DNA from: a virus
DNA length: 64,000 bases
IMG/VR virus record: IMGVR_UViG_3300020470_005894
Coordinates: 29,915-93,914 of that record
Direction: 5' to 3' (one strand)
Shown here: positions 1-64,000 of the stretch, in pieces
Position numbering within the stretch: the first letter of the stretch is position 1
Layout: every line of letters begins with the position of its first letter
Translations under genes and position numbers: made by a program
The notes under the pieces: model-generated
The model's input: the letters and a program-made list of their open reading frames with translations, nothing else
The model's database searches: none
What the model was told of the DNA's origin: nothing

Positions 1-266
1 TCCTCTTGTACTTTTGGTAATTCTAAAGTTATATCTGGATCTTGTATCGAGTATATAACTGGTGTGTGATTAACATAATCACGCTTTATCTGATCAGCAA
101 GTGAAATAAGCAGAGGTTCTATTTTTTTTACTTCCTCAACAACTTCCTCACTTTGGGTTTTAGCTTCTACTCGTATTTTAAGCATTCTATTTTCTAATAT
201 CGCGCCAGTAGCTAACCCTAGGCAGAATAAAGATATTCCAAAACCAGTGTACAATAAGGCTTCCAT
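1..266 (-). CDS. Partial membrane-anchored protein, cut by window edge
   Basis: The frame opens with ATG at 266 and is still open at base 1, giving at least 88 residues. Residues 5-25 form one hydrophobic segment (LYTGFGISLFCLGLATGAIL), followed by a charged, Glu/Lys-rich stretch that looks helical. It therefore looks like a single-pass protein with a short outside end and a cytoplasmic coiled-coil-like domain. It is the last gene after gp32 in the leftward transcript and is separated from gp32 by a weak hairpin. I do not recognise the family. A holin or a spanin-like protein is possible, but nothing specific supports either. Confidence 0.55.
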   Translation of the reverse strand, partial: MEALLYTGFGISLFCLGLATGAILENRMLKIRVEAKTQSEEVVEEVKKIEPLLISLADQIKRDYVNHTPVIYSIQDPDITLELPKVQE

Positions 267-299
267 AGCTACTAATAACTAGTGATAAAACTAAAATTT

Positions 300-323
300 G
301 AGGCCTCTGTAAACCCAGGCCTC
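300..323 (-). terminator. Weak terminator-like hairpin after gp32
   Basis: On the minus strand a 7-bp perfect stem (GAGGCCT / AGGCCTC) with a 10-nt loop is followed by AAATTTTAGTTTT. The tract is not a clean U-run, so termination would be partial. It lies 17 nt past the gp32 stop codon and before the membrane protein that starts at 266. Confidence 0.4.
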
Positions 324-340
324 CCTGCGGTGGAGGAGCG

Positions 341-1084
341 TTAGCTAAGCAATTCAGCGAAAGCTTGGTCGACAGCACTACCATCAGTTGTACCATTATA
401 CTTGGATGATTCGTTTGACACGCTCTCGGCATCACTCTCCGAGAGCAGGAACTCATCAAGCATTGCTTGCACCTGCTCAGGCGTCTTGCGTTCAAAAACC
501 TCATCAAAGTTAGGAATTTGGTCCAAGAAAGTAGCTACCTCGTCTTGACTCTTCATCATTGGAGATGGCTTACGACGCGGTGTGATAGTCGTCTGTGGAA
601 ACTGCGCTCCAGCTGGCTTACCATAATTAATTGTAAGATCTGTCCCTTCAGCAACATCGGTGATATCACCATACTCGGGATTTAGTACTAGATTCAATAG
701 CTCCTTATAGGCAGTCTTTCCAAAGCCCCATAGACGTACGCCCTTCTCTTCTTCTCCACGAACAAGAACTGGAGCGAAGAAGCGTTGACGAGCGGAAAGA
801 TCCTTTGCCATCTTGATGGACTCATCTGTACCATCCTTATAAAGTTGACGGACAAAGTCGTTCAACGGATCATCTTCACCAAAATTTTTCTTTGGACTAA
901 GAAAACCAGCGTTCTTGCCTAGGTTGTAATGAAACCAGTATTCCTTAAATGGATCACCGTCAGGAGTTGGTACGATACGAATCGTCTGCTCTCCGTCCTC
1001 AGGGCGCCAAAAAACACTCTGTCCATTCCCGCGATTTTCCAAGGCATCGCGCTTTGCCTTCATCTTTGCTAAATCAATACCCAT
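341..1084 (-). CDS. 32: Single-stranded DNA-binding protein, gp32-like
   Basis: This 247-residue protein has the layout of T4-type gp32. It has a basic N-terminus (MGIDLAKMKAKRDALENRG), a core that opens with the family-typical FWRPEDGEQTIRIVPTPDGDPF and YWFHYNLGKNAGFL stretches, and an acidic C-terminal tail ending in DQAFAELLS. It should coat ssDNA during replication and recombination and recruit partners through the tail. The whole protein contains no cysteine, so the structural zinc site of T4 gp32 is missing. The start is set by AAAAAGGAG 8 nt before the ATG. A stem-loop lies upstream (1117-1140). The neighbours polA and a tubulin-like gene place it in a replication block. Confidence 0.88.
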   Translation of the reverse strand: MGIDLAKMKAKRDALENRGNGQSVFWRPEDGEQTIRIVPTPDGDPFKEYWFHYNLGKNAGFLSPKKNFGEDDPLNDFVRQLYKDGTDESIKMAKDLSARQRFFAPVLVRGEEEKGVRLWGFGKTAYKELLNLVLNPEYGDITDVAEGTDLTINYGKPAGAQFPQTTITPRRKPSPMMKSQDEVATFLDQIPNFDEVFERKTPEQVQAMLDEFLLSESDAESVSNESSKYNGTTDGSAVDQAFAELLS

Positions 1085-1116
1085 TGTATTTTCTCCTTTT
1101 TGCTTTTAGCTATAGT

Positions 1117-1140
1117 ACAGTCGGCCAATCTCCCGACCGT
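1117..1140 (-). promoter_or_regulatory. Stem-loop in the gp32 leader
   Basis: The minus strand reads ACGGTCGG, an 8-nt loop, then CCGACTGT, an 8-bp stem with one G-U pair. No U-run follows, so it is not a classical terminator. It ends about 30 nt before the gp32 Shine-Dalgarno. T4 gp32 represses its own translation through a structured leader, so an analogous role is possible. That is inference. Confidence 0.35.
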
Positions 1141-1181
1141 CTGTTAATAGAATAAAAACCGTCTTTAATAAGTAAAATAAT

Positions 1182-2015
1182 TTATTCTACTTTTTGTTCT
1201 TGAATAAAAGACGCATGCTGCACGGTATATACGTAATCGTGCTCATAAGTTGTAGAATAAATGGCAAAGCCAGCGTCGTTCTTATCTGAAGAAGCTTCTT
1301 TTACAAAAGACCTTATCTTATGTAAGATATTCTTATCTTCTTCAAGTGTTTTTTCGTTTATACCATAAAAATAATTTTTTGTACGCGCAAATTTTAAATC
1401 ATAAAAAAGCTTTTCACTGCCAGTTTCGTAGTTTACAACGCCAAAAGTTGAAATTCTAGCAGTTTCTGGCTCCTTAGAGACAGATGTCAATAGCGGCTCA
1501 TTGTTTTCAAAAACATTGATCATATTATACGTGCTTGAAATAACATTGTTGATGTCTTTCCAGTAGTCTTTAATTGATATATTTTCCACTATTTCTTCTA
1601 CTAAATTATTTGAAACCACATACATCTTCTTCAACAACGCAGATCTGGCGTAGTTTTGCAAAATATTAAATGTAACATTACATTTAAGCTTCTCTTCGTT
1701 AGACATTTGACTAATATCAGGCTTTATAAACAAAACGGTTGTAGGTTCGCTTTTAATTTGTTCAAGGAGACGCAGAGCGCACCCACTTATGTTTCCGCTA
1801 CCACACATTATGAGAGTTGTGTCTCCCTTACATTTTGATAAACTTAACTTTTTATAGTTTTTTTCATAATCTTCATGAGAATTTTGATACTTAACCGGCA
1901 GAAATGTATCATACCCCTTGTTTTCTGTGTCAACACAAAAAACCTTATATTGTTCATAATTTTTAAAATTATTAGCTATTTGACAGCCAGCGTTTCCTAA
2001 TCCTATAATATTCAT
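1182..2015 (-). CDS. Divergent tubulin/FtsZ-superfamily protein
   Basis: The protein has 277 residues. Seen: an N-terminal Rossmann start MNIIGLGNAGCQIANNF, with GLGNAG at 5-10 in the place of the FtsZ T1 loop; VFCVDTE near 25-31; CGSGNISG at 71-78 in the place of the tubulin signature GGGTGTG; VLFIKPD near 94-100; and a stretch at 135-160 (VSNNLVEEIVENISIKDYW) that lines up with FtsZ PNDKLLKVLGRGISLLDAF. The order and spacing match the GTPase half of FtsZ. The catalytic T7 motif NxDxxD is not recognisable, and the second domain is short. It may form filaments that place phage DNA, like PhuZ or TubZ, or be a non-polymerising remnant. The start overlaps the polA stop (ATGA), so the two are probably co-translated. 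Confidence 0.65.
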   Translation of the reverse strand: MNIIGLGNAGCQIANNFKNYEQYKVFCVDTENKGYDTFLPVKYQNSHEDYEKNYKKLSLSKCKGDTTLIMCGSGNISGCALRLLEQIKSEPTTVLFIKPDISQMSNEEKLKCNVTFNILQNYARSALLKKMYVVSNNLVEEIVENISIKDYWKDINNVISSTYNMINVFENNEPLLTSVSKEPETARISTFGVVNYETGSEKLFYDLKFARTKNYFYGINEKTLEEDKNILHKIRSFVKEASSDKNDAGFAIYSTTYEHDYVYTVQHASFIQEQKVE

Positions 2016-3190
2016 TTAACTTCCCTCATAACACCAAAATTCTTTCCTATTCGTAAATTTGTTTTAATTTTGCCCAGCTTTGTATCTCCAAACTGCTGTA
2101 AGATCTCTTCAACTAGTGGTCGATCTTCCAGAGAATAATCAAGCACTAGGCTATCGTGCACACAAAAAGAAACAGTCGATTTTCTATCTGATAGAATTTT
2201 ATTAATTTTCATTGCTGAGTGTAAAAACATATCGCTAGCAGTGCTTTGCACAAGGTAATTAACTGCCTTATCCCTACCAACATCAATATTGCGCCCAAAA
2301 GGCGTATGAACGGCGTTATTGAGATAGTATTTTTCATATAGGCGGTCGCGATCTAAAAATTGATTTAACTTTTTATTTTTAGCTTGGGGGTTATAAAGCC
2401 ATGCAAATACTTTTTTCTTTGCTTGTTCGCGAGTATACTTCCCAGCAAAAATATTTTCAGAAATCCACTGATGAATATCTTCAGCGGGCTGGTCTTGTCC
2501 CAAAAGATAAAATAGAACTCTGATCTCTGCAGCATTGTAGTCCAACTCAATAAAACAGTCATTTGTAGGCTTAATTGCTCTTCTAAGGCTCTTGTTGAGA
2601 GTAAGAATAGGAAAACTATTTTTATTTGTAGTCAAACGACCTGTCACTGTACCAAAGGCGTTATAACTAATAAAAGGCGGTGAGCTTTTTATTTTTTGTA
2701 CAACTTTCCTTACCGCACTTTCCGACATGTCTAGATTGTGTAAATCTATATTTAATTTTTGTTTCTCAAGGACCTTTAAGAAAATTATTAAATCATACAA
2801 AAAATCATGATTTTCAGGTTTTTTTTCCTCTTTAAATACATGTTCAGTAATCTGATTTTTTACTTCAAAAAACTCCAGTAAAAACCAATCAGGCATTAAA
2901 TCATAAAAACATATATCTTGTAAATTAATTTTACTTTTTTGGAATGAATTTAGAAAAGCAGATGCCTTTTTGTTTAAGGCCAGCCAATATGGCTTCAAGT
3001 CCTCTGGGCAACAATCATCTAGTGTTTTGCCCATAGACCATATAATGCCACAATCGTAACGCTCATTGGCAAAATTAGATGCAGGAAACCAAGTTCGTGT
3101 TAAATTTAAATCCTCGCTAGCTTCTTTAATTTCACCGTCGACATACACACTGGTACATTGATTTTTATTATCAAGAACTTGAAAAAGCAA
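2012..3190 (-). CDS. polA: Family A DNA polymerase, compact, no exonuclease domain
   Basis: This 392-residue polymerase shows the PolA motifs in order. They are TGRL at 183-187, motif A LDYNAAEIR with metal ligand D217, motif B RxxxKxxxFxxxY with R254, K258, F262 and Y266, QSTASD near 315-320, and motif C VHD at 344-346 with catalytic D346. The first 170 residues match neither the 3'-5' nor the 5'-3' exonuclease domain, so proofreading must come from elsewhere. The start appears to be TTG at 3190, five bases after GAGG; the next in-frame Met is about 50 residues in and would remove a coherent N-terminus. T4 uses a family B enzyme; a polymerase of this class within T4-like virion genes is known from Rhodothermus phage RM378. 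It overlaps the downstream tubulin-like gene by 4 nt. Confidence 0.9.
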   Translation of the reverse strand: MLFQVLDNKNQCTSVYVDGEIKEASEDLNLTRTWFPASNFANERYDCGIIWSMGKTLDDCCPEDLKPYWLALNKKASAFLNSFQKSKINLQDICFYDLMPDWFLLEFFEVKNQITEHVFKEEKKPENHDFLYDLIIFLKVLEKQKLNIDLHNLDMSESAVRKVVQKIKSSPPFISYNAFGTVTGRLTTNKNSFPILTLNKSLRRAIKPTNDCFIELDYNAAEIRVLFYLLGQDQPAEDIHQWISENIFAGKYTREQAKKKVFAWLYNPQAKNKKLNQFLDRDRLYEKYYLNNAVHTPFGRNIDVGRDKAVNYLVQSTASDMFLHSAMKINKILSDRKSTVSFCVHDSLVLDYSLEDRPLVEEILQQFGDTKLGKIKTNLRIGKNFGVMREVK

Positions 3191-3197
3191 TTTTTCC

Positions 3198-4508
3198 TCA
3201 TTTTATGTTTTTTGTAGCAGTTACAGAGTGCTGTACTAGATTTGGCTCAGACGCCACGTCGAGTGCTTGTCGGCGAATTCGCTGATATTCACTTTCTTTA
3301 ACACCATGCCAATATGATCCTTTCATGTTAAAGGTAGTTACGTTAAATCCTTTTGTCAAATTATTAATATATTCTAAAGCAGCTTCGGGGCCAAAAAGTC
3401 TTTTATTATCAAGCATTTCATTAACAAAAAAATTAAAATTTTGATTCGTATGAGGCCTTTCTGCTTCCATTAACCTTAGCTTAAGGACAATTTTCAACCA
3501 GTATTCATAATAGGCTTCTCCAGATAACTCTAGAGGTGGATTTCTAGGCTTTCTATCACTTATAACTCTTAAATCTCGTGTGTCTTCTCTCTTTACGCAC
3601 TTAACATAATCCACTACTTCATAAGTGGCAAATTGTTTGTAAAAGCTATCATAAAGAGAGAAAAATAAATTTCTTAAATTTAACATCTCCTCTAAATGTG
3701 CCTTTCTGTAATAATATTTAAATACATTATCATAGCTAACCCCAAAGCGATCCATAAATCTTTGAGCGCCCGTTACGTTTGGGCGGTCTTTTTGCCCTGA
3801 GGCCAAATTAAAAACTAGTCGCCATGGCGCGTTTTTATCAATCATGAAACCAAACTTCTTAGCTTCGTTTGAGAAAAAAACGAAATTTGGGTCTTTTACA
3901 TAACTTAAGATCCTAGCATTCGTTGGCAGCCCATGTCTTTCGCGTGCTATCTCTATCATCAAACCACTTATAAAAGGGCTGCAGTGATTTGATAAAATAT
4001 ATCCAGTTTTCGTTACAGGAAAGTATTTTGCATTTCTTATCGCATAGCGCATGAACTCTTTTATAAATGAAAATTGATCTGTTATAGTTGCATGCCTCCT
4101 ATCAACCTGAAGATAGTTACTAACAAAATCTGTGTAAAGGTTATTAATATGTTGATTATAGTTGTATTCTAAATCGCCATGACCCCAAGCTTTCTCTACT
4201 TTTAAATTAGTTGGAAAAACACCATTGTTATCTAGCATGTTGCCATTTGCAGCCTTTCTCACATTTTTTCGAAAATCTTCAAAAGCTTCTGAAACAAAAT
4301 CTGCAGCAAAATGTGTGCCACGTGCGCCACCATAAATTTGTTTTAAATTACCATCGTCTAAATAAACAGCGTCGCCATCATTGTCTATCCTACCATAAAA
4401 TAAATGCTCACGCTCTAAATCAAAATTTACCACACCAGCAAGACGCGGATAAAAATCATTCAAATTATTTTTAGAATTAAAAATTGATTCTGTAATATTC
4501 TTTGACAT
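3198..4508 (-). CDS. Unknown protein of the tail/baseplate operon
   Basis: The product is a 436-residue soluble protein with no signal peptide or membrane segment. It is rich in aromatic and basic residues (for example RHATITDQFSFIKEFMRYAIRNAKYFP), and its C-terminal third is mostly helical. I do not recognise a family. Its start codon overlaps the stop of the hub-like gene (TAATG), so it is translationally coupled to a baseplate gene. It is the last gene before polA. A virion or tail-assembly role is the most economical guess from context. Confidence 0.6.
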   Translation of the reverse strand: MSKNITESIFNSKNNLNDFYPRLAGVVNFDLEREHLFYGRIDNDGDAVYLDDGNLKQIYGGARGTHFAADFVSEAFEDFRKNVRKAANGNMLDNNGVFPTNLKVEKAWGHGDLEYNYNQHINNLYTDFVSNYLQVDRRHATITDQFSFIKEFMRYAIRNAKYFPVTKTGYILSNHCSPFISGLMIEIARERHGLPTNARILSYVKDPNFVFFSNEAKKFGFMIDKNAPWRLVFNLASGQKDRPNVTGAQRFMDRFGVSYDNVFKYYYRKAHLEEMLNLRNLFFSLYDSFYKQFATYEVVDYVKCVKREDTRDLRVISDRKPRNPPLELSGEAYYEYWLKIVLKLRLMEAERPHTNQNFNFFVNEMLDNKRLFGPEAALEYINNLTKGFNVTTFNMKGSYWHGVKESEYQRIRRQALDVASEPNLVQHSVTATKNIK

Positions 4509-7447
4509 TATCTAGGTTTCCCAGGTGTTTGCTGCCAGCCGGTAACTTTTGTTGTGTATGTCCCAGCGCTAAAAGTATTAGTAACAGTGCCAATCAAATG
4601 ATAACCACCTAAATTCATTTGATACGCTAAAGAGGACGCGTCTTCAACACTACCTAAGCCAGCCATGCTTGGATTGACATAATAGAACATTCCAGGTGTA
4701 AATAAGCTATTACCCACCAAATCTAGGTTTGTGTGATAAGGAAACTTTAACTGTTCTAGATTGCTTCCGCCATTTTCTATGGCCTCTCTGTATCTTGCCT
4801 CTGCAAGCCCGGGCAAAGCGACTCTTTCAAAATTCATCTTTGTCAATAGGCCGCGGTCGGATCCAATGTTAAAATGGTATATACCATCCTTAAGGTCTTC
4901 ATTTGGATTCCCTCTTCTGTCGCGAAGATTCTTAACTGTAGTAACATATATTAGCAAATAATCATACGAAGTTTTTATCATTGACTCGGAAGATTGTCCT
5001 TGGCCTAAAGCATTTAGATAAAGTTCTTTAAAAACAGGCCCGTCTACGTCAATAGTCCTGTGTAGTGGTAAAAGTTCTTTTGTTTTACCAACCATCCGAC
5101 CACAAATATTTATTGGTGCTTCGTCGGTTTGCCTACCAGGTAGAGCCATGGCAACAATACTAGACATGCTTTTTGGTAGTCTAATGCTGCTAGGCATGCC
5201 AACACCCATAGCAGGAATAACTAAATCATTGATACACTGAGTTAAAAAGTCACCCAAGGGCATCGACGCTCTTTTTTTTCTAATAATTGTTTTTAAAAAC
5301 CATGCTCTGAAATAATTAAAAGATATTGGAAACTGTGCCAAATTAATAGTTTTAATTTTTCCAGTCTTTTCGTCAAAATATTCTATGGGCCCTAATAGTA
5401 TTCTCATGTTGTTCAGGCCATAATTCAACCCAGCATCCTTATTTAGCTCCCCCTTTTTTTTGTTATAGCCATAGTAAGAAGTCTCAGTAAATGGTGGGTA
5501 AGCGCGATCTGATGTTTGCTCTCCAGAATCATTAGTCTGCACAGAGCCATATTGAAAAAATTCGTCTCCCACAGCGTTAGCATCAATCAAATCAAGGGCT
5601 TTAAATCCGGCATTTTTACATGCTAATTCTATTATATCTCCCAGGTAAACAAAATAAAATTTATAATTTTCTCCATCAAAATTTAAAGTCGTTGTTCTGG
5701 AGGGGTCTTTTTTCCTATCGCCAGTATTTTTATCAGTTGAACCAGTTTGATTTTCAGATAGAGCGTTGATATCTTGTGCAACTTCACTCTTTAAATTGGC
5801 ATCTGATGATATCAGCTGGTTACATCTACCAACTTTTATTTGTGGTTGCCCCTTGGGGATTGCAGTGGTGCCACCCTCTAGTATCTGCTGCATCGCTTCT
5901 TCGTAGCTAGCTCCTTGATTAGTCAACGACTCTACTGTTTGCTGTCGCTTAATCGGAGTTTCCTCTATCCCACCTAAATGTTTTATAACTTCATGCTTGG
6001 GTACGTTTATACAAAAAAGCCTAGTTTCTGGAGGTCCGTCGCCTCTCTGATCATTGCCAGTTATTAGTTGGTCAACAAAAGTTTTATATATGTCTTTCTT
6101 GAACATACCAACTCTTCTGCGCGTTATAGCTAGCATCTTATCTGCATTCGCTTTCTGCTTAAACCACAGATATATTTCTTCACCGTCTCCAATAATCTTG
6201 GTGACTCCCTTCCTTTTTGTTGTGGCTGGCCCACCTGCCTCTTCGAAGACAGAGGAGAACACTAAATCGCTTTCTAATACTTCTCTTAGCTTTTTTCTAG
6301 AAGTGCACTTATCATCTTTGCAGCCGGGCTCGTTTAGTTCCTTATAAAACGAGTGGATCATCGAAATTATTTTATAAATATGCGCAGGGTTGTTTTTTGG
6401 ATCTGCTGTTTTGGATATCTGACCTTTCCCTGCCTTTCCCATTCTTCTAGTGTCTTGAAAAATATTAACTTGGTTTGTGCCCACCATGGTCTCTAAGTGG
6501 CCGCGGTAATTGGCAGTAAGTAAGACTTGACCATCTTCTTGTATATCAAGATTGTAATCAACAAGTGTTAACGAAACAATTGTGTTTAATTTTTCAATTT
6601 CATTAACCATTTTTACTTCTTCTGCAGATAAATTTAAGCTTTGTAGTGCCTGCTTCGATGGCGAGGTATACCCCATGAGCACTTTTATGATATAATGTTT
6701 GGGATTGTAAGTTTCAGCGTCCTTGACGTATCTTGAGGGTGGCCATAATATTAAATCAACATATCTTAAGCCTCCTTTTGTAAAATGAGGCTCACCTGGA
6801 GGCTGCGCATTAACGTCTTTCAGAGATTTAAAAATTATACTCATGGAGCACTCTATGTTATTTTCCAATACGCCTAGAGACTCACCGTCTTGTTTGATTG
6901 TAAAAGATTTTAATCCTACATTACGCCAGTTTGGCTTTGTGGTTTCGTGCTTTAGATATTCGCTGACACTTACAACACTACCTAGTCCAAAACTATCTGC
7001 AAATTTAAACTCTTTGTAGCATGGGGTAGGGAGTGGTTCTGTCTTTCCCTGATCTGGGGTACCGTCCTCTGCAAATACTGTTTCTTCGAAGTTCACCTTA
7101 TAAATTCTAACTTTTGGCTGCATGAGGGATAAGACTGTATTCTTAATATTATAAAAAACACCTACATTATCAATGCCTCTTAATTTGTTCACAATTTGCG
7201 TACCATCTCCGTTAACTTGCCTGAAGGTCAAATAATTAAACAAGTCTTTTCTTGAGTTATAAAAATTATTAACTTTATCAATATTTTGACTCAATATGTA
7301 TTGTTCAATGTTGCCGCGATCACGGTTATCATTTGTTAAATTCTTTTTTCTGCGGATCGTCTCCTCAACAGTCAAGCCTTCACCAGGCTTAGATATTGAG
7401 TCTAAATCGCCCGAACCACCGGGGCTTGTTATATCTTTAGAAGCCAT
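4508..7447 (-). CDS. Large baseplate hub-like protein
   Basis: This 979-residue protein follows the gp53-like gene by 2 nt. The C-terminal 60 residues (FTPGMFYYVNPSMAGLG, then GGYHLIGTVTNTFSAGTYTTKV) resemble the end of hub proteins of the gp27/GpD fold, in which this segment closes a beta-barrel. The middle contains long polar stretches (about 500-640) that look like insertions and an N-terminal half of mixed alpha/beta character. T4 gp27 is under 400 residues, so this protein would be much enlarged. Expected role: hub at the centre of the baseplate, coaxial with the tube. An RBS (GGATATTAAAG) precedes ATG 7447. The family call rests on C-terminal pattern and gene order only. Confidence 0.55.
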   Translation of the reverse strand: MASKDITSPGGSGDLDSISKPGEGLTVEETIRRKKNLTNDNRDRGNIEQYILSQNIDKVNNFYNSRKDLFNYLTFRQVNGDGTQIVNKLRGIDNVGVFYNIKNTVLSLMQPKVRIYKVNFEETVFAEDGTPDQGKTEPLPTPCYKEFKFADSFGLGSVVSVSEYLKHETTKPNWRNVGLKSFTIKQDGESLGVLENNIECSMSIIFKSLKDVNAQPPGEPHFTKGGLRYVDLILWPPSRYVKDAETYNPKHYIIKVLMGYTSPSKQALQSLNLSAEEVKMVNEIEKLNTIVSLTLVDYNLDIQEDGQVLLTANYRGHLETMVGTNQVNIFQDTRRMGKAGKGQISKTADPKNNPAHIYKIISMIHSFYKELNEPGCKDDKCTSRKKLREVLESDLVFSSVFEEAGGPATTKRKGVTKIIGDGEEIYLWFKQKANADKMLAITRRRVGMFKKDIYKTFVDQLITGNDQRGDGPPETRLFCINVPKHEVIKHLGGIEETPIKRQQTVESLTNQGASYEEAMQQILEGGTTAIPKGQPQIKVGRCNQLISSDANLKSEVAQDINALSENQTGSTDKNTGDRKKDPSRTTTLNFDGENYKFYFVYLGDIIELACKNAGFKALDLIDANAVGDEFFQYGSVQTNDSGEQTSDRAYPPFTETSYYGYNKKKGELNKDAGLNYGLNNMRILLGPIEYFDEKTGKIKTINLAQFPISFNYFRAWFLKTIIRKKRASMPLGDFLTQCINDLVIPAMGVGMPSSIRLPKSMSSIVAMALPGRQTDEAPINICGRMVGKTKELLPLHRTIDVDGPVFKELYLNALGQGQSSESMIKTSYDYLLIYVTTVKNLRDRRGNPNEDLKDGIYHFNIGSDRGLLTKMNFERVALPGLAEARYREAIENGGSNLEQLKFPYHTNLDLVGNSLFTPGMFYYVNPSMAGLGSVEDASSLAYQMNLGGYHLIGTVTNTFSAGTYTTKVTGWQQTPGKPR

Positions 7448-7449
7448 CT

Positions 7450-7785
7450 TTAATATCCTATGCAGTATAAAATTGATTCTAGCGGAGTTGGAATGTAAAT
7501 CACTTGCCCTATTTCAAGGTCAAACTCAGTGGGCTTTTGATTGTAGAAGGCAATAACCCACCACATTGTTGGATCTCCATAATATTCGTCTGCTAACTTA
7601 AAAAACCTATCGCCCGTGCTCCAAATATATTTAACAGTTGTAAAATCTTCTCGGGCTTGCAAATCTGTAGGGTAGAACATTTTTGGTGTATTATATTGAC
7701 GTACACTCTCCAAGCCTCTTTTTTTTAAATAACTTTTGTATGTCTCAACGTCATTGATGAAAACTCTTTGATTTTTGTGCCTCAT
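7450..7785 (-). CDS. 53: gp53-like baseplate wedge protein with LysM-type domain
   Basis: The 111-residue protein has a C-terminal stretch (residues about 55-100) of LysM type: GDRFFKLADEYYGDPTMWW, then IAFYN, then DLEIGQVIYIPTP. This matches T4 gp53 and the tail-assembly LysM proteins of other myophages, which link the baseplate to the tube or hub. The N-terminal half is basic and probably extended. AAAGGAG lies 6 nt before ATG 7785. It sits between the gp48/54-like gene and the hub-like gene, as expected for a baseplate component. T4 gp53 is about 196 residues, so this one is trimmed. Confidence 0.7.
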   Translation of the reverse strand: MRHKNQRVFINDVETYKSYLKKRGLESVRQYNTPKMFYPTDLQAREDFTTVKYIWSTGDRFFKLADEYYGDPTMWWVIAFYNQKPTEFDLEIGQVIYIPTPLESILYCIGY

Positions 7786-7796
7786 CTCAATCTCCT

Positions 7797-8741
7797 TTAA
7801 ATATTAGACTGCTCTATTCCAACGTTAGCACTGGTATCATTTATAACTGTTGTCCCTGTTTGACTTTGTTGCGCCTCAGGACTACCAGGTAGCGCACTAT
7901 TATCTGCAGTATTAACTGCTGCATCCTCTTGGACCCTGCCTGTTTCAGACGCGCTTTGATAGTCTTGTGTATCGCGCACCAATCCAAATTTGTATGGAAA
8001 ACCTGGAGCACGATGGCCGCCGCGCCAATTACCAGTTTGATGATCCCACCCAGCTGAAAAATCGTTAATAATCTCCATGTTAACAGTTAGCTTAATCACT
8101 TTAGGAATTAAGATGCGCTCACCCTCTCGTACAATATTATCAAAACCAGCTGATTTAATTAAACTTCCAGCTGTGTTTCCTCCACCTGCGGCCATGCCTG
8201 CTGGCACTGCGCCTATAAAACCTTCGCGGTGGTCGTGTGCGACGCGTACGCTTCTTATGACACAAAGAGCGCCGACACCTCCGGCCGCTGTTGACATGAT
8301 TAGATTTGCATATCTTACCCTAAAGAGTGGAGAAGCGGAAACTGATGTTGCAGACAAACTATCTTTATAGGATGGATATAGCGAAGCTAATAGCCAACTT
8401 AAGTTATTTAGGTTGTCCAGACCCTTAGAGATAGAACTAGAGGGTATTGTAAATCCTAAATTCATAGTTCTTGAGTTGCCTTGCCATACATGATATCTGT
8501 CGTTTCTACCGAATGGCTGCTCAGACTTATATTGCACGTTATAGCTATCGCCTAAAGTTGACACATAAGCCAAAAACTGTATTATAGGTGGATTTTTTAT
8601 ATGAACTGGTATTATCTCCAACACTGCGCCGCTTTGTGCAGCGCTGCTATTAATAAAGTCACGTTTTTTAAACTTAACATTCTGAAACTTATTTTTAGCG
8701 CCGTCGTATCCTGCTATTTCTGATTGAAAAAATTTAGGCAT
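7797..8741 (-). CDS. Tail tube cap / baseplate tube protein, gp48/gp54-like
   Basis: The protein has 314 residues. Residues 45-130 (VLEIIPVHIKNPPIIQFLAYV, then a beta-rich stretch and LNNLSWLLASLYPSY) follow the pattern of tube-initiator proteins of T4 gp48/54 type, in which tube-fold strands precede a helix carrying a YPSY-like end. Residues 175-195 are Gly/Ala-rich, and the C-terminal 60 residues are polar and low in complexity. It lies directly after the tape measure gene, the T4 position of gp48 and gp54. Only one such gene is present here, so one protein may serve both T4 roles. The exact family is inferred. Confidence 0.6.
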   Translation of the reverse strand: MPKFFQSEIAGYDGAKNKFQNVKFKKRDFINSSAAQSGAVLEIIPVHIKNPPIIQFLAYVSTLGDSYNVQYKSEQPFGRNDRYHVWQGNSRTMNLGFTIPSSSISKGLDNLNNLSWLLASLYPSYKDSLSATSVSASPLFRVRYANLIMSTAAGGVGALCVIRSVRVAHDHREGFIGAVPAGMAAGGGNTAGSLIKSAGFDNIVREGERILIPKVIKLTVNMEIINDFSAGWDHQTGNWRGGHRAPGFPYKFGLVRDTQDYQSASETGRVQEDAAVNTADNSALPGSPEAQQSQTGTTVINDTSANVGIEQSNI

Positions 8742-8761
8742 TATATTTTATTCCTTTTTTA

Positions 8762-10897
8762 TTAATTGGCAAAATCTGTTTCCATACCAATGGTTGGCCG
8801 GCCCTCTGCGCGGGCCTTCATTATTGCTTTAGTTCGGTTAACTGCGTCGACGCTAGCGCTTTCTTTAATTGACTGTATTGTTTTTCCATCTAATATAATA
8901 TTAGATGTTATATCAGCTTGCAGTAATGAACCATTTTCAAGCGCTTCCGCAATACGAACTAATTGGTCCCCGGCGGGACCGCCTGTAGCGCCACGCATTC
9001 TTTCAGCTGCTAGCTCCATTAATCCGGGTGTCTCAACAGTACCGGGTGCTCCCGCTGCAGGCTTAGGTATCGCCTCTAGGCCTACTGCCTGAGCTACTGT
9101 AGGTGCTACCTGGCCTGCTAAACCAACAGCTGTCAAGCCTAAAGCTTTACCAGCTGCTTCTGAAAAGTTGCCCTCTGCGAGTGCAGCTGCAGCATCCGTT
9201 GTTCCGCCAACCAATAATTCATAAGCTGCCACGGTGCTAATTGCAGAAGCTTCAGCGTCTTGTAACATTGTGTATATTTTATTGAAAGAGTTGCTCATAA
9301 TATTTGAGCCCTCTACAGCCATCTTTCTAGTTCTGTTGACCCACTCAGAAAAACCTGCTTCAAGTTGTGAAAAGCTTCTAGTAGCTTGCTCAGTGGTAGT
9401 GAATGTGCCTTGAATCTGCTTTTGCATGTCTGCTGTTGATTTTGCAGTCGTATCAATATTTGCTGCTCTTACTTCATAATCGTCAGCGGCGCCTTCTCTC
9501 AACAAACGACCTGCCTCTTCGGCGTTGGTTAAACCAAGAGTGTTCATAATAGCCATTTTTTGATGCTTATTAGCTGTCTCAAAAGTAACGCCAGATCTTT
9601 CCATTGCATCTTGGATCATCAATATTTTCTCATCAGCGTCAGCCATGGCTAAATCAGTCATTGACAACAAGTTATCACCCATAACTGCATTAAACTTAGC
9701 AGCTGCTTCTGCGGCGCCCTTGAAAGTATCGAGGCCTGAGGCAATTGTACCGAGTCGCTCGACGCTGATACCCGTCGCTATAGACTGAGCCTCTAAGTTA
9801 GAAAACACGTTGATTGCTTCATCACCATACAAGCTCATTTGTGGAAACGTTGTGGAAAAATTATCAAATGCACGATTAGTAGAAATTTCCAAGCTGTCAG
9901 CAACTGAAACTAGCGATCTTGTTGACAAAACTGATGCTTCTGGTGTTAAGCCCAAGCCTTTATTAAACTTATCAATAATCCCGGTTGATGTATTGGCGCT
10001 GACATTAAGTTTTTCCAAACCAACGATGTTATTAGTTGTAAAAGCAGTTAAACCTTCGTTTGCGTCCATGAAAGATGGTCTAAATTCATTTACATTATTT
10101 AAAATTGCTGTTAAAACTGGACCTGTATCAGACGCGTTAGTGCCGATATCTTGCAAGCCGCCGCCTAAGTCTTGAAAAATCTTAACTTGCTCTGGATCTG
10201 CTATTCTAGAAAAATAGACTGGATCTGCAGCTGCTGACATTGTGGTGTTCCAATCGCCAATTAAGCCAGTTTGCTTAGCAATTGCTGCGCTTTGTTGGTC
10301 CATGGCAGGCAGGCCGGCTGCCATATCTTGTTGTAAACCTCTTACAAAATCTTCTCCAAAAGTGGCTGCGAGAAAAGCCATTTCAGCGTTTAACCCAGAT
10401 ATACCCTCTGAGAATCCAGTTGCTATGCCTGGTGCAACTTTAGCACCTAACTCAACTAGATTGTCCGTATCTTGTTCTTGCTGCTGCATCAACCTAAGAC
10501 GATCTTCATTGACTTCGTTCATGCCTTGACGTTGTCTTCTGTAAAATTCTTCTGTTTTTTCTCTAGTGCCTTGAAGAGCAGCATCAATTTCAGCCTGATT
10601 GGCTGTATAGGCCTCTGCTTTAGCTTGGTTCTCAAGTACTTCGCGCTTGATAGACTGTATTTTTTGCTGATCTATCACGCCCTCTTGCTTCATCAGCTCT
10701 ATTTTTCTCTGTTGAGAGGCTAAAAATTGTTGCTGTTGTTGGCTAGCAGCTTTAATTTGATTAAGTATAACAGCGTACTGAGCCAATTGTCTTTGTTGCT
10801 CAGGACCAAGCTCATCACCAAGAGCCTTAAGTTTCGTCAACTCAGCAGCAATTTGCTTTGCTATTTCAGCGACTTCTTCTGGTGTTCTCTGTGACAT
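8762..10897 (-). CDS. 29: Tape measure protein (gp29-like)
   Basis: This 711-residue protein lies directly after the gp26/chaperone gene and before the tube-cap gene, the standard tape measure position. Residues 1-160 are a long Gln/Glu-rich coiled coil. Most of the remainder is helical and Ala-rich, and residues 575-640 form a small-residue, mildly hydrophobic region (AAALAEGNFSEAAGKALGL and following) that could be membrane-active on ejection. It sets tail length and leaves with the DNA. T4 gp29 has 590 residues, so a somewhat longer tail is possible. The start is preceded by TAGGAGAGG and by an ACTATTTA element at 10923-10930, suggesting its own promoter. Confidence 0.8.
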   Translation of the reverse strand: MSQRTPEEVAEIAKQIAAELTKLKALGDELGPEQQRQLAQYAVILNQIKAASQQQQQFLASQQRKIELMKQEGVIDQQKIQSIKREVLENQAKAEAYTANQAEIDAALQGTREKTEEFYRRQRQGMNEVNEDRLRLMQQQEQDTDNLVELGAKVAPGIATGFSEGISGLNAEMAFLAATFGEDFVRGLQQDMAAGLPAMDQQSAAIAKQTGLIGDWNTTMSAAADPVYFSRIADPEQVKIFQDLGGGLQDIGTNASDTGPVLTAILNNVNEFRPSFMDANEGLTAFTTNNIVGLEKLNVSANTSTGIIDKFNKGLGLTPEASVLSTRSLVSVADSLEISTNRAFDNFSTTFPQMSLYGDEAINVFSNLEAQSIATGISVERLGTIASGLDTFKGAAEAAAKFNAVMGDNLLSMTDLAMADADEKILMIQDAMERSGVTFETANKHQKMAIMNTLGLTNAEEAGRLLREGAADDYEVRAANIDTTAKSTADMQKQIQGTFTTTEQATRSFSQLEAGFSEWVNRTRKMAVEGSNIMSNSFNKIYTMLQDAEASAISTVAAYELLVGGTTDAAAALAEGNFSEAAGKALGLTAVGLAGQVAPTVAQAVGLEAIPKPAAGAPGTVETPGLMELAAERMRGATGGPAGDQLVRIAEALENGSLLQADITSNIILDGKTIQSIKESASVDAVNRTKAIMKARAEGRPTIGMETDFAN

Positions 10898-10922
10898 ACA
10901 ACAAAACCTCTCCTAGACTTAA

Positions 10923-10930
10923 TAAATAGT
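10923..10930 (-). promoter_or_regulatory. ACTATTTA element before tape measure gene
   Basis: The minus strand reads GACTATTTATTAAG, ending about 25 nt before the tape measure start. It is one of eight copies found just upstream of genes in this window, a candidate phage-specific promoter core. Confidence 0.4.
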
Positions 10931-10962
10931 CAACAAAAAGAAATTAAAAAGCACAACAAGCA

Positions 10963-11124
10963 CTATAGCTTGCTATTATTGACAGCGTCAGCCTCTAGCT
11001 CAAATTGATGTTTTAATTTACCTATATACCATCTTCGAAGTCCAATAGGTAAGTTGTAAGCCTCTAAAAAACTAAAAATACCATGATATTGCAATATAAA
11101 AAATTCTTCATAGACAGTTTCCAT
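10963..11124 (-). CDS. Tail assembly chaperone extension, probably made by +1 frameshift from gp26
   Basis: The frame runs from ATG 11124 for 53 residues (METVYEEFFILQYHGIFSFL..., ending ADAVNNSKL) and is also open upstream through the end of the gp26-like gene. The pattern of an aromatic-rich helix with a QYHG-like turn is typical of the T part of G/GT tail chaperones. The gp26 frame ends GAA TTT TTT TGG CCT AGA TGA. A +1 slip of tRNA-Phe on the seven-T run enters this frame (TTT GGC CTA GAT GAG) and reads on to 10963. The gene lies exactly before the tape measure gene, where such chaperones sit. No Shine-Dalgarno precedes ATG 11124, which favours the fusion over separate initiation. Confidence 0.6.
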   Translation of the reverse strand: METVYEEFFILQYHGIFSFLEAYNLPIGLRRWYIGKLKHQFELEADAVNNSKL

Positions 11125-11131
11125 GTACTGC

Positions 11132-11974
11132 TCATCTAGGCCAAAAAAATTCCGCAGAAAGCGGCACCTCCATTTCCTTTTGGTGAAAGCATCTTTTGCA
11201 GGTAAAATCCTCTTTAAGCTCCACCGATGGCACTAGTTTTGCATAAATATTACGCAAATATCTTGAATCTTTTGCTGGCATGTTGTCAATAAATTGTTCT
11301 ACTTCTTTTCGGTCATAAGAGCCGTCGACAGACTCAATAAATGCAGAAAGAGCAGTAGTTATTCTTCTTTCATCGTTCTCAGAAGATAGTTTAGAAAATT
11401 CTCTTTCTGCGTGGCTATCTAATAATCTAAGACCAATCTTTAAATTTGTAACTGGAGGCCTAACTACTAGCAAGTTTGTAGAATAATCAATATTGACAGA
11501 ATTTTCTTCCATAAAAGTTTCGTCAAAACAGTTTTGGTTTATAGTCGCCTTTTCTAGATCAAATAAAAGATCGTTTTTGGTGCCACAATTTGGACATGTA
11601 ATTTTAGTTTCGTATATATTACCGTATCCTGAAATTCTAGCAGCCAACATGATAGCTGACCGGTCGCCAATAAATAAAGTAGAAGGATCTACCTCTGTAA
11701 CCAGCAAACTTTCAAACAACCTGTCCAAAACTAATTTATTTTTAATTAAGGCCGTCGAAGCTAAAATATCTTCTTCTTTAGCCGTCATGTATCTTATTTC
11801 AACTGATGACTGACCATGTAAAGGGTGCCCCTCAGGGTAGAAGGCGCCTCTAGAAGGTAAATCAACAAATTCAGTTGGTACTTGATACGATAAGCTGGCA
11901 CTACTTACGGGAGCTTTTGGAGTAGGAGTGGCATTTTGCCCGGGCCCGCTCAGGCGCCTTTGATTATTTCTCAT
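11132..11974 (-). CDS. 26: T4 gp26-family baseplate/tail assembly protein
   Basis: The product has 280 residues. The N-terminus is proline-rich and variable, then the family pattern begins: ELPSRG-like FVDLPSRGAFYPEGHPL, VEIRYMTAKEEDILAS and LIGDRSAIMLAARISGYG-like text, with a CPNC pair near residue 144 and a second CKRC pair near 261, which together may bind one zinc. The order matches gp26 of T4-like phages (Pfam T4_baseplate). Reports on the T4 baseplate place gp26 as an assembly factor rather than a confirmed final component, which fits a chaperone role next to the tape measure gene. The last codons contain a T7 run that probably supports +1 frameshifting into the extension at 10963. Confidence 0.78.
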   Translation of the reverse strand: MRNNQRRLSGPGQNATPTPKAPVSSASLSYQVPTEFVDLPSRGAFYPEGHPLHGQSSVEIRYMTAKEEDILASTALIKNKLVLDRLFESLLVTEVDPSTLFIGDRSAIMLAARISGYGNIYETKITCPNCGTKNDLLFDLEKATINQNCFDETFMEENSVNIDYSTNLLVVRPPVTNLKIGLRLLDSHAEREFSKLSSENDERRITTALSAFIESVDGSYDRKEVEQFIDNMPAKDSRYLRNIYAKLVPSVELKEDFTCKRCFHQKEMEVPLSAEFFWPR

Positions 11975-11988
11975 TTAAGCCTCTTTTT

Positions 11989-12585
11989 TTAACCGTTGTA
12001 AACCAAACCGCCAGCAACAGACTGATAAGTAGCATAATCGTAGATGATTGTAGTGGAGATACTAACCAAATCTTCTGAGGCATACGTTAGTTTACCAAAC
12101 ATAACATTAGAAAGCCAAGCATTTTTTAAAGTCCACTCTTCAACAATTCTAGTATCGTCGACGGCGCCTTCCATGTCACCAGGATCAACGCCAACGGGCA
12201 ATATAATCCCACCGCCGTCTAGTTGTTTAATTCTTACCTCGCCAAGCGCAGAGGTTGATTGAACTTTGGTAATACCGGTTAAAAGACTAAGATTAGACTC
12301 TGGGTTGACATATCCAGCGTTTAACAGCGCGTTGTAAAACTTTGAACCAACATTTGGATCGATAGCATCCACAAATTCCATTTTAGTTGGCTGCCACTTT
12401 ACCTTGCCTGGAAATTTAAAATCATGATTTAAAACACTGTGAGTGGATTCTTTAATTTGATAGCTCGGCTTGTCGCATGTCTTAACCATAAAAGATAGAT
12501 TAGACAGCTCTGTAAAAGTAACTATAAACCTAAATTGTCTCTTAGGTTGAAAACCTCCAGGTCCTGAATTTCCAAAAAATGCCAT
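11989..12585 (-). CDS. 19: Tail tube protein gp19
   Basis: The 198-residue protein has the gp19 layout: RQFRFIVTFTELSNLSFMVK at the start, then beta strands with SYQIKESTHSVLNHDFKFPGKVKW, and a C-terminal half with WTLKNAWLSNVMFGKLTY and ISTTIIYDYATY. Hexameric rings of it stack to form the inner tube through which DNA passes. The T4 protein has 163 residues. It follows the sheath gene by 43 nt, has GGAG 12 nt before ATG 12585, and has an ACTATTTA element in front. Confidence 0.88.
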   Translation of the reverse strand: MAFFGNSGPGGFQPKRQFRFIVTFTELSNLSFMVKTCDKPSYQIKESTHSVLNHDFKFPGKVKWQPTKMEFVDAIDPNVGSKFYNALLNAGYVNPESNLSLLTGITKVQSTSALGEVRIKQLDGGGIILPVGVDPGDMEGAVDDTRIVEEWTLKNAWLSNVMFGKLTYASEDLVSISTTIIYDYATYQSVAGGLVYNG

Positions 12586-12609
12586 TTATTTAGTCTCCTA
12601 ATTCTCTTA

Positions 12610-12617
12610 TAAATAGT
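12610..12617 (-). promoter_or_regulatory. ACTATTTA element before tail tube gene
   Basis: The minus strand reads GAACTATTTATAAGAG in the 43-nt gap between sheath and tube genes, followed by TTAGGAG and the tube start at 12585. Confidence 0.4.
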
Positions 12618-12628
12618 TCGTCTTAAAA

Positions 12629-15600
12629 TTAATCGTCAAAAGAAGCCCCGCTTCTCGTGATAATAAAGTCAAGTGCAATAAACTCAATTGCTCTTGCAGG
12701 CTTGAGGAAGATCTTCGCATACATAATATTTCTATCCACCAAATCAGGGGTGGTTGTATCTTCATCTAGCACAACCTTAAAGTCTGTCAAACCTAAGCCA
12801 GCTTGCACGCCTTCCAGGAAAGGCACAACTTGTCCAGTAAATCTATCCCAAGTTTGCTGTACATTTTGATCAAAAAGAACTCTAGAAGCGATTCTTGAGA
12901 TTTCTTTCTTTAAGAAGATTAGCAATCTTCGTACGTTAATTCGATCAAGCGCTGACTGAGTAACTTGTAGCGTCTTCTGGCCAAAAATAACGATTCCTTC
13001 AGCGGGGAAAGAGGCAATTGGGTTGATGTTAGCATCGTAGAGTGTATCTCTATCAGCTGAAGTTATCCTCTCTCTAACACCGATCACTGGAAGACCAGCT
13101 GAGCCCTCGCTAAGTCCGCCGCGTGTAAAGCCAGCTGGTGCAAACCAGACAGCCGATTTACGCTGTGAGCTTGAGAAAGTGCCTAGTGCAACAACAGAAG
13201 GCGGTACGTAAAGTACAGAATCATTAATGGTGTCTCTAATTCTAACAAACGGGTAGAAAGTACAGCCGTAGCTTGAATTAATATTTAAACCTTGTAGGTT
13301 TGTAACCACACTTGAAACTGAGCCAGCTTTTGCAGCATCAGTCGGTAGTAAAGCATGCTCATGAGGCGGCTCATAGTTGCCCTCTAGGTCAATAACTGCC
13401 ATGGCATCGCCTCGTTCTTCACAATTCTCAACCATTGCAACGTTGAGTGTCGAGTTGGTAACACCAGGTATGGCTGAAACATCATATTCGATAAATTCCT
13501 TATCAGAAGCTATGTCTAAGGCCTTTTTAATACTGTAGAAAGCATAATTTGATTTTTCTGATCCACCACTCAAAACTCTGTTTGCTAGCGGATCTTGCTC
13601 AGTAATATCAAATCCATCGAATCCACCAAACATTGGAGATGTAAATTTGTTAAATCCTTTGTCTAAAATTCCGCTCACCGAACCAGACTTGGAAGTCCAA
13701 GACTGCTGATTAGCTCTAGAACCGGATATCCAAAGTGAGTGATCAGCATCAGATAAAGATTCAGAGACATCGTCTAAAGTAAATACCCAAGACCATTGGC
13801 TCTCCGCGGAAACAATTGCATGTGGATCATGGCCTGCAGGTGAAGACCTCAAAAGATCTAAATTCGTCTCATCAAAGCGCTTGGTATCTTTGATACTGGG
13901 CTGATAGCCAAAGTATGCTTTTGTTGGTAATACCAATGAACCCTCGGAAGAAGAAACTCGCAACCTAGCAGTTGGAAATTCAAAGCTAGCTGTGATATGG
14001 TCCTGTGTGTATACCATGGTGCCGGCTACCCAATCCTGTAAGCTTTGGCCACTTCCAGTCAGAAGCGCAGTTGGCAATGATCCGCTGCCTAATGCATAAG
14101 GTGAGTCAGTTTGAGACCCACTGGCTAGGCTCCATGTTTTTGGTACGGACGGGCCGTATACACCAAATGGATGAAGGCCTCTTGCTTCGCCTGAGTCAAC
14201 AACAGGCGAAGTTTCAACTCTTATGTATTTTGATCTATTCTCATACTCGCCTAAATCAGTTATAGTTTTGTTCGTAGTGTTGTAGCCGTAATTTCGATCA
14301 CCAATTAATCGTTTAATAAAGTTAGCAGATTTTGGATTTAAGTTAACATTTGAAAAACGCTCCAAAATCTCTGGACGGTTATCATTGTCAGAAGCCTTAC
14401 GAACAACAATGCTAAAGTTACCATAATCATTAAAGTTATCAGTTGGTGCTTTAATAGCCTCAATGGAGACTTTCACGTCTCTGTTCGAAGATGCGCCGCA
14501 GCCAGGATCTTGAGTTGCCCCAGCCCCGCCCAAAGCATGAAGCTTGAACAATCTCTCAGTGTGCTGTGTTGGGTCGAAACCTGCGTAAGTGTCGCCTCGT
14601 GTGTCCTGTGATATAAACCAGCCAGTTGCCGCAGCCCGGGCATTCTGGCGCCGATCGTGCCAATTTAAATTAGAATCACTGTAGGTTCCAGCAGAAGGTG
14701 AATTTAACTGCAATATTACACCCAGCATATTTGTTTTTTGTGGTGACGATCCAGTAACTTTTAATTTGGGATTTTCTGAATCGAAAAGAGCAGATTCGTA
14801 GGTCTCGCCTAGCCAATATTTTTCTACAGTCGTCCCACCGCCAGTGTATACAACCTCACTATTAGTCTTTGTTGGATCAGTGTTAAAGACGCGTCTTGCA
14901 AAAAGCTTAGAGTCTCTGTTAAAATTAAAAGTAGTCGTTTTGAGTTCATTCTCGGTAGCACCTATAACTTTTGCCGTAAACTGCGGCCCAGACGTTGCTG
15001 TGCCAGAGCTTTTAATCAAAACACCTGCACCCTGTCGAGCAGCTCCGTCCCTAGCTGTACCGGTAAGCACTACGCCGCCATTTTGCACATACCAAACAGC
15101 AGCCAATGTACCTGTTACAGGATAATGTGCTCCGCCGTAAAGAACATTGCTAGCACCAGGAGCACCGGTGCCCATTGTAACTTGAATGTCATTTCCGACC
15201 GGGCCCGTAGTTGTTGCAGTTAGCTTAACTTGAGTGCTGCTAAGAAGTGATGCGGTGACACCGGCGATACCTGTATTGACTCCAGAGTTTGCTGCAGCAA
15301 AGTTGTGCTTGTATTGCCCGTTGCCCGTTCCAAAGTTACCGTTGATAGCGTCGACAACCGTTTCTGCAACGGTGCCAGCAGAGGGAGTAGAGCTTACTCC
15401 AACAGCTATAACTGTAGAAGTCGTCGATGAAGCGCCTGTCGCGTCCGCACCAGTTAACCTAACTGTCATTGCAGTTCCAGAGCCTCCAGCATTGCTAGGC
15501 ACCAGCACCGTAAAATCGTCACTAGCGCCGTAGCCGGAAAATTGAATTGTGCCGGCTAATGTAGAGGCAGCGGTACTACCATAAGCGTCTGGATCAGGCA

Positions 15601-16024
15601 TGACAAATAAGCCATATGCTCCGCCGGCTGACTTGAGCGCGGTATTTGGGGTGTTGTCTGTTATCCATCCAGCTAAACCAGGAGCAGTTGAGCTAGCATC
15701 AGAGGGATTTTGGCCCAATACGCGGTATACTGTACAAGGGGAGTTATTTCTCAACCAAGCTTGCACCGCATATGCTGCGTATGTAGGCGCTGTTAGAGCA
15801 CCATGCCTCCATACTTCAGTCGCTGGGCTACCGTCTGATGGGTTTCCAAAGATTGAGACAAATTCACGAAAAGAATTGACCCGTACAGGCCTGTGGGCTG
15901 GTCCTTTTTCAAAGCGCCCAATCACTAAAGGCCCCATACGCTCTGGAAGTGCTGGAATGCCTGATTCATCTATCTCATCAATAAAAATACCGGGCGATAC
16001 AAACTTAAATTTATCTACTGACAT
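12629..16024 (-). CDS. 18: Contractile tail sheath protein gp18, enlarged
   Basis: This 1131-residue sheath has the conserved N-terminus (FVSPGIFIDEIDESGIPALP, then GPLVIGRFEKGPAHRPVRV) and the C-terminal core with NVRRLLIFLKKEISRIASRV, FDQNVQQTWDRF, FKVVLDEDTTTPD and IEFIALDFIITR. T4 gp18 has 659 residues. The extra length lies in the middle, including a Ser/Thr/Gly-rich beta module at roughly residues 160-295 (TIQFSGYGASDDFTVLVPS ... VGNDIQVTMGTG) that resembles modules inside the 2375-residue protein. Surface-exposed insert domains would decorate the tail. An upstream in-frame TTG at 16039 is possible, but GAGGAG lies 7 nt before ATG 16024, so I chose that start. Confidence 0.92.
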   Translation of the reverse strand: MSVDKFKFVSPGIFIDEIDESGIPALPERMGPLVIGRFEKGPAHRPVRVNSFREFVSIFGNPSDGSPATEVWRHGALTAPTYAAYAVQAWLRNNSPCTVYRVLGQNPSDASSTAPGLAGWITDNTPNTALKSAGGAYGLFVMPDPDAYGSTAASTLAGTIQFSGYGASDDFTVLVPSNAGGSGTAMTVRLTGADATGASSTTSTVIAVGVSSTPSAGTVAETVVDAINGNFGTGNGQYKHNFAAANSGVNTGIAGVTASLLSSTQVKLTATTTGPVGNDIQVTMGTGAPGASNVLYGGAHYPVTGTLAAVWYVQNGGVVLTGTARDGAARQGAGVLIKSSGTATSGPQFTAKVIGATENELKTTTFNFNRDSKLFARRVFNTDPTKTNSEVVYTGGGTTVEKYWLGETYESALFDSENPKLKVTGSSPQKTNMLGVILQLNSPSAGTYSDSNLNWHDRRQNARAAATGWFISQDTRGDTYAGFDPTQHTERLFKLHALGGAGATQDPGCGASSNRDVKVSIEAIKAPTDNFNDYGNFSIVVRKASDNDNRPEILERFSNVNLNPKSANFIKRLIGDRNYGYNTTNKTITDLGEYENRSKYIRVETSPVVDSGEARGLHPFGVYGPSVPKTWSLASGSQTDSPYALGSGSLPTALLTGSGQSLQDWVAGTMVYTQDHITASFEFPTARLRVSSSEGSLVLPTKAYFGYQPSIKDTKRFDETNLDLLRSSPAGHDPHAIVSAESQWSWVFTLDDVSESLSDADHSLWISGSRANQQSWTSKSGSVSGILDKGFNKFTSPMFGGFDGFDITEQDPLANRVLSGGSEKSNYAFYSIKKALDIASDKEFIEYDVSAIPGVTNSTLNVAMVENCEERGDAMAVIDLEGNYEPPHEHALLPTDAAKAGSVSSVVTNLQGLNINSSYGCTFYPFVRIRDTINDSVLYVPPSVVALGTFSSSQRKSAVWFAPAGFTRGGLSEGSAGLPVIGVRERITSADRDTLYDANINPIASFPAEGIVIFGQKTLQVTQSALDRINVRRLLIFLKKEISRIASRVLFDQNVQQTWDRFTGQVVPFLEGVQAGLGLTDFKVVLDEDTTTPDLVDRNIMYAKIFLKPARAIEFIALDFIITRSGASFDD

Positions 16025-16077
16025 GTCATTGCTCCTCAATTAGACAGTTCTTAAAAATATACGAACTTTTTCTTTAA

Positions 16078-16085
16078 TAAATAGT
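16078..16085 (-). promoter_or_regulatory. ACTATTTA element before sheath gene
   Basis: The minus strand reads GTGACTATTTATTAAAG, about 55 nt before the sheath start. The gap downstream (GTTCGTATATTTTTAAGAACTGTC) contains the imperfect inverted pair GTTC / GAAC. Confidence 0.4.
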
Positions 16086-16106
16086 CACACCTAGCTACAA
16101 AACCCT

Positions 16107-16958
16107 TTAAAATCTAAATTCACCGTCCTCTCCGTCAACCAAAACTCTCTCGCGAGCAAATCTGATCTGCACAGGATTCTCTCGACGAACAACTCTGGGC
16201 TGTTTTTGGTTCTTGCCATCTCCAATTAAATAGCCGAAAACATTAATGGTAATCGCTGTTTCATACTTTCTTTCATTAACCTGATAGTTTGAAATATTAT
16301 TAGAAGCCGCGTAATTTTCCTGTATAAACGCTTCGTATCTATTTAAATTGTGCTGTATCATAACTCTTTTGTGTCCATTAGAGACTCTTATGAAAGGTGT
16401 CATCAAATCATTCATCTGTTCTTGGTACTCTGTTCTAAGCGTTAATCCGTACTCAACATCAACATAAATTGGTATTGGAATCGTTATGGTCTCATAGACA
16501 ATTTTTTCATTCTTCTTAAAACGATGTAAAGGAAAATTTAGCTGTTTTTTTCTACGTAAAGCGTCTGCATTAGCAAAGTTACTTGTTTTTTCTTGCTGTA
16601 TTACTTTATTTATGGTTAAATAGCCGCCCTTGAGATCGCCAATTGGGTCAACAGTTGCGTATGGAATAGATCTGGACTTTTCACTTTTTTTAACTGCTTT
16701 TCGCTCGACAGATATTACAGGCAAAACAACCTGGCCCGTAGCGTCACGCTCGACGTTACTAGTTTTTATATTTTGTGAGCGCTCAGAGCCTGACCATATA
16801 ACAGGAACTTTTCGAAAACCTTTGTTAGTTCGTGTTTGTATTGCCAAAGTATCATTTAAAAAATTATACAATGCAAAATCTATATCTTCTAATTCAGACT
16901 TATAAAACAATACATCGCGTGAAGTTTTCTCTTCATTTCTTGTTTTTTTAGGTGCCAT
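16107..16958 (-). CDS. Tail sheath completion/stabilisation protein, gp15-like
   Basis: The 283-residue protein has a helix-to-strand N-terminal part (DIDFALYNFLNDTLAIQTRT, RKVPVIWSGSERSQ, PVISVERKAVKK) and a later beta part (YETITIPIPIYVDVEYGLTL, YETAITINVFGYLIG). T4 gp15 and its relatives cap the tail and fix the sheath to the neck, and they share the P-x-I/V-W/Y-G pattern and the conserved Arg that follows. The annotated ATG 16958 has AGAGGG upstream and overlaps the previous gene by 11 nt; a longer frame exists but lacks an RBS. It precedes the sheath gene, as gp15 does near gp18 in T4. Homology is inferred from pattern and position. Confidence 0.6.
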   Translation of the reverse strand: MAPKKTRNEEKTSRDVLFYKSELEDIDFALYNFLNDTLAIQTRTNKGFRKVPVIWSGSERSQNIKTSNVERDATGQVVLPVISVERKAVKKSEKSRSIPYATVDPIGDLKGGYLTINKVIQQEKTSNFANADALRRKKQLNFPLHRFKKNEKIVYETITIPIPIYVDVEYGLTLRTEYQEQMNDLMTPFIRVSNGHKRVMIQHNLNRYEAFIQENYAASNNISNYQVNERKYETAITINVFGYLIGDGKNQKQPRVVRRENPVQIRFARERVLVDGEDGEFRF

Positions 16959-17442
16959 CGAAATATCCCTCTCTTGTCTTAATACACTGTGCTGCAACTT
17001 CTATACGACGATCCGCTTGGCCAAATATTTCTTTGGGCTCTTTTAAGCTTACAATTTCATAAAAGTTTTTTCCATAAGCGACAAAATCGCCCTCACGCAC
17101 AAACAAGTTTTGATCTTCTGTTAATCTTCTCTTGTGAAAATGCACCGTTAGCTTTATTGCTTTATCAACTCCAAATTTATCCGTTGCTGTCTCCTCACCA
17201 TTAAATTCAACTAAAGCATGTACTCTCACAGGTGGAAGAAAGGTTTTTACAACTGCTTCATTATATAAATTATGATAATCTGTATGATCTAAGTCTATAG
17301 CATAATAAACAATTGTCTGGCCTACAACACGCTCTATTAATTCATCATTAACTTGTTTTACAAGATCTCGCTCTTTTTTACCAACAAAAAGAGGAGGTGG
17401 AGGCGATGAAGGTTGTGACCATTTGTTTTTTTCTTGTGCCAT
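16948..17442 (-). CDS. Neck / head-tail joining protein, gp14 position
   Basis: The protein has 164 residues and a proline-rich N-terminus (SQPSSPPPPLFVGKKERD), a helix KQVNDELIERVVGQTIVYYA, then IDLDHTDYHNLYNEAVVKTF and a beta-rich second half ending in FGQADRRIEVAAQCIKTREG. This pattern is common to neck proteins of T4-like and larger myophages. Position between a gp13-like and a gp15-like gene supports a role in joining head and tail. T4 gp14 has 256 residues, so it is shorter. No strong Shine-Dalgarno precedes ATG 17442, and coupling to the upstream gene (5 nt away) is likely. Confidence 0.55.
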   Translation of the reverse strand: MAQEKNKWSQPSSPPPPLFVGKKERDLVKQVNDELIERVVGQTIVYYAIDLDHTDYHNLYNEAVVKTFLPPVRVHALVEFNGEETATDKFGVDKAIKLTVHFHKRRLTEDQNLFVREGDFVAYGKNFYEIVSLKEPKEIFGQADRRIEVAAQCIKTREGYFDGT

Positions 17443-17447
17443 TTAAT

Positions 17448-18740
17448 TTACCCTACATAAATGTACATGGGAATAGTTTTTCCCGTGTTCAGAGTGTTTT
17501 CTGTTATAGTTTTTTGTATCTCTGTCATTTTCTGATAAGTCAATTCGTCAAGCACTTTCTGCAGATCCTCTCTAAGCGCTTTTTGCTCATTTTGACCCTC
17601 GGTGACCAGCTCCTTACCGTTTAAATTAACATTATTACCTGGTATTGGAATTGTCCCAAACTTAGAGCGAATATGGCCAAGTGTCTCTTTAGACAAAGCC
17701 AGCGCAAACCTGCGGATCCACTGTTTGCCAATTGAGTTTATATTCTTATAAGGTATATTTGCTAATGGCAAAGTATTCATATTGTTAACGCCCCCCACAC
17801 GATCTGATCTGTCCTCTTGATCATCCCAGGGCTCTGGATCAATTGAGAACTCAAACCATATTTTTGTAGGCCCAACTGAAGTTGGCAAGGGGTTAATTCT
17901 TAATTTATTATTTTTAATTTGATAGGAATAATGTGAATTTCTCGTATAGATAGCGTCCTCATATGCCATGGCTTGGGCTTTGTTTTGCCATGGAGGAATT
18001 ATCTCAAATGATGAATCATCTGCGTACATTCCGTAGGTTGATAAGTTACCTACGGTGTTTAAACCACCATAATACCCATAAAATCTCCACATCGCATGAG
18101 GAGTCTTATAATAGACTCTTCTAATTATAATTCTTTTGTCGCCAACCTTATTGTAGTAAGGCATACTGCTATCACTAGTGGCAGAGCTAGAAATAATACT
18201 CTGCAAATCATAATCTTGTGTTTGTGTAACAGTGTCGACAGAACCAGAATATATTGGTACCGTGCCACCTAGACCCGTCTCACCAATACTTGAGTCCATT
18301 ACTTTTTTAGCATAACCTAAAATATATTTTGGGTATTTCAGTTCTACGTTAGAATTACTCAAAGAATCAGTTCTCTGACCATCAGAATCAAAAGTTCCAG
18401 TAACAGCACCTAGAGAACTATGGAGTATATTTTTTGACTGATGTACATTAACAATGAAAGAATATTCTAAAGTTGCCTCTTCATAAGCAGCGTAGATGTT
18501 GCCAACTGTTAACTCAATGTCTAATACATCGCCGCCTAATTTTTTGTAAGTATATGCTACCTGATCAGCAGCGCCTGTCATAAAATTAGCGTCGGCTAAG
18601 TCACCGCCAGAAGCTACGTATATACCAAAAGGATAATGACTGGTGTTTTCAGATCCATCGGCTCCCGTGCCTAGCGTGCCTGTAACTGGCAATACAACAG
18701 CTGAAGTTTGTGCTCTGGGCGTTAAAGTGGGTGTTGCCAT
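17448..18740 (-). CDS. Neck protein, gp13-like
   Basis: The product has 430 residues. The N-terminal 60 residues are Thr/Gly-rich. The middle is beta-rich, with long helices at about 345-425 (NINSIGKQWIRRFALALSKE, LGHIRSKFG, ALREDLQKVLDELTYQKMTE). The helix pair preceded by the loop GTIPIPGNNVNLNGKEL is a common feature of connector proteins that bind beneath the portal. It opens the block of neck, sheath and tube genes. T4 gp13 has 309 residues. TAGGAG precedes ATG 18740, and a strong terminator lies upstream at 18811-18850, so the transcript for this gene probably starts in the 18741-18810 gap or arrives by readthrough. Confidence 0.6.
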   Translation of the reverse strand: MATPTLTPRAQTSAVVLPVTGTLGTGADGSENTSHYPFGIYVASGGDLADANFMTGAADQVAYTYKKLGGDVLDIELTVGNIYAAYEEATLEYSFIVNVHQSKNILHSSLGAVTGTFDSDGQRTDSLSNSNVELKYPKYILGYAKKVMDSSIGETGLGGTVPIYSGSVDTVTQTQDYDLQSIISSSATSDSSMPYYNKVGDKRIIIRRVYYKTPHAMWRFYGYYGGLNTVGNLSTYGMYADDSSFEIIPPWQNKAQAMAYEDAIYTRNSHYSYQIKNNKLRINPLPTSVGPTKIWFEFSIDPEPWDDQEDRSDRVGGVNNMNTLPLANIPYKNINSIGKQWIRRFALALSKETLGHIRSKFGTIPIPGNNVNLNGKELVTEGQNEQKALREDLQKVLDELTYQKMTEIQKTITENTLNTGKTIPMYIYVG

Positions 18741-18810
18741 TCATCTGGTCTCCTATCAGTATAATTAGTTAGAAGAGAACGTTTTGTCCTGAAGACATTG
18801 GGGTATATAA

Positions 18811-18850
18811 AACAAAACCCCGCCATGATAACTCAGGACGGGGTTTTTTC
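18811..18850 (-). terminator. Strong bidirectional terminator, CCCCG hairpin
   Basis: The minus strand reads AAAACCCCGTC, a loop of about 11 nt, then GGCGGGGTTTTGTTTT. The 7-bp GC stem (one U-G pair) sits inside A/T tracts, so it can also act on the plus strand. It closes the capsid transcription unit, just after the 46-residue Lys/Ala-rich gene. Confidence 0.8.
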
Positions 18851-18867
18851 TCACCAATTTTATTATT

Positions 18868-19008
18868 TTACTCTTCTTTCTTCTTTTTTGCAGGAGCTTT
18901 TTTAGGAGCAGCTTTTGCTTTTTTAGGAGCAGCCTTGGCAGCTACTGCTTTTTTTTCACGCTCAGCTTTTCTCTCCTCTATCTTTCTGATATCATTTATA
19001 ATTCCCAT
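18868..19008 (-). CDS. Short Lys/Ala-rich basic protein
   Basis: The 46-residue frame starts at ATG 19008, with TAGGAG 6 nt upstream, and ends just before the terminator. The first 20 residues are a charged helix (MGIINDIRKIEERKAEREKK). The rest is a run of Ala, Pro and Lys with repeated AAPKKAKAAPKKAPAKKKK-like text, similar to histone H1 tails and to the tails of bacterial DNA-binding proteins. It could bind DNA or RNA, or act as a capsid-associated counter-ion. It follows the capsid accessory gene by 9 nt. No family assigned. Confidence 0.7.
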   Translation of the reverse strand: MGIINDIRKIEERKAEREKKAVAAKAAPKKAKAAPKKAPAKKKKEE

Positions 19009-19017
19009 GATAATCTC

Positions 19018-19842
19018 CTAGACTTCCCAAGCGACGCGAATGTAATTAACTTGAATATTGTTAGTCGCACCGGTTGTCTCTTGGAAAAGAATTGGCCTTA
19101 AGGAACTATCATCTGGAATATTTGAGCTGATAGTTTTAACTAAAGTCATATCTCCAGGTTCAGTACCAGATGCAGCCTGAGAATGATAAAGTTTAACTAC
19201 CGAACCATCCCAGTGAAGAGCCATATTCAGGACATCATTATCAGCAGCATAAGTCAAGGCAGTCGGAAAAGCTGCAGCGATCGTCCCATCACCATTTTTG
19301 TTGTGTGCATACTGAATTGCATCAACGTTATGCGCAGGCTTGACAAATCCAATTCTGTCGGTGCCGCCGCCGGCAGCTTCAAGGTGAATCGAGTCGACGG
19401 TAATAGCATTCTCCGTAACACCGAAAAAGAATTCAGCGTCGTCATGATTTGCGACCTTAATAGAAGCTTCCATCCACCATCTTTTTGTGCTTGATGCGCA
19501 GCTAATCGGCGCAGCATCAAGGCCGATTGCTGTTTGATTTCCTGCAGAGTTGCCACCAGCTAGCTGAATAGAGCCATCTGTAAAATCACTATCACTATTA
19601 ATAGCAGTGACCGCGCCAGAGTTGGCATCGTCAAAAAGCCAGATACCAGTTGTTGCGTTATCAGCAACCGGAAGCAAATCAACCACGCCGCCTGCGTGCA
19701 TTTGTCCCATACATGCGACTTTTAAATTACGGCGCAAGCCAGGCACCATCGGAGGGCGGACATACCCCCACTCATCGTTTTTACTACGAGGTACTTCCAT
19801 AAGGCTATCAAGCCTCCTACGTCCTAATCTTCGACTTCCCAT
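19018..19842 (-). CDS. Probable capsid accessory/decoration protein
   Basis: The protein has 274 residues. It begins with an Arg-rich tail (MGSRRLGRRRLDSL), followed by YVRPPMVPGLRRN, and then a beta-sandwich-like domain (residues about 75-270) with KRWWMEASIKVANHDDAEFF and a closing INVNYIRVAWEV-like strand. This resembles concanavalin-type or laminin-G-type sandwiches seen in virion surface proteins. It lies after the capsid gene with its own structured leader, consistent with high expression. AAAAAAGGAG precedes ATG 19842. Function as a head decoration is inferred from context; a tail-associated role is possible. Confidence 0.6.
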   Translation of the reverse strand: MGSRRLGRRRLDSLMEVPRSKNDEWGYVRPPMVPGLRRNLKVACMGQMHAGGVVDLLPVADNATTGIWLFDDANSGAVTAINSDSDFTDGSIQLAGGNSAGNQTAIGLDAAPISCASSTKRWWMEASIKVANHDDAEFFFGVTENAITVDSIHLEAAGGGTDRIGFVKPAHNVDAIQYAHNKNGDGTIAAAFPTALTYAADNDVLNMALHWDGSVVKLYHSQAASGTEPGDMTLVKTISSNIPDDSSLRPILFQETTGATNNIQVNYIRVAWEV

Positions 19843-19861
19843 TTTTTGTTTCTCCTTTTTT

Positions 19862-19944
19862 AAGTTATCGATAACTTGATTTTAATCACGAAACATAGCC
19901 AGCCACCTCGGCTATGAATCTTCAAGGGTCAGTGGCCCCGACCC
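19862..19944 (-). promoter_or_regulatory. Structured leader: two hairpins and a 16-nt palindrome
   Basis: Reading leftward: hairpin 1 at 19926-19944 (GGGTC / GACCC, 9-nt loop); hairpin 2 at 19894-19916 (CATAGCC / GGCTATG, 9-nt loop); and a perfect 16-nt palindrome AAGTTATCGATAACTT at 19862-19877, directly before the Shine-Dalgarno of the gene starting at 19842. There is no coding frame of note between 19843 and 20062. The order suggests a stable 5' UTR that may protect the message or control initiation. Confidence 0.45.
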
Positions 19945-19969
19945 GGGAGAATAATTTCAAGTTGTATTA

Positions 19970-19977
19970 TAAATAGT
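19970..19977 (-). promoter_or_regulatory. ACTATTTA element before the structured leader
   Basis: The minus strand reads CAACTATTTATAATAC about 25 nt before hairpin 1. If it is a promoter core, the transcript would start close to the hairpins, giving a leader of roughly 110-125 nt. Confidence 0.45.
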
Positions 19978-20062
19978 TGATTTAAAAGTCAAAATCTCAA
20001 AAATTAGCAGCGATATTTTTTTGAGTATTCTGATTTTTTAAAGGTTAAAAGTTTTGTGACTT

Positions 20063-20266
20063 TTATTCAGACTCTTCCTCTTCAACTGTCTCCTCTGAAT
20101 CTGATACTTCTTCAGATGATTCTGGGTTAAGGGCAGATAACAAGCCAATTGCTTCTGCTAATAAACCAGCTTCTTCAAGACTAAAAGCTCCTCTTTTCTG
20201 AGCTAGCTGCGCAGCTTGAACCAATAAATCGACAGCTTGTCCCGGTGTTTCAACTCTTTGTGACAT
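20063..20266 (-). CDS. Small acidic protein downstream of capsid gene
   Basis: The 67-residue protein has a helical Ala/Leu-rich first part (QAVDLLVQAAQLAQKRGAF, EEAGLLAEAIGLLSAL) and a tail of almost only Ser, Glu and Asp (SSEEVSDSEETVEEEESE). AGAAGGAG lies 8 nt before ATG 20266. It is separated from the capsid gene by a strong terminator, so it may depend on readthrough or its own promoter. The two amphipathic helices could form a small bundle that binds a capsid or scaffold protein. I do not recognise it. Confidence 0.65.
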   Translation of the reverse strand: MSQRVETPGQAVDLLVQAAQLAQKRGAFSLEEAGLLAEAIGLLSALNPESSEEVSDSEETVEEEESE

Positions 20267-20332
20267 TTTATTCTCCTTCTAATATGTCGGTGTCACCATT
20301 ATATAGGCATAAGATATTAATGTTAAATTTTT

Positions 20333-20370
20333 TTTAAAAAAAACCCCGCCAAGGAAAACCCAAGGCGGGG
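20333..20370 (-). terminator. Strong terminator after the capsid gene
   Basis: The minus strand reads GCCCCGCC, a 13-nt loop region, then GGCGGGG followed by eight T. The stem is 7 bp of G/C, with two further pairs possible inside. Position is 28 nt after the capsid stop codon. The stem sequence matches the terminator at 18811-18850. Confidence 0.88.
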
Positions 20371-20397
20371 CATAATTTAATCAACCTTTATTGGTGA

Positions 20398-22266
20398 TTA
20401 GCTAGAGCCTTCCTCACCGAGGAGGCCGCGGACAACAACAAGACCATACATATCAGGTCGGACCATCTTCTTGGCGTATCGAGTCATGACTCCCTTACGG
20501 GGCACGAAATCCTCGGTACCGAAGATCGTCGGAGTGACCTGGAGAGGCACATATGGAGCGTAAACATAGCCACTTTCAAGGAAGCTTCCGCCGCGTCGTC
20601 CAACGAGAACGAGATTACGGGGGAAGTAGGGATCGACATATACGTCCCACTTCTTGGAAAGTGAACCAACGTTGACAGCGCCAACAGAGCCCTTGTCAGA
20701 ATCATGAGTAATGCTCGCACGGAAACCAGCAGTAAACTCAAGGATATTAGCAACTTCAGGTGACGTCACCAAGAAGTTAGCTCCACCGCGAAGAGTTTTT
20801 CTGTGAATCTGAGCTGAAACATCATTAATGGTCTCAACAAGAGTCTCATACCACTCGCTAACCGTACCGGTGAAGTCCGGAGCAGCGGCAGCTGCACCAA
20901 GCTCGGAACCAGTGTTACGGCTAACAAACAAACCAGGCGAACGTGACCAGTAGAAAGTACTAGCAGTGGCGCCTTCGATGAGGTCCTTAACAATCTCACG
21001 ATCGATCTCAAGAGCAATCTGCTCGGAGAGAATCTGAGTAAGCTCAACCTCGGCGTCGAGGTTGTGGTAAGCGTTGAGGTCCTGACCAAGTTCAGGGGTC
21101 CACTTAGCTTTGAGCTTCTTCGTCATCGCGGTAACAGCAATGCTGTCGACCTTGATGTCAATCTCAGGAATCTCATCTTTTGCAGCAGCTGAAGCGCGAT
21201 TTGTATCCACTCCGGCAGTTGCACCAGCTTCTTCAAGGCCCCAGTTATCAGTTCCCTTAATCGCGCCGAGAGCATCAGCAGTCGTAAATGCGTCGATCAT
21301 TGGGTAGGTCAAAAGTAGAGCTGCCGCGTCGATGTCGCCGGCAGTAAGAGCTGAACCCTGCACGTAGAAAGTAATACCGCAGTTGTTTTTACCATGGTAA
21401 AGATTCTCTAAAGTCACACCATTGGAGGCCTTTGTGCCCAGGTGGGTTAACCTACGAAGAATCTTTGCTCCGGTACCAGGAACAGGCGTACCATCAGCCT
21501 CAGTAAGATTGAAAGCACCCATGTTTCTGAAGTTCATTTTAGCAGCCTCAGCAGCAGTAACATGAACAACAACTTCACAAATTTCATCAGTAGCCGTGCC
21601 TCCTAGGACATCGGGGTCATGACGAATAGCGTTTTTCTGTGCCTCGGTCAAGTTCTGAACCTGAACCTCAGAGCCTGCAAACGCCGTAAAGCTAGTGTGC
21701 GTAGAGCTGAAAGCAGGCGCAGTAGCAATTGTCGCGAAGGTTGTACGAGCACTAGAATCAGCAGCAAGCGCAAGAGCACCAGTCACGTGTGAGTAAGCGT
21801 TGGAAAGGTCATAGAAACCGCCGCCTTCTTCAGTGATGTCGGAAACACCACCAGTCAGCTGGCTACCAACAACTCCGCCACCATATAGCGAGTCGCTCTG
21901 ATCAATACCGAGACGAGCTGCGGTTTGGTCACTGTACTGGAAATCCAGGAAGAAAATGAGACCGGACGGCAAGCTCATTGGCTGAACCGACACGAGATCA
22001 TTTGCAAGTAGTCCACCGAATACACGACGGACAATCGGGAACGCTACGGAAGCGAATCCCTCAACATCACCAGCTGCCATAGATGAAGCCTCTTTAAGAA
22101 GCTGAGCAGCCTGATTTTCTAATAGACGGGCCATGCCCTGTCTTGAGCTATCGTCTTCAAGACCCTCAAGAAGTCCGGTGCGTTCCCACTTCTCTAATAG
22201 AGCAGCACCTTCTCTCTGGAGGCTTCTTTGTGCGATGCCTTCAGTTAGCTTTTTTAATACAGACAT
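20398..22266 (-). CDS. 23: Major capsid protein gp23
   Basis: This 622-residue protein has the gp23 layout: a helical N-terminal delta region (residues 1-59), then FPIVRRVFGGLLANDLVSVQPM, SGLIFFLDFQYSD, KWTPELGQDLNAYHNLDAEV, LVTSPEVANILEFTAGF-like text and a C-terminal domain with WDVYVDPYFPRNLVLVG and KKMVRPDMYGLVVVRGL. T4 gp23 has 521 residues; the extra length falls in the middle third (about 200-330), probably a surface insertion domain. A prohead protease site of the LxE type is visible at LLKE|ASS after residue 59, close to the T4 cleavage position. It has TAAAGGAG 8 nt before ATG and a strong terminator after it. Confidence 0.94.
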   Translation of the reverse strand: MSVLKKLTEGIAQRSLQREGAALLEKWERTGLLEGLEDDSSRQGMARLLENQAAQLLKEASSMAAGDVEGFASVAFPIVRRVFGGLLANDLVSVQPMSLPSGLIFFLDFQYSDQTAARLGIDQSDSLYGGGVVGSQLTGGVSDITEEGGGFYDLSNAYSHVTGALALAADSSARTTFATIATAPAFSSTHTSFTAFAGSEVQVQNLTEAQKNAIRHDPDVLGGTATDEICEVVVHVTAAEAAKMNFRNMGAFNLTEADGTPVPGTGAKILRRLTHLGTKASNGVTLENLYHGKNNCGITFYVQGSALTAGDIDAAALLLTYPMIDAFTTADALGAIKGTDNWGLEEAGATAGVDTNRASAAAKDEIPEIDIKVDSIAVTAMTKKLKAKWTPELGQDLNAYHNLDAEVELTQILSEQIALEIDREIVKDLIEGATASTFYWSRSPGLFVSRNTGSELGAAAAAPDFTGTVSEWYETLVETINDVSAQIHRKTLRGGANFLVTSPEVANILEFTAGFRASITHDSDKGSVGAVNVGSLSKKWDVYVDPYFPRNLVLVGRRGGSFLESGYVYAPYVPLQVTPTIFGTEDFVPRKGVMTRYAKKMVRPDMYGLVVVRGLLGEEGSS

Positions 22267-22307
22267 TTTTTTAATCTCCTTTATAGTTTATAATCTGTTT
22301 AACCTTG

Positions 22308-23471
22308 CTAGGATTTTATTCCTGCAAGAGATTTCCAACGATCATACGTTGGACTACTTTCTTTTTGCCTGACAGGCTCTCTTCTCCTGTTAGACAAAAT
22401 CATTGAAGAGGATTTTTCGACTGCTTCGCCTAGTGATTCCGGCCGCTTTTTACGAGAGGTGCTGCCCACTGTGCCTTCAAGGGTCTCAAATATTACTTTT
22501 GCTTCTTCAATTGTACTAGCACTAGACAGACTTTCGACAAGTTTTTTCTTTTGCCGCTCATTCATGGAGTTGCTGTTTAATACTTTGTTCTGATAAAGTA
22601 GTTTAGCATTTGCTAAATTAACCTCATCAAGTTTTTCTTTTAATTGTAGTACAGCTTGACTAAATCTAGCCGCTTGTTTATGCGACTCCTCAATAACTGT
22701 TCTAAATTGTGTGTTTTGTGTTGTTAAGTGCTCGTTAACACTTTGCAGCTTTTTCACTGCATTGTTAATCTCTGCTCTGTGCTCTCTTCTAACAGAATCT
22801 TGCTCTAGGGCTAATAATTCTTCTTCTGCCAGTCTGACGGTTGATTCTGGCAGGCCGGCCCAGCCTCCTTTACGAGTAGCCAGGGGATCAATATCAACTA
22901 TTAATGCTTCTTGAATTGCTTCCTCCAGGGTTGCCTCAAAATCTGCCTCATCAAGAACAATTTCTTCATCCATCACATCACCCTCTTCCAAACTATACTC
23001 TTCCAAGCCATACCCTTCTGTGAAAGACGCTTCGGGAGCGCCTAAACCAGGTACATTGGGATCTTCCCCGACCATTTCCTCCAGATCAACTTTGTCCATC
23101 TCAAGAAGCACATTTTCTTGTATTTCTGGGTCGTCAATAAAGTCGCCGCCGAAGCGCATTGTTTCACTTAGTTTTGTGACCTCTTTCATTAATTGTTCCA
23201 AAGGAATCTCGACTTCTTCATCTAAATCTTCTGTGGTGACTGCAAGAGGAATATGCTCCATTACTTTTGGAGGCTCTCCAGTTTCGCCCTCTTCAGCAGG
23301 ATTAGGCCCAGCGCCCATAGCAGCTGCTGGGTCTTCTTGCTCAAGCAAGGATGAAACAGCATTTTTAATTTGATTTGAATACTTTTCTAAAACTAAATTT
23401 TCAGCATTTCTAACTGCAGCCTCTTTTAAAGCAGCGGCATCAATTATCGCTTTTTCTAACATGTCAGACAT
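22308..23471 (-). CDS. 22: Prohead scaffold / core protein gp22-like
   Basis: The product has 387 residues and lies directly before the capsid gene, the T4 position of gp22. Residues 40-200 are very acidic with several possible LxE/IxE protease sites. Residues 225-310 form a long coiled coil (REHRAEINNAVKKLQSVNEH ... QAVLQLKEKLDEVNLANAKL). The C-terminal 90 residues are basic. It should form the internal core on which gp23 assembles and then be cut into peptides by the gp21 protease. T4 gp22 has 269 residues. CTAGGAGAG precedes ATG 23471, with an ACTATTTA element 31 nt upstream. Confidence 0.82.
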   Translation of the reverse strand: MSDMLEKAIIDAAALKEAAVRNAENLVLEKYSNQIKNAVSSLLEQEDPAAAMGAGPNPAEEGETGEPPKVMEHIPLAVTTEDLDEEVEIPLEQLMKEVTKLSETMRFGGDFIDDPEIQENVLLEMDKVDLEEMVGEDPNVPGLGAPEASFTEGYGLEEYSLEEGDVMDEEIVLDEADFEATLEEAIQEALIVDIDPLATRKGGWAGLPESTVRLAEEELLALEQDSVRREHRAEINNAVKKLQSVNEHLTTQNTQFRTVIEESHKQAARFSQAVLQLKEKLDEVNLANAKLLYQNKVLNSNSMNERQKKKLVESLSSASTIEEAKVIFETLEGTVGSTSRKKRPESLGEAVEKSSSMILSNRRREPVRQKESSPTYDRWKSLAGIKS

Positions 23472-23501
23472 TTAATCTCTCCTAGAAACAATAGGTCATA
23501 G

Positions 23502-23509
23502 TAAATAGT
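23502..23509 (-). promoter_or_regulatory. ACTATTTA element before scaffold gene
   Basis: The minus strand reads CTACTATTTACTATG in the gap after the 1891-residue fibre gene, 31 nt before the scaffold start. It would let scaffold and capsid be transcribed apart from the fibre gene. Confidence 0.4.
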
Positions 23510-23567
23510 AGGTAGAAGCTTTAAATGACTGTTTTTTGAAAACGTAGCTTTGTCCACTCAACCACTC

Positions 23568-26500
23568 CTAAGATGTTATAGTGTAAGCAGGGCCATCGGG
23601 AACAATTTGTACCGCCTCGCTGCTGCTGGCGGCGTTTGTAACTCGAAACAAGAAATTACGTGCTTGGCCAGGTGTAAGTGTATAGGTGGTTGCCGCTTGT
23701 CCCTGAGGATCGGTGACACCAGTTCCAAGATCTAGAACAATATTATTAGCGCCGTCGCCTCCACCTGTGTCGAAATCAAAATTACAATATTTAAAAGTGA
23801 ATATCTGGTTGTTAACACATCCTGGAATTGCAGCAACTATTTGAGCTGCAGTTGGTGTGATATCGGTACGCGTGCCTGATAGGGCACCGTTCGTACCCCG
23901 GGCGAGAGCTGCATAAATCAATTGTGCGACAGTTATGGTGTGATTACCATCGGTGTTGACTTGATTGAGAACTTGCGTTGTTATAATTGGGCCGTTCGCG
24001 CGTATGGCAAGAGCCGGCCAAGCTGAGTCTTGCTGAATGTCTAGAGGAACAGTCTTGGTAGCAGATCCATTGTCATTAACAATTTTAACTATTTGTTGAA
24101 GATTGGTTGATGTGCCGTCATATTCTGCATAAATCAAGTTACCGCCATTTAAACTATTATTCGTACATGTCAAGTTTATTACTTTACCACTCGTAAGAGC
24201 GTCGGCCGATACATCAATAGCGGTACCAGTTGTCAGTGCATCACCGTTAAGTTCTAAGATTATACCATCTGTTTGCTCAGAGTCAATTCTAAAGGCTCTT
24301 GCTGCGGTACCGTCTGTTCCATCAAAATCAATATCCAAGCCAACAATTGCGTTAGAATCAGATGCATTTGAAGCATCTTTAGTAATCTTAACGATTGTGT
24401 AATCATCTGTTGAAGTACCTGAGCCATTGATATCCAAAAGGACAGCGCCATTCAAGTTGTTGCTTGTGCTAGCTAGGGAGATACCCTTACCAGTAGTAAG
24501 GCCATCTGCTGAAATATTTATAACATTCGAACTAGTTAATGCGTCAGCTGTAATATCAACAACGTTTGCATCTTCATTCCCGGCGTCAATGTCAAGCGCA
24601 ATTGCGTCTGGGTCGTCATTGTCAATTAACAAAGCCGGCGCGCCTGAGTCTGAATCGTTTTCAATCTCAACTCCGTCACCATCAAGTTTAATGGCGCCGT
24701 CAATAGTGAATGTAAGATCAGCCGCATGCCCGCCGTCATCAACAGTGGTGATAGTAGTGGCGCCAGCAGCACCGACTTGAATTTTGAATAAATCATCTGC
24801 GTCTGCGGAACTTTGTATTGTTAAATCATCGCCACCATCAGCGCACTTAAGCACAAGGCCAAGATTGTTGTCGCCGCCTGTTGCAGTAATCTCCATGCCA
24901 GTGGCGGTACCGGCACCATTCGTGCCAGCAGTTGCAGTAATAATAGCACCTGTAACAGCTGCAGTTCCTGCATCTGCATCATGTGTCAGGGTCGGGGTGA
25001 TACTGGCACCAATCATTGTGTTAGTGCCGTTGGTCGCAGAAGTGTTGTCCATATCCAAAAACAAGCCATAAATTGTATTATTGGACGTTGTATTGCCTGT
25101 CTTGTCAAAGTTTATGTCCAAAGCTTTTATGGTTGCCGCGCTTGTATCAGTGTAAGTATGTGTAATTACAACACCATCTGCGTCGGCGGCGCCGGGATCA
25201 ATAGTCGCTTTACCATCTAGATTAAAACCGCCAACACATTTGATGGCGTCGGTAGCATCACCAGTGACAATAAGTGAGTCAGCTGACATGTCCCAATGTA
25301 TATGATTGCCTGCTGACTCTCCATAGAACTTAAAGTCAATACCATGATTATCTGCGCCACCGATAAGAATACCCTCAGTTTCACCATCGTGATCCCATGT
25401 AATTCCTACATGTGCCGCTGTAGCAGAATGCAATACAAGATCTGCGCCGTCGCCGCTGGTACCGACGTTAAGTGTGGATCCATCAAAAGTAAGTTGGGCT
25501 TCGCCGTTTAGAGCGTCCGAAGAGCTAAACGTTGCTATTCGATCATCTGAACCATTTGCGACAGCAGAAACTGCACCGCCGCCGCCACTGGCCCAAGAAG
25601 GTATACCGCTGGCTAACTTAAGGACTTGGCCATCCGATCCTTTTGCCAATCTTACATACTTAGTGCCATTATAATATAAAATGTCACCAGATGCATCTGA
25701 GCCGACAGCAAAGCCACCTGCAAAAGTAACCAACTGTGCTTCACTGATCGTAAGGGCTGTTTGGAGCCCAGAATCATTATTAGTTTTAAGAATCAGCTGG
25801 CCTTTTTCATCGTCGGATGAACCAACATGGCTAACTTCAATCTGACCTAATGCGTTATTACCATGATCCTCAAATATAATCTTGGTTTCACACCCTCCAG
25901 CAGAGTTCTCAGAAGTGCTGTTCTGCAAAGTTAGATAAGCATCGGCGCCTTTAAGCTGAAGTAGGGTGCCTGGAGCTGAATCGCCAATACCAACATTGCC
26001 ATCAGTATGAATTCGCATGCGTTCTGCAGGGGTGGCAGCTGCTGTACCACTTGATCCTGCTACGGCAGTCTTGAATTGTATTGATGAAGTGCCAGTGCCT
26101 GTAGCTGCTCCAGATGATAATACTAGATCTCCGCCAGTCCTATTTGCTGTGCCGGAACCAGCTGTTACACCGCCTGAAGTAATTGTCAGACTCTTGCCTG
26201 CTGTTCCTGCAGCCGTAGCAGTAACGCCAAGTGTTGCGTTCTGGCCGTTTCCATAAGTGACGTCTCCGCCAGAGACAGTTAGGTCACCAGTTAATGTAAC
26301 ATCATTTGGTAGACCAATTGTGACAGTGGTGCCGGTGGCCGAGGTGTTAACCTCATTGCTTGTGCCGACTATTGATAAAGTCTCGCTGTTGAGATCAATA
26401 TCAATCGTTCCTGAATCTGCAGTAACATCCAGATCTTCAGCTGTGATTAGAGCTTCAATCTTATCTTGAATAGCAGCAGATGTCATTAGGCTTGTGTTAT

Positions 26501-29243
26501 TATCCGCAAAGGATTCTCCAGACGTTTGTATAGCTGTCACACCGACACTGTCAAAAGTTAAAGTACCGCCACTAATAGTGACGGCGCCGGCGAAGGTTGC
26601 TAGTTTATTGCTGTCTAGCCTTAATACTTCGGATTGTGAGGCGTCAGCATCGGTTGTGTACATAACCAAGGCTGCCCCATTTTCACTTGCGCTCCAGCCG
26701 GCATCACAGATTGCTTCAATTCTTGCACCAACGGTGATTGTACCTGATCCGTCTTCTGCGCCGGCAAACTCAATAACACCTAAGCGATCGTCATCGGCCA
26801 TCGCGGCGGTGTCGTCGGAGGCTAGCCTTATAAAGCCACCTGATGAGCCTCCGCTGGCAGATCGATCAGTTATTGTAAGTTCCGGATCGGTGCCGGCAGA
26901 CTCCATTTTGATATCCCCAGTAAAAGTAGCCAAGCCATCGTCGTCAATTGTAAGTCTTACGGTGGGCACATGGTTGTCAGCATCATGTGTCGTCGCAAAA
27001 ACAATTTTCGATGGAACTGCACCTTCTCTGGCAACTGCATCGCCGGCAAACTGAATATAAGCAGCTAATTTTGCTTCGTCACTAGATCCATCACCGTCAT
27101 TCGTGACTCCCCAAGCAGCGATCTCGCCAATAACCTCTCCTGCGGCTGTGTGACTGCCAGCCCCAAAAGTATTAATAGTGTCATTTGCTACTTTTTGAAA
27201 TAATAGGCGGCCAGCTCCGCTGGCTCCATCGGTAGCATCTGACCAGCTGCTAATTTCAATTGTTGGACGAGATGCATCGCTGCTGGATTCTGTGTTAGAA
27301 ACCTCCAACATATAGCTCGGGTAGGGGTTGCCAATACCAACGAGACCTGTGTCTAAAATTCGCATGCGCTCGGCAATAGTTTCCCCATTGGTTGTAGAAA
27401 AGCTTAAATATGCGTCATTTTCATTACCATCCCATGTTTGGGCTGCATGTGCTGAGATTCTTGCTCCTTCACTAATTGTGTTCGAGCTATCTTCAGAAGC
27501 ACGGAAAGAAATGGCCCCTATATTATGAGTTGAAGTAATTGGAGCGTTGTCGTCTTGGACTAATATCAGGTAAGCGCCGTTGGCCGAGGAGGTGCCAGAG
27601 CCGCTGGTGTTTTTAACAGTCAAATCTCCAGCACTATATGTTAATGTAGACTCCGAAGTAACCGTACCATCGCCATCGTCTGTAAGAAGTTGATTTGCTG
27701 CCCCGTCGACGCCAACGGGATGCAAATCAGAAACAGAAAGTACGCCGCTGCTGGCGCTAAGACCAGTCGCAGAGGCAGTGCCGGCGATTGCAGTAACCAA
27801 ATCAGAGACTGATTCAGCTTTTGGTACGCCCGTGGCGCTGCCATCCAAGATTACTAAATGATCATCAGCTACAGCAACAGCTGCAGCTGCAAGGTTAAGT
27901 TTGGTCACCTGGCCAGAGCTATTTACTACTATTGCTGTGTTTGTTCCATGGGCAGAGCCATGGCCAATTTCGAGCGTATTGTCTCCGTCATCAAGTCCGA
28001 TTCGATAGTCTTGTTCGTTTCCGTCGAACACCAGCATTGTATCTTCTGCGCCAGCGTCACCGATGGTAAGCTTAGGGCTTGCTCCAGCTAATATAACTTC
28101 TCCGTCACCAGATGTTATAGTTAAGCCACCGTCTGAAGCAACTGCCAAAGTAGAAGCGTTACTTCCGTCATATGAAAGCTTAAGTTGCGTGCTAGCGCCA
28201 TATACTTCAAGTAAAGAATCCGGGTCGGAGACACCAATACCAACGTAGCCATCTTCGTCAATAACCATTTTTGTAGTTGCTGCCTCGCTCTTCCCAGTTT
28301 GGAAGACCAAAGCAGTTGAATTGACAGTATCTGAAAACGTGGCTTGTGCTATTGCTGCAATGGACGCCCCAATTTCATCTGAATCCGTACCAGTATCAAG
28401 AGGCGCGTAGAAATTAATACGTCCTAAGACATCATTTGCTACGACCGTAGGCTCTTTTGTTGCAAGCGTCAATACCGCGCCTGTTGTAGTAAGCCCACTC
28501 CTTATTTCAAGATCTGATATGGGGTCGACTGTTCCGATACCAATTTTGCCGGTAGAGCGTACAGTTAAATGTGTATCTGTAGCAGTAGAACTACCGTGAA
28601 GATTAAAAACACCACCTTGTGTATTCATCCCTCCAACGATGGAACCGTCTCTTCTAACTGATACGTGGCCGTGGCTATTGGCTGATGTTCCTCCAACAAT
28701 ATTTCCAACAACATCTAACTTGTATGCTGGAGTTGCGGATCCGATGCCGACTCTATCATTTGTGTAGTTGTATACAAAATTGCTTGATCCGCTATGAACA
28801 TTGTTTTTAGCAAAAATTACATGCTTATCATTTTCATAGCCCATATGAAAAGAAGAGGAACTTAAGCTACCAAGTACTATAGAACCGATAGTATCTTCAA
28901 AAGATAATTTCACCCAAGTGCCAGCGGCTCCCGCTGAACCAGAATAAATAACCCAATCATTATAATTCCAACTAGTGTAGCCCTCGACGTTGTGTGTGCC
29001 AGAGCTAGTAACTTGCCAATAATCACCGGCGGCTGCGGTTAACGGATATGTTACATCTGCAGAATAACCGCTAGCTCTGGTGCTACTACCTGTCTGAAAA
29101 AGACCTGCCAAAGGACCACCGTATTCACCATCGACGCCGGATCCGGTGCCAAAGTTTTTAGTAGCATCCCAATAGCCTCTAAACCTAGCGGCGCCTAAAA
29201 AGGCAATACTTCCTGTTGCTATGGCATCATATTGTGTTGGCAT
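23568..29243 (-). CDS. Giant repetitive fibre / appendage protein
   Basis: The protein has 1891 residues. Residues about 20-115 form a domain common at fibre N-termini (FRGYWDATKNFGTG, AGDYWQVTSSGTHNVEGYT, WNYNDWVIYSGSAG). At least five modules of the type GIGxxxPxxxLxV follow (near residues 165, 234 and 334, and two more later), typical of phage fibre shafts, then beta-strand repeats rich in Asp/Gly/Thr. Residues about 1500-1730 repeat segments such as ALTTGTAIDVSADALTSGKV. The end (about 1760-1891) is a beta-rich cap. It is probably a trimeric receptor-binding fibre. It lies between small virion genes and the scaffold gene rather than in the tail cluster, so a head fibre or a separate whisker is possible. 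Confidence 0.8.
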   Translation of the reverse strand: MPTQYDAIATGSIAFLGAARFRGYWDATKNFGTGSGVDGEYGGPLAGLFQTGSSTRASGYSADVTYPLTAAAGDYWQVTSSGTHNVEGYTSWNYNDWVIYSGSAGAAGTWVKLSFEDTIGSIVLGSLSSSSFHMGYENDKHVIFAKNNVHSGSSNFVYNYTNDRVGIGSATPAYKLDVVGNIVGGTSANSHGHVSVRRDGSIVGGMNTQGGVFNLHGSSTATDTHLTVRSTGKIGIGTVDPISDLEIRSGLTTTGAVLTLATKEPTVVANDVLGRINFYAPLDTGTDSDEIGASIAAIAQATFSDTVNSTALVFQTGKSEAATTKMVIDEDGYVGIGVSDPDSLLEVYGASTQLKLSYDGSNASTLAVASDGGLTITSGDGEVILAGASPKLTIGDAGAEDTMLVFDGNEQDYRIGLDDGDNTLEIGHGSAHGTNTAIVVNSSGQVTKLNLAAAAVAVADDHLVILDGSATGVPKAESVSDLVTAIAGTASATGLSASSGVLSVSDLHPVGVDGAANQLLTDDGDGTVTSESTLTYSAGDLTVKNTSGSGTSSANGAYLILVQDDNAPITSTHNIGAISFRASEDSSNTISEGARISAHAAQTWDGNENDAYLSFSTTNGETIAERMRILDTGLVGIGNPYPSYMLEVSNTESSSDASRPTIEISSWSDATDGASGAGRLLFQKVANDTINTFGAGSHTAAGEVIGEIAAWGVTNDGDGSSDEAKLAAYIQFAGDAVAREGAVPSKIVFATTHDADNHVPTVRLTIDDDGLATFTGDIKMESAGTDPELTITDRSASGGSSGGFIRLASDDTAAMADDDRLGVIEFAGAEDGSGTITVGARIEAICDAGWSASENGAALVMYTTDADASQSEVLRLDSNKLATFAGAVTISGGTLTFDSVGVTAIQTSGESFADNNTSLMTSAAIQDKIEALITAEDLDVTADSGTIDIDLNSETLSIVGTSNEVNTSATGTTVTIGLPNDVTLTGDLTVSGGDVTYGNGQNATLGVTATAAGTAGKSLTITSGGVTAGSGTANRTGGDLVLSSGAATGTGTSSIQFKTAVAGSSGTAAATPAERMRIHTDGNVGIGDSAPGTLLQLKGADAYLTLQNSTSENSAGGCETKIIFEDHGNNALGQIEVSHVGSSDDEKGQLILKTNNDSGLQTALTISEAQLVTFAGGFAVGSDASGDILYYNGTKYVRLAKGSDGQVLKLASGIPSWASGGGGAVSAVANGSDDRIATFSSSDALNGEAQLTFDGSTLNVGTSGDGADLVLHSATAAHVGITWDHDGETEGILIGGADNHGIDFKFYGESAGNHIHWDMSADSLIVTGDATDAIKCVGGFNLDGKATIDPGAADADGVVITHTYTDTSAATIKALDINFDKTGNTTSNNTIYGLFLDMDNTSATNGTNTMIGASITPTLTHDADAGTAAVTGAIITATAGTNGAGTATGMEITATGGDNNLGLVLKCADGGDDLTIQSSADADDLFKIQVGAAGATTITTVDDGGHAADLTFTIDGAIKLDGDGVEIENDSDSGAPALLIDNDDPDAIALDIDAGNEDANVVDITADALTSSNVINISADGLTTGKGISLASTSNNLNGAVLLDINGSGTSTDDYTIVKITKDASNASDSNAIVGLDIDFDGTDGTAARAFRIDSEQTDGIILELNGDALTTGTAIDVSADALTSGKVINLTCTNNSLNGGNLIYAEYDGTSTNLQQIVKIVNDNGSATKTVPLDIQQDSAWPALAIRANGPIITTQVLNQVNTDGNHTITVAQLIYAALARGTNGALSGTRTDITPTAAQIVAAIPGCVNNQIFTFKYCNFDFDTGGGDGANNIVLDLGTGVTDPQGQAATTYTLTPGQARNFLFRVTNAASSSEAVQIVPDGPAYTITS

Positions 29244-29258
29244 TCACTAGTTCTCCCC

Positions 29259-29867
29259 TTAGGTCTCAGCCATGCCAGAAACGAAGTACTTCGTTATTGA
29301 ATCAGTTGCTAGCACGCAAATAACATCAACAAAATCCCCAGCAATAGCTTTATTATCAACAAAAGTAACCACATTACTACCAACAGTAATACCCTGAGCC
29401 GCATTAGCGTCTCCTGTACAGGACGCTATTCTTCCTATTATTAAATCATTAGAAGTATCGCCACGAACTATAGTTATATTATTACTTCCAGTGCCTGCGT
29501 TGTTAATAGCAAATCGACAGTGCCAACCAATGAGCTGCGCAGCTTCGGCAGCATTGGTGGCAGTAGGCAAGGTGACAGCGAAATTACCTTGATTTAAAGT
29601 TACAATGCCCCCACTGTAAATTACCGCGTTGTTTACATTAGATAGATCTAAAGCGCTATCTCTGCCTATGACAGCATATTTAAAGTGAGCAAAGCCTCCA
29701 GAACCGCCTCCGTCTAGAGAAAAAGCGTTGGCGACGCCATCATATTGTTTAAAACACAATAAAGCAGCGTTATCATTTACATTGTGTGTGAATACAGCCT
29801 GCGTGGCAACGGTATCTGTGTCCAATGTCACTATAGTATCAAGTTTTTCTCCCGGTTTAAAACCCAT
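29259..29867 (-). CDS. Small beta-rich virion protein, fibre-associated
   Basis: The 202-residue protein is rich in Asn, Thr, Gly and Ala and predicts as beta-strands. Its stretch FAVTLPTATNAAEAAQLIGW followed by CRFAINNAGTGSNNITIVRG has the same order as the end of the giant fibre upstream in the genome map (TPTAAQIVAAIPG ... GANNIVLDLGTGV), so the two may share a C-terminal cap fold. It has no signal peptide. GTAGGAGGAG precedes ATG 29867. A receptor-binding tip or a fibre cap is the best guess. Confidence 0.6.
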   Translation of the reverse strand: MGFKPGEKLDTIVTLDTDTVATQAVFTHNVNDNAALLCFKQYDGVANAFSLDGGGSGGFAHFKYAVIGRDSALDLSNVNNAVIYSGGIVTLNQGNFAVTLPTATNAAEAAQLIGWHCRFAINNAGTGSNNITIVRGDTSNDLIIGRIASCTGDANAAQGITVGSNVVTFVDNKAIAGDFVDVICVLATDSITKYFVSGMAET

Positions 29868-29878
29868 TGCGTCTCCTC

Positions 29879-30322
29879 CTACTCAGTTATACCTGAGCCA
29901 GTCATAGCATACATCGAACCAGTTGGAATATTGGTTAACGAGGCATAAATTTGAAATCCTGCTGCGCCACCCGGTGCAGAAAGATAAAGTTCCTTGCACT
30001 TAACATCAAAATCCATAGAGTCCTCATGGCTATCTAAGCGAATGTAATGACCACGGTCTACGATTGACTCTGGACCACCGGCTGAGCTAGTAGAGACAAA
30101 ATGAATCCTAAGACCTGATGACGCAGCTGCCATCGAGCCTGAAAGTATAACTGTTACTTTTTTTGTCACGTAAGGAAACTGAACTCTCATCTCATTGTCT
30201 GCCGGTATGACAGAAGCAGTAACATAAGGGTGACCAGAAACCTGATATGATCCTACATTTCTTAAGCCAACACGCGTGGAACCCTGAAATATACGTGAAT
30301 TTGAATCTGTTGGGTTTGCCAT
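29879..30322 (-). CDS. Small virion-like protein of unknown role
   Basis: This 147-residue protein begins with a short flexible tail (MANPTDSNSRIFQGSTRVGL) and continues as beta-strands (EMRVQFPYVTKKVTVILSGS, YIRLDSHEDSMDFDVKCKEL). Gly/Ser-rich loops and the absence of membrane segments fit a small particle protein. It lies between the bS21 homologue and the fibre-associated gene, with AGTAGGAGAG before ATG 30322. I see no known family. Confidence 0.55.
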   Translation of the reverse strand: MANPTDSNSRIFQGSTRVGLRNVGSYQVSGHPYVTASVIPADNEMRVQFPYVTKKVTVILSGSMAAASSGLRIHFVSTSSAGGPESIVDRGHYIRLDSHEDSMDFDVKCKELYLSAPGGAAGFQIYASLTNIPTGSMYAMTGSGITE

Positions 30323-30331
30323 TTTTCTCTC

Positions 30332-30562
30332 CTACTTTATATTTAGTTTTTGATTTCTTTCTCGCTCTGCTTTTCTAGCATTGCGCTTTTTTTTAAGTTT
30401 TTCTCTTCTCTTTTTCGCAGAAGGCTTTTCAAAAAATCTTCTATCTAAATAGTCTTCTATTATTCTTTCTTTTTTAACCTTTTTCATGAATTTTTTTATA
30501 AGACGGTAACCATCGCCTTTTGTTTCTCTTAGAGAAACCTCAACGTTAACTGCTCTTTTCAT
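30332..30562 (-). CDS. rpsU: Ribosomal protein bS21 homologue
   Basis: The 76-residue protein aligns along its length with bacterial bS21: a short N-terminal strand (VNVEVSLRETKGDGYRLIKK), then KFMKKVKKERIIEDYLDRRF and the hallmark FEKPSAKKRREKLKKKRNAR, compare YEKPTTERKRAKA in E. coli. bS21 binds the small subunit near the anti-Shine-Dalgarno region of 16S rRNA and helps start translation. A phage copy could replace the host protein and favour phage mRNAs. The start at 30562 overlaps the upstream stop codon (ATGA); an upstream in-frame ATG at 30586 would add eight residues with no RBS. Phage-borne bS21 is known from large viral surveys and pelagiphages. Confidence 0.9.
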   Translation of the reverse strand: MKRAVNVEVSLRETKGDGYRLIKKFMKKVKKERIIEDYLDRRFFEKPSAKKRREKLKKKRNARKAERERNQKLNIK

Positions 30563-30951
30563 TTTTGCCCCATTAAAGTTTTCCACTTACCACTCGAAAG
30601 TTTCTCTATAGCACTAATATCTACGCCAGTGTCTCCGGGAGAAACTCCTGACATAGGGCCACGCGAGTCATCAGGAATTTGTCTTGTTCCTGAAAATACA
30701 TCACCAAATTTATTGGATTCGTTTAATCTTTTTATCTTTTCCTGTCTTTTTCTCTCTGCGCGTTCTTCCCTCAGAGCCATTTCTTGCTGAGTGATAGAAG
30801 AAGTATTTTTTTGTTCGACAATAGTATTATTGTTTAATCCACGTGCGACTTCTGCGACAACACTAGACAGCACGCCTTCTTGCAGCAACACTTCTTTAAC
30901 TGTCTGCACTATTAATGGTTTTAAAATTTTTTTAAATTCTGATACTTTCAT
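30559..30951 (-). CDS. Small helical protein of the prohead block
   Basis: The product has 130 residues. Residues 1-40 (MKVSEFKKILKPLIVQTVKE VLLQEG) are an amphipathic helix of a kind seen in several small phage assembly proteins. Residues 55-80 are a charged coiled coil (MALREERAERKRQEKIKRL). The C-terminal half is Gly/Ser/Pro-rich and ends SSGKWKTLMGQK. The gene starts 1 nt after the prohead protease and overlaps bS21, so it belongs to the same translation unit. A scaffold-associated role is possible but unproven. Confidence 0.6.
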   Translation of the reverse strand: MKVSEFKKILKPLIVQTVKEVLLQEGVLSSVVAEVARGLNNNTIVEQKNTSSITQQEMALREERAERKRQEKIKRLNESNKFGDVFSGTRQIPDDSRGPMSGVSPGDTGVDISAIEKLSSGKWKTLMGQK

Positions 30952-30952
30952 T

Positions 30953-31588
30953 TCAATCTCTCAATATTGAGTCTATTAGCTGATCTATTTTTTTATCTTT
31001 TGATTCATTTAAATAAGCACCAATACCTGGATCCATATTGATCTTGGTGGTGACGTTCATAGAGGGTGAGAGATATGCGTTAGGAGTGGAAGGCTCAGAC
31101 ACCATATCAAAACAAATTAATTGAAAATCGTCTTGCACTTCTGTAATGCCATTCTTCTCATCAGTTGAGCCTAATCCTCTAGAAGATATTCCCAGCTTGC
31201 ATCCAGCTTTTACTAATTCTTTTAATATCTTGCCTGAAGGAGTTTCTAAAACCTCAATCTTTCCCATTACATTGTCACCTTCCCACCACATTTTAGTGAC
31301 AAGATGAGAGGCATTCTTTAAATTAATTACTGAATCATCGGGATGGTCTAATTCTCCTAGAGACCTCCTCTCTCTAATTGCTTTTTGGTAGTTTTCTACC
31401 TCTCTTTTCAAGGTTTCTCTACGATACACTCGTCCATTGCCGTTTTTTGTACCAGCTTTTTGACATATGCCCACAAGGTAGACTGCCCCCTCCATAACGT
31501 TTTTCTTCTCAGATTCAGATAAAACGTGCAGAGGACATCTACCTTCAGGACATAATTCGAAGTATTCCTGTAGAAGCTCCTTGGACAT
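30953..31588 (-). CDS. 21: Prohead protease gp21
   Basis: The 211-residue protein matches T4-type prohead proteases. NGRVYRRETL opens the core, His82 sits in GELDHPDD, a Ser at 135-136 sits in LGISSRGLGS, and the DMVSEPSTPNAYLSP block follows near 161-175. These are the conserved His and Ser of the herpes-like serine protease fold. It should cut scaffold and capsid proteins after LxE-type sites inside the prohead. The protein is about the length of mature T4 gp21. It lies in the gp20-gp21-gp22-gp23 order, though several genes and the giant fibre now separate it from gp22. Confidence 0.9.
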   Translation of the reverse strand: MSKELLQEYFELCPEGRCPLHVLSESEKKNVMEGAVYLVGICQKAGTKNGNGRVYRRETLKREVENYQKAIRERRSLGELDHPDDSVINLKNASHLVTKMWWEGDNVMGKIEVLETPSGKILKELVKAGCKLGISSRGLGSTDEKNGITEVQDDFQLICFDMVSEPSTPNAYLSPSMNVTTKINMDPGIGAYLNESKDKKIDQLIDSILRD

Positions 31589-31592
31589 TATT

Positions 31593-31757
31593 TTACTCGC
31601 TTCCGTTGCTGTTTGATTTCATACCTTTCTGACCCCAGTTTTTAGGGTATTTATTGGCACACTTGCCAGCGTTTCTAACACCCCAAGTCGTGCTTCCTGG
31701 GCCGTGGCCTTTAGGCGCGCTTGAATTTTCTTTTACAACTTTCTTCTTGTCAGACAT
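31593..31757 (-). CDS. Small Gly/Lys-rich protein
   Basis: The 54-residue protein starts at ATG 31757, with AAAGGAG 8 nt upstream. A longer frame opens at ATG 31823 but lacks an RBS and crosses a hairpin. The sequence is basic and polar (MSDKKKVVKENSSAPKGHGP, then GSTTWGVRNAGKCANKYPKN) with one cysteine. It is located just before the prohead protease gene. No family recognised; a small virion or DNA-binding role cannot be told apart. Confidence 0.55.
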   Translation of the reverse strand: MSDKKKVVKENSSAPKGHGPGSTTWGVRNAGKCANKYPKNWGQKGMKSNSNGSE

Positions 31758-31780
31758 TTTATATACTCCTTTTAAAATGT

Positions 31781-31807
31781 TTAATAAAATGCGAGGCTCA
31801 CCCTCGC
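31781..31807 (-). terminator. Hairpin GCGAGG/CCTCGC with AT-rich tail
   Basis: The minus strand reads GCGAGG, GTGAG, CCTCGC, then ATTTTATTAAACATTTT. The short strong stem with a T-rich tail may attenuate transcription into the prohead protease genes. It overlaps the stop codon of the short frame at 31798-31863. Confidence 0.4.
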
Positions 31808-31863
31808 GTGTTATGACTACCATTACAGCAGCGTCTTACTTGTGGTCTATTTTGCCGTTTCAT
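31798..31863 (-). CDS. Possible 21-residue peptide, coupled to upstream gene
   Basis: ATG at 31863 overlaps the stop of the DUF1360-like gene (TAATG) and lies 7 nt after a near-perfect Shine-Dalgarno, AGGAGGTGA. The frame encodes a basic peptide (MKRQNRPQVRRCCNGSHNTR plus Gly) and ends inside a hairpin. It may be a leader peptide whose translation opens or closes the hairpin. The alternative is that the strong RBS is chance. Confidence 0.35.
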   Translation of the reverse strand: MKRQNRPQVRRCCNGSHNTRG

Positions 31864-32174
31864 TAGTTATCACCTCCTTTTGTATTTCTAAATTTTAAGC
31901 CGAAATCATTCAATATCATGCTCAAGAAATAACTTGTCCCGGCAGCAAGCCATCCTAAAAGTAATCCGTTAATTAAATTGTAGTCGTAAGTAAATAGTTC
32001 TGTGTAACAATTGATGCTCCACAAAAACACTCCTGACCAAAAACCTAAACAAAGAGGGCAGTGAAACAATTCACCTAGCTTTCCTTTAGAAGGTCTAACA
32101 GAATTAAAAATAGATCCGTATACTAAAATATACGTTAATCCATAAGAACATAATACAAAATACAATAATTCCAC
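31863..32174 (-). CDS. DUF1360-like membrane protein
   Basis: This 103-residue protein has three hydrophobic segments (about 3-22, 44-58, 70-90). It carries the CPLCLGFWSG motif (Cys39 and Cys42), diagnostic of a small membrane family common in cyanophages and other marine T4-like phages. The role is unknown. It stands between the gp67/68-position genes and the prohead protease. The C-terminus (FGLKFRNTKGGDN) is cytoplasmic by charge, and its last codons carry the Shine-Dalgarno for the next short frame. Confidence 0.7.
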   Translation of the reverse strand: MELLYFVLCSYGLTYILVYGSIFNSVRPSKGKLGELFHCPLCLGFWSGVFLWSINCYTELFTYDYNLINGLLLGWLAAGTSYFLSMILNDFGLKFRNTKGGDN

Positions 32175-32181
32175 ATATCAC

Positions 32182-32760
32182 CTATAATCTATATATTGAA
32201 TTAATACCATAACTTATCATATTGGGTGGTAGCGAGCCTTTGTTTTGCTGATGTCTACTAGGATCAAATTCTGTAAACTCATCCGGCTCAGGCTGCAAGA
32301 ATTGTTCTTCGCTTTCCTTCTCAAATTCTTCTTTATCTTTGTAGAAAGGAAGTTCTTTGTCAATAAATTTAGACAAAGAGTATAAAACATATTCTATTTT
32401 ATCACCCTCGCCTGCAGCTTCTGGTATTTTTGCTTCCATAGACATAAAAATATTTCCAGCCTGTATACTATCATAAACTATGACACCTTGTGAAGCAAGA
32501 TGTTTAAAAAGTCTTTTTTGGCTAGTGTGTAACTCATCGTCTAAGTCATCTTTTGGGATGGAAACAATCTTACTAAGCTTACTCATAATAAATATATCCA
32601 TTTCTGGATGGTCTGAAATTATTATATTGCCATCAATTGTTGCGCGAGCTTTAAGAAATACTTTCTCTACTTCTTTATCTTGAATTTTTATTTTCAAAAC
32701 TAAAGCTTTTTTAGGCTCTTGATCTGCAGGCCCGTCGAGTACTTTTATCTTAATTGCCAT
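32182..32760 (-). CDS. Unknown protein in the gp67/gp68 position
   Basis: The 192-residue protein has a mixed alpha/beta first half (ALVLKIKIQDKEVEKVFLKA ... IDIFIMSKL-like) and an acidic, polar C-terminal third (EFEKESEEQFLQPEPDEFTE). It overlaps the previous gene by 11 nt. In T4 the two small genes after the portal, 67 and 68, encode prohead core proteins. Position suggests a similar prohead role, but the sequence gives no match I can name. Confidence 0.55.
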   Translation of the reverse strand: MAIKIKVLDGPADQEPKKALVLKIKIQDKEVEKVFLKARATIDGNIIISDHPEMDIFIMSKLSKIVSIPKDDLDDELHTSQKRLFKHLASQGVIVYDSIQAGNIFMSMEAKIPEAAGEGDKIEYVLYSLSKFIDKELPFYKDKEEFEKESEEQFLQPEPDEFTEFDPSRHQQNKGSLPPNMISYGINSIYRL

Positions 32761-33574
32761 TATTGTTTAACTCGCTAACTAGAGACTGAATTTTTAAAAA
32801 CTCAGTCAGAAGGCTTTTATCAATTGCCCTACTATCGTAATTATCTACTCTTTCTATAATTTTCTTTAATTTTTCAGATGTGTTGCTGTCAGTCTCGTTC
32901 AACTTTTCTTGTAGAGATTCTTTAACTGCTTCAATTTGCTCATAAAGAGCTAATTTAAAATCCAGGCCACCGTCTTGATATGAGGTTATGTATTTGCCCA
33001 AAAGCTTCTTTTGGCCCTCGTTTAATTTTTCTGTATACTGGTCATTAAATTTTTCTATAAATTTTTTGACTGTTAAGTTATCAATATTTTTAATTGTTTC
33101 TGCGCCATCAGATAAATTAGAATTAGAAGTCAGCCTTTTAACTATTTTCTCTTCCAACAAGACTTGATCTCGCGGCCCTAGTTTTTGTTGCAAAATTTGA
33201 TTTAAAGTTGCTAAATCTTTAAAATTAGAAACAAAAATATTCCATGAATCCTTGCCATATTTTTTATTTATTTCATTTATTAACCTAGATTGCTCAGAAA
33301 AAATCTTTCTTTTATCTAAAGATGCATATTGTTTTTTTGCTTCAGCTAAAATCTTAATAACCGTCTGGGTATCTGTGTTTTCTAAATCTTGAAAAGAATT
33401 ATATATAGCCAACTCTTTACCTAGCGTTCTGTCCTTAGAGAAAAATTCTTTAATAACATTTATAGTGTTATTTTTTCTAGTAAAATTTTCATTTATTGCA
33501 GAAACAGTCAATTCTTTTATAAGCACTTCATATAAAAAAGCAGTGTTTCTTTTCTTATTATGATTCAGTCTCAT
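32750..33574 (-). CDS. Helical protein after the portal gene
   Basis: The 274-residue protein is almost wholly helical and charged (for example MRLNHNKKRNTAFLYEVLIK at the start, then ELTVSAINENFTRKN). I chose ATG 33574, with GGAG 9 nt upstream; an earlier in-frame ATG-equivalent at 33598 would add eight residues of the type expected from readthrough of the portal end. It overlaps the portal gene by 17 nt. It holds the place of T4 gene 67 or 68 and may be a core or portal-binding protein. No family recognised. Confidence 0.6.
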   Translation of the reverse strand: MRLNHNKKRNTAFLYEVLIKELTVSAINENFTRKNNTINVIKEFFSKDRTLGKELAIYNSFQDLENTDTQTVIKILAEAKKQYASLDKRKIFSEQSRLINEINKKYGKDSWNIFVSNFKDLATLNQILQQKLGPRDQVLLEEKIVKRLTSNSNLSDGAETIKNIDNLTVKKFIEKFNDQYTEKLNEGQKKLLGKYITSYQDGGLDFKLALYEQIEAVKESLQEKLNETDSNTSEKLKKIIERVDNYDSRAIDKSLLTEFLKIQSLVSELNNNGN

Positions 33575-35567
33575 TTTTATTATTCTCCAAAGATTCAATC
33601 AAATTTTTAATTTCAATATTATTTTTTAGTATTTCTCTTTCTTGATCGTCGTAGTAATTAGGTTCTAATCCTTCAGAAAAACTGTAATTAAGCAAACCAC
33701 CATCTTTTAAGAAAGATCTTTTGCTCTTTCCAGTGTTCTGCATGCCAGCCATGGCTTTCTGCGATTGTGTCAGGCCTCTTCTTTTGTCCAGGCCAGGCTT
33801 GTTGGGCTTGTACCACTTACCCTTTGATTTTTTTGTGCTTGTTTCAATTCTACCATATTCATCTTTCTTCGCTACTAACGAGTTGTCGTCACGCTTTCCT
33901 AACGGAGGTTCGTCTCCGCCACCAGGGGTGGCTAAAAGAGCACCTTCTTCTTCAGCGGGTGGTGTATCTTCTGCCGCAGGAGCCTCGCCGCCCATGTCAG
34001 CGCCCATATCAGCGCCCATATCAGCACCCATATCAGCACCCATATCAGCACCCATATCAGCACCCATGTCAGCGCCGCCGCCGGCTGCAGCTTGTTGGGC
34101 TGCCATAGCCTCACCTACCTGCTCCAGACTAAAGTCGTGCTTTCTATCGTAGAACATCTCAGCTTGCATCCTTTCAAATTCTTCCTCATTAATATTAAGA
34201 ATATTATTCGCAACCCACCTTCTACTGAAATAACCCTCTGTAGCTGTAGCTGCTGCTTCAAATCTAGACTTCCAGTGTTCTAATTCTTGTAATTCTGCTA
34301 ATTTTGAAGGATTATTTAGTGATAGTTTAAAGGATAGAAGATCACTACCACGATAACCTAAAGTAAATAAATGTATTGTAACAATCTTTTCTAATTCTGA
34401 AATTATAGATCTTTGGAGACGCTGAATAGTCCTTGCAAATCTAATATCTTTTTGGGCCAAAGCCGCCTTATCATCGACCGCGCCCTCTGGTTGAGTTAGA
34501 TAAGCCTGTGGTACTTTTAGCGCACTAAAAAGCTTATCTCGTAAATATTTTACATCATCAATATCGCCAGTATACTTACCACCACCAACAGACTCAATTT
34601 TTGTGCCAGAGGTACCACCGCGAACAGGGATATAATAATCCTCCTCAATACTCAGTGGATTGTAACGCAAGTCGACTCTGCCAGTATTGACATCAACAAT
34701 TTGATTTCTCTTCATTTGTGTCATTACATTTTGCATGTACTGCTCAACATCTTGTGGAGGAATATTTCCAACATCAATGTAAAAAGCCCTGCGTTCTGGA
34801 GATCTAACGATACGATACGCCATCACTGCATCCTCTAAGAGAGTAAGCTGACGCCAAATTCTTCTAGCCGGCTCCAAAACAGAAGTGCCATACGGTGCAA
34901 ATTTATCATTACCTAATATTCTAAAATGTGCAACCTGCCAATTCTCCAAAGTTAATCCAGCAGTATTCCACTGATATTGGATGTAGTTAGGGTTGTTTTT
35001 ATCTTCTCCCTCCAAACGCTCGACCTCATGAGAAGGCAAGCCGATTACATTTTTAACACCATCATCCTCTTCAATGTCTAAATAAAGAAAATAATCTCCG
35101 TATTTACACATTGACCGGCACCATCCATAGAGATTATATTCAATATTCATCACATTGTATAGTAATGTCTCAACTACAGATTTAATCTCCTCGTTAGTGC
35201 AAGTTATGTTCAACATGGGCCTGTATACAGAATAGGTGGTCATCTCATCCGCGTATATATCCAGAGCAGATGCAATTTCAGGAGTATATTCCATTTGATC
35301 AAAATCTACGTATCTATCCAACCTGTTTTGATTAGAATAGTAATCGTGGTTTAGGGCATTATAAACTTCGCTATACACAGAAGTTTTAAATTCCTGACCA
35401 CTGGCAGATCTAAAGCGCGAACGATATTTGTCTAACTTTCTTCTTCTTAATCTTCTTGTATCTTGCCTTCGGTAATTAACAATCGGACCAGATAGCAATT
35501 TAGTTAATTGCTTAAAAAGAGGATTTGTAGGATTATTAGGGTTTCTTTTGTTTATTGGTCGCGCCAT
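33558..35567 (-). CDS. 20: Portal vertex protein gp20
   Basis: The 669-residue protein has T4-type portal features: YEVYNALNHDYYS-like text, QMEYTPEIASALDIYADEMT, GWCRSMCKYGDYFLYLDI, AHFRILGNDKFAPYGTSVLE, RRIWRQLTLLEDAVMAYRIV, RSPERRAFYIDVGN and VKYLRDKLFSALKVPQAYL. Twelve copies form the channel at one capsid vertex for terminase and the neck. T4 gp20 has 524 residues. The extra length is a C-terminal tail with seven ADMG units (around residues 500-527) and a polar, Pro/Glu-rich linker. It follows the terminase gene by 7 nt. Confidence 0.94.
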   Translation of the reverse strand: MARPINKRNPNNPTNPLFKQLTKLLSGPIVNYRRQDTRRLRRRKLDKYRSRFRSASGQEFKTSVYSEVYNALNHDYYSNQNRLDRYVDFDQMEYTPEIASALDIYADEMTTYSVYRPMLNITCTNEEIKSVVETLLYNVMNIEYNLYGWCRSMCKYGDYFLYLDIEEDDGVKNVIGLPSHEVERLEGEDKNNPNYIQYQWNTAGLTLENWQVAHFRILGNDKFAPYGTSVLEPARRIWRQLTLLEDAVMAYRIVRSPERRAFYIDVGNIPPQDVEQYMQNVMTQMKRNQIVDVNTGRVDLRYNPLSIEEDYYIPVRGGTSGTKIESVGGGKYTGDIDDVKYLRDKLFSALKVPQAYLTQPEGAVDDKAALAQKDIRFARTIQRLQRSIISELEKIVTIHLFTLGYRGSDLLSFKLSLNNPSKLAELQELEHWKSRFEAAATATEGYFSRRWVANNILNINEEEFERMQAEMFYDRKHDFSLEQVGEAMAAQQAAAGGGADMGADMGADMGADMGADMGADMGADMGGEAPAAEDTPPAEEEGALLATPGGGDEPPLGKRDDNSLVAKKDEYGRIETSTKKSKGKWYKPNKPGLDKRRGLTQSQKAMAGMQNTGKSKRSFLKDGGLLNYSFSEGLEPNYYDDQEREILKNNIEIKNLIESLENNKNETES
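33991..34074 (-). repeat. Seven 12-bp tandem repeats in the portal gene
   Basis: The minus strand carries seven in-frame 12-bp units (consensus GCTGATATGGGT-like, plus-strand unit cccatatcagca) that encode Ala-Asp-Met-Gly. Outer copies differ from the four central ones at two positions, as expected for repeat slippage followed by drift. Confidence 0.9.
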
Positions 35568-35574
35568 TTTTTAT

Positions 35575-37152
35575 TTATCCTTTTAAAAGCCATAAGTGCT
35601 CTTGAAATTTGTCTTTTTTCTTTTGCAGTGCATCCGACGACTTTTTATAGCCGTTCATGCCTGGTATTGCCGTATTCATCTTTCTGTCAGTTGAAGCCAT
35701 CGAGGTCAAAAAGACTTTGTTATACTCAATCGCCCTATGGTTTGAAGCTAAAGCTGTATCTTTCACCCAGCAACCTATTGCACAAGCCATTATAAGATCA
35801 TCATTGTGTTTTTTCATAGCTTGTGGTTTTCCATTGTGCCAAACAAAAGTCTTCATCTCATTATAAAGTCTTTTTGACTTAATTTTAAGTAGTTTATTTC
35901 TAACAAACTCTTCTAACTTCGAAACAACTAAAGGTCGGGTCTTTGAAGTTGTGGAAAACCCTGGTGTAACACCCATAGAATCAGATAAGTGCGGCTCAAC
36001 GTGTTCATGAGTTGATTTTCTAGAGTAGTATATATTAGGATATCCCAAATCTTCAAGCTTTGTCAGAGTCGCCCAGCCCACGGAGTTGTTCTCTACAACA
36101 ACCATACAATCCCCAAACTCTCTACCTGTTTGGTTGACAAGGTCGGCAAAAATATCAGGTGTGGCCTTGCCTTTATACTCGGCAACTATAGTGTTGGTGT
36201 CTAAATTGAATATATGAAAACTAGAATAATCTTGTCCGTCGCCTCTAGCTACATCTGCAGATAGCATATAAGAGTTTTCAGGAGAATATTCCTCCCATAT
36301 CCATAAATTTCTATCAAATCCAGTCTTATGCTTGGGGTCTTCTAATTCAAAACTTATCCTCTCCATATCTTCTGGGTGAAAAACAGTCTCACCAGACATG
36401 TTAAAGTTGCATTGTAGCTCCTGAGCAATTTGACGACGAGACATGTTTTTTGTCTCTTTCTCAAACCAGCCTTGATCACGGTCGGGATGCACATCCCAAG
36501 GCAATGTCACTAAGTGAAAATCGTTTTTTTCTATTTCTGCGTCGACGCAAGTCTGGTGAAACCAATTGCCAACACCATTTGGTGTTGACAGGGCAATGCA
36601 ACGACCACCAGTTGATAGTGTGGGATATAAGCCAGTCCACAATTCATCCAAGCCTTCAACGTGTGCAGCCTCGTCAATAACCAAAAGTGACAAAGCTTCA
36701 GAACGACCTGCATCTGAACTAGTAGAAGATGCTTTAATTTGAGATCCATTAGAAAGTTCAAAAGAAGTTCTGTTATCAATAGAAATTTCTGATATTCTCA
36801 TCCAGCTTGGAAGATGCTTGTGAATAGCTTTCACTTTTTTAACAAGATTCGCCGCTGTGCCAAACTTAGTTGCAATTACTAGCACATTTTTGTCTCTATG
36901 AAAAAGCATCATCCAAGCCACATAAGCGGCAGTAATTGTTGATATTCCAAGCTGACGTGCTTTCAATATCACAGTAAACCTGTGATCGTTATAGCTGCTA
37001 ACTAGATCTGTTTGAAAATCATAAGTCTTAAACGGTATCAACCCTTTCATTGGGTGTGATATCTTTGCATAATTGTTAATGAAGTATATTGGATCCTTGC
37101 CAGATCTAAGAATCTCTTTCACTATATCTTCTTTCGAAAGAGTAAAAGCCAT
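35575..37152 (-). CDS. 17: Large terminase subunit gp17
   Basis: This 525-residue packaging motor has an ATPase with Walker A-like KARQLGIST near 64-72, Walker B LLVIDEAA at 156-163, and the coupling motif ALSTPNG near 187-193. A C-terminal RNase H-type nuclease follows, with D300 in SADVARGDGQDYSS, E354 in MVVVENNS and a late Asp in NDDLIMACAIG. It cuts concatemers and pumps DNA into the prohead through the portal. T4 gp17 has 610 residues. No small terminase (gp16) was recognised next to it. The start overlaps no other gene, with a weak RBS (AAGCTTTAAAAG). Confidence 0.94.
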   Translation of the reverse strand: MAFTLSKEDIVKEILRSGKDPIYFINNYAKISHPMKGLIPFKTYDFQTDLVSSYNDHRFTVILKARQLGISTITAAYVAWMMLFHRDKNVLVIATKFGTAANLVKKVKAIHKHLPSWMRISEISIDNRTSFELSNGSQIKASSTSSDAGRSEALSLLVIDEAAHVEGLDELWTGLYPTLSTGGRCIALSTPNGVGNWFHQTCVDAEIEKNDFHLVTLPWDVHPDRDQGWFEKETKNMSRRQIAQELQCNFNMSGETVFHPEDMERISFELEDPKHKTGFDRNLWIWEEYSPENSYMLSADVARGDGQDYSSFHIFNLDTNTIVAEYKGKATPDIFADLVNQTGREFGDCMVVVENNSVGWATLTKLEDLGYPNIYYSRKSTHEHVEPHLSDSMGVTPGFSTTSKTRPLVVSKLEEFVRNKLLKIKSKRLYNEMKTFVWHNGKPQAMKKHNDDLIMACAIGCWVKDTALASNHRAIEYNKVFLTSMASTDRKMNTAIPGMNGYKKSSDALQKKKDKFQEHLWLLKG

Positions 37153-37155
37153 CTT

Positions 37156-37674
37156 TTAAAGCTTGTGCTTGTTCCCGCCTTGGCTTAAAAACTTTTTGAA
37201 TTCTTTTTCCAATGGCGGCGGGCCGTCGCCGGAAGCAACGTCTTCTACATTTTCCATATCGCCAATTTTGTAGGTGCATCTGGCAGTGGCCCAACATCGA
37301 GCGCGACTGGATGATTCAACCCTAATGCTTGGGTCTCCTTGCTTAGTCAAGGTGATTCCTTTTCCTGTGTTAGATTTAAATCGTTTTTTTAATTCTTTAA
37401 TTATTTTTGCCATCATTCGGCCAACCTCAGTTTCAAAATCTTGGTTGTATATCTCTCTTAGCCTGACATCTGTATGATAAGAGAGGATTAGAGTTTGCCC
37501 GGAGACACTAATATTAAACCCATCCATTACCCTAGATCCGTAGATTGGGTGTCCTTGCTCTCTTTTTAGCCCGATCTTTACCGGTGTTCCATCTTTATTG
37601 ATAGCTCCATCGTATCCAATATCTGCAGCTGCCTGAGCAAGACTTGTTATTTTATCAACTACTTTTTGTGACAT
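37156..37674 (-). CDS. Unknown protein directly before terminase
   Basis: The 172-residue protein contains an amphipathic beta/alpha core (GFNISVSGQTLILSYHTDVR, then VGRMMAKIIKELKKRFK) and a basic stretch (KGITLTKQGDPSIRVESSSR). Conserved-looking WATARCTYKIGDMENV follows. It does not show the helix-turn-helix expected in a small terminase. The gene overlaps the upstream Zn-ribbon gene by 20 nt and ends 3 nt before gp17. A packaging or neck role fits the context, but the function is unknown. Confidence 0.6.
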   Translation of the reverse strand: MSQKVVDKITSLAQAAADIGYDGAINKDGTPVKIGLKREQGHPIYGSRVMDGFNISVSGQTLILSYHTDVRLREIYNQDFETEVGRMMAKIIKELKKRFKSNTGKGITLTKQGDPSIRVESSSRARCWATARCTYKIGDMENVEDVASGDGPPPLEKEFKKFLSQGGNKHKL

Positions 37675-38050
37675 GTTCTGGTCTCCATCCTTTTAGCCAT
37701 CTGTCTTCTCGGTGATGTACATATTGAATATAACACTTATAGCAACATTGAAATTTTGTGTAAACTGCATCGTCATAATCTGTCTTCAACCTACTTGAAC
37801 AAACGGGACATGATAAATTCTTGTCTTTATTAAATAGTTTTTTACTTATTAAAATACCGTTAACATTTTCTGGCTCTGAATATGTTTCACTTTTTCTTTG
37901 CTTTTTAACCATTTCTTGCAGCTGCTCAAGATAAGCTTCTTCTTTTTCCTTGTCCCAATGCGAAGCAGGATTTTCTATAGCTTCTTGGCCATATTTTTTC
38001 TTAATGGCTTTTTCTAGTGCTGCGATATAATTTAGATCTTCCTCTTTCAT
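37655..38050 (-). CDS. Zn-ribbon protein
   Basis: The protein has 131 residues. The first 60 are charged and helical. A zinc ribbon follows: CPVC at 81-84 and CCYKC at 102-106, then a basic end (HHREDRWLKGWRPEHVTKSS). Its start overlaps the stop of the upstream gene (ATGA); a longer frame without an RBS exists. Small zinc ribbons like this may bind nucleic acid or a packaging protein. The family is not one I can name. Confidence 0.65.
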   Translation of the reverse strand: MKEEDLNYIAALEKAIKKKYGQEAIENPASHWDKEKEEAYLEQLQEMVKKQRKSETYSEPENVNGILISKKLFNKDKNLSCPVCSSRLKTDYDDAVYTKFQCCYKCYIQYVHHREDRWLKGWRPEHVTKSS

Positions 38051-38505
38051 CTTGCGATTTCCACACTGGCATAAAATACTGCCACAGATAATAATATTCC
38101 AACTGTTAATCCTCCAAGTACCCACCATTCTGTGTGGTTGGGCTTCATTTCTTCTTTCAACATTAAATTAAGATCGTTAATTTGTTGTTCTTTAATGACA
38201 AGAGTCTGCTCATGAATCTTTTTTAAAGAGTCGTAATCAATCTTCAGCAGATCATAAGCCATGCGTTTATCTGCAAGATCACTTTGAAACTCTTTTCTTA
38301 ACTGCAGTTCAATCTCCATACGAAGGTATTTTTGATCAACAATCATTTTTGATGCCGCAACTGAATCAAGCAACACGCCAGGGTATGGTGCTTTTTCATC
38401 TAGAGCCAGCGAGGTAACTTTACCTTGTAGTTCATTAGCATTAGCTTGCAATGGCAGCAAAAATATTGTGATTGCAACAAAGCAAGATATAATCTTTCTT
38501 AACAT
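38047..38505 (-). CDS. Signal-peptide protein with coiled coil and C-terminal membrane segment
   Basis: The 152-residue protein starts with a clear signal sequence (MLRKIISCFVAITIFLLPLQ, likely cut after ANA near residue 23). A coiled coil occupies about 60-118, and a C-terminal membrane segment lies at 127-147 (WVLGGLTVGILLSVAVFYA). The bulk would therefore sit in the periplasm, anchored by its end. With the adjacent gene (N-terminal membrane anchor plus coiled coil) it resembles a pair that spans the periplasm, so a spanin-like role in lysis is possible. No lipobox is present, so it is not a classical outer-membrane spanin. Confidence 0.55.
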   Translation of the reverse strand: MLRKIISCFVAITIFLLPLQANANELQGKVTSLALDEKAPYPGVLLDSVAASKMIVDQKYLRMEIELQLRKEFQSDLADKRMAYDLLKIDYDSLKKIHEQTLVIKEQQINDLNLMLKEEMKPNHTEWWVLGGLTVGILLSVAVFYASVEIAR

Positions 38506-38508
38506 ATA

Positions 38509-38910
38509 TCACCTATTCTTAAAAAATTCGACGCTAAGAATTTTTGCAATATCTTCTGCTAGCTTGTCGGGCCTATCCTTGTTTTTTTCAATTGTTTCAG
38601 CAAGCTCTTTTTGTTTTTCAACTTCAAGCTCTTCAATTTTAATGTTGTGCTCTTCTTCAATCTTTTTGATTTCTTCAACATGCTCTTTGACAACTTCGTC
38701 TTTCTTAACGTCTTTTTCCTCATTAATTTCCTTAATTACTTTTATTTCTTTTTCATAATTTTCTTTTTGTTTGGATAGCATGCTAAACAACTTCTCTCTA
38801 GAAGAGCGGCCAGACATAGCAGAAAATATCAACAATACTATTATAACAGGCCAATACCAATAATGTTTAACCCATGTCCAGACTTTTTTCCAAAAAAGTG
38901 CAGTAAGCAT
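38509..38910 (-). CDS. Inner-membrane coiled-coil protein, i-spanin-like
   Basis: The 133-residue protein has one N-terminal membrane segment (about 17-33, YWYWPVIIVLLIFSAM) and then a long charged coiled coil of Lys and Glu (about 40-115). This is the layout of inner-membrane spanins, which link to a partner in the outer membrane after the wall is cut. AGGAG lies 6 nt before ATG 38910. The neighbouring signal-peptide protein is the natural partner. Specific spanin identity is not shown. Confidence 0.5.
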   Translation of the reverse strand: MLTALFWKKVWTWVKHYWYWPVIIVLLIFSAMSGRSSREKLFSMLSKQKENYEKEIKVIKEINEEKDVKKDEVVKEHVEEIKKIEEEHNIKIEELEVEKQKELAETIEKNKDRPDKLAEDIAKILSVEFFKNR

Positions 38911-38920
38911 TTTTTAGCTC

Positions 38921-39376
38921 CTATAGATCGTCATCATCGTCGGGGACCACGGGGTGCTCTTGCATCTTTTGCTTGGCCAGTGGAGAAGAAAATAGCTGAA
39001 TAAGAGGGTCTTTGCCAACAGGCACAATCCTTGCGGCGCTTTGAAGCTTTTGTGCATTGGCCAAATTATCTGCTGTTTCTTCTTCCATTCCCACCGCGGT
39101 GGCGATTGCTCTAACCGCTTCAACTGAGATAGAATCTTGAAGTTCTTCTGGCAGAAGCGGAGGAAGACCATACTCCCTGCGGCCGGGTGTATTTTTCACT
39201 AAGTCATTGTACATGACAAACAGCTCACCTAAGAGAGTACCATATTCATCTAGATCGCCTGATTGGCCAAGAGCTTGGGCGCGCCTAGCATATTCCTTGG
39301 GTGATAAAGTCAAGCCCTCTGCTAACTGCTGTTCCTCGTTAACAAATCTTCTAAAGTTTTCAAAAAGCTCTTTCAT
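38921..39376 (-). CDS. Unknown acidic helical protein
   Basis: The 151-residue protein begins MKELFENFRRFVNEEQQLAE, a helix like that found at the start of several small marine-phage proteins. It continues as mixed helices (PKEYARRAQALGQSGDLDEY) and ends in an acidic tail of Asp. ATG 39376 overlaps the end of the holin-like gene and has GGGAG 7 nt before it; a frame from 39397 has no RBS. No enzymatic motif is visible. It sits within the membrane-protein cluster. Confidence 0.55.
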   Translation of the reverse strand: MKELFENFRRFVNEEQQLAEGLTLSPKEYARRAQALGQSGDLDEYGTLLGELFVMYNDLVKNTPGRREYGLPPLLPEELQDSISVEAVRAIATAVGMEEETADNLANAQKLQSAARIVPVGKDPLIQLFSSPLAKQKMQEHPVVPDDDDDL

Positions 39377-39378
39377 AT

Positions 39379-39573
39379 TCAGCTCCCATGCTTCCACTTT
39401 GTTGCTAAGTCAACCAAAGCTTGTGACCCGATGTAAGCTAGCGTCACCGCAACCCAATCTTCACTTGTTAGGGCATTCATATATACTAGGTATGTAGCAG
39501 TACCCCATGCCAAAAACTTTCTTGAGATAAATCTCTCAGTGTGCTTGTCAAGCCATGCTCTTACTTCTGCCAT
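39379..39573 (-). CDS. Small two-helix membrane protein, holin-like
   Basis: The 64-residue protein carries two hydrophobic segments (about 19-36 FLAWGTATYLVYMNALTS and 40-57 WVAVTLAYIGSQALVDLA) with a short turn and a charged N-terminus, ending in KWKHGS. This is the shape of class II holins. It lies before spanin-like genes, the usual lysis order, and has its own ACTATTTA element and TAGGAG. No endolysin gene is visible in the window, so lysis assignment is tentative. Confidence 0.5.
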   Translation of the reverse strand: MAEVRAWLDKHTERFISRKFLAWGTATYLVYMNALTSEDWVAVTLAYIGSQALVDLATKWKHGS

Positions 39574-39594
39574 TGTTTTGGTCTCCTAATATAC

Positions 39595-39602
39595 TAAATA
39601 GT
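39595..39602 (-). promoter_or_regulatory. ACTATTTA element before holin-like gene
   Basis: The minus strand reads GAACTATTTAGTATATTAGGAG, immediately after the stop codon of the Mre11-Rad50 fusion and 22 nt before the holin-like start. Confidence 0.4.
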
Positions 39603-42600
39603 TCATTCATTTACATATGCCTTTCCATTTATTTTCTCAATCATAATCTGACTATCAACAATGTCTTTGAGAGAATCTAAGTGAGAGATTAAAAGCACAG
39701 TCTTAAACTGTGTTTTGATCATATCTAGAATTCTAATGAAGCCTTCCATATTTTCTGCGTCTAAAGCTGTCCCGGGCTCATCTAAAATAAATATATCTCC
39801 CTTTGGAAGGGTGGAGACATTCAACAAAGCTAATCGGATCGCCATGGCTGCAATTGTTTTTTCTGCTCCAGACCCCATCTCGATAGGTCTTGCGTCATAG
39901 CTTGGGTGCTTGATAAGAATGTCTAGCTTTTTATCATCATTTTCAAAAAAGATATCAAATTCAACAATATTGGTTAAAATCTTTGAAATCTCGTCGTTGA
40001 TTAAAGGCAGGCGTTTTTTAATGATATCATAAGATATGCCATTTGGATGTGTACATCTCATAAATAAGTCTGCAGTTGTATACTCTTCCTGCATATCTAA
40101 AAATTTCTGCTTATGTTCTTTTAATTCTGTATTTTTTTGTTCATATCTGCCAACTGAGGTATACAAATCAATAAGATTTTTCTTTAAAACAACTGACTCA
40201 TCGTTACAGAAGTCAATTTGTTTGCTAATTTTATCTCTCTCAAGAACTAATTGTTCAAAATTTTCAATAACTTCTCTATTTTGCTCATATAATTGTTCTT
40301 TCTCCTCTAAATTTTCTAAGAAATTTTTTGCTTTCAAGAGTTTAATTTTATCTTTTTCAACATCAATCTCTAATTGTGAAACATCTTCACGCTTTGTAAC
40401 TCTTTTCTCCATTAAAAGCTGATATTTATCATAGTATTCGTTAATTTTGTGAGTATCAAGCTCTTTTAATTTTGAATTAATTGTTATCTTATTAAGAGAA
40501 AGTTGGTTAATTCCTATCTTTACTCTATTGGTATCGTCCAAAGTGTTTCTGGCATCTTTAACAAAATGACAACGATCGCTAAGTTTTATAGAGCATGGGA
40601 TATTTTTTAGAAGATTTAATTTTGTATCAATTACTCCTCTTCTGGCCTCATATGTTAAGATCTCCTCTTCAATTTGTTGCAGCCTCTGTGTATATTCACT
40701 AGCAATTTGTTTTTTAGAATTAACGTCTTCAATGTCAAAGCCATTAAGGAAATTTTCAATTTTCTGTAAAAAGTTTTTTTCATTTACCAGTGCCTCCTTC
40801 TTTTTTGTTAGGTTGACATCTAGTATTGTAGCCTGCTTTTTAATCTTCTTGAGGTCTCTAACTACTTTCTTGATATCAACCACTTCTTCTGGAATAGAGT
40901 TGATTTGATGCTCAATATTTTTAAAATTGTCTTGTAAAATTCTTAATTCTTCTAATTTTTGCTTCTCTAGTCTCTGCTGGTTGAGCATCTTAGTTTCAAT
41001 GCGCGCAAATTCAGTATTTGACAGCTGAATTTCGCTATCAAAATCCCTATCTTCCATCTTTCTTATCGCGCCTTTTAAATCAGAACAATCATCTTTTACT
41101 AATTTAAACTTTTTTTCAAAAATTTCTAAATCTAAAAACTTAGCTAAAATTTCTTTTCTACGTGTAGAGCCTTCGTTAATATATGAAAGAGAGTCTAGTT
41201 GGCTAGCCATTGAAGTAGTCAAAAAATCATCGATAGTGCCGAAAATTTTACGTATATTTTTATCTGTTTCATTTCTGGTAATCCCATTCAATGGTGTTTC
41301 TGTACCAGTTGCGTTATCATATACAGAAAATTCTATATCTGTTTTTGCCTCATCAGTTTTTTTGCCTTTTAGAGTCTTTACATACTTTTTACTAACTCTT
41401 TCAATTTTATATGTCTTTGTACCAATATCAATTTCAACATAACCGCGGCAATCCTGCTCTTCTTGGTTGATTAAATTAAAATTACGACGATTATTCTTTG
41501 ATGTAGTATTGTAGATCGTATATAACATACTGTCAATAATACTAGATTTTCCAGAAAAATTCTTTCCCAAAATACCAACAACACCGTCTAACTTTGAAAA
41601 ATCAATCGAGTTGGATTCACCATAATTAAAGAGATTATCCCACTCTAGCTTCTTTAGCTTCCAATTGATGTTTCTTCGTATGTCCTCTTCTTCTTCAACT
41701 ACAGTATTGTATTTACGATTCATTTCATAAACCCGCTTAAGGGTTTCATCGTCTGGCTGATAATCGTTTAAATACTCATTAATAAACTGCTCTTGCACTG
41801 CAATATCACGAAGATCTTCCTGAAAAAAAGAATTTGTTAAAGATTCTACGCTGCCTCTCTCTCCCGCAGATCTGCTAAGATAAGTCACGCTCTCTGGTTT
41901 AAATCGAACCTTTGCAACATCGACCGCGCGGCGTACAACATCTAAAGGTAAGTTATTCTCAGAAATAAGCCTTAATCTAGCACTTTTTTGTACATTTAGC
42001 TTGTTAGGCAGCCTACCCTTAGGAGTAAGCTTAACAGTTACAAAAGGTTTAGGATTTTGCAAAATTATATGCTTACAGGTAAAGTTATCTTTATCTAGAA
42101 TGTCCCATAATAGAAAACCCTTGTCGTTTGTTTCGCCATGGTTTTGTTGCACCGTTGATCCGCAGTATCTAATTTTACCACTTTTGTCGAGCGACTGGTT
42201 GGTTTTGTGAATATCTCCAAGAAAACCATAGTCGAAATTATTAAAAATGTTGATATCATCGTCGCCATGCTCCATTTTCCAGCCAGTATCAGTCTTTACG
42301 CCGCCAACAGAACCGTGATACAAAGCAATATTAATTCGCTCATAGCTGGTGGGATTCTGCCAATTGTCTCTGTCAAAAACTGAAAGAACGTTAATAGTAA
42401 ATTGATCATCTAATCTCACCTCCCCTGAGTCCTTAAGTAAATATAAGCTTGGATGATTTAAAGCAGAAACTATAGGTGTTAAAGCATCTTGGCGGCTTGA
42501 GTTTTTTAAATTACCGTCATGGTTGCCAAGAATCACGTAAGTTGGTGCAATATCCGCCAAGTTTCTAAGAAAATCCGAACACATCTCAACAAACTCAGGG

Positions 42601-42758
42601 CTTATTTGAGTTTTTGTATGTGCGATATCACCACAATGAATAATAAAATCTGGCTTTTCTTTTAAAAGCTTCTTATAAAGTTGTTTAAAAACTTCTCTAT
42701 ATTCTTTGTGGTATTTTAAATTACGAATATGTGTATCTGCTAGATGAGCAAATTTCAT
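39603..42758 (-). CDS. Mre11-Rad50 (gp47-gp46) fused recombination nuclease/ATPase
   Basis: This 1051-residue chain joins two proteins that are separate in T4. Residues 1 to about 330 are an Mre11/SbcD phosphoesterase with DTH in LADTHI, HCGDIAHT, LGNHDG and a later GDIHK. After a linker comes a Rad50/SbcC ATPase: WalkerA GKNFSGKSS near 395, long coiled coils, a turn with two Cys near 720 (CSIKLSDRC, not a CxxC hook), the signature GSGAEKTIAAMA near 960 and Walker B DIFILDEPGTALD. It should resect DNA ends for recombination-driven replication. ATG 42758 has AGGAG 6 nt before it; an in-frame GTG two codons upstream is less likely. Confidence 0.92.
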   Translation of the reverse strand: MKFAHLADTHIRNLKYHKEYREVFKQLYKKLLKEKPDFIIHCGDIAHTKTQISPEFVEMCSDFLRNLADIAPTYVILGNHDGNLKNSSRQDALTPIVSALNHPSLYLLKDSGEVRLDDQFTINVLSVFDRDNWQNPTSYERINIALYHGSVGGVKTDTGWKMEHGDDDINIFNNFDYGFLGDIHKTNQSLDKSGKIRYCGSTVQQNHGETNDKGFLLWDILDKDNFTCKHIILQNPKPFVTVKLTPKGRLPNKLNVQKSARLRLISENNLPLDVVRRAVDVAKVRFKPESVTYLSRSAGERGSVESLTNSFFQEDLRDIAVQEQFINEYLNDYQPDDETLKRVYEMNRKYNTVVEEEEDIRRNINWKLKKLEWDNLFNYGESNSIDFSKLDGVVGILGKNFSGKSSIIDSMLYTIYNTTSKNNRRNFNLINQEEQDCRGYVEIDIGTKTYKIERVSKKYVKTLKGKKTDEAKTDIEFSVYDNATGTETPLNGITRNETDKNIRKIFGTIDDFLTTSMASQLDSLSYINEGSTRRKEILAKFLDLEIFEKKFKLVKDDCSDLKGAIRKMEDRDFDSEIQLSNTEFARIETKMLNQQRLEKQKLEELRILQDNFKNIEHQINSIPEEVVDIKKVVRDLKKIKKQATILDVNLTKKKEALVNEKNFLQKIENFLNGFDIEDVNSKKQIASEYTQRLQQIEEEILTYEARRGVIDTKLNLLKNIPCSIKLSDRCHFVKDARNTLDDTNRVKIGINQLSLNKITINSKLKELDTHKINEYYDKYQLLMEKRVTKREDVSQLEIDVEKDKIKLLKAKNFLENLEEKEQLYEQNREVIENFEQLVLERDKISKQIDFCNDESVVLKKNLIDLYTSVGRYEQKNTELKEHKQKFLDMQEEYTTADLFMRCTHPNGISYDIIKKRLPLINDEISKILTNIVEFDIFFENDDKKLDILIKHPSYDARPIEMGSGAEKTIAAMAIRLALLNVSTLPKGDIFILDEPGTALDAENMEGFIRILDMIKTQFKTVLLISHLDSLKDIVDSQIMIEKINGKAYVNE

Positions 42759-42814
42759 ATACACTCCTGCGTCTTAGATAAAAATAAGTACGCAACAAAA
42801 TTAATAAAGAAAAA

Positions 42815-43561
42815 TTACTTTTTTTGATCTTTAGAGTCGCCGGTCTTTTCTTTTGAATCTTTATCTTTTGATCGACGCGGTGCTGTCGCTCTCATATTTT
42901 GTCGCGTCTGAACGCTGTCTACATCTTCACCGGTCTCAACAGAAATTAAATCGTCAATGCTTGTTCCAAGCTCAGCAATGCCACGACTTAGTTGAGGTTG
43001 AGATTGGCTCAAGAGGCCTGTCATTTGTTTGATTAGTTCATTTGTTTGCGCCAACAACTGTTCTATCTCTGGAGCATCGCCTCTTTTAAGTTGAACGCCC
43101 AATTTATCAGTTGTAGATATGTCTGCTATATTTACATCTTGATCTATTGATTTTGATGCGCCAAGGGCCGCGGCTCCCAAGCCGGCTGACCCAAGAGCTG
43201 TTCCGACGCCAGCTCCGCCGGCTGCAGCCGAGCCTTTGCCGCCTTTACGGCCCTTTGGAAAAAGATTTTTCAACCAATTCATCAGTTTACCCCCAAAGGC
43301 TGAGGCGCCTGCCCGAGCACCTAAAGCTCCTCCAGAGCCCAATGCTCCTACTGCGGCTGCTGGGGCAACCTCCATTAGTTGGTCTGCCTCGGCTGCAGGA
43401 GGTTGTTCGAGGGCGCCAACACCTAAAGTAGCCATGGGATTTGCGACATCAAAATCTGGCAAAATAGTTGCAAAAGCTTGCTCAACTTCCATCTCTCCAT
43501 AGTTGTCAACCAACCTTTGTACTTCTGCTAAAAATTTATCAATAACTTGTTCTAAAGACAT
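42815..43561 (-). CDS. Gly/Ala-rich protein between primase and recombination genes
   Basis: The 248-residue protein has a short helical start (MSLEQVIDKFLAEVQRLVDN). A middle third (about 75-145) is made mostly of Gly, Ala, Ser and Leu (VGALGSGGALGARAGASAFG, then GAGVGTALGSAGLGAAALGA) with a basic patch between. A helical, Gln-rich segment follows (LLAQTNELIKQMTGLLSQSQ), and the tail is basic and polar. The small-residue hydrophobic centre could insert into membrane, as in ejected or penetration proteins. Nothing links it to replication other than position. Function unknown. Confidence 0.55.
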   Translation of the reverse strand: MSLEQVIDKFLAEVQRLVDNYGEMEVEQAFATILPDFDVANPMATLGVGALEQPPAAEADQLMEVAPAAAVGALGSGGALGARAGASAFGGKLMNWLKNLFPKGRKGGKGSAAAGGAGVGTALGSAGLGAAALGASKSIDQDVNIADISTTDKLGVQLKRGDAPEIEQLLAQTNELIKQMTGLLSQSQPQLSRGIAELGTSIDDLISVETGEDVDSVQTRQNMRATAPRRSKDKDSKEKTGDSKDQKK

Positions 43562-43562
43562 A

Positions 43563-44516
43563 CTATATACCTCGTATTCTATTAATTAAATAGTTATCTA
43601 ATGTCAAAAGGGAAGCAGACTCTTTTCTGTTGATAAATTCTTCATTTGTCATTTCGCCTACATCGTTATATGGAGCTACGTCAATATTGTAAAGTTCAAT
43701 TCCATACTTTAAAAATAATTTAATTATATTATCAATTTTTTTTTGTACATCTGCGTCTAAAGCTAAGTAAACCTTAGTGTCATTTTCAATAATTTTTTTA
43801 AAAATCTTCGAATTATAAGTTAGTGTGGATCCTAAAAGAGGCACAGAGTTGAAGCCAGCTTTCATAGCATCAAATACGCCCTCAACAATTGTAATCTCTT
43901 CAGTAAAATCTAAGTACAACTCATTAAAAATTATATTTTTTTTAATATTAGGATTAATATATTTTGGCCATGTATTCGAATAACTTCTGCCAATATAGTA
44001 GTTTATATCACCGTCATTGTCAAAAGAAGGCACTACAATCCTACTAGCGTACTCTCCAGTTGGGCAGAAACCAATCTTCCATTTTAAAATATCTTCTCTA
44101 GAGATGCCTCTAGACTCTAAATAATTTAAAGCCGGAAGCGCGTTTCTTGGCAAGCTTGTATTTGCAAGTGAAATATAACTTAATGGTAAATCAACTTTTT
44201 GTGTTTCTTCTGCAGAATTTTGTTTTCCAAATAACTTATCAGCAAAATCGTTAATCTCTACTTGTTGATTAAGTTTTCTCCATTCCTGCTTCTGCTTGTA
44301 GTTTCCAAAACTTCGAATAATTTTATATAAATTTCTTCCAGACCAATCACAAACCCAACACTTGAAAAAACCTTTTTCTGTGTTAACAGATAATTTTCTT
44401 TTGTGATGGTCGCACTTGGGGCACTTAAACAATATTTGTTTTTCACTTTCTCTGTGAAAATATCCAAGAATATCTTTTAAAATTTTTAATTTTTCTTCTT
44501 CTGACAATCCAGCCAT
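43563..44516 (-). CDS. 61: DNA primase, DnaG/gp61 type
   Basis: The 317-residue primase has an N-terminal zinc finger (C32PKC35 and C53WVC56) that reads template. A TOPRIM catalytic core follows with VEGVFDA at 211-217 (Glu212) and LALDAD at 251-256 (Asp254 and Asp256 region), and the conserved FCPTGEYASRIVVPSFDNDG stretch. It makes RNA primers for the family A polymerase. No helicase domain is fused and none is seen in the window, so it must work with a helicase encoded elsewhere. It overlaps the RuvC-like gene by 31 nt; ATG 44516 is the best in-frame start, with only a weak RBS. Confidence 0.9.
   Translation of the reverse strand: MAGLSEEEKLKILKDILGYFHRESEKQILFKCPKCDHHKRKLSVNTEKGFFKCWVCDWSGRNLYKIIRSFGNYKQKQEWRKLNQQVEINDFADKLFGKQNSAEETQKVDLPLSYISLANTSLPRNALPALNYLESRGISREDILKWKIGFCPTGEYASRIVVPSFDNDGDINYYIGRSYSNTWPKYINPNIKKNIIFNELYLDFTEEITIVEGVFDAMKAGFNSVPLLGSTLTYNSKIFKKIIENDTKVYLALDADVQKKIDNIIKLFLKYGIELYNIDVAPYNDVGEMTNEEFINRKESASLLTLDNYLINRIRGI
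43587..43594 (-). promoter_or_regulatory. ACTATTTA element before the Gly/Ala-rich gene
   Basis: The minus strand reads ATAACTATTTAATTAATAG inside the last codons of the primase gene, 26 nt before ATG 43561. Being coding, it is the least certain of the eight copies. Confidence 0.3.
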
Positions 44517-45004
44517 CCTGCACGTGCTATCACCCAACTATCTGCCATGTCATAGCAATGAGGCTTTGGATTTCCGTGCTTAGTATATTCTATAAGAACA
44601 TCTGGCACGTTGTCAATTACATATTCTATAACACACTTTTTAGCTTTTTGACCTTTTGGTACTTTTATACCTGCTAGTTTTCTAGCGGAAGTTGCGGCAA
44701 TATATTCTGGTTCAAGGCCCCAGATTTCATAGCAAATCCAAGAGACAGCTCCGTTAAATCTGGATAAGGTTGATAAAGTTCTTGCAGAAGAAAAGCCAGA
44801 TCTAAAAGATTGCAAAGATTGTTCAATATATATTTTTTCAGGATCGGTAATAATTGTTTCTAGCCTTGCTTTAACGACTTCTACCTTATCAAAAAAACTT
44901 TTATATTTTCTAGTATCGATTGCAAAATTATAGTCAATCTTGCCTGAGCAATCTATAACAGTTACGCCAGTTATACTGGTGCTAATATCTAAACCTATAA
45001 TCAT
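44486..45004 (-). CDS. RuvC-like Holliday junction resolvase
   Basis: The 172-residue protein has an RNase H-type fold start, MIIGLDISTSITGVTVID with catalytic Asp6, a second acidic residue in KIYIEQSL (Glu61), and the closing helix CYDMADSWVIARAGW with Asp152 and Asp155. Order and spacing match RuvC-family nucleases, which cut four-way junctions. T4 uses endonuclease VII instead, so this is a different solution for clearing branches before packaging. It is paired with the primase by overlap. Confidence 0.85.
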   Translation of the reverse strand: MIIGLDISTSITGVTVIDCSGKIDYNFAIDTRKYKSFFDKVEVVKARLETIITDPEKIYIEQSLQSFRSGFSSARTLSTLSRFNGAVSWICYEIWGLEPEYIAATSARKLAGIKVPKGQKAKKCVIEYVIDNVPDVLIEYTKHGNPKPHCYDMADSWVIARAGWLDCQKKKN

Positions 45005-45016
45005 GATATTATTATA

Positions 45017-46228
45017 TCATATGTCTAATTTAAGTTTAAATGTATAAGAGCGTTCTTCAAGCTTTCTTACTGGATTGGCGACGCCAGCGATTGCAATTAA
45101 ATTTTTGTCTTTATCATATATACCAATTTTAGATATATAAGTTACTGGCTTAAAGCTAGCGCTATAGTTTGTGTGACTGCTAGAAACAATGTTTTTGATT
45201 TCATTTCTAGCATCCTCATGAAATATAAACGACGAAGAAAAAGTGCGTAACATTGTACCAGATAAAAATGTTGGATTGTTTGAAAAATTAAGCTCATTTT
45301 CTTTAGCATGCGCAAACATTGTTACTGTATTTACATAATCTTGGCCATTGAATTCAATTGAATAACTTGAAGATGGTGCATTTGCAGCTGAGCCGGTGGC
45401 ACCAAAATTATACCACGAAGCACTGGTTGCGCTAGGGAAACTAGAGTCTGCGTTAAGCGGATCATACATCTCCATATGTGCAGACCCCCCGGAAGCCTCA
45501 GAAAATATGGGGGAACTTGAAGTTAATACTAAAAAACCCTCATTATATAAAGCAACACCAATCTCTTGACCAGTGGTTGATCCAGAGGTTTGATACAATA
45601 CACCATTTCTTTTTGTATCAGCAGCTTCGGCTAAAAGTGTACCAGTGACATAGTATTTTAATCTTATGCTTCCTTTTTGTATGCTAGATCCGTAAAATAT
45701 AGAAGGGATGCTTACAATATTTAATTTTTGATCTGGTTTGTTCCCTAAAGAAGATGAGTAAGCATAATGTGGACTCAACACAGTGTGGTAGTTAAGAGTG
45801 CTTTCTAATGCGTATAAAACTTTTTTCTTATCAGCTGAAAAAGTTGTTCCGTACTTATCAACAGAAATTCCAGCTAGCATTGGATAAGAGCCACTGAGAA
45901 TGTCACCGTAAACAAAATCATTATTAAAAGAATCTGTGCTGATTGTTTTAAAACTAGAAAAAGAGCCGTTTTTTGATACAAATGGATATACCATTTGTGA
46001 ATCAGTACTAGAAGATACTAGATTGCGGTTTACATTTATTTCATGTAAATTAATTTTTCCATTAGGCGTATGATAATTTTGCGCGCTTTGGTTTTCTTCA
46101 TTATAATATATCGATCCAGACCATATTAAAAAACTGACTTTTGGAAAAACCTTTATTCGGTTTCGAAATATATCAGATTTTTCAAATTTGTGGTAGTTTC
46201 CATACTTCGGGGTATGTGATGGCATCAT
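45017..46228 (-). CDS. Virion structural protein, paralogue of its neighbour
   Basis: The 403-residue protein is Ser/Tyr/Asn-rich and mostly beta. Its last 80 residues (YISKIGIYDKDKNLIAIAGV, ANPVRKLEERSYTFKLKLDI) match in order the end of the next gene upstream (YITSVGLYSPDNELMAVAKL), so the two are paralogues. A run of AAGGGGGGAA precedes two adjacent ATG codons (46228, 46225), and the second has the better spacing. It belongs to the right-hand set of large particle genes. I would expect a baseplate or fibre-attachment component. Confidence 0.6.
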   Translation of the reverse strand: MMPSHTPKYGNYHKFEKSDIFRNRIKVFPKVSFLIWSGSIYYNEENQSAQNYHTPNGKINLHEINVNRNLVSSSTDSQMVYPFVSKNGSFSSFKTISTDSFNNDFVYGDILSGSYPMLAGISVDKYGTTFSADKKKVLYALESTLNYHTVLSPHYAYSSSLGNKPDQKLNIVSIPSIFYGSSIQKGSIRLKYYVTGTLLAEAADTKRNGVLYQTSGSTTGQEIGVALYNEGFLVLTSSSPIFSEASGGSAHMEMYDPLNADSSFPSATSASWYNFGATGSAANAPSSSYSIEFNGQDYVNTVTMFAHAKENELNFSNNPTFLSGTMLRTFSSSFIFHEDARNEIKNIVSSSHTNYSASFKPVTYISKIGIYDKDKNLIAIAGVANPVRKLEERSYTFKLKLDI

Positions 46229-46236
46229 TTCCCCCC

Positions 46237-47427
46237 TTAGTAGTCAAGCCTTACCCTCAGAGTCAACTCAGTATTAGGATCTTTTCTGATTGGTTCTGAT
46301 AATTTAGCAACCGCCATTAATTCATTGTCTGGTGAATATAAACCGACAGAAGTAATATAAGTTACTGGTAAGTCAGAAACATTATTTTTTACAACAATCT
46401 TGCTGTTAGAAACATAAGTTGGGTTGCTGCTGTAGTTATATTCATTGTGGTTAACACGACAGAAATGAATGGCAGAATTTAATTCAATAGTATTATTAAA
46501 GTCTATGTCATATATTCTATGTCTAAAGGCTTTTGCTAGTTCTTCAATAGTTCCTTTTTGCTGTGCGACATGCATATTGATTCCGCCAACATTAGTTTGG
46601 CCACCGTCGTCGGTCCAAGTCTCGCCTCCAGCCTGGAATAAAGGCGCCTTTGTCATCGCTGTACCTACAGAGCGCCATTTTCCAGAATCAGAGAAAAATG
46701 ACGACGTCAAGGCTATAATGCCTGCTTGGTAGAATATAAGGCCAACACCAGAATGATTCCCGCCGCTTGAGCCGTCATATGCTTGTGACCCAGTAAATAA
46801 TATTCCATAATCGCCAGCGGGACATGTGCGGAACTCGTTTGCAGCACCAAAATCAGCAACTGTTGTCAGCTCATAAAGGTTGCGTATGCCATTCTGCCCA
46901 CCAGGGTAAGATCCAGATCCGGCGGCCGCGATGGCGCCTGCTGACCCAGAGCGAAACAATTGCATCGAGAACGATCCTTTCTTGATTTCATCTTTGACCA
47001 ACAAGCGTGAGAAGTTTATGAAAAAACACTGGTTCATCATATCATAATTGATTACAGCGTTATCATCACCAATTGCGCCATCTGATTCAAATTTTCTAAT
47101 ACTGCCGCTTATATCATAACCAAATAAAACCTGAGCCATCTGATTGTAGATATTTAACTTTTTAGCATTTTGTGTATAGGCACTGGCACTAGCATTAGCA
47201 CTAATTCCAAAAGTAACATCAAAAATTTGATTTGCTGAAGAGCTTAAGTACGGATAATCGTAAACTGAATTGAACATTCCATGTGAAAAATTCTTAACAT
47301 TATGCTCTGTATTATCAGTGTTGTAGGTTCCAGAAGCAATTGTTCCTGTGATAGGAATTGCCTCATGAAGCATTGTTCTCGTATTTACTATATCGTCGCC
47401 TAGTAACGGTTTATAAGTTTTAGCCAT
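46237..47427 (-). CDS. Virion structural protein, paralogue of 45017-46228
   Basis: The protein has 396 residues, with the same C-terminal domain as its neighbour (YITSVGLYSPDNELMAVAKL, SEPIRKDPNTELTLRVRLDY). The first half is beta-rich with many Ser and Gly (SGSAGAIAAAGSGSYPGGQN). A stretch KAFRHRIYDIDFNNTIELNS lies near 300. No signal or membrane segment. Tandem duplication within a structural operon suggests two related subunits in one part of the baseplate or a fibre connector. Confidence 0.6.
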   Translation of the reverse strand: MAKTYKPLLGDDIVNTRTMLHEAIPITGTIASGTYNTDNTEHNVKNFSHGMFNSVYDYPYLSSSANQIFDVTFGISANASASAYTQNAKKLNIYNQMAQVLFGYDISGSIRKFESDGAIGDDNAVINYDMMNQCFFINFSRLLVKDEIKKGSFSMQLFRSGSAGAIAAAGSGSYPGGQNGIRNLYELTTVADFGAANEFRTCPAGDYGILFTGSQAYDGSSGGNHSGVGLIFYQAGIIALTSSFFSDSGKWRSVGTAMTKAPLFQAGGETWTDDGGQTNVGGINMHVAQQKGTIEELAKAFRHRIYDIDFNNTIELNSAIHFCRVNHNEYNYSSNPTYVSNSKIVVKNNVSDLPVTYITSVGLYSPDNELMAVAKLSEPIRKDPNTELTLRVRLDY

Positions 47428-47438
47428 AATTCTCTACC

Positions 47439-48563
47439 TTATTGAATTTTTATGTAACGTACAGGAATATCTAATCTGTAGCCAGTATTCGCCCCTATAA
47501 CTCGGACAGTTGTATCAATCTTGTAAATTTTCATTCCAGCGCTGGAAACTAGTCCATCGTCTGTTCCGAACCCCAATAAATTGCCTGATGCGTTTGCGTC
47601 CTCCGAGTCGCCAAGTTGTTCGAACAAATAAGTTGAATTCTTTAATTCTTGTGAGGCCTCAATTCTAAAATGCAAAGTGCTACCTCTTGGCCCGTCAAAA
47701 ACTTGAGGGTTGTTACCAGCTAGCGCTGCTGCAGTGGTGCGCGTTTCGTTAGCAGGTACAAGATTAGCGGGGTTAACATAACTATCACTAGTGAGATAGT
47801 AAGTAGCAATATTGTCGTCATCAATAAAATTAACAGGAGCAATATTCTCACTATTTGATTGTTTAATTCTTCCTAGTCTATAGTCCATCTCTATTATATA
47901 GGCAGTCTCCATCAAATCAGTGTCCATGCCAATTGACGGTGCAATTTGATTTGTATCTAATCCTTGATCAACACGTATCATATGATAAGCTGGAGCATGA
48001 TCAGATTCACCTGGAGTGTAACCTTGTATGCAGCCTCTAATATGAGATCCTAAGTCAATTGACTTGTTCAAATCACTAGTGGACGCCTCAGTTCTGTACT
48101 GAAAAATACGAACAAAAGTATCATTATCAACAGCTACCACAAATCCGTTATAGTATACATTAGCATCGCCGCTTAGGGCTAGGCCAGGCGGAGTTCTTCT
48201 GAATAGCCCTGATGAACCCGCTTGAGCGTCTGGCACAATACCGTCATAACCGTTATTTGCATCGTTTAATTTTAAAACAGGCATATATAATACGTTTGTC
48301 CTGCCCATTGTCATCAACCTGGATTTAACAGCAGCAGAGTTATTAGTAAAAGCTTCCAATATTGGAGTCTGCAAGATTTCTAAGTCATAGTACGCGCTTC
48401 CGCTAGCATGGTTTTTGTTGTATAAAGCATAATTTATCTCGTCATCACCTAAAGCAAATTTCGAAATTTTAAAGCTCCCATCGCCTTGAGCAAGACGAAG
48501 ACGTCCAGTGTCAGTTAGTACGGCGTCAAGAATGATGTCGCCTGAATTATCCAAAAAAGCCAT
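47439..48563 (-). CDS. Virion structural protein with conserved N-terminus
   Basis: The 374-residue protein begins MAFLDNSGDIILDAVLTDTG and continues RLRLAQGDGSFKISKFALGD, a start I associate with structural proteins of many large T4-like phages. The rest is beta-rich, with several YYxxx and PxxAP motifs and a closing strand IPVRYIKIQ. The start of the protein two genes upstream (IDIKLTQFGRHLLSKGEFSP in 55839-56840) has a similar pattern (L-T-x-x-G-R-x-x-L), so both may use the same attachment domain. TAAGGAG precedes ATG 48563, with an ACTATTTA element in front. Confidence 0.65.
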   Translation of the reverse strand: MAFLDNSGDIILDAVLTDTGRLRLAQGDGSFKISKFALGDDEINYALYNKNHASGSAYYDLEILQTPILEAFTNNSAAVKSRLMTMGRTNVLYMPVLKLNDANNGYDGIVPDAQAGSSGLFRRTPPGLALSGDANVYYNGFVVAVDNDTFVRIFQYRTEASTSDLNKSIDLGSHIRGCIQGYTPGESDHAPAYHMIRVDQGLDTNQIAPSIGMDTDLMETAYIIEMDYRLGRIKQSNSENIAPVNFIDDDNIATYYLTSDSYVNPANLVPANETRTTAAALAGNNPQVFDGPRGSTLHFRIEASQELKNSTYLFEQLGDSEDANASGNLLGFGTDDGLVSSAGMKIYKIDTTVRVIGANTGYRLDIPVRYIKIQ

Positions 48564-48585
48564 TTGTTAAACTCCTTACCTCTAT

Positions 48586-48593
48586 TAAATAGT
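48586..48593 (-). promoter_or_regulatory. ACTATTTA element before the 374-residue virion gene
   Basis: The minus strand reads ACAACTATTTAATAGAGG in the 63-nt gap, 23 nt before the start codon and 5 nt before the Shine-Dalgarno region. It would start a transcript for the three right-hand structural genes. Confidence 0.4.
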
Positions 48594-48626
48594 TGTGAAT
48601 GTTTTTATTTTCTAGTATATTATATA

Positions 48627-51542
48627 TTATTCTGTATCATTTGTTTTCTCAAAAGTGAAATTAATATCAATTTTTTTACCGCTGCCTTTTGATGTCAGCC
48701 TTAGTTTGTACTTTTTCTTTTTTTCTTCTGTAGAGAATATGCCGTCTACGTCTTCTTTTTCAGAAAAATACAACTGTTTTAAACTAGGCTTTAAATAGAC
48801 ATATTTCTGGCACTCTTTTATAAAAGTCACAGGATCCACAGGATCTATGGAAATAATTCTTATTATTGGCTTCACAGCTCCTTTTTCGTCTATCATTTCG
48901 ACTTCATAAACTGGTGAAGGATTTGAAACGTGGCCATAATCGTCAATCGCCCTAAAAGTATAATAATACTTTGTATTTGGCAAAAGAGTTTCCTCAAAAA
49001 TAGAATTTACATTGTCTTTATATAAAGAAAAATCAGAATATGAATTCGGTCTTTCTGTTATTCTAAATATTTGAAATTTTTTAACTGGATCATCGTTGGC
49101 AAATTCAACTGCTTGGTCTTCTAGAGCCTGGCTTGTATCAGGATCTGAAACCAATTGTGATCTTTTTACTAAATCAAATTTTTCGTTATCGCTGTTTAAT
49201 ATTATAACAGGCTTCTGCTTCATTCTCCCAGTTGTCCCATTCAACATTATTTTTAAGCGATCGCTAACGGAGTAATAAGGTATAATATTAACATCCGGCG
49301 GCATAGGCGGCTTATCCATTATAAGCACCTCGGGAGTTGAAAAAATCTTGTCCTCTATTACTTTTATACTTGGCTCAACTCGGACAAGAAATTTAGAGGA
49401 AAATTGGAATAATCCATTATCAAGCTCAATCGGAGGGCTTTGAATTCCATCAAACAATTCTCCACCTTGTCCTTCGGCGGGCTTTATAAGTAAATTTGAC
49501 AAATCACCCAAATCAGATTTCCTTGCTTCTTGTTCATTTGACAAAACAAAAGGAGTATCTGGATTATCTGTCGACTTCCCCCAAAAATATCGATACTTAC
49601 TACCAAATACTACACGTATTGCATAAACGTCGTATTTATATGTAGCATAGGTGTGATGCTTAAGCTGGGTGTCAACATACTTGACAATATCCAGATCAGA
49701 AGTATTGGGTATGAAAATACTTTGCACTGGCTCAAATTCGTCAGAATCTGTTTTTTTAACCATTTTTTCTATTTTGTAAAAAATATCTTCGTTGTAACAG
49801 GGTGTGCCGTTGATTATATCAAAATAACTTCTTCGATGTGTTTTATATAAGTTCAGCAACTTCATCCTAAAAGCTGTGCCGCTCATCATTTTAAAAACAA
49901 CATTATCATCATTCAATAACTTAACTGGATCATTGAAATCATCACGAACAAAAGACACATAGTTTCTAATATCTTTAGGGAAAGAATTATCAAATGCATT
50001 CATATGGCTATCGATATCTGTAGTTATAAAATTTTGTGCTTCTAAATCTAAATTAAATTCTTGCTTTTCCATAGCCTGTGATAATTCATTTTCAGAGTAA
50101 TCTATAGTAAACCCAGAGAGATCAGTATAAATTTTTTCATTAGTATATTCTCTCATCTTCTTAGGGTGAGGGTTCCATGGATCAATTATACCATATGTAT
50201 ATTGAATATTGTTTTCAGGATCATATTTTCTAGCCGCTAGCAAATAAGAATAATATCTTGTCAAGAAAAGATCTTTCATAAGATCACCAAGAGAAGTTTT
50301 TCTAGCTGCGGTAAAACTAAGCTCAGTATAGAAAGGAAAATATTTTTTATACTGGTCAACTTTGTCCATTATAGGAATGAAATTTGGACTGAAAACAACT
50401 CTAGACATTATTCTTTCTAGAGATTGTAGTTTATTTAACTTGTTTGTATTTTGAAACTTGAGACTTCCGTAGTAATCTAGACTTGCCGCAAAAGTGTCAA
50501 AATATTCTTCAAAGAGCGAATATGGATCTTGCTTAGAAAAATCAGACATAATTATTCTTTCTAAAATTTTATTTGAACCTGCGACTAGCTCATTTGTTAG
50601 TTGGTCTTCGCTGCTAATCAATAAAGTGCCATGTAAAGTCAACAAAGACTCTAGGGGATATTTTTGATATAAATTAGTGTATACGCCATAGTTATTTTCT
50701 ACATTTTCACTAAAGTTGCTTCCTTCTTCAGTTCCTGACTGTCCAGCCATAAACTGATAAGGAAAAAAATAATCAATCATCTCATCCAATTGATAAGCAC
50801 CATTTTGCAAAATTTTATCATTTTTTGCTAATCTTAAAAATGAATATATATTTGGAAGGGAATTTTGCATCCCCATTCTTCCACCTGTAACTAGCTCAAA
50901 ATTCTTACTGTCTAAAAGTTCGTTATAATAAGTCTGATAATCAGCAAAAAAAGCCTTGCCAACAGGCTGTTTTGAAATTATTTCGTCAGGAGTAAAAGGC
51001 ACTTTTGCTTTGTAATGGTGATCATAGAAATAATGATCTGGACGCACAATTGGGTTGACATTAATAGGCTGCTGAGGTTGCTGACTGGTGTCTGTATTAT
51101 TTATTCCGCATTTTGTATAAAGAGTCCAAAGCTGTACTGGAGCAGCAGCATTAGTATTGTCGCCAAGCCAATTGGTATCTTTATCCGCATATCCCTTTAA
51201 CATGATGGTTTGGTCTAACACTAAGCCTGTAGAATCATTATTGCCTTTATATTCATATGGTTCTTCGCACTGTACTAAATCAATTGTACGGCCTGCAAAG
51301 GCCTTAAATTTTTGCCAATCGTTGGATAAAGCTGTCGTTCCATTAATTTCTTGATAATCCCAGTTTTTTCCAGCGACAATCCTCACAGCATCAGAAAAGC
51401 CATGATCAAAATAAACAGCATTTGCAGGCGTAGACACTATTAAGTCCTGATGGAGTTCACCAAAATTCGACGCTTTTCTTCTAGCGTTAAAATATGATTG
51501 GTCAGATATTACCAATTTTTCTTTTCCGGTTATATCAGTCAT
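48627..51542 (-). CDS. Large virion protein with fibronectin-III-like C-terminal domain
   Basis: The product has 971 residues. The first 500 are Tyr/Asn/Asp-rich with several helix-strand blocks and no known fold by eye. Residues about 815-905 (KKFQIFRITERPNSYSDFSL, LLPNTKYYYTFRAIDDYGHV and SNPSPVYEV) match a fibronectin type III domain, common in surface-exposed phage proteins. The end is basic and polar. It overlaps the upstream gene by 8 nt (ATGACTGA). A baseplate or fibre role is probable. Confidence 0.65.
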   Translation of the reverse strand: MTDITGKEKLVISDQSYFNARRKASNFGELHQDLIVSTPANAVYFDHGFSDAVRIVAGKNWDYQEINGTTALSNDWQKFKAFAGRTIDLVQCEEPYEYKGNNDSTGLVLDQTIMLKGYADKDTNWLGDNTNAAAPVQLWTLYTKCGINNTDTSQQPQQPINVNPIVRPDHYFYDHHYKAKVPFTPDEIISKQPVGKAFFADYQTYYNELLDSKNFELVTGGRMGMQNSLPNIYSFLRLAKNDKILQNGAYQLDEMIDYFFPYQFMAGQSGTEEGSNFSENVENNYGVYTNLYQKYPLESLLTLHGTLLISSEDQLTNELVAGSNKILERIIMSDFSKQDPYSLFEEYFDTFAASLDYYGSLKFQNTNKLNKLQSLERIMSRVVFSPNFIPIMDKVDQYKKYFPFYTELSFTAARKTSLGDLMKDLFLTRYYSYLLAARKYDPENNIQYTYGIIDPWNPHPKKMREYTNEKIYTDLSGFTIDYSENELSQAMEKQEFNLDLEAQNFITTDIDSHMNAFDNSFPKDIRNYVSFVRDDFNDPVKLLNDDNVVFKMMSGTAFRMKLLNLYKTHRRSYFDIINGTPCYNEDIFYKIEKMVKKTDSDEFEPVQSIFIPNTSDLDIVKYVDTQLKHHTYATYKYDVYAIRVVFGSKYRYFWGKSTDNPDTPFVLSNEQEARKSDLGDLSNLLIKPAEGQGGELFDGIQSPPIELDNGLFQFSSKFLVRVEPSIKVIEDKIFSTPEVLIMDKPPMPPDVNIIPYYSVSDRLKIMLNGTTGRMKQKPVIILNSDNEKFDLVKRSQLVSDPDTSQALEDQAVEFANDDPVKKFQIFRITERPNSYSDFSLYKDNVNSIFEETLLPNTKYYYTFRAIDDYGHVSNPSPVYEVEMIDEKGAVKPIIRIISIDPVDPVTFIKECQKYVYLKPSLKQLYFSEKEDVDGIFSTEEKKKKYKLRLTSKGSGKKIDINFTFEKTNDTE

Positions 51543-54500
51543 ATAAATTTCCTATTTCTTGTTGTAGGCCGGCTGCTCCAGTTTGCAAGTCAGTTTGAGT
51601 GCCAGCTGCGCCTGCGCCCATTTGAGAAGACTCACCACCGGTGGTGGTTTCTGCAGCTGCTGTCATTGTACCAAGATTGGTGCCAGGATCGCCAGAGATC
51701 ATTATGTTTCCAGGATTGTTAGCTGGTTTTCCAGAGGCATCTGTTTTCTCTCCCGCGGAAGATACTGCAGTTGTACCTTCATTAAACATTTTATTTTTCT
51801 GTAAGCCGTTTGATGCAAACTTGTCTTCCATCGGTCCATCCGGGCCGTAATCCGGGCCATACTTATACTCTGTCAATTGCATCATTTGGTCAAACACCTC
51901 CTCTATGTTAGCGCCAGTTGCAATTGCAGCGTCGACGCCACCTGGAAGAGGGAATCCCATTGATGCCCACGTGCTATCGTCGCCGCCGATGTCTCCACCT
52001 TGCTGAGCTACCCACACACTCTCATCACCAACAACATCCTCTGATTCTGCTGGTGGTTCTGGAATATATTCCTCGTACACAGGAGCGGGCAGGTCAATTT
52101 CCCAAACTCCATAATCCATCGTAGCGCCGGAGCCAGTAGGTTTGCCATCTATAATAAAATATCTATCTAATATCGGCGCGCTTATTCCTAAATTCTGTGC
52201 ATCTTCAGTTAGTGACATCCTGCAAAAAAGCTTTTGCTCTTCTTGCATATTGTCTAAATCTTCTGCTGTTAAAGGACCCCACATATATTCATCGTCCTTC
52301 GCTAAATTATATCCGGCAATTTGCTGTCCTATGGGAACTACATACCCAGTCGGAAATTCAGGATATGCTTTTAATACATCGACCCTGACAGTCATGCCGG
52401 CGTAGAAAAACAAAGATGATAGCCTTGAAGACCAACTAGATTCATTATTTTTATATGATCTCCATGCACTTATTGCTGCCACCATATCCTCACGAATTGA
52501 ACTATCGTCTATCTTAGAGATATGATACATCTTTTGATATGGTGGTATTTTACTGTTATCAGCTCCTGAGAATAATAAAGGTAGGTTAGGTAATGATGGT
52601 CTTTCAATCATATCTTGTGAACTGTCGAATATAAGTTTTCTAAGAAAATTTTGCGACAGCATATTGCCATCTGCATAATCATCTTTAAGCCACAGACCTT
52701 TTTTAGTACCGCCGCCGACAAATGGCTGGTGATATTCTTCATGGTCTGCGATATCCGGAAAAGTCGCTCCTGGTCTTTTACTGAAAGTATCACCATAAAA
52801 TTTTTCATAGTTTGTTAAGCTAAGCACGGATATTCCATATCTTTCTGTGAGATTCTTATAAGCCTCTCTAGTTTCAATCTGTTTCGGTGTTACATTTGTG
52901 CCAGCAACGTCATACTGTGTAGGCCCTATCGAAAAAGCATCGGTCAAATCTGCAACTGAAATATCTTTTTTATTTAAATTATAGCTTAATAAAGCCAATA
53001 AAAGTAATTCATGAGATTCATAATCTAGATAAGTGTTAGAAAAAATATCTGAAGCTTCGCCAGACGTAAAATACTTGTTTGCAATTCCACTAAATACGTT
53101 ATAAAAATAACTATATGATCTTTTTTGTAGTTTATCAGGATCATATCTTTGTATAGAATCAGAAAGCTCAATCAGCGAAGGAGACAAATAAGAGTAGCCA
53201 CTATCAGAAAATTTACCTAATTGTAAATTTTTTAATTCTGGTGGTGATTGGGGATGATTCATATCCCTATTCCACAGCTCATCAAAATTAGAAAAAGTTG
53301 AAGTATCATAGCCGTTATGAATTTTTGCAACCTCTAATTTACATCTTTCTTTGTAAGTATTAACATATATTCTACGCAATCCATAATCTGCAAAATGGTT
53401 GTTGTTTACAAAGTCGGTGCCAATGTTTAGATACTCGGCGTATATATTTTCATTTCCTGTTGTTTCAAATACATTGCTAAAAACATGACTATCGTTTATA
53501 AAAACATCTGTTGGCGACACGTCATAATCAGAAAAATTATTAAAATTATAACCGTCTGTTTTTGCTGAATTAGCTAATTCATTACCAGTCTTACTTAACT
53601 TTGTTAGATCTAATAGACTTTCAAGCTTAGCAATTGCCGACTGAAAAAACTTTCTAACAAAATCAATGCCATTAGGTGTTCCATCTTGAGGGCTAATTAA
53701 AGAAACCACCGTATAAGGACTAAAAGCGCCATCTGGTAAATTATAAAGACCAAATATAATTTTATATTTACCTAAAAGATCGGTTATTGTTTTAAATTCT
53801 GTGTTATCACCGGCTAATGCTGAAAGTCTTGGGTGGCCAATTATATAATTTGCGAATTGATCAATAAATTTATTTGATTTACTATCAAAGTAAGGCCTTA
53901 AACTTTGTTTAAGATCGCCTTGTCCTAAAAGAAGCGATTTTTTACTAGGATCTCCGCCTATGAGCTTATCAGTAAGTGGGTCAATATAATATTCCATCGC
54001 TGTTTCGTAATACTCGTCTAACATAATTTTTATAGAATTTGTTTCTCTAAGAAGATCTTGCAAGAACGCGTAAGTTCCATCCTGAAAAGTTATTTCAATT
54101 CTGTACTGATAAACACCGGCAGTTTTTTCACCAACATCCAAGTCAGAAAAAGTAAAAAACCTTTGCTTAAAGGGATTAAAATCGCCACCCATAACCAATT
54201 CTACCAAGCCATTAGTTTGATTTGGTGTTTGGTAGCCTGCGCCATCAGAAATAGTGCCTATTAAATAAGAGGGCTCTTCATATTCTGTATCATTTGCATA
54301 TCTCTCTCTTGTGGAAGTAGTTGATCTTTTATTCACTCGATCCCTAAACATTTTTATTTCTAAAATTTTAGAGTTATTAACCACCTGCAGTCTAGATTCT
54401 TCAAGAAGCGTCTTAGCAGAACCCGGCGCGTCGTTGCCGAGAGTTTTATCAAACAAGATTGGATATAACTTAGAATTGCTACGCAAAAACTGCTGTATAT

Positions 54501-55839
54501 CTATAAAGAACATACCCCTGGCGTTACTTCTTCTATCTCGGGTTAAGTATAGTTTTGAAAATTCTGCATCATTATCATAATATGAGGTACCAACAGCGTT
54601 GTACTGAGCCTCCAGCCCAGCACTCCTTCTATCGCCAAATTTACTTAAGTATTTGCGACTTTCTTTTTGAAATGGGGACAAAAAAAGCTTAACAGCGTCT
54701 TCTGCATCCTCATTAAGACTAAAAAGCGGTGATTCCACACCAAAACCCATAAAGCCATCATATGGTTGAGTCGACAAATCTACTCGAAAGTCTTGTATTA
54801 GTGCATTAGGCATTTTGTTTAAAGAAAGTCTATGTTGATTAACGCCAGACATGTGTCTTTCACCAACCATCCAGCCTCTATTCTCTCCAAAACCACCATC
54901 TCCAGCGTAGCCATCAGGAGCTGGATTAAAACCTTGAGCATGTAAGTGAACAGAGCCCTCCCAAATTTTACCGTTCGGCAGTGTGAATACTTCTCTTGTT
55001 TTTGTGGGCGCCCCGTCTTTAAACACTATCTCTGTGTTCATCGGACCTTCAATAATCATAGCCTCTAATAGATCTCCAAAATCAAAATTTATGTCATCAA
55101 AGGCCCCGGTAGCATTAAAAAAATCAGGTATGTGCAGCATTGAATAAAATAGAAATCCTAAATTAGGATCTTGCTGCAAATTATGCCTAAACGTTTGTTG
55201 AAACGGGATGACATAGTATGGCTTCCCATTTTTTATTTCTTGTCTTGCTTGACCCACAGACAGGTCTTGCATCGACCACCCCTGGCCCATAGGATTATCA
55301 ATATAGCTAGCTTTGCCAGATAAGTTTTGTAAAATATTAGAATTATTCATCCTTAAAGGAGGAGAATGAAACTCGCTGTCATCACCGAACGTAAAGTCGT
55401 CTTGCACTGGAAATATTGTTTGGCTAGCTAAGCTTATCCCCTCTCCCACACCACCTGCCGAAGCTCCACTTCCTAAACTGCTTCTTGGTATATATCCGTC
55501 ACCAACTTGCTGCTTTGCAACATAAACGCTGCCAACATCTGCATATGTCATATTTTGTGTGGGCATTGGATTATTGCTAGCTAGTAGCTTTTTTATATTG
55601 TCTGCATTTCGAAAGGGAATTACCTCAATCATCATCGAATCGTAAATATTAGCCCCTAAAATATTAAAATTATTTAACCAATTTGATTCACTTAAACCAG
55701 CAGCTGATTGGTATAGTTCAAAGTGAAGAGTAACATTGACATCGCTTGAATCCTCGGGATGATTCTCTAAAACTATGTTTTTACAATAAACATGTGGAAG
55801 AAAGCCGCCGCCAGTTATCATATCTAATATGGCAGACAT
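51535..55839 (-). CDS. Very large virion protein
   Basis: The protein has 1434 residues; ATG 55839 has GGGGAGA 7 nt upstream, while the earlier TTG at 55845 has no RBS. The N-terminus (MSAILDMITGGGFLPHVYCK, NIVLENHPEDSSDVNVTLHF) is a beta-rich domain. The centre is mixed, with many Tyr/Asn/Asp runs. The last 200 residues are Gly/Ala/Ser/Thr-rich and low in complexity (AAETTTGGESSQMGAGAAGT). No membrane segment. Its start overlaps the stop codon of the 333-residue gene. Size and position suggest a baseplate wedge or large fibre-base component. Family not recognised. Confidence 0.6.
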   Translation of the reverse strand: MSAILDMITGGGFLPHVYCKNIVLENHPEDSSDVNVTLHFELYQSAAGLSESNWLNNFNILGANIYDSMMIEVIPFRNADNIKKLLASNNPMPTQNMTYADVGSVYVAKQQVGDGYIPRSSLGSGASAGGVGEGISLASQTIFPVQDDFTFGDDSEFHSPPLRMNNSNILQNLSGKASYIDNPMGQGWSMQDLSVGQARQEIKNGKPYYVIPFQQTFRHNLQQDPNLGFLFYSMLHIPDFFNATGAFDDINFDFGDLLEAMIIEGPMNTEIVFKDGAPTKTREVFTLPNGKIWEGSVHLHAQGFNPAPDGYAGDGGFGENRGWMVGERHMSGVNQHRLSLNKMPNALIQDFRVDLSTQPYDGFMGFGVESPLFSLNEDAEDAVKLFLSPFQKESRKYLSKFGDRRSAGLEAQYNAVGTSYYDNDAEFSKLYLTRDRRSNARGMFFIDIQQFLRSNSKLYPILFDKTLGNDAPGSAKTLLEESRLQVVNNSKILEIKMFRDRVNKRSTTSTRERYANDTEYEEPSYLIGTISDGAGYQTPNQTNGLVELVMGGDFNPFKQRFFTFSDLDVGEKTAGVYQYRIEITFQDGTYAFLQDLLRETNSIKIMLDEYYETAMEYYIDPLTDKLIGGDPSKKSLLLGQGDLKQSLRPYFDSKSNKFIDQFANYIIGHPRLSALAGDNTEFKTITDLLGKYKIIFGLYNLPDGAFSPYTVVSLISPQDGTPNGIDFVRKFFQSAIAKLESLLDLTKLSKTGNELANSAKTDGYNFNNFSDYDVSPTDVFINDSHVFSNVFETTGNENIYAEYLNIGTDFVNNNHFADYGLRRIYVNTYKERCKLEVAKIHNGYDTSTFSNFDELWNRDMNHPQSPPELKNLQLGKFSDSGYSYLSPSLIELSDSIQRYDPDKLQKRSYSYFYNVFSGIANKYFTSGEASDIFSNTYLDYESHELLLLALLSYNLNKKDISVADLTDAFSIGPTQYDVAGTNVTPKQIETREAYKNLTERYGISVLSLTNYEKFYGDTFSKRPGATFPDIADHEEYHQPFVGGGTKKGLWLKDDYADGNMLSQNFLRKLIFDSSQDMIERPSLPNLPLLFSGADNSKIPPYQKMYHISKIDDSSIREDMVAAISAWRSYKNNESSWSSRLSSLFFYAGMTVRVDVLKAYPEFPTGYVVPIGQQIAGYNLAKDDEYMWGPLTAEDLDNMQEEQKLFCRMSLTEDAQNLGISAPILDRYFIIDGKPTGSGATMDYGVWEIDLPAPVYEEYIPEPPAESEDVVGDESVWVAQQGGDIGGDDSTWASMGFPLPGGVDAAIATGANIEEVFDQMMQLTEYKYGPDYGPDGPMEDKFASNGLQKNKMFNEGTTAVSSAGEKTDASGKPANNPGNIMISGDPGTNLGTMTAAAETTTGGESSQMGAGAAGTQTDLQTGAAGLQQEIGNLYD

Positions 55840-56840
55840 TAGCAAATCTCCCCGGGAGTATCTGAGCCACCTTCGTAAATATTAAAGGTTTTTCTCTTTT
55901 GTTTATCAATAACTTCTTGACAATGTAAAGTTCTAGGATCTGCAAAAACACCCAGCTTTTGATCAATAGGATCAAGCTCGCATAAAATTTCTTCATCTAT
56001 CTCGTCATCTATTAAGATATCAAAATAATACTCAGAATTTTTCATATTTTCAACAGGATCAGTTTCATCCATAAAAGACAATTCACTTTCCGGATCATGA
56101 TGTGTAGAGAATGATAGAGGCCTTAATGTTTCTAATATTTTGCCATTTTTTTCTTCTTCTAAAATCTCATAAAGCTCGACATCAAAGTTTTTTTTCTGAT
56201 AAAAACCATTTTCCTCAGAAACTTTTAATAATACATACATCTCTTCTTCTGTGGATGTTATTGCTATATCTGAAAAAAGAGGTCCTTCTTCAAATTCGTC
56301 TAGTATATCCTCACCTTCAATACCCTCATCCTCTAAATTAATAACTTTAATTTTTGTATGACAATCTAGTTGAGGAGTTAAAATATTATTACTTCCGCCA
56401 TCGGGCCCGGGAAGATCTTGATAAGTCAAGGCGCCGGATAAATGACCATTCAAAAATAAAACCGACCAAGACGGTATATATTCTGAATTTATATCACTAG
56501 CCCCTAAAGGCTGTGTCAAAGCATAGTTTTTCTCTGGACTTCTTTGTAATGTTGCGGCGCCTACAGTTTCTTTTCCTGATAAAACTAAATTGTAATTATT
56601 GCCAAATTGCCTCTCTAGGGATGAAAAGCTTATTTGAGGATGACATGTTTGAGTAGATCTTATTCTCTCTTCAGACTCATTTTGAAGCTCAACAATTCCT
56701 GCTTTTTCAGAATTATACAAAATATTATCGTCAAAAAAAGAATAATATACAGGAGAAAACTCTCCTTTAGATAACAGATGACGTCCAAATTGAGTTAATT
56801 TAATATCTATGACTTCTTCTTTTTTATTAAAAAATTCCAT
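55839..56840 (-). CDS. Virion structural protein, conserved in large T4-like phages
   Basis: The 333-residue protein opens with MEFFNKKEEVIDIKLTQFGR and continues HLLSKGEFSPVYYSFFDDNI, a start I have seen in structural proteins of large myophages. The rest is acidic (EGIEGEDILDEFEEGPLF) with mixed strands. It is coupled by overlap on both sides (TAATG with the 2375-residue gene, TAATG with the 1434-residue gene), so three proteins are made from one unit and probably assemble together. Exact role unknown; baseplate or tail-fibre attachment is likely. Confidence 0.65.
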   Translation of the reverse strand: MEFFNKKEEVIDIKLTQFGRHLLSKGEFSPVYYSFFDDNILYNSEKAGIVELQNESEERIRSTQTCHPQISFSSLERQFGNNYNLVLSGKETVGAATLQRSPEKNYALTQPLGASDINSEYIPSWSVLFLNGHLSGALTYQDLPGPDGGSNNILTPQLDCHTKIKVINLEDEGIEGEDILDEFEEGPLFSDIAITSTEEEMYVLLKVSEENGFYQKKNFDVELYEILEEEKNGKILETLRPLSFSTHHDPESELSFMDETDPVENMKNSEYYFDILIDDEIDEEILCELDPIDQKLGVFADPRTLHCQEVIDKQKRKTFNIYEGGSDTPGEIC

Positions 56841-59800
56841 TATTTATTTACCAACATATCTATGTCAATCTTGAGTGTTTCTATCAAAGAAAAATAATCG
56901 TAAGGCCAGTTTGAGCCCCAAACTTCACTATAAGTAATATTCTCTAGTATTGATTCACCAGAAACTTGTTTTTGATTTTCTCCTGTGTGAGCATATGGTG
57001 TAACATATTTTGCTCTCATTAATTCGTGCACCTGCCTATCACGATATTTTTTAAAATCTTTTGCCCCTCTCTGCTTTACCTTAAATACCATAAATTTTAT
57101 ATTTTTATAAAAATCTTTTGTACTCCAATTTGGTATTATAGATTTTTCCTCGTCAACATAGGCTTTAAAGAATGCAGGATCTTTTAACATACCTTGTGCT
57201 CGTAGAGGCGGAGACAAAAAGTTTTCATATCCCAAATCTTTAAAATATAATCTGTCTGTAGAGCCAGGAGTATTAAACGCTTCTTCAAAAATTGATTCAA
57301 AAGTTCTTCCCCCGCTTTCTGTAGCAATGACGCCAGCGGATCCAAGGTCATCGTAATTTCCTTGTCCAGCCAATATCTGATTGATGTATGCTATGACCGC
57401 TGCATCGCGCTCTTGGGGCCCATCGAATTCTAAAGTAGTATCCACTATTTGTTCTATAATTGTTTTAATTTTAGCACGAAATGCTGCTTCTTTACTAACA
57501 ACTGATTTTACACCATATGGCATCCATTCTGGCATAATTCCATCTGAATTCATTGGAGATAAAGAATTGGGCGATATTGATAAAGTACTAATGGCTTTTT
57601 CAATTTTTTGTGAAATTGTTGGCATAATACCTTGATATATATCGATTAAATCTTGTTTTGAAAAAGTGTGAGTAAATGGCACAACCATCATTTGAAATGG
57701 ACTGACATTACCATTGTGTATAAAATCAAACTCTGGCGGCAGTTGATAGCCTAAATTATGATAAGGATTTGCTAAATTATCAGTGTTTAAGAAAGGTTGT
57801 ATATCACCAATAAGAGTAGAAAGCATAGTTCCAACATCAGTTTGCAGCAAAGAATCCAAGTTTTTATTAAAAACAGCTGGAGTACTGCAGCCTAATAAAT
57901 TATAATTTTTTTGGTTTGGTACTAAATCATTACCAAAATCATGGCCATGGTAGAACTGCCCTCTTTTATGTCTAGGGATGTATTTTGATGTAAGGATCAT
58001 ACTAAGCATATTTTGAAATAAAACCGGTTGAATTGGCAAAAAATGTTTACCAGGTATAATTTCTACAGTGCTGTATAAATTGTAAAAACCAGTTTCAGCT
58101 TTACCCATTATATAATTTGCATTACTGTGGGTGCCGTCATCAAGTGGCTTATATAAATCATGGTACCCCTCAATAAATTCTATTGTCTGTTCACTCATCT
58201 TAGGACTGTATTTAATTGGAGTATCAAGATAAGGGATAATCACAATTGCCTCATGCACAGTTTTGCTGTTAGCAATTTTTCCAATTGGATATTTTTTAGT
58301 TTCGAAATCAATACGAGGAGCCAAAGAACCAGTTTTATTAGTAGTATTATTCTCCTCGGGAGGTAAAGTAAAAAATCCTCCTGGTGTAACGCCATCTGCA
58401 CTCGCGTTATTTGCCACAAATCCAACAGAACCAGAGATGTTTTCTTCTTGTGTGTCTGAAAACATACTTTTTATTTCTAAATAGAGGCCCTTATCCAACT
58501 CACCGAGCGCTTCTTCTTTTAAAACAGCACCTATTGCTTTTTTATCATAAGGATCTGTGCCATAACCACCCCAGAGGCCTCGGCCAGTTTTTATATCATG
58601 ATAAATATTTTTCACTAGACCAGTTTTTTCAAGAGGTTCTTCTAATATTTGGCCAGTTTGTCCGATATTAGATGCAAAAGATGACGTATATGCAAAAGAA
58701 GAAGAAAAGTCTAGCACTGGGCAGACCCACCATGGCGCAATATAAGAAGCATATTGAATCTCCGCAAAGGTATCTGCACCGGCAGCAGGACCAACAAACA
58801 AAAGATTCGAAAATTCTACACTTGCATCAATTTTCATTCTGTTTTGACCGGTTACCTCATAAGATGATGTAGTTGGCAAAGTTAAACAAAGAGCACGTTC
58901 GTCGCCATGATATGAGCCGGTGTCATATCTTTCAAAATTAAAAGAATTTTTAAGACTCTGGCCCCACAAAAAAGCATAAGTATCATCGATGGCTTGAGGC
59001 TCGTATTTTAAAATTTTACTACTAGCACCATAAAAATATGGAGGAGTATATGCTTGATAAGCTGGATCTTGTAAATTAAAATATAAATAAAGCTCAAAAT
59101 CGTAGCTAGCCAGTATTGGCTCCTCAACTAAAATTGGATCAAAAGCGCTGGTCTGTCCTAAGTCTGGAAGTAAAGCTTTACCTGCGCCTCTAACAGCTGC
59201 GTTAGTGCCATATCCATGAATATTAGGTGTGACACACTCCATAGCAGGACCATAAATATAGCCGCGCATGGTACTACCAAGTTTAGTTAAGGAAGATTCT
59301 CCGGCTAATAAAGGAGAGTTGCTGCCATCTAAGAATTTTCCTCCAATGCCAGCTTTTCTGGGTCCTTCGCACATAACTTGGTCTTTCCCTGCCTTAAGTT
59401 TGACTTCCATGACAAATTCTCTACCTAAGTCTCCTTCACTAAATTGTGCATTCAGAGAGTTTCTCGTTATGATTGGTAGTTTTAAACCTTTAGGGTAGGA
59501 TGAAAGATCTCCTATATTAATGCTGGGCTCTGAATCAGCAATAAAAAATTCCATTGTTTCGGCTAGATAATTATTAATGGCAGAATGATATAGATTTGCG
59601 TCTACATTAAACCTACTACTTAATATCTCATCTTTGAAACTATTATCGAAGGCCCCGCCGAACTCTGGGCTCAATATAGGAAACGAAGTATATCTAGCGC
59701 CTGGCGTTCCAGCCATGCCAACTGTTCCACGACGGTACTCAAAGCCTGGTAGAGTATACGCGCTGTCGGAAGTGGAGCGGCGATCTGCCTCAACAAAATC

Positions 59801-62800
59801 AGATGGCAGAAAGACGTTTCTGCCATTAAGTAAATCAATTGGTGGGTCAGTATCAAAATCGTATAAAGCTCTAAATGGCAGTCGATGAGTGGGCGGAGTT
59901 ACCAATACAGATGGTATGGCTTTTGCAGCGCCCATCATTTGGCAACCGCCAAAGTTAAACGAAGCAGAAATATGTATATTCAAATTATCTGGATTTTTGT
60001 CAGACCAGCTAGAAAAAGGTGTGTCTGGATCTGTACCGGTTGCAGATCCTTGGAATAAAAATCCGCCGTCTGTTGACGCGTATGCTACAGTAGTTGATCC
60101 AGTTGGAAACCAGTACTCGGGCGTAAATTTTGCAATACCTTCATTGTTTGAAGCGTAAATAGGCCAGTCGACAGCAATACCGGACTTGATAGAATTATAT
60201 AGTATGCCCGGGCCAAACAAAGGTTCAAGGATAGTTTGTTTTGTCATTTCTGCTCTAGTGCGAAGATTAGTTACATTAGAGTAGGACTCTTGTTTAACAT
60301 GTGATTTTCCCATTCTATATGCGACTATTGGGTTGTTGCCCGCGTTATATAGAAATCCGTCATTAAAGTGTCTCGCTACTTGCACCGTTCTAGATACAGG
60401 ATAAAAACCATCTGTAATTCTCATTTTTTTATTAGCTTTAACATTAAAACTAATAATATCAGGTATTGTGTTTTCGCCCTGAGAAAAGCCTTTTCTTCCG
60501 TTTGATAAAAGATTATTAAATGATGAAAAATCATCAGATGAAAAATACAAGGCTTCAAATTTGACGCCCTGCTGATCAAGGCGCCAGTGATTTCTAAACG
60601 TTTCTGTATTTCCCATAGTGACAAAAGAACTAGTTACTTCTGAACTGGCTGGGTTAGTTTCATGAGACCAAGCGTTTGGATCTTTAGAGTCCAAATATTT
60701 AAATATCTCAGATTCAGTTATATCCTGCCCTCCGGTAAAGCCAACAACAGTTAGCTGGCTTATATCAGTGGTAATACTTACATTACCAGCTTCCCCTGCT
60801 GTAACTTGTGTGAGAGTAATGCTTTGTGGCCCGTCACGCCCAGAGGGTGGCGCCTCGGAAACTGTAATTTTATTGCTATGCCCATTTCCATGCTCAATCG
60901 CCTCTTTGAGCGAGATTAGGAACTCCTGCTGTGTGCCTGACGATAAGTTAATGCTAACTGCGACTCCACCGTCTTCATCAGAACCTGCTGTGCCAGCACC
61001 AGTATCGGTGTTTGCGTCATTAGATAGTATTGTACCAGTCTCTGTGCTACCATCGCTAGCAGAATTAGTAATAACATATCTTACTGTCTTGCCATCAGAC
61101 GAAGTGATTGTAATGTGTTCCTTTTCTGTCATGCCAGACGTAGCGTCGCCATCAGCAACAGTAATTGTTGCTGTAGCTACTTTATTATTTTCTGGAAACG
61201 CATCACGCGCACTTGAGGATACAATTCCGCCATGAACTGTGAAAATATCACTCTTGTTTGTGGTCGAATTATCTATAGTATATGGACTATTTGCTGAACT
61301 CCTGTTAAGAGGCACCATTATATTTATTTCTGGGCTCAGAGGATCTCTTTTAATCTCCACTCTATCAAAAACGTTTTTTTGTCTAGCTAAACCATAATCT
61401 AAAGGAAAGCCTTTTTTATAATATTCGCTTAGGTGCTCTGATATATTAAATTCAGGTACAATAGAATAGTCTCTTCCCATATGTTTTAAATTACCAAAAA
61501 AATCTTCATACGTGTTATACCATGGGTCATTACCACGAATTTTATTAGTTGCATAAAACGGTGTATTATAGGGAAAAGTATGTCTATTATACTGGATTGA
61601 TGCTTTTCCTTGCCCATACCCAGATAAATCTGATACGGCCGAGCCTGTTCTGTAATAAAACAGCGTTGGCTTGGTGCTATACACTAATTCGCCGGCAGAT
61701 CCAGTTTTTAAATTCAAAATAGAAGCCGTTATCATTTGAGCAATTTGCATTCTTGCAAATGGCGCATCTGCGTCATTTCCGTAAGCAAATCCAATTCTAT
61801 CGTGTCTTGTGTGATTTTGAGAAACAGTCAATTGTGAAATAGTGGTTGAAACTATAGTGTTTCCAGCAGCTCCTGTATCTCTTTGTGTCAAAGTAATTGT
61901 CTGCGCGCCGTTAGCAGCGCTGCCAGGAAGATTAGTGGAAACAATTCTACCACCAGTTTTTGCATTGATAGCAGTATGTAGCCCAGATAAGAAATCATAT
62001 TGAGTTGCAGAAGACAAATTTATGCCTATAGCAATCATGTCGGGGCTGCCAAGATTAAAAGGCGTACTATTTGGCACTGTGCCGGCACCGATGTCATCTC
62101 CGATTGAAAGGCCGGCGCCTGTGGTTGCTGCACCAGATTCTGCGATATTAGAGACAATGAAAATAAAGACTGTACCATCAGTGGCAGTCATCTTAAGATA
62201 TTCTCCCTCGGTCATACCAGTAGACGCATCACCGTCTGCAACAGAGACTGTACAATTTGCAGCCGATAGTGTTGTTGCTCTATGTGGAGTGAGCCCAATT
62301 TGAAGGCCTTCACCACCCATGGAAGAAGTTAGGTATATTGGCTTATCATAAATATCTTGTCTGGGATCAAGCGGCCAGATACTTAAAGCGCTTATTTCAT
62401 AAGGTTGATAAGACTCCAATTGCGAAAACATTGAAAAAGGAGGTAGATCTCCAATATCTGTGATGCCGCCACCAACGGTGGCGCCTGTAAGCGCATTTTG
62501 TTGGTTAATCACTACACCGTTAATGAGAAATTTTGTATTATTGTTCCATTGCTTGTCGGCTGGCAGCTGCCCAATAGCCGAGGTTGCAATTAAATTACCA
62601 GAAAACCAATTTTGATATAAATGTGTGTCTGTCGCATCGGTAGTAGTTCCTATTCCAGCTGTTTGTTTTTGATAAGCTGTCTTCTCTCTTGTATAACCCC
62701 ATAATTTATGGACCGAAGAAATAGAATTTGCTGCGCGATCATTTGTTCTTAACCTTGTAGTGCCATCTGATGCAGCGCTTACGGTACCACCGCCCTGTAA

Positions 62801-63967
62801 GCTTTTCCAGAATGTTCTTTTGTCACCAGGTCTAAAATCATATTTTTTAATTGTTAAATACTCGATGATGTTATTGCCATCGATGTCTTTGGATTGGTCA
62901 TCGAAGAATCCTAATGCATGGCTACCAGTTTCTTCGTAGAAAGGGCGTGTTAATTTATAAGTTCTATACGAGTTTATATCTCTTGGGTATAATCTTTCTG
63001 AAAGTATGTAAGAATTAGCACCATTTTTTGCTGCAGCATGCCACAAAGAATAAGTTTGCGTATTTAAATGCTTATAGCTTGTCCAGCCGGCATATGCGCC
63101 TTCAGAAGAAGTAAGCAAATCGCCTGACGATATTCTTAAAATAGTATTCAAATCTTTGTTAGAGAAATAGTTGACGTGGTTCATCATTGATTGACGTACG
63201 CGTGCAGGTTGGCCTCCGACGTCATCAATATCATACGTAAAAGGTTTGTATTTTGTTGTTACTACAGGCTCATAATATTGGTTAAGATACGCACTGTCAG
63301 TATAAACTCTGCTTAATTCAGGGGCTTGTCCCAAGTCAAAGTTATCAGAAGAGCCGACATGTGCAGGCAAGGAGTGTCTACCGGAAGGCAAGTAAGTAAT
63401 CCAACCGTACTGGCCATCAGCATAAGTTTTACCAATTAGTATATCGCTTTTTTGTTGGCCCACAACCTCATCTAATCTGCTTCCTAAGGCAAAAGTTGTA
63501 GTTTGCGTTCTGCCAATTAATTCATTAGGTATAGGATCGCTCTCATCAATAGAAAAAGTATTTTTTCTCCTGTGATATCTTGCAATAGGGTGCTGCCCAC
63601 CTCTAATTTGCTTCCAAGAAGGATGTTGGTAAGGTCCATTTCTGTGATGCAAAAGACCATTTAGAACTTTAGCTATACCTTCCTGGTGGCCCACACCGCT
63701 GGCTCTAATTATTAATCCTCCTTGATAATTATAATCGGTATTAGATCTGTGCACAAAATCTTCATATCCTAGAAAATTTTGGCTGGCTGTTATTGGATCG
63801 TATATGGTACTATTAAGGCCTACAAAATCATTCATAAGATATTGTCCGCCGACATGCCCGGCAGAACGAGGATAGCCATAGTATGTGGTCTCGACGCCAT
63901 CAAGCGTACTCATACTGAAGCCAATCTCGCTCGAACTCATGAAATTTATTGATCCACTTAAAGCCAT
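56840..63967 (-). CDS. Giant virion protein with two inserted repeat modules
   Basis: At 2375 residues this is the largest gene. The start (MALSGSINFMSSSEIGFSMS) is preceded by AGAGG. The chain is Tyr/Asn/Ser/Gly-rich and mostly beta, with no membrane segment. Two copies of a module of about 150 residues are inserted near 565-712 and 929-1077; each begins VADGDA(S/T)xGMTE, contains ATDGT or SSDGK and AIGINLSS-like strands, and closes with QTITLTQ or QSITLTQ followed by ISQLTV. C-terminal segments near 2010-2060 (KRGQFYHGHDFGNDLVPNQK) are conserved-looking. Such long proteins in large myophages form baseplate spikes, fibres or wedge extensions. Specific role unknown. Confidence 0.7.
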   Translation of the reverse strand: MALSGSINFMSSSEIGFSMSTLDGVETTYYGYPRSAGHVGGQYLMNDFVGLNSTIYDPITASQNFLGYEDFVHRSNTDYNYQGGLIIRASGVGHQEGIAKVLNGLLHHRNGPYQHPSWKQIRGGQHPIARYHRRKNTFSIDESDPIPNELIGRTQTTTFALGSRLDEVVGQQKSDILIGKTYADGQYGWITYLPSGRHSLPAHVGSSDNFDLGQAPELSRVYTDSAYLNQYYEPVVTTKYKPFTYDIDDVGGQPARVRQSMMNHVNYFSNKDLNTILRISSGDLLTSSEGAYAGWTSYKHLNTQTYSLWHAAAKNGANSYILSERLYPRDINSYRTYKLTRPFYEETGSHALGFFDDQSKDIDGNNIIEYLTIKKYDFRPGDKRTFWKSLQGGGTVSAASDGTTRLRTNDRAANSISSVHKLWGYTREKTAYQKQTAGIGTTTDATDTHLYQNWFSGNLIATSAIGQLPADKQWNNNTKFLINGVVINQQNALTGATVGGGITDIGDLPPFSMFSQLESYQPYEISALSIWPLDPRQDIYDKPIYLTSSMGGEGLQIGLTPHRATTLSAANCTVSVADGDASTGMTEGEYLKMTATDGTVFIFIVSNIAESGAATTGAGLSIGDDIGAGTVPNSTPFNLGSPDMIAIGINLSSATQYDFLSGLHTAINAKTGGRIVSTNLPGSAANGAQTITLTQRDTGAAGNTIVSTTISQLTVSQNHTRHDRIGFAYGNDADAPFARMQIAQMITASILNLKTGSAGELVYSTKPTLFYYRTGSAVSDLSGYGQGKASIQYNRHTFPYNTPFYATNKIRGNDPWYNTYEDFFGNLKHMGRDYSIVPEFNISEHLSEYYKKGFPLDYGLARQKNVFDRVEIKRDPLSPEINIMVPLNRSSANSPYTIDNSTTNKSDIFTVHGGIVSSSARDAFPENNKVATATITVADGDATSGMTEKEHITITSSDGKTVRYVITNSASDGSTETGTILSNDANTDTGAGTAGSDEDGGVAVSINLSSGTQQEFLISLKEAIEHGNGHSNKITVSEAPPSGRDGPQSITLTQVTAGEAGNVSITTDISQLTVVGFTGGQDITESEIFKYLDSKDPNAWSHETNPASSEVTSSFVTMGNTETFRNHWRLDQQGVKFEALYFSSDDFSSFNNLLSNGRKGFSQGENTIPDIISFNVKANKKMRITDGFYPVSRTVQVARHFNDGFLYNAGNNPIVAYRMGKSHVKQESYSNVTNLRTRAEMTKQTILEPLFGPGILYNSIKSGIAVDWPIYASNNEGIAKFTPEYWFPTGSTTVAYASTDGGFLFQGSATGTDPDTPFSSWSDKNPDNLNIHISASFNFGGCQMMGAAKAIPSVLVTPPTHRLPFRALYDFDTDPPIDLLNGRNVFLPSDFVEADRRSTSDSAYTLPGFEYRRGTVGMAGTPGARYTSFPILSPEFGGAFDNSFKDEILSSRFNVDANLYHSAINNYLAETMEFFIADSEPSINIGDLSSYPKGLKLPIITRNSLNAQFSEGDLGREFVMEVKLKAGKDQVMCEGPRKAGIGGKFLDGSNSPLLAGESSLTKLGSTMRGYIYGPAMECVTPNIHGYGTNAAVRGAGKALLPDLGQTSAFDPILVEEPILASYDFELYLYFNLQDPAYQAYTPPYFYGASSKILKYEPQAIDDTYAFLWGQSLKNSFNFERYDTGSYHGDERALCLTLPTTSSYEVTGQNRMKIDASVEFSNLLFVGPAAGADTFAEIQYASYIAPWWVCPVLDFSSSFAYTSSFASNIGQTGQILEEPLEKTGLVKNIYHDIKTGRGLWGGYGTDPYDKKAIGAVLKEEALGELDKGLYLEIKSMFSDTQEENISGSVGFVANNASADGVTPGGFFTLPPEENNTTNKTGSLAPRIDFETKKYPIGKIANSKTVHEAIVIIPYLDTPIKYSPKMSEQTIEFIEGYHDLYKPLDDGTHSNANYIMGKAETGFYNLYSTVEIIPGKHFLPIQPVLFQNMLSMILTSKYIPRHKRGQFYHGHDFGNDLVPNQKNYNLLGCSTPAVFNKNLDSLLQTDVGTMLSTLIGDIQPFLNTDNLANPYHNLGYQLPPEFDFIHNGNVSPFQMMVVPFTHTFSKQDLIDIYQGIMPTISQKIEKAISTLSISPNSLSPMNSDGIMPEWMPYGVKSVVSKEAAFRAKIKTIIEQIVDTTLEFDGPQERDAAVIAYINQILAGQGNYDDLGSAGVIATESGGRTFESIFEEAFNTPGSTDRLYFKDLGYENFLSPPLRAQGMLKDPAFFKAYVDEEKSIIPNWSTKDFYKNIKFMVFKVKQRGAKDFKKYRDRQVHELMRAKYVTPYAHTGENQKQVSGESILENITYSEVWGSNWPYDYFSLIETLKIDIDMLVNK
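60745..61185 (-). repeat. Protein module copy 2 in the giant virion gene
   Basis: This stretch encodes residues about 929-1077, beginning TITVADGDATSGMTE and ending ISQLTVVGF. It matches copy 1 in key positions (VADGD, GMTE, AINL-type strand, Q-x-ITLTQ, ISQLTV). Confidence 0.75.
61830..62275 (-). repeat. Protein module copy 1 in the giant virion gene
   Basis: This stretch encodes residues about 565-712, beginning TVSVADGDASTGMTE and ending ISQLTVSQN. The two copies are diverged at the DNA level, so the duplication is old. A related pattern occurs in the sheath gene around residues 160-295. Confidence 0.75.
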
Positions 63968-64000
63968 TTTTTCCTCTTGTTTATCCTATCATATAATTAG

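Follow-up and report, generated by a model that had tools for sequence, protein, structure and literature searches.

The window, by which we mean the whole 64,000-nucleotide stretch of DNA that was analysed, comes from a marine phage and carries on its minus strand a gene in which homologues of Mre11 (SbcD) and Rad50 (SbcC) share one open frame, running from an ATG at 42758 to a stop codon at 39605-39603. Pfam places Metallophos over residues 1-184 (4.5e-14, above the cut-off) and SMC_N over residues 368-1038 (1.1e-13), the PHROGs give an SbcD-like family over residues 1-370 (6e-30) and an SbcC-like family over residues 182-1051 (1.2e-47), and sequence comparison with solved structures finds Rad50/SbcC and Mre11 of archaea and bacteria. 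These matches and the coordinates agree with an earlier note on this DNA, which had read the frame as a fusion of 1051 residues with phosphoesterase motifs followed by ABC ATPase motifs. The motifs do lie in that order (DTH at residues 8-10, GDIAH at 43-47, GNHD at 78-81, Walker A at 398-406, SGAEK at 963-967 and Walker B at 990-995), the nuclease and ATPase motifs are essentially invariant across the alignment of the family, and the note had correctly equated the halves with T4 gp47 (Mre11) and gp46 (Rad50).

39603..42758, minus strand: fused Mre11-Rad50 (SbcD-SbcC) gene, 1051 aa, single open frame, ATG start
42764..42768, minus strand: Shine-Dalgarno sequence AGGAG, 5 bases 5' of the ATG
41859..42758, minus strand: Mre11/SbcD phosphoesterase and capping domain, residues 1-300 (Pfam, PHROG, structural match)
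42207..42218, minus strand: Mre11 motif V, GDIH, residues 181-184
41688..41804, minus strand: Mre11 C-terminal helix pair, residues 319-357, candidate Rad50-binding helix-loop-helix (AlphaFold2)
41667..41687, minus strand: linker, residues 358-364 (from the length of segment 340-372 in relatives)
41127..41666, minus strand: Rad50 N-terminal ATPase lobe, residues 365-544 (Pfam/PHROG, alignment, AlphaFold2, structural match)
41541-41567, minus strand: Walker A, GKNFSGKSS, residues 398-406 (motif)
40608..41126, minus strand: ascending coiled-coil arm, residues 545-717 (AlphaFold2 helices; fast evolving)
40050..40568, minus strand: descending coiled-coil arm, residues 731-903 (AlphaFold2)
39606..40049, minus strand: Rad50 C-terminal ATPase lobe, residues 904-1051 (motifs, structural match, alignment)
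43563..44537, minus strand: DnaG-type DNA primase gene, upstream, conserved neighbour of the fusion (phrog_47, 4.9e-42)
44486..45004, minus strand: RuvC-like Holliday junction resolvase gene, same gene run (phrog_159, 5.7e-9)

The gene order is primase and RuvC-like resolvase, then the fusion, then terminase and portal genes. Among loci with enough flank in the two clades described below, the primase lies upstream of the fusion at 52/54 and 70/70, often within about 100 bases, and a RuvC-like resolvase is present at 54 of 80 window-clade loci. The record also encodes SSB and a tail sheath, together with a RecA/UvsX-like protein, a DnaB-like helicase and a DnaE-like polymerase called by eye. 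This neighbourhood fits the recombination-coupled replication of a myovirus.

Several further genes were recorded in passing. A family-A DNA polymerase fragment of just 392 aa lies at 2012-3190 of the window, and a 1141-aa frame resembling a DnaE-type polymerase at G000:C1:16369-19794. By eye, G000:C1:5974-14903 encodes GroEL-like, ClpP-like protease, small heat-shock, peptide deformylase and IMP dehydrogenase/GMP reductase-like proteins. At 1182-2015 of the window is a 277-aa protein beginning MNIIGLGNAGCQIANNF, a tubulin/FtsZ-like glycine-rich start, for which there was no PHROG match. The structural-looking neighbours at 45017-46228 and 46237-47427 share a C-terminal S-x-G-[IL]-Y-x-x-[DN] and are apparent paralogues; genes similar to this pair adjoin the fusion in Microcystis phage Mel-JY01.

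The fusion is genuine and of a known type

We scanned viral contigs with the window protein and, from 413 relatives, kept the best 80 (52-76% identity); a second scan, with the Mel-JY01 protein as query, gave 80 more (38-50% identity to Mel-JY01) and another two scans brought in 39 distinct relatives. All of the best 80 of 413, which lie on other IMG/VR contigs, have one open frame, and 79 of them span both domains, the remaining one ending with its contig. Relatives from the later scans are likewise fused, giving about 200 distinct fused relatives on independent viral contigs. Residues 340 to 372 form a segment that takes in the final Mre11 helix, the linker and the opening strand of Rad50; its length is 33 or 32 residues in 203 of 204 sequences, and R362 and N363 in the linker, as well as W366, are nearly invariant among the 204 aligned. 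T4 does keep its two homologues as separate genes, but uninterrupted frames of about 1050 aa on independent contigs and the near-fixed segment dispose of a sequencing or assembly error hiding a stop codon between two genes, the one result that the earlier note, which had also proposed comparison with related phages, had said would overturn its reading. The 93,914-base record, which is partial, showed no other Mre11-like or Rad50-like locus. The suggestion that fusion fixes a 1:1 stoichiometry adds little, canonical Mre11-Rad50 complexes forming M2R2 already; nothing points to the further suggestion that fusion may alter closure of the coil, because the near-fixed linker is compatible with normal docking of the Mre11 helix-loop-helix on its own Rad50.

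Fusion of this R555 type is already known and is not new here. Yoshida et al. 2011 described Mre11/Rad50 fusions in Mimivirus (R555) and a Bacillus phage, and also in plasmids, bacteria and eukaryotes. Most of the R555 homologues in aquatic metagenomes belong, they argued, to viruses, part of them to phages, and they inferred that such homologues are abundant in aquatic phages. They confirmed fusion in environmental sequence for just a few long sequences, and placed the Mre11 C terminus near enough to the Rad50 N terminus for a short linker (PMC3175470). Our own plasmid relatives were only distant Acinetobacter SbcC-like matches (23%). Like the window protein, R555 has the Mre11-Rad50 order in one chain, a short linker and an Asp in motif V (PMC3175470), although at 1351 aa it is longer, as is the Tupanvirus protein (A0A6N1NVE8, 1379 aa), which together with that of Harvfovirus (A0A3G5A2X2) is a single-chain fusion that we group with R555. 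Two phage proteins are also single chains distant from the window's in sequence: that of Tenacibaculum phage pT24, with GDIH and a CHKC hook, and that of Bacillus phage 0305phi8-36, which lacks the capping/helix-loop-helix part (PMC3175470).

Mel-JY01 (WWT39521) and about 80 IMG/VR relatives form the sister clade, with fusions of about 1050-1067 aa, GDIH, a primase upstream and structural genes near the fusion similar to those in the window. Mel-JY01 is about 28-31% identical to the window clade, and the sister clade differs from the window in carrying CxxC hooks throughout and other variants of Walker A and B. T4 gp47 and gp46 have homologous domains and are expected to act likewise in resecting ends and in recombination-dependent replication, but are two genes, with a CPTC (CxxC) hook at 288-291 of gp46 on a much shorter coil and GHFH in gp47. 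The nearest solved head structure, E. coli SbcCD (PDB 6s85, 7yzo), is formed by two polypeptides rather than one.

As a separate observation, L168 (CP070664.1, a 2.8 Mb WOR-3 bacterium MAG chromosome) holds a truncated copy of the fusion at 901217-913091, with phage neighbours (a structural gene, RuvC-like, primase) followed by masked bases and unrelated genes; the locus is a prophage junction or a mis-join.

The apex hook occurs as two discrete tip types

We modelled the window protein with AlphaFold2 from a 58-sequence alignment (mean pLDDT 81, pTM 0.48). An antiparallel coiled coil is present between the ATPase lobes (helices 545-717 and 731-903); it is the least conserved part of the protein, the ascending arm being at about 25-27% identity between members. 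At its apex lie the following features.

40569..40607, minus strand: apex hook loop, residues 718-730, Cx7C type, between AlphaFold2 helices 676-717 and 731-766
40593-40595, minus strand: hook C722 (conserved in 78/81 of the first set)
40569-40571, minus strand: hook C730 (conserved in 81/81 of the first set)

The earlier note had remarked on a Cys-x7-Cys near residue 720 where a CxxC zinc hook would be looked for, and the predicted apex loop bears this out: the window protein has C722-x7-C730 and lacks the canonical spacing. The loop is poorly resolved in the full-length model (pLDDT about 46-58). A coil model of the CxxC-bearing relative L192 (AlphaFold2, mean pLDDT 90) puts its CxxC in a 13-residue apex loop, the same length as the window's.

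Across 122 window-clade sequences the cysteines are separated by six residues in 89 and by seven in 19 (window included), while 13 carry CxxC and one lacks the first Cys. Long-spaced tips therefore make up 108/122, following the pattern P-C-G-x(n)-C-K-F-I-K-D-A, in which the spacer from one cysteine to the other is 6 or 7 residues (consensus [VI]PCGxx[FY]xxCKFIKDA). The window and sister clades are reciprocally monophyletic, and every sampled member of the sister clade has CxxC, whereas the window clade is mostly Cx6/7C. The CxxC tips have the consensus HEYDPDCx[YF]CxENKFVKDA, which resembles that of the long-spaced tips at its ending only. Among about 200 sequences we found no graded intermediates between the two, apart from L053 (sequence DDPGFLKGCKCLHEA), the sole sampled window-clade member without the first hook cysteine.

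Published accounts treat the CxxC zinc hook as a conserved feature of Rad50 proteins, ranging from archaeal to human and viral ones (PMC5093744, PMC9569753), and the 2011 account of the fusions makes no mention of the hook (PMC3175470). We found no report of a non-CxxC or hook-less Rad50 in the open-access literature, a scope that does not establish absence from the literature at large. Judged from the sequences, the window's hook is a variant inside the Rad50 family and no ground for exclusion from it, because CxxC occurs in 13 members of its own clade and in the whole sister clade. Fusion as the cause of the odd hook is ruled out: proteins of the sister clade are just as much fusions and yet CxxC throughout, so that the hook varies independently of fusion.

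One could instead suppose that the long-spaced hook is a decayed CxxC without metal or thiol function, the arms dimerising through hydrophobic or coil contacts like an SMC hinge. The missing first Cys of L053 agrees with this, as does the finding that SMC hinges are able to replace hooks (PMC6969161). We nevertheless consider decay unlikely, because 108/122 sequences retain two cysteines at exactly 6 or 7 spacing in the protein's least conserved region, and a further 13 window-clade sequences carry their two as CxxC; decay also predicts the graded intermediates that, save for L053, were not seen. With two Cys per chain, a Cx6/7C tip could dimerise by an intermolecular Zn(Cys)4 site or a disulphide, or could support a hydrophobic clasp.

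The heads that carry the hook are conserved

The Mre11 part matches S. aureus SbcD (7dog_A; Z 23.5 over 273 residues, 3.6 A) and MjMre11 (4tug; Z 22.8), and the Rad50 part (residues 366-1051) matches E. coli SbcC (7yzo_D; Z 29.7 over 352 residues, 3.4 A), the closest solved head. Overall, SbcC/Rad50 heads match at Z 23-30 and SbcD/Mre11 at Z 22-23.5. Among viral models, the top matches are to complete single chains of Tupanvirus, Harvfovirus, Yasminevirus, Catovirus and phages such as pT24, in match lists that consist mostly of ABC heads, so that a family missing from them carries no meaning. Walker A, Q-loop, signature, Walker B, D-loop and H-loop of the split Rad50/SbcC head are all present and invariant or nearly so, the C-terminal lobe contributing the signature SGAEK (963-967), Walker B FILDEP (990-995), the D-loop ALD (998-1000) and H1026 of the H-loop. 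Ahead of the first Rad50 strand, two helices are predicted at residues 319-333 and 337-357.

Phosphoesterase motifs I-IV are kept (DxH, GDxxH, GNHD and the fourth-motif His). Motif V, expected as GHxH and present as GHFH in T4 gp47, is GDIH in 204/204 relatives, Asp replacing the first His and the second being kept. This substitution could alter nuclease activity, and, together with the alignment of motif I as DIQ in six relatives, it might suggest that the protein is an ATPase-only tether with a dead nuclease rather than a repair nuclease. That seems to us quite improbable, since the window clade keeps every other metal-ligand motif unchanged and an Asp is, in principle, able to ligate Mn2+. 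Moreover, the same Asp is found in Mimivirus R555 (Asp242 in place of His206; PMC3175470) and in pT24, whose motif V is also GDIH, and this common occurrence argues for a stable lineage trait and not decay. We take the motif V Asp, on alignment, to be a signature of the fused lineage.

Two observations concern individual relatives. The six with DIQ in place of DxH (L123, L129, L131, L135, L141 and L151) belong to the CxxC clade; the change would drop a metal-ligand His, and these six are possibly nuclease-impaired. In L083 (LR756508.1, a 484 kb phage) an insert of about 1 kb, at about 4640-5590, lies just past the GDIHK codons of the fused gene and encodes a Cys-rich, nuclease-like frame; it looks like an intron or homing endonuclease placed at the catalytic motif.

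Tips have been interchanged between lineages

To follow changes of hook type we built trees without the coil. On the heads-only tree the 13 window-clade CxxC members are scattered, implying 9 changes, 8 of which are forced by strongly supported branches. The Mre11-half tree gives 8 changes and the Rad50-head tree 9, falling to 7 each once branches below 0.9 are collapsed, and from these trees we estimate that the tip types were interchanged at least 7-8 times. These swaps rest on metagenome assemblies, and two of the CxxC groups contain more than one distinct contig. Alignment columns that fully track hook type occur only at the tip, at about 720-733; since no head column does so, a tie between hook type and head residues is ruled out.

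Identity within pairs shows the tip behaving apart from its surroundings. For distant pairs (heads less than 75% identical), CxxC tips are 73% identical, flanking coil 27% and mixed tips 24%; for close pairs (heads at least 85% identical), tips of the same type are 84% identical and mixed tips 32%. L047 and L062 have heads 91% identical and coils 43% identical; no other of the 42 pairs with head identity of 0.90-0.95, for which coil identity averages 75%, has so low a coil value. In the coil tree L062 is sister to L182, whereas the head tree separates them. For L192 and L264 only the tip is similar (75-83%), the coils being at background level. The swapped segment has no single size, in that L062 differs across most of the coil and others chiefly at the tip. 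Tip DNA is only 61-77% identical between CxxC lineages, which means that the exchanges happened long ago and allows neither a donor nor a breakpoint to be named; recent swaps from identifiable donors are unsupported, and a very old polymorphism with recombination accounts for the pattern as well as recent transfer does.

The divergence of tip DNA, and coil flanks that follow the head tree in some cases, are also what repeated convergent mutation in place of exchange might leave behind. Convergence would, though, need at least 7 origins of the roughly 20-residue HEYDPDCxYCxENKFVKDA, with indels, and would do so with no intermediates among about 200 sequences, and we regard it as very improbable. 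We therefore read the hook tip, from these comparisons, as a discrete, exchangeable dimerisation module with two alleles moved by recombination.

A single-chain enzyme with an exchangeable apex

Our reading, to which we give a probability of about 0.82, is that the gene encodes a single-chain phage Mre11-Rad50 end-processing nuclease of the R555 kind whose apex module exists as two recombination-swapped alleles. From two chains we would expect the usual M2R2-like assembly, a ring in which the nuclease dimer and the ATPase heads lie together, opposite the hook. The phosphoesterase halves would dimerise, the ATPase heads would close around DNA upon ATP binding, each Mre11 helix-loop-helix would dock at the root of its own Rad50 coil via the short, near-fixed linker, and the cysteine hook would join the arms at the apex. 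The enzyme most likely resects and tethers DNA ends, like T4 gp46/47, and would serve recombination-dependent replication and repair with the neighbouring primase, RuvC-like resolvase and RecA/UvsX-like protein. On this reading the apex is a module of about 15-20 residues, with P-C-G-x(5,6)-C-K-F-I and canonical CxxC as its alleles, which recombination has swapped between lineages with no visible change to the heads.

Opinions differ on whether the hook does more than act as a passive clasp. Swaps on heads that show no visible change fit the view that its job is simply stable dimerisation. In yeast Rad50, replacement of the hook by a MukB hinge works (PMC6969161), which shows that a different hook chemistry is tolerated as long as dimerisation persists, and by analogy these phages look like a natural case of that swap. 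More speculatively, and on balance doubtfully, the hook types may be mutually incompatible and exchanged under diversifying selection, either avoiding mixing with the enzyme of a co-infecting phage or of the host, or suiting metal-poor or oxidising conditions.

The fused protein provides Mre11-Rad50 from a single gene at fixed stoichiometry, which would be handy for biochemistry, and L047/L062 and L192/L195 are matched pairs for probing hook chemistry. The fusion was known; what is new is the hook variant, with unusually clear signs of repeated exchange, in a large natural family whose altered cysteine spacing has been exchanged with CxxC at least 7 times on nearly unchanged heads.
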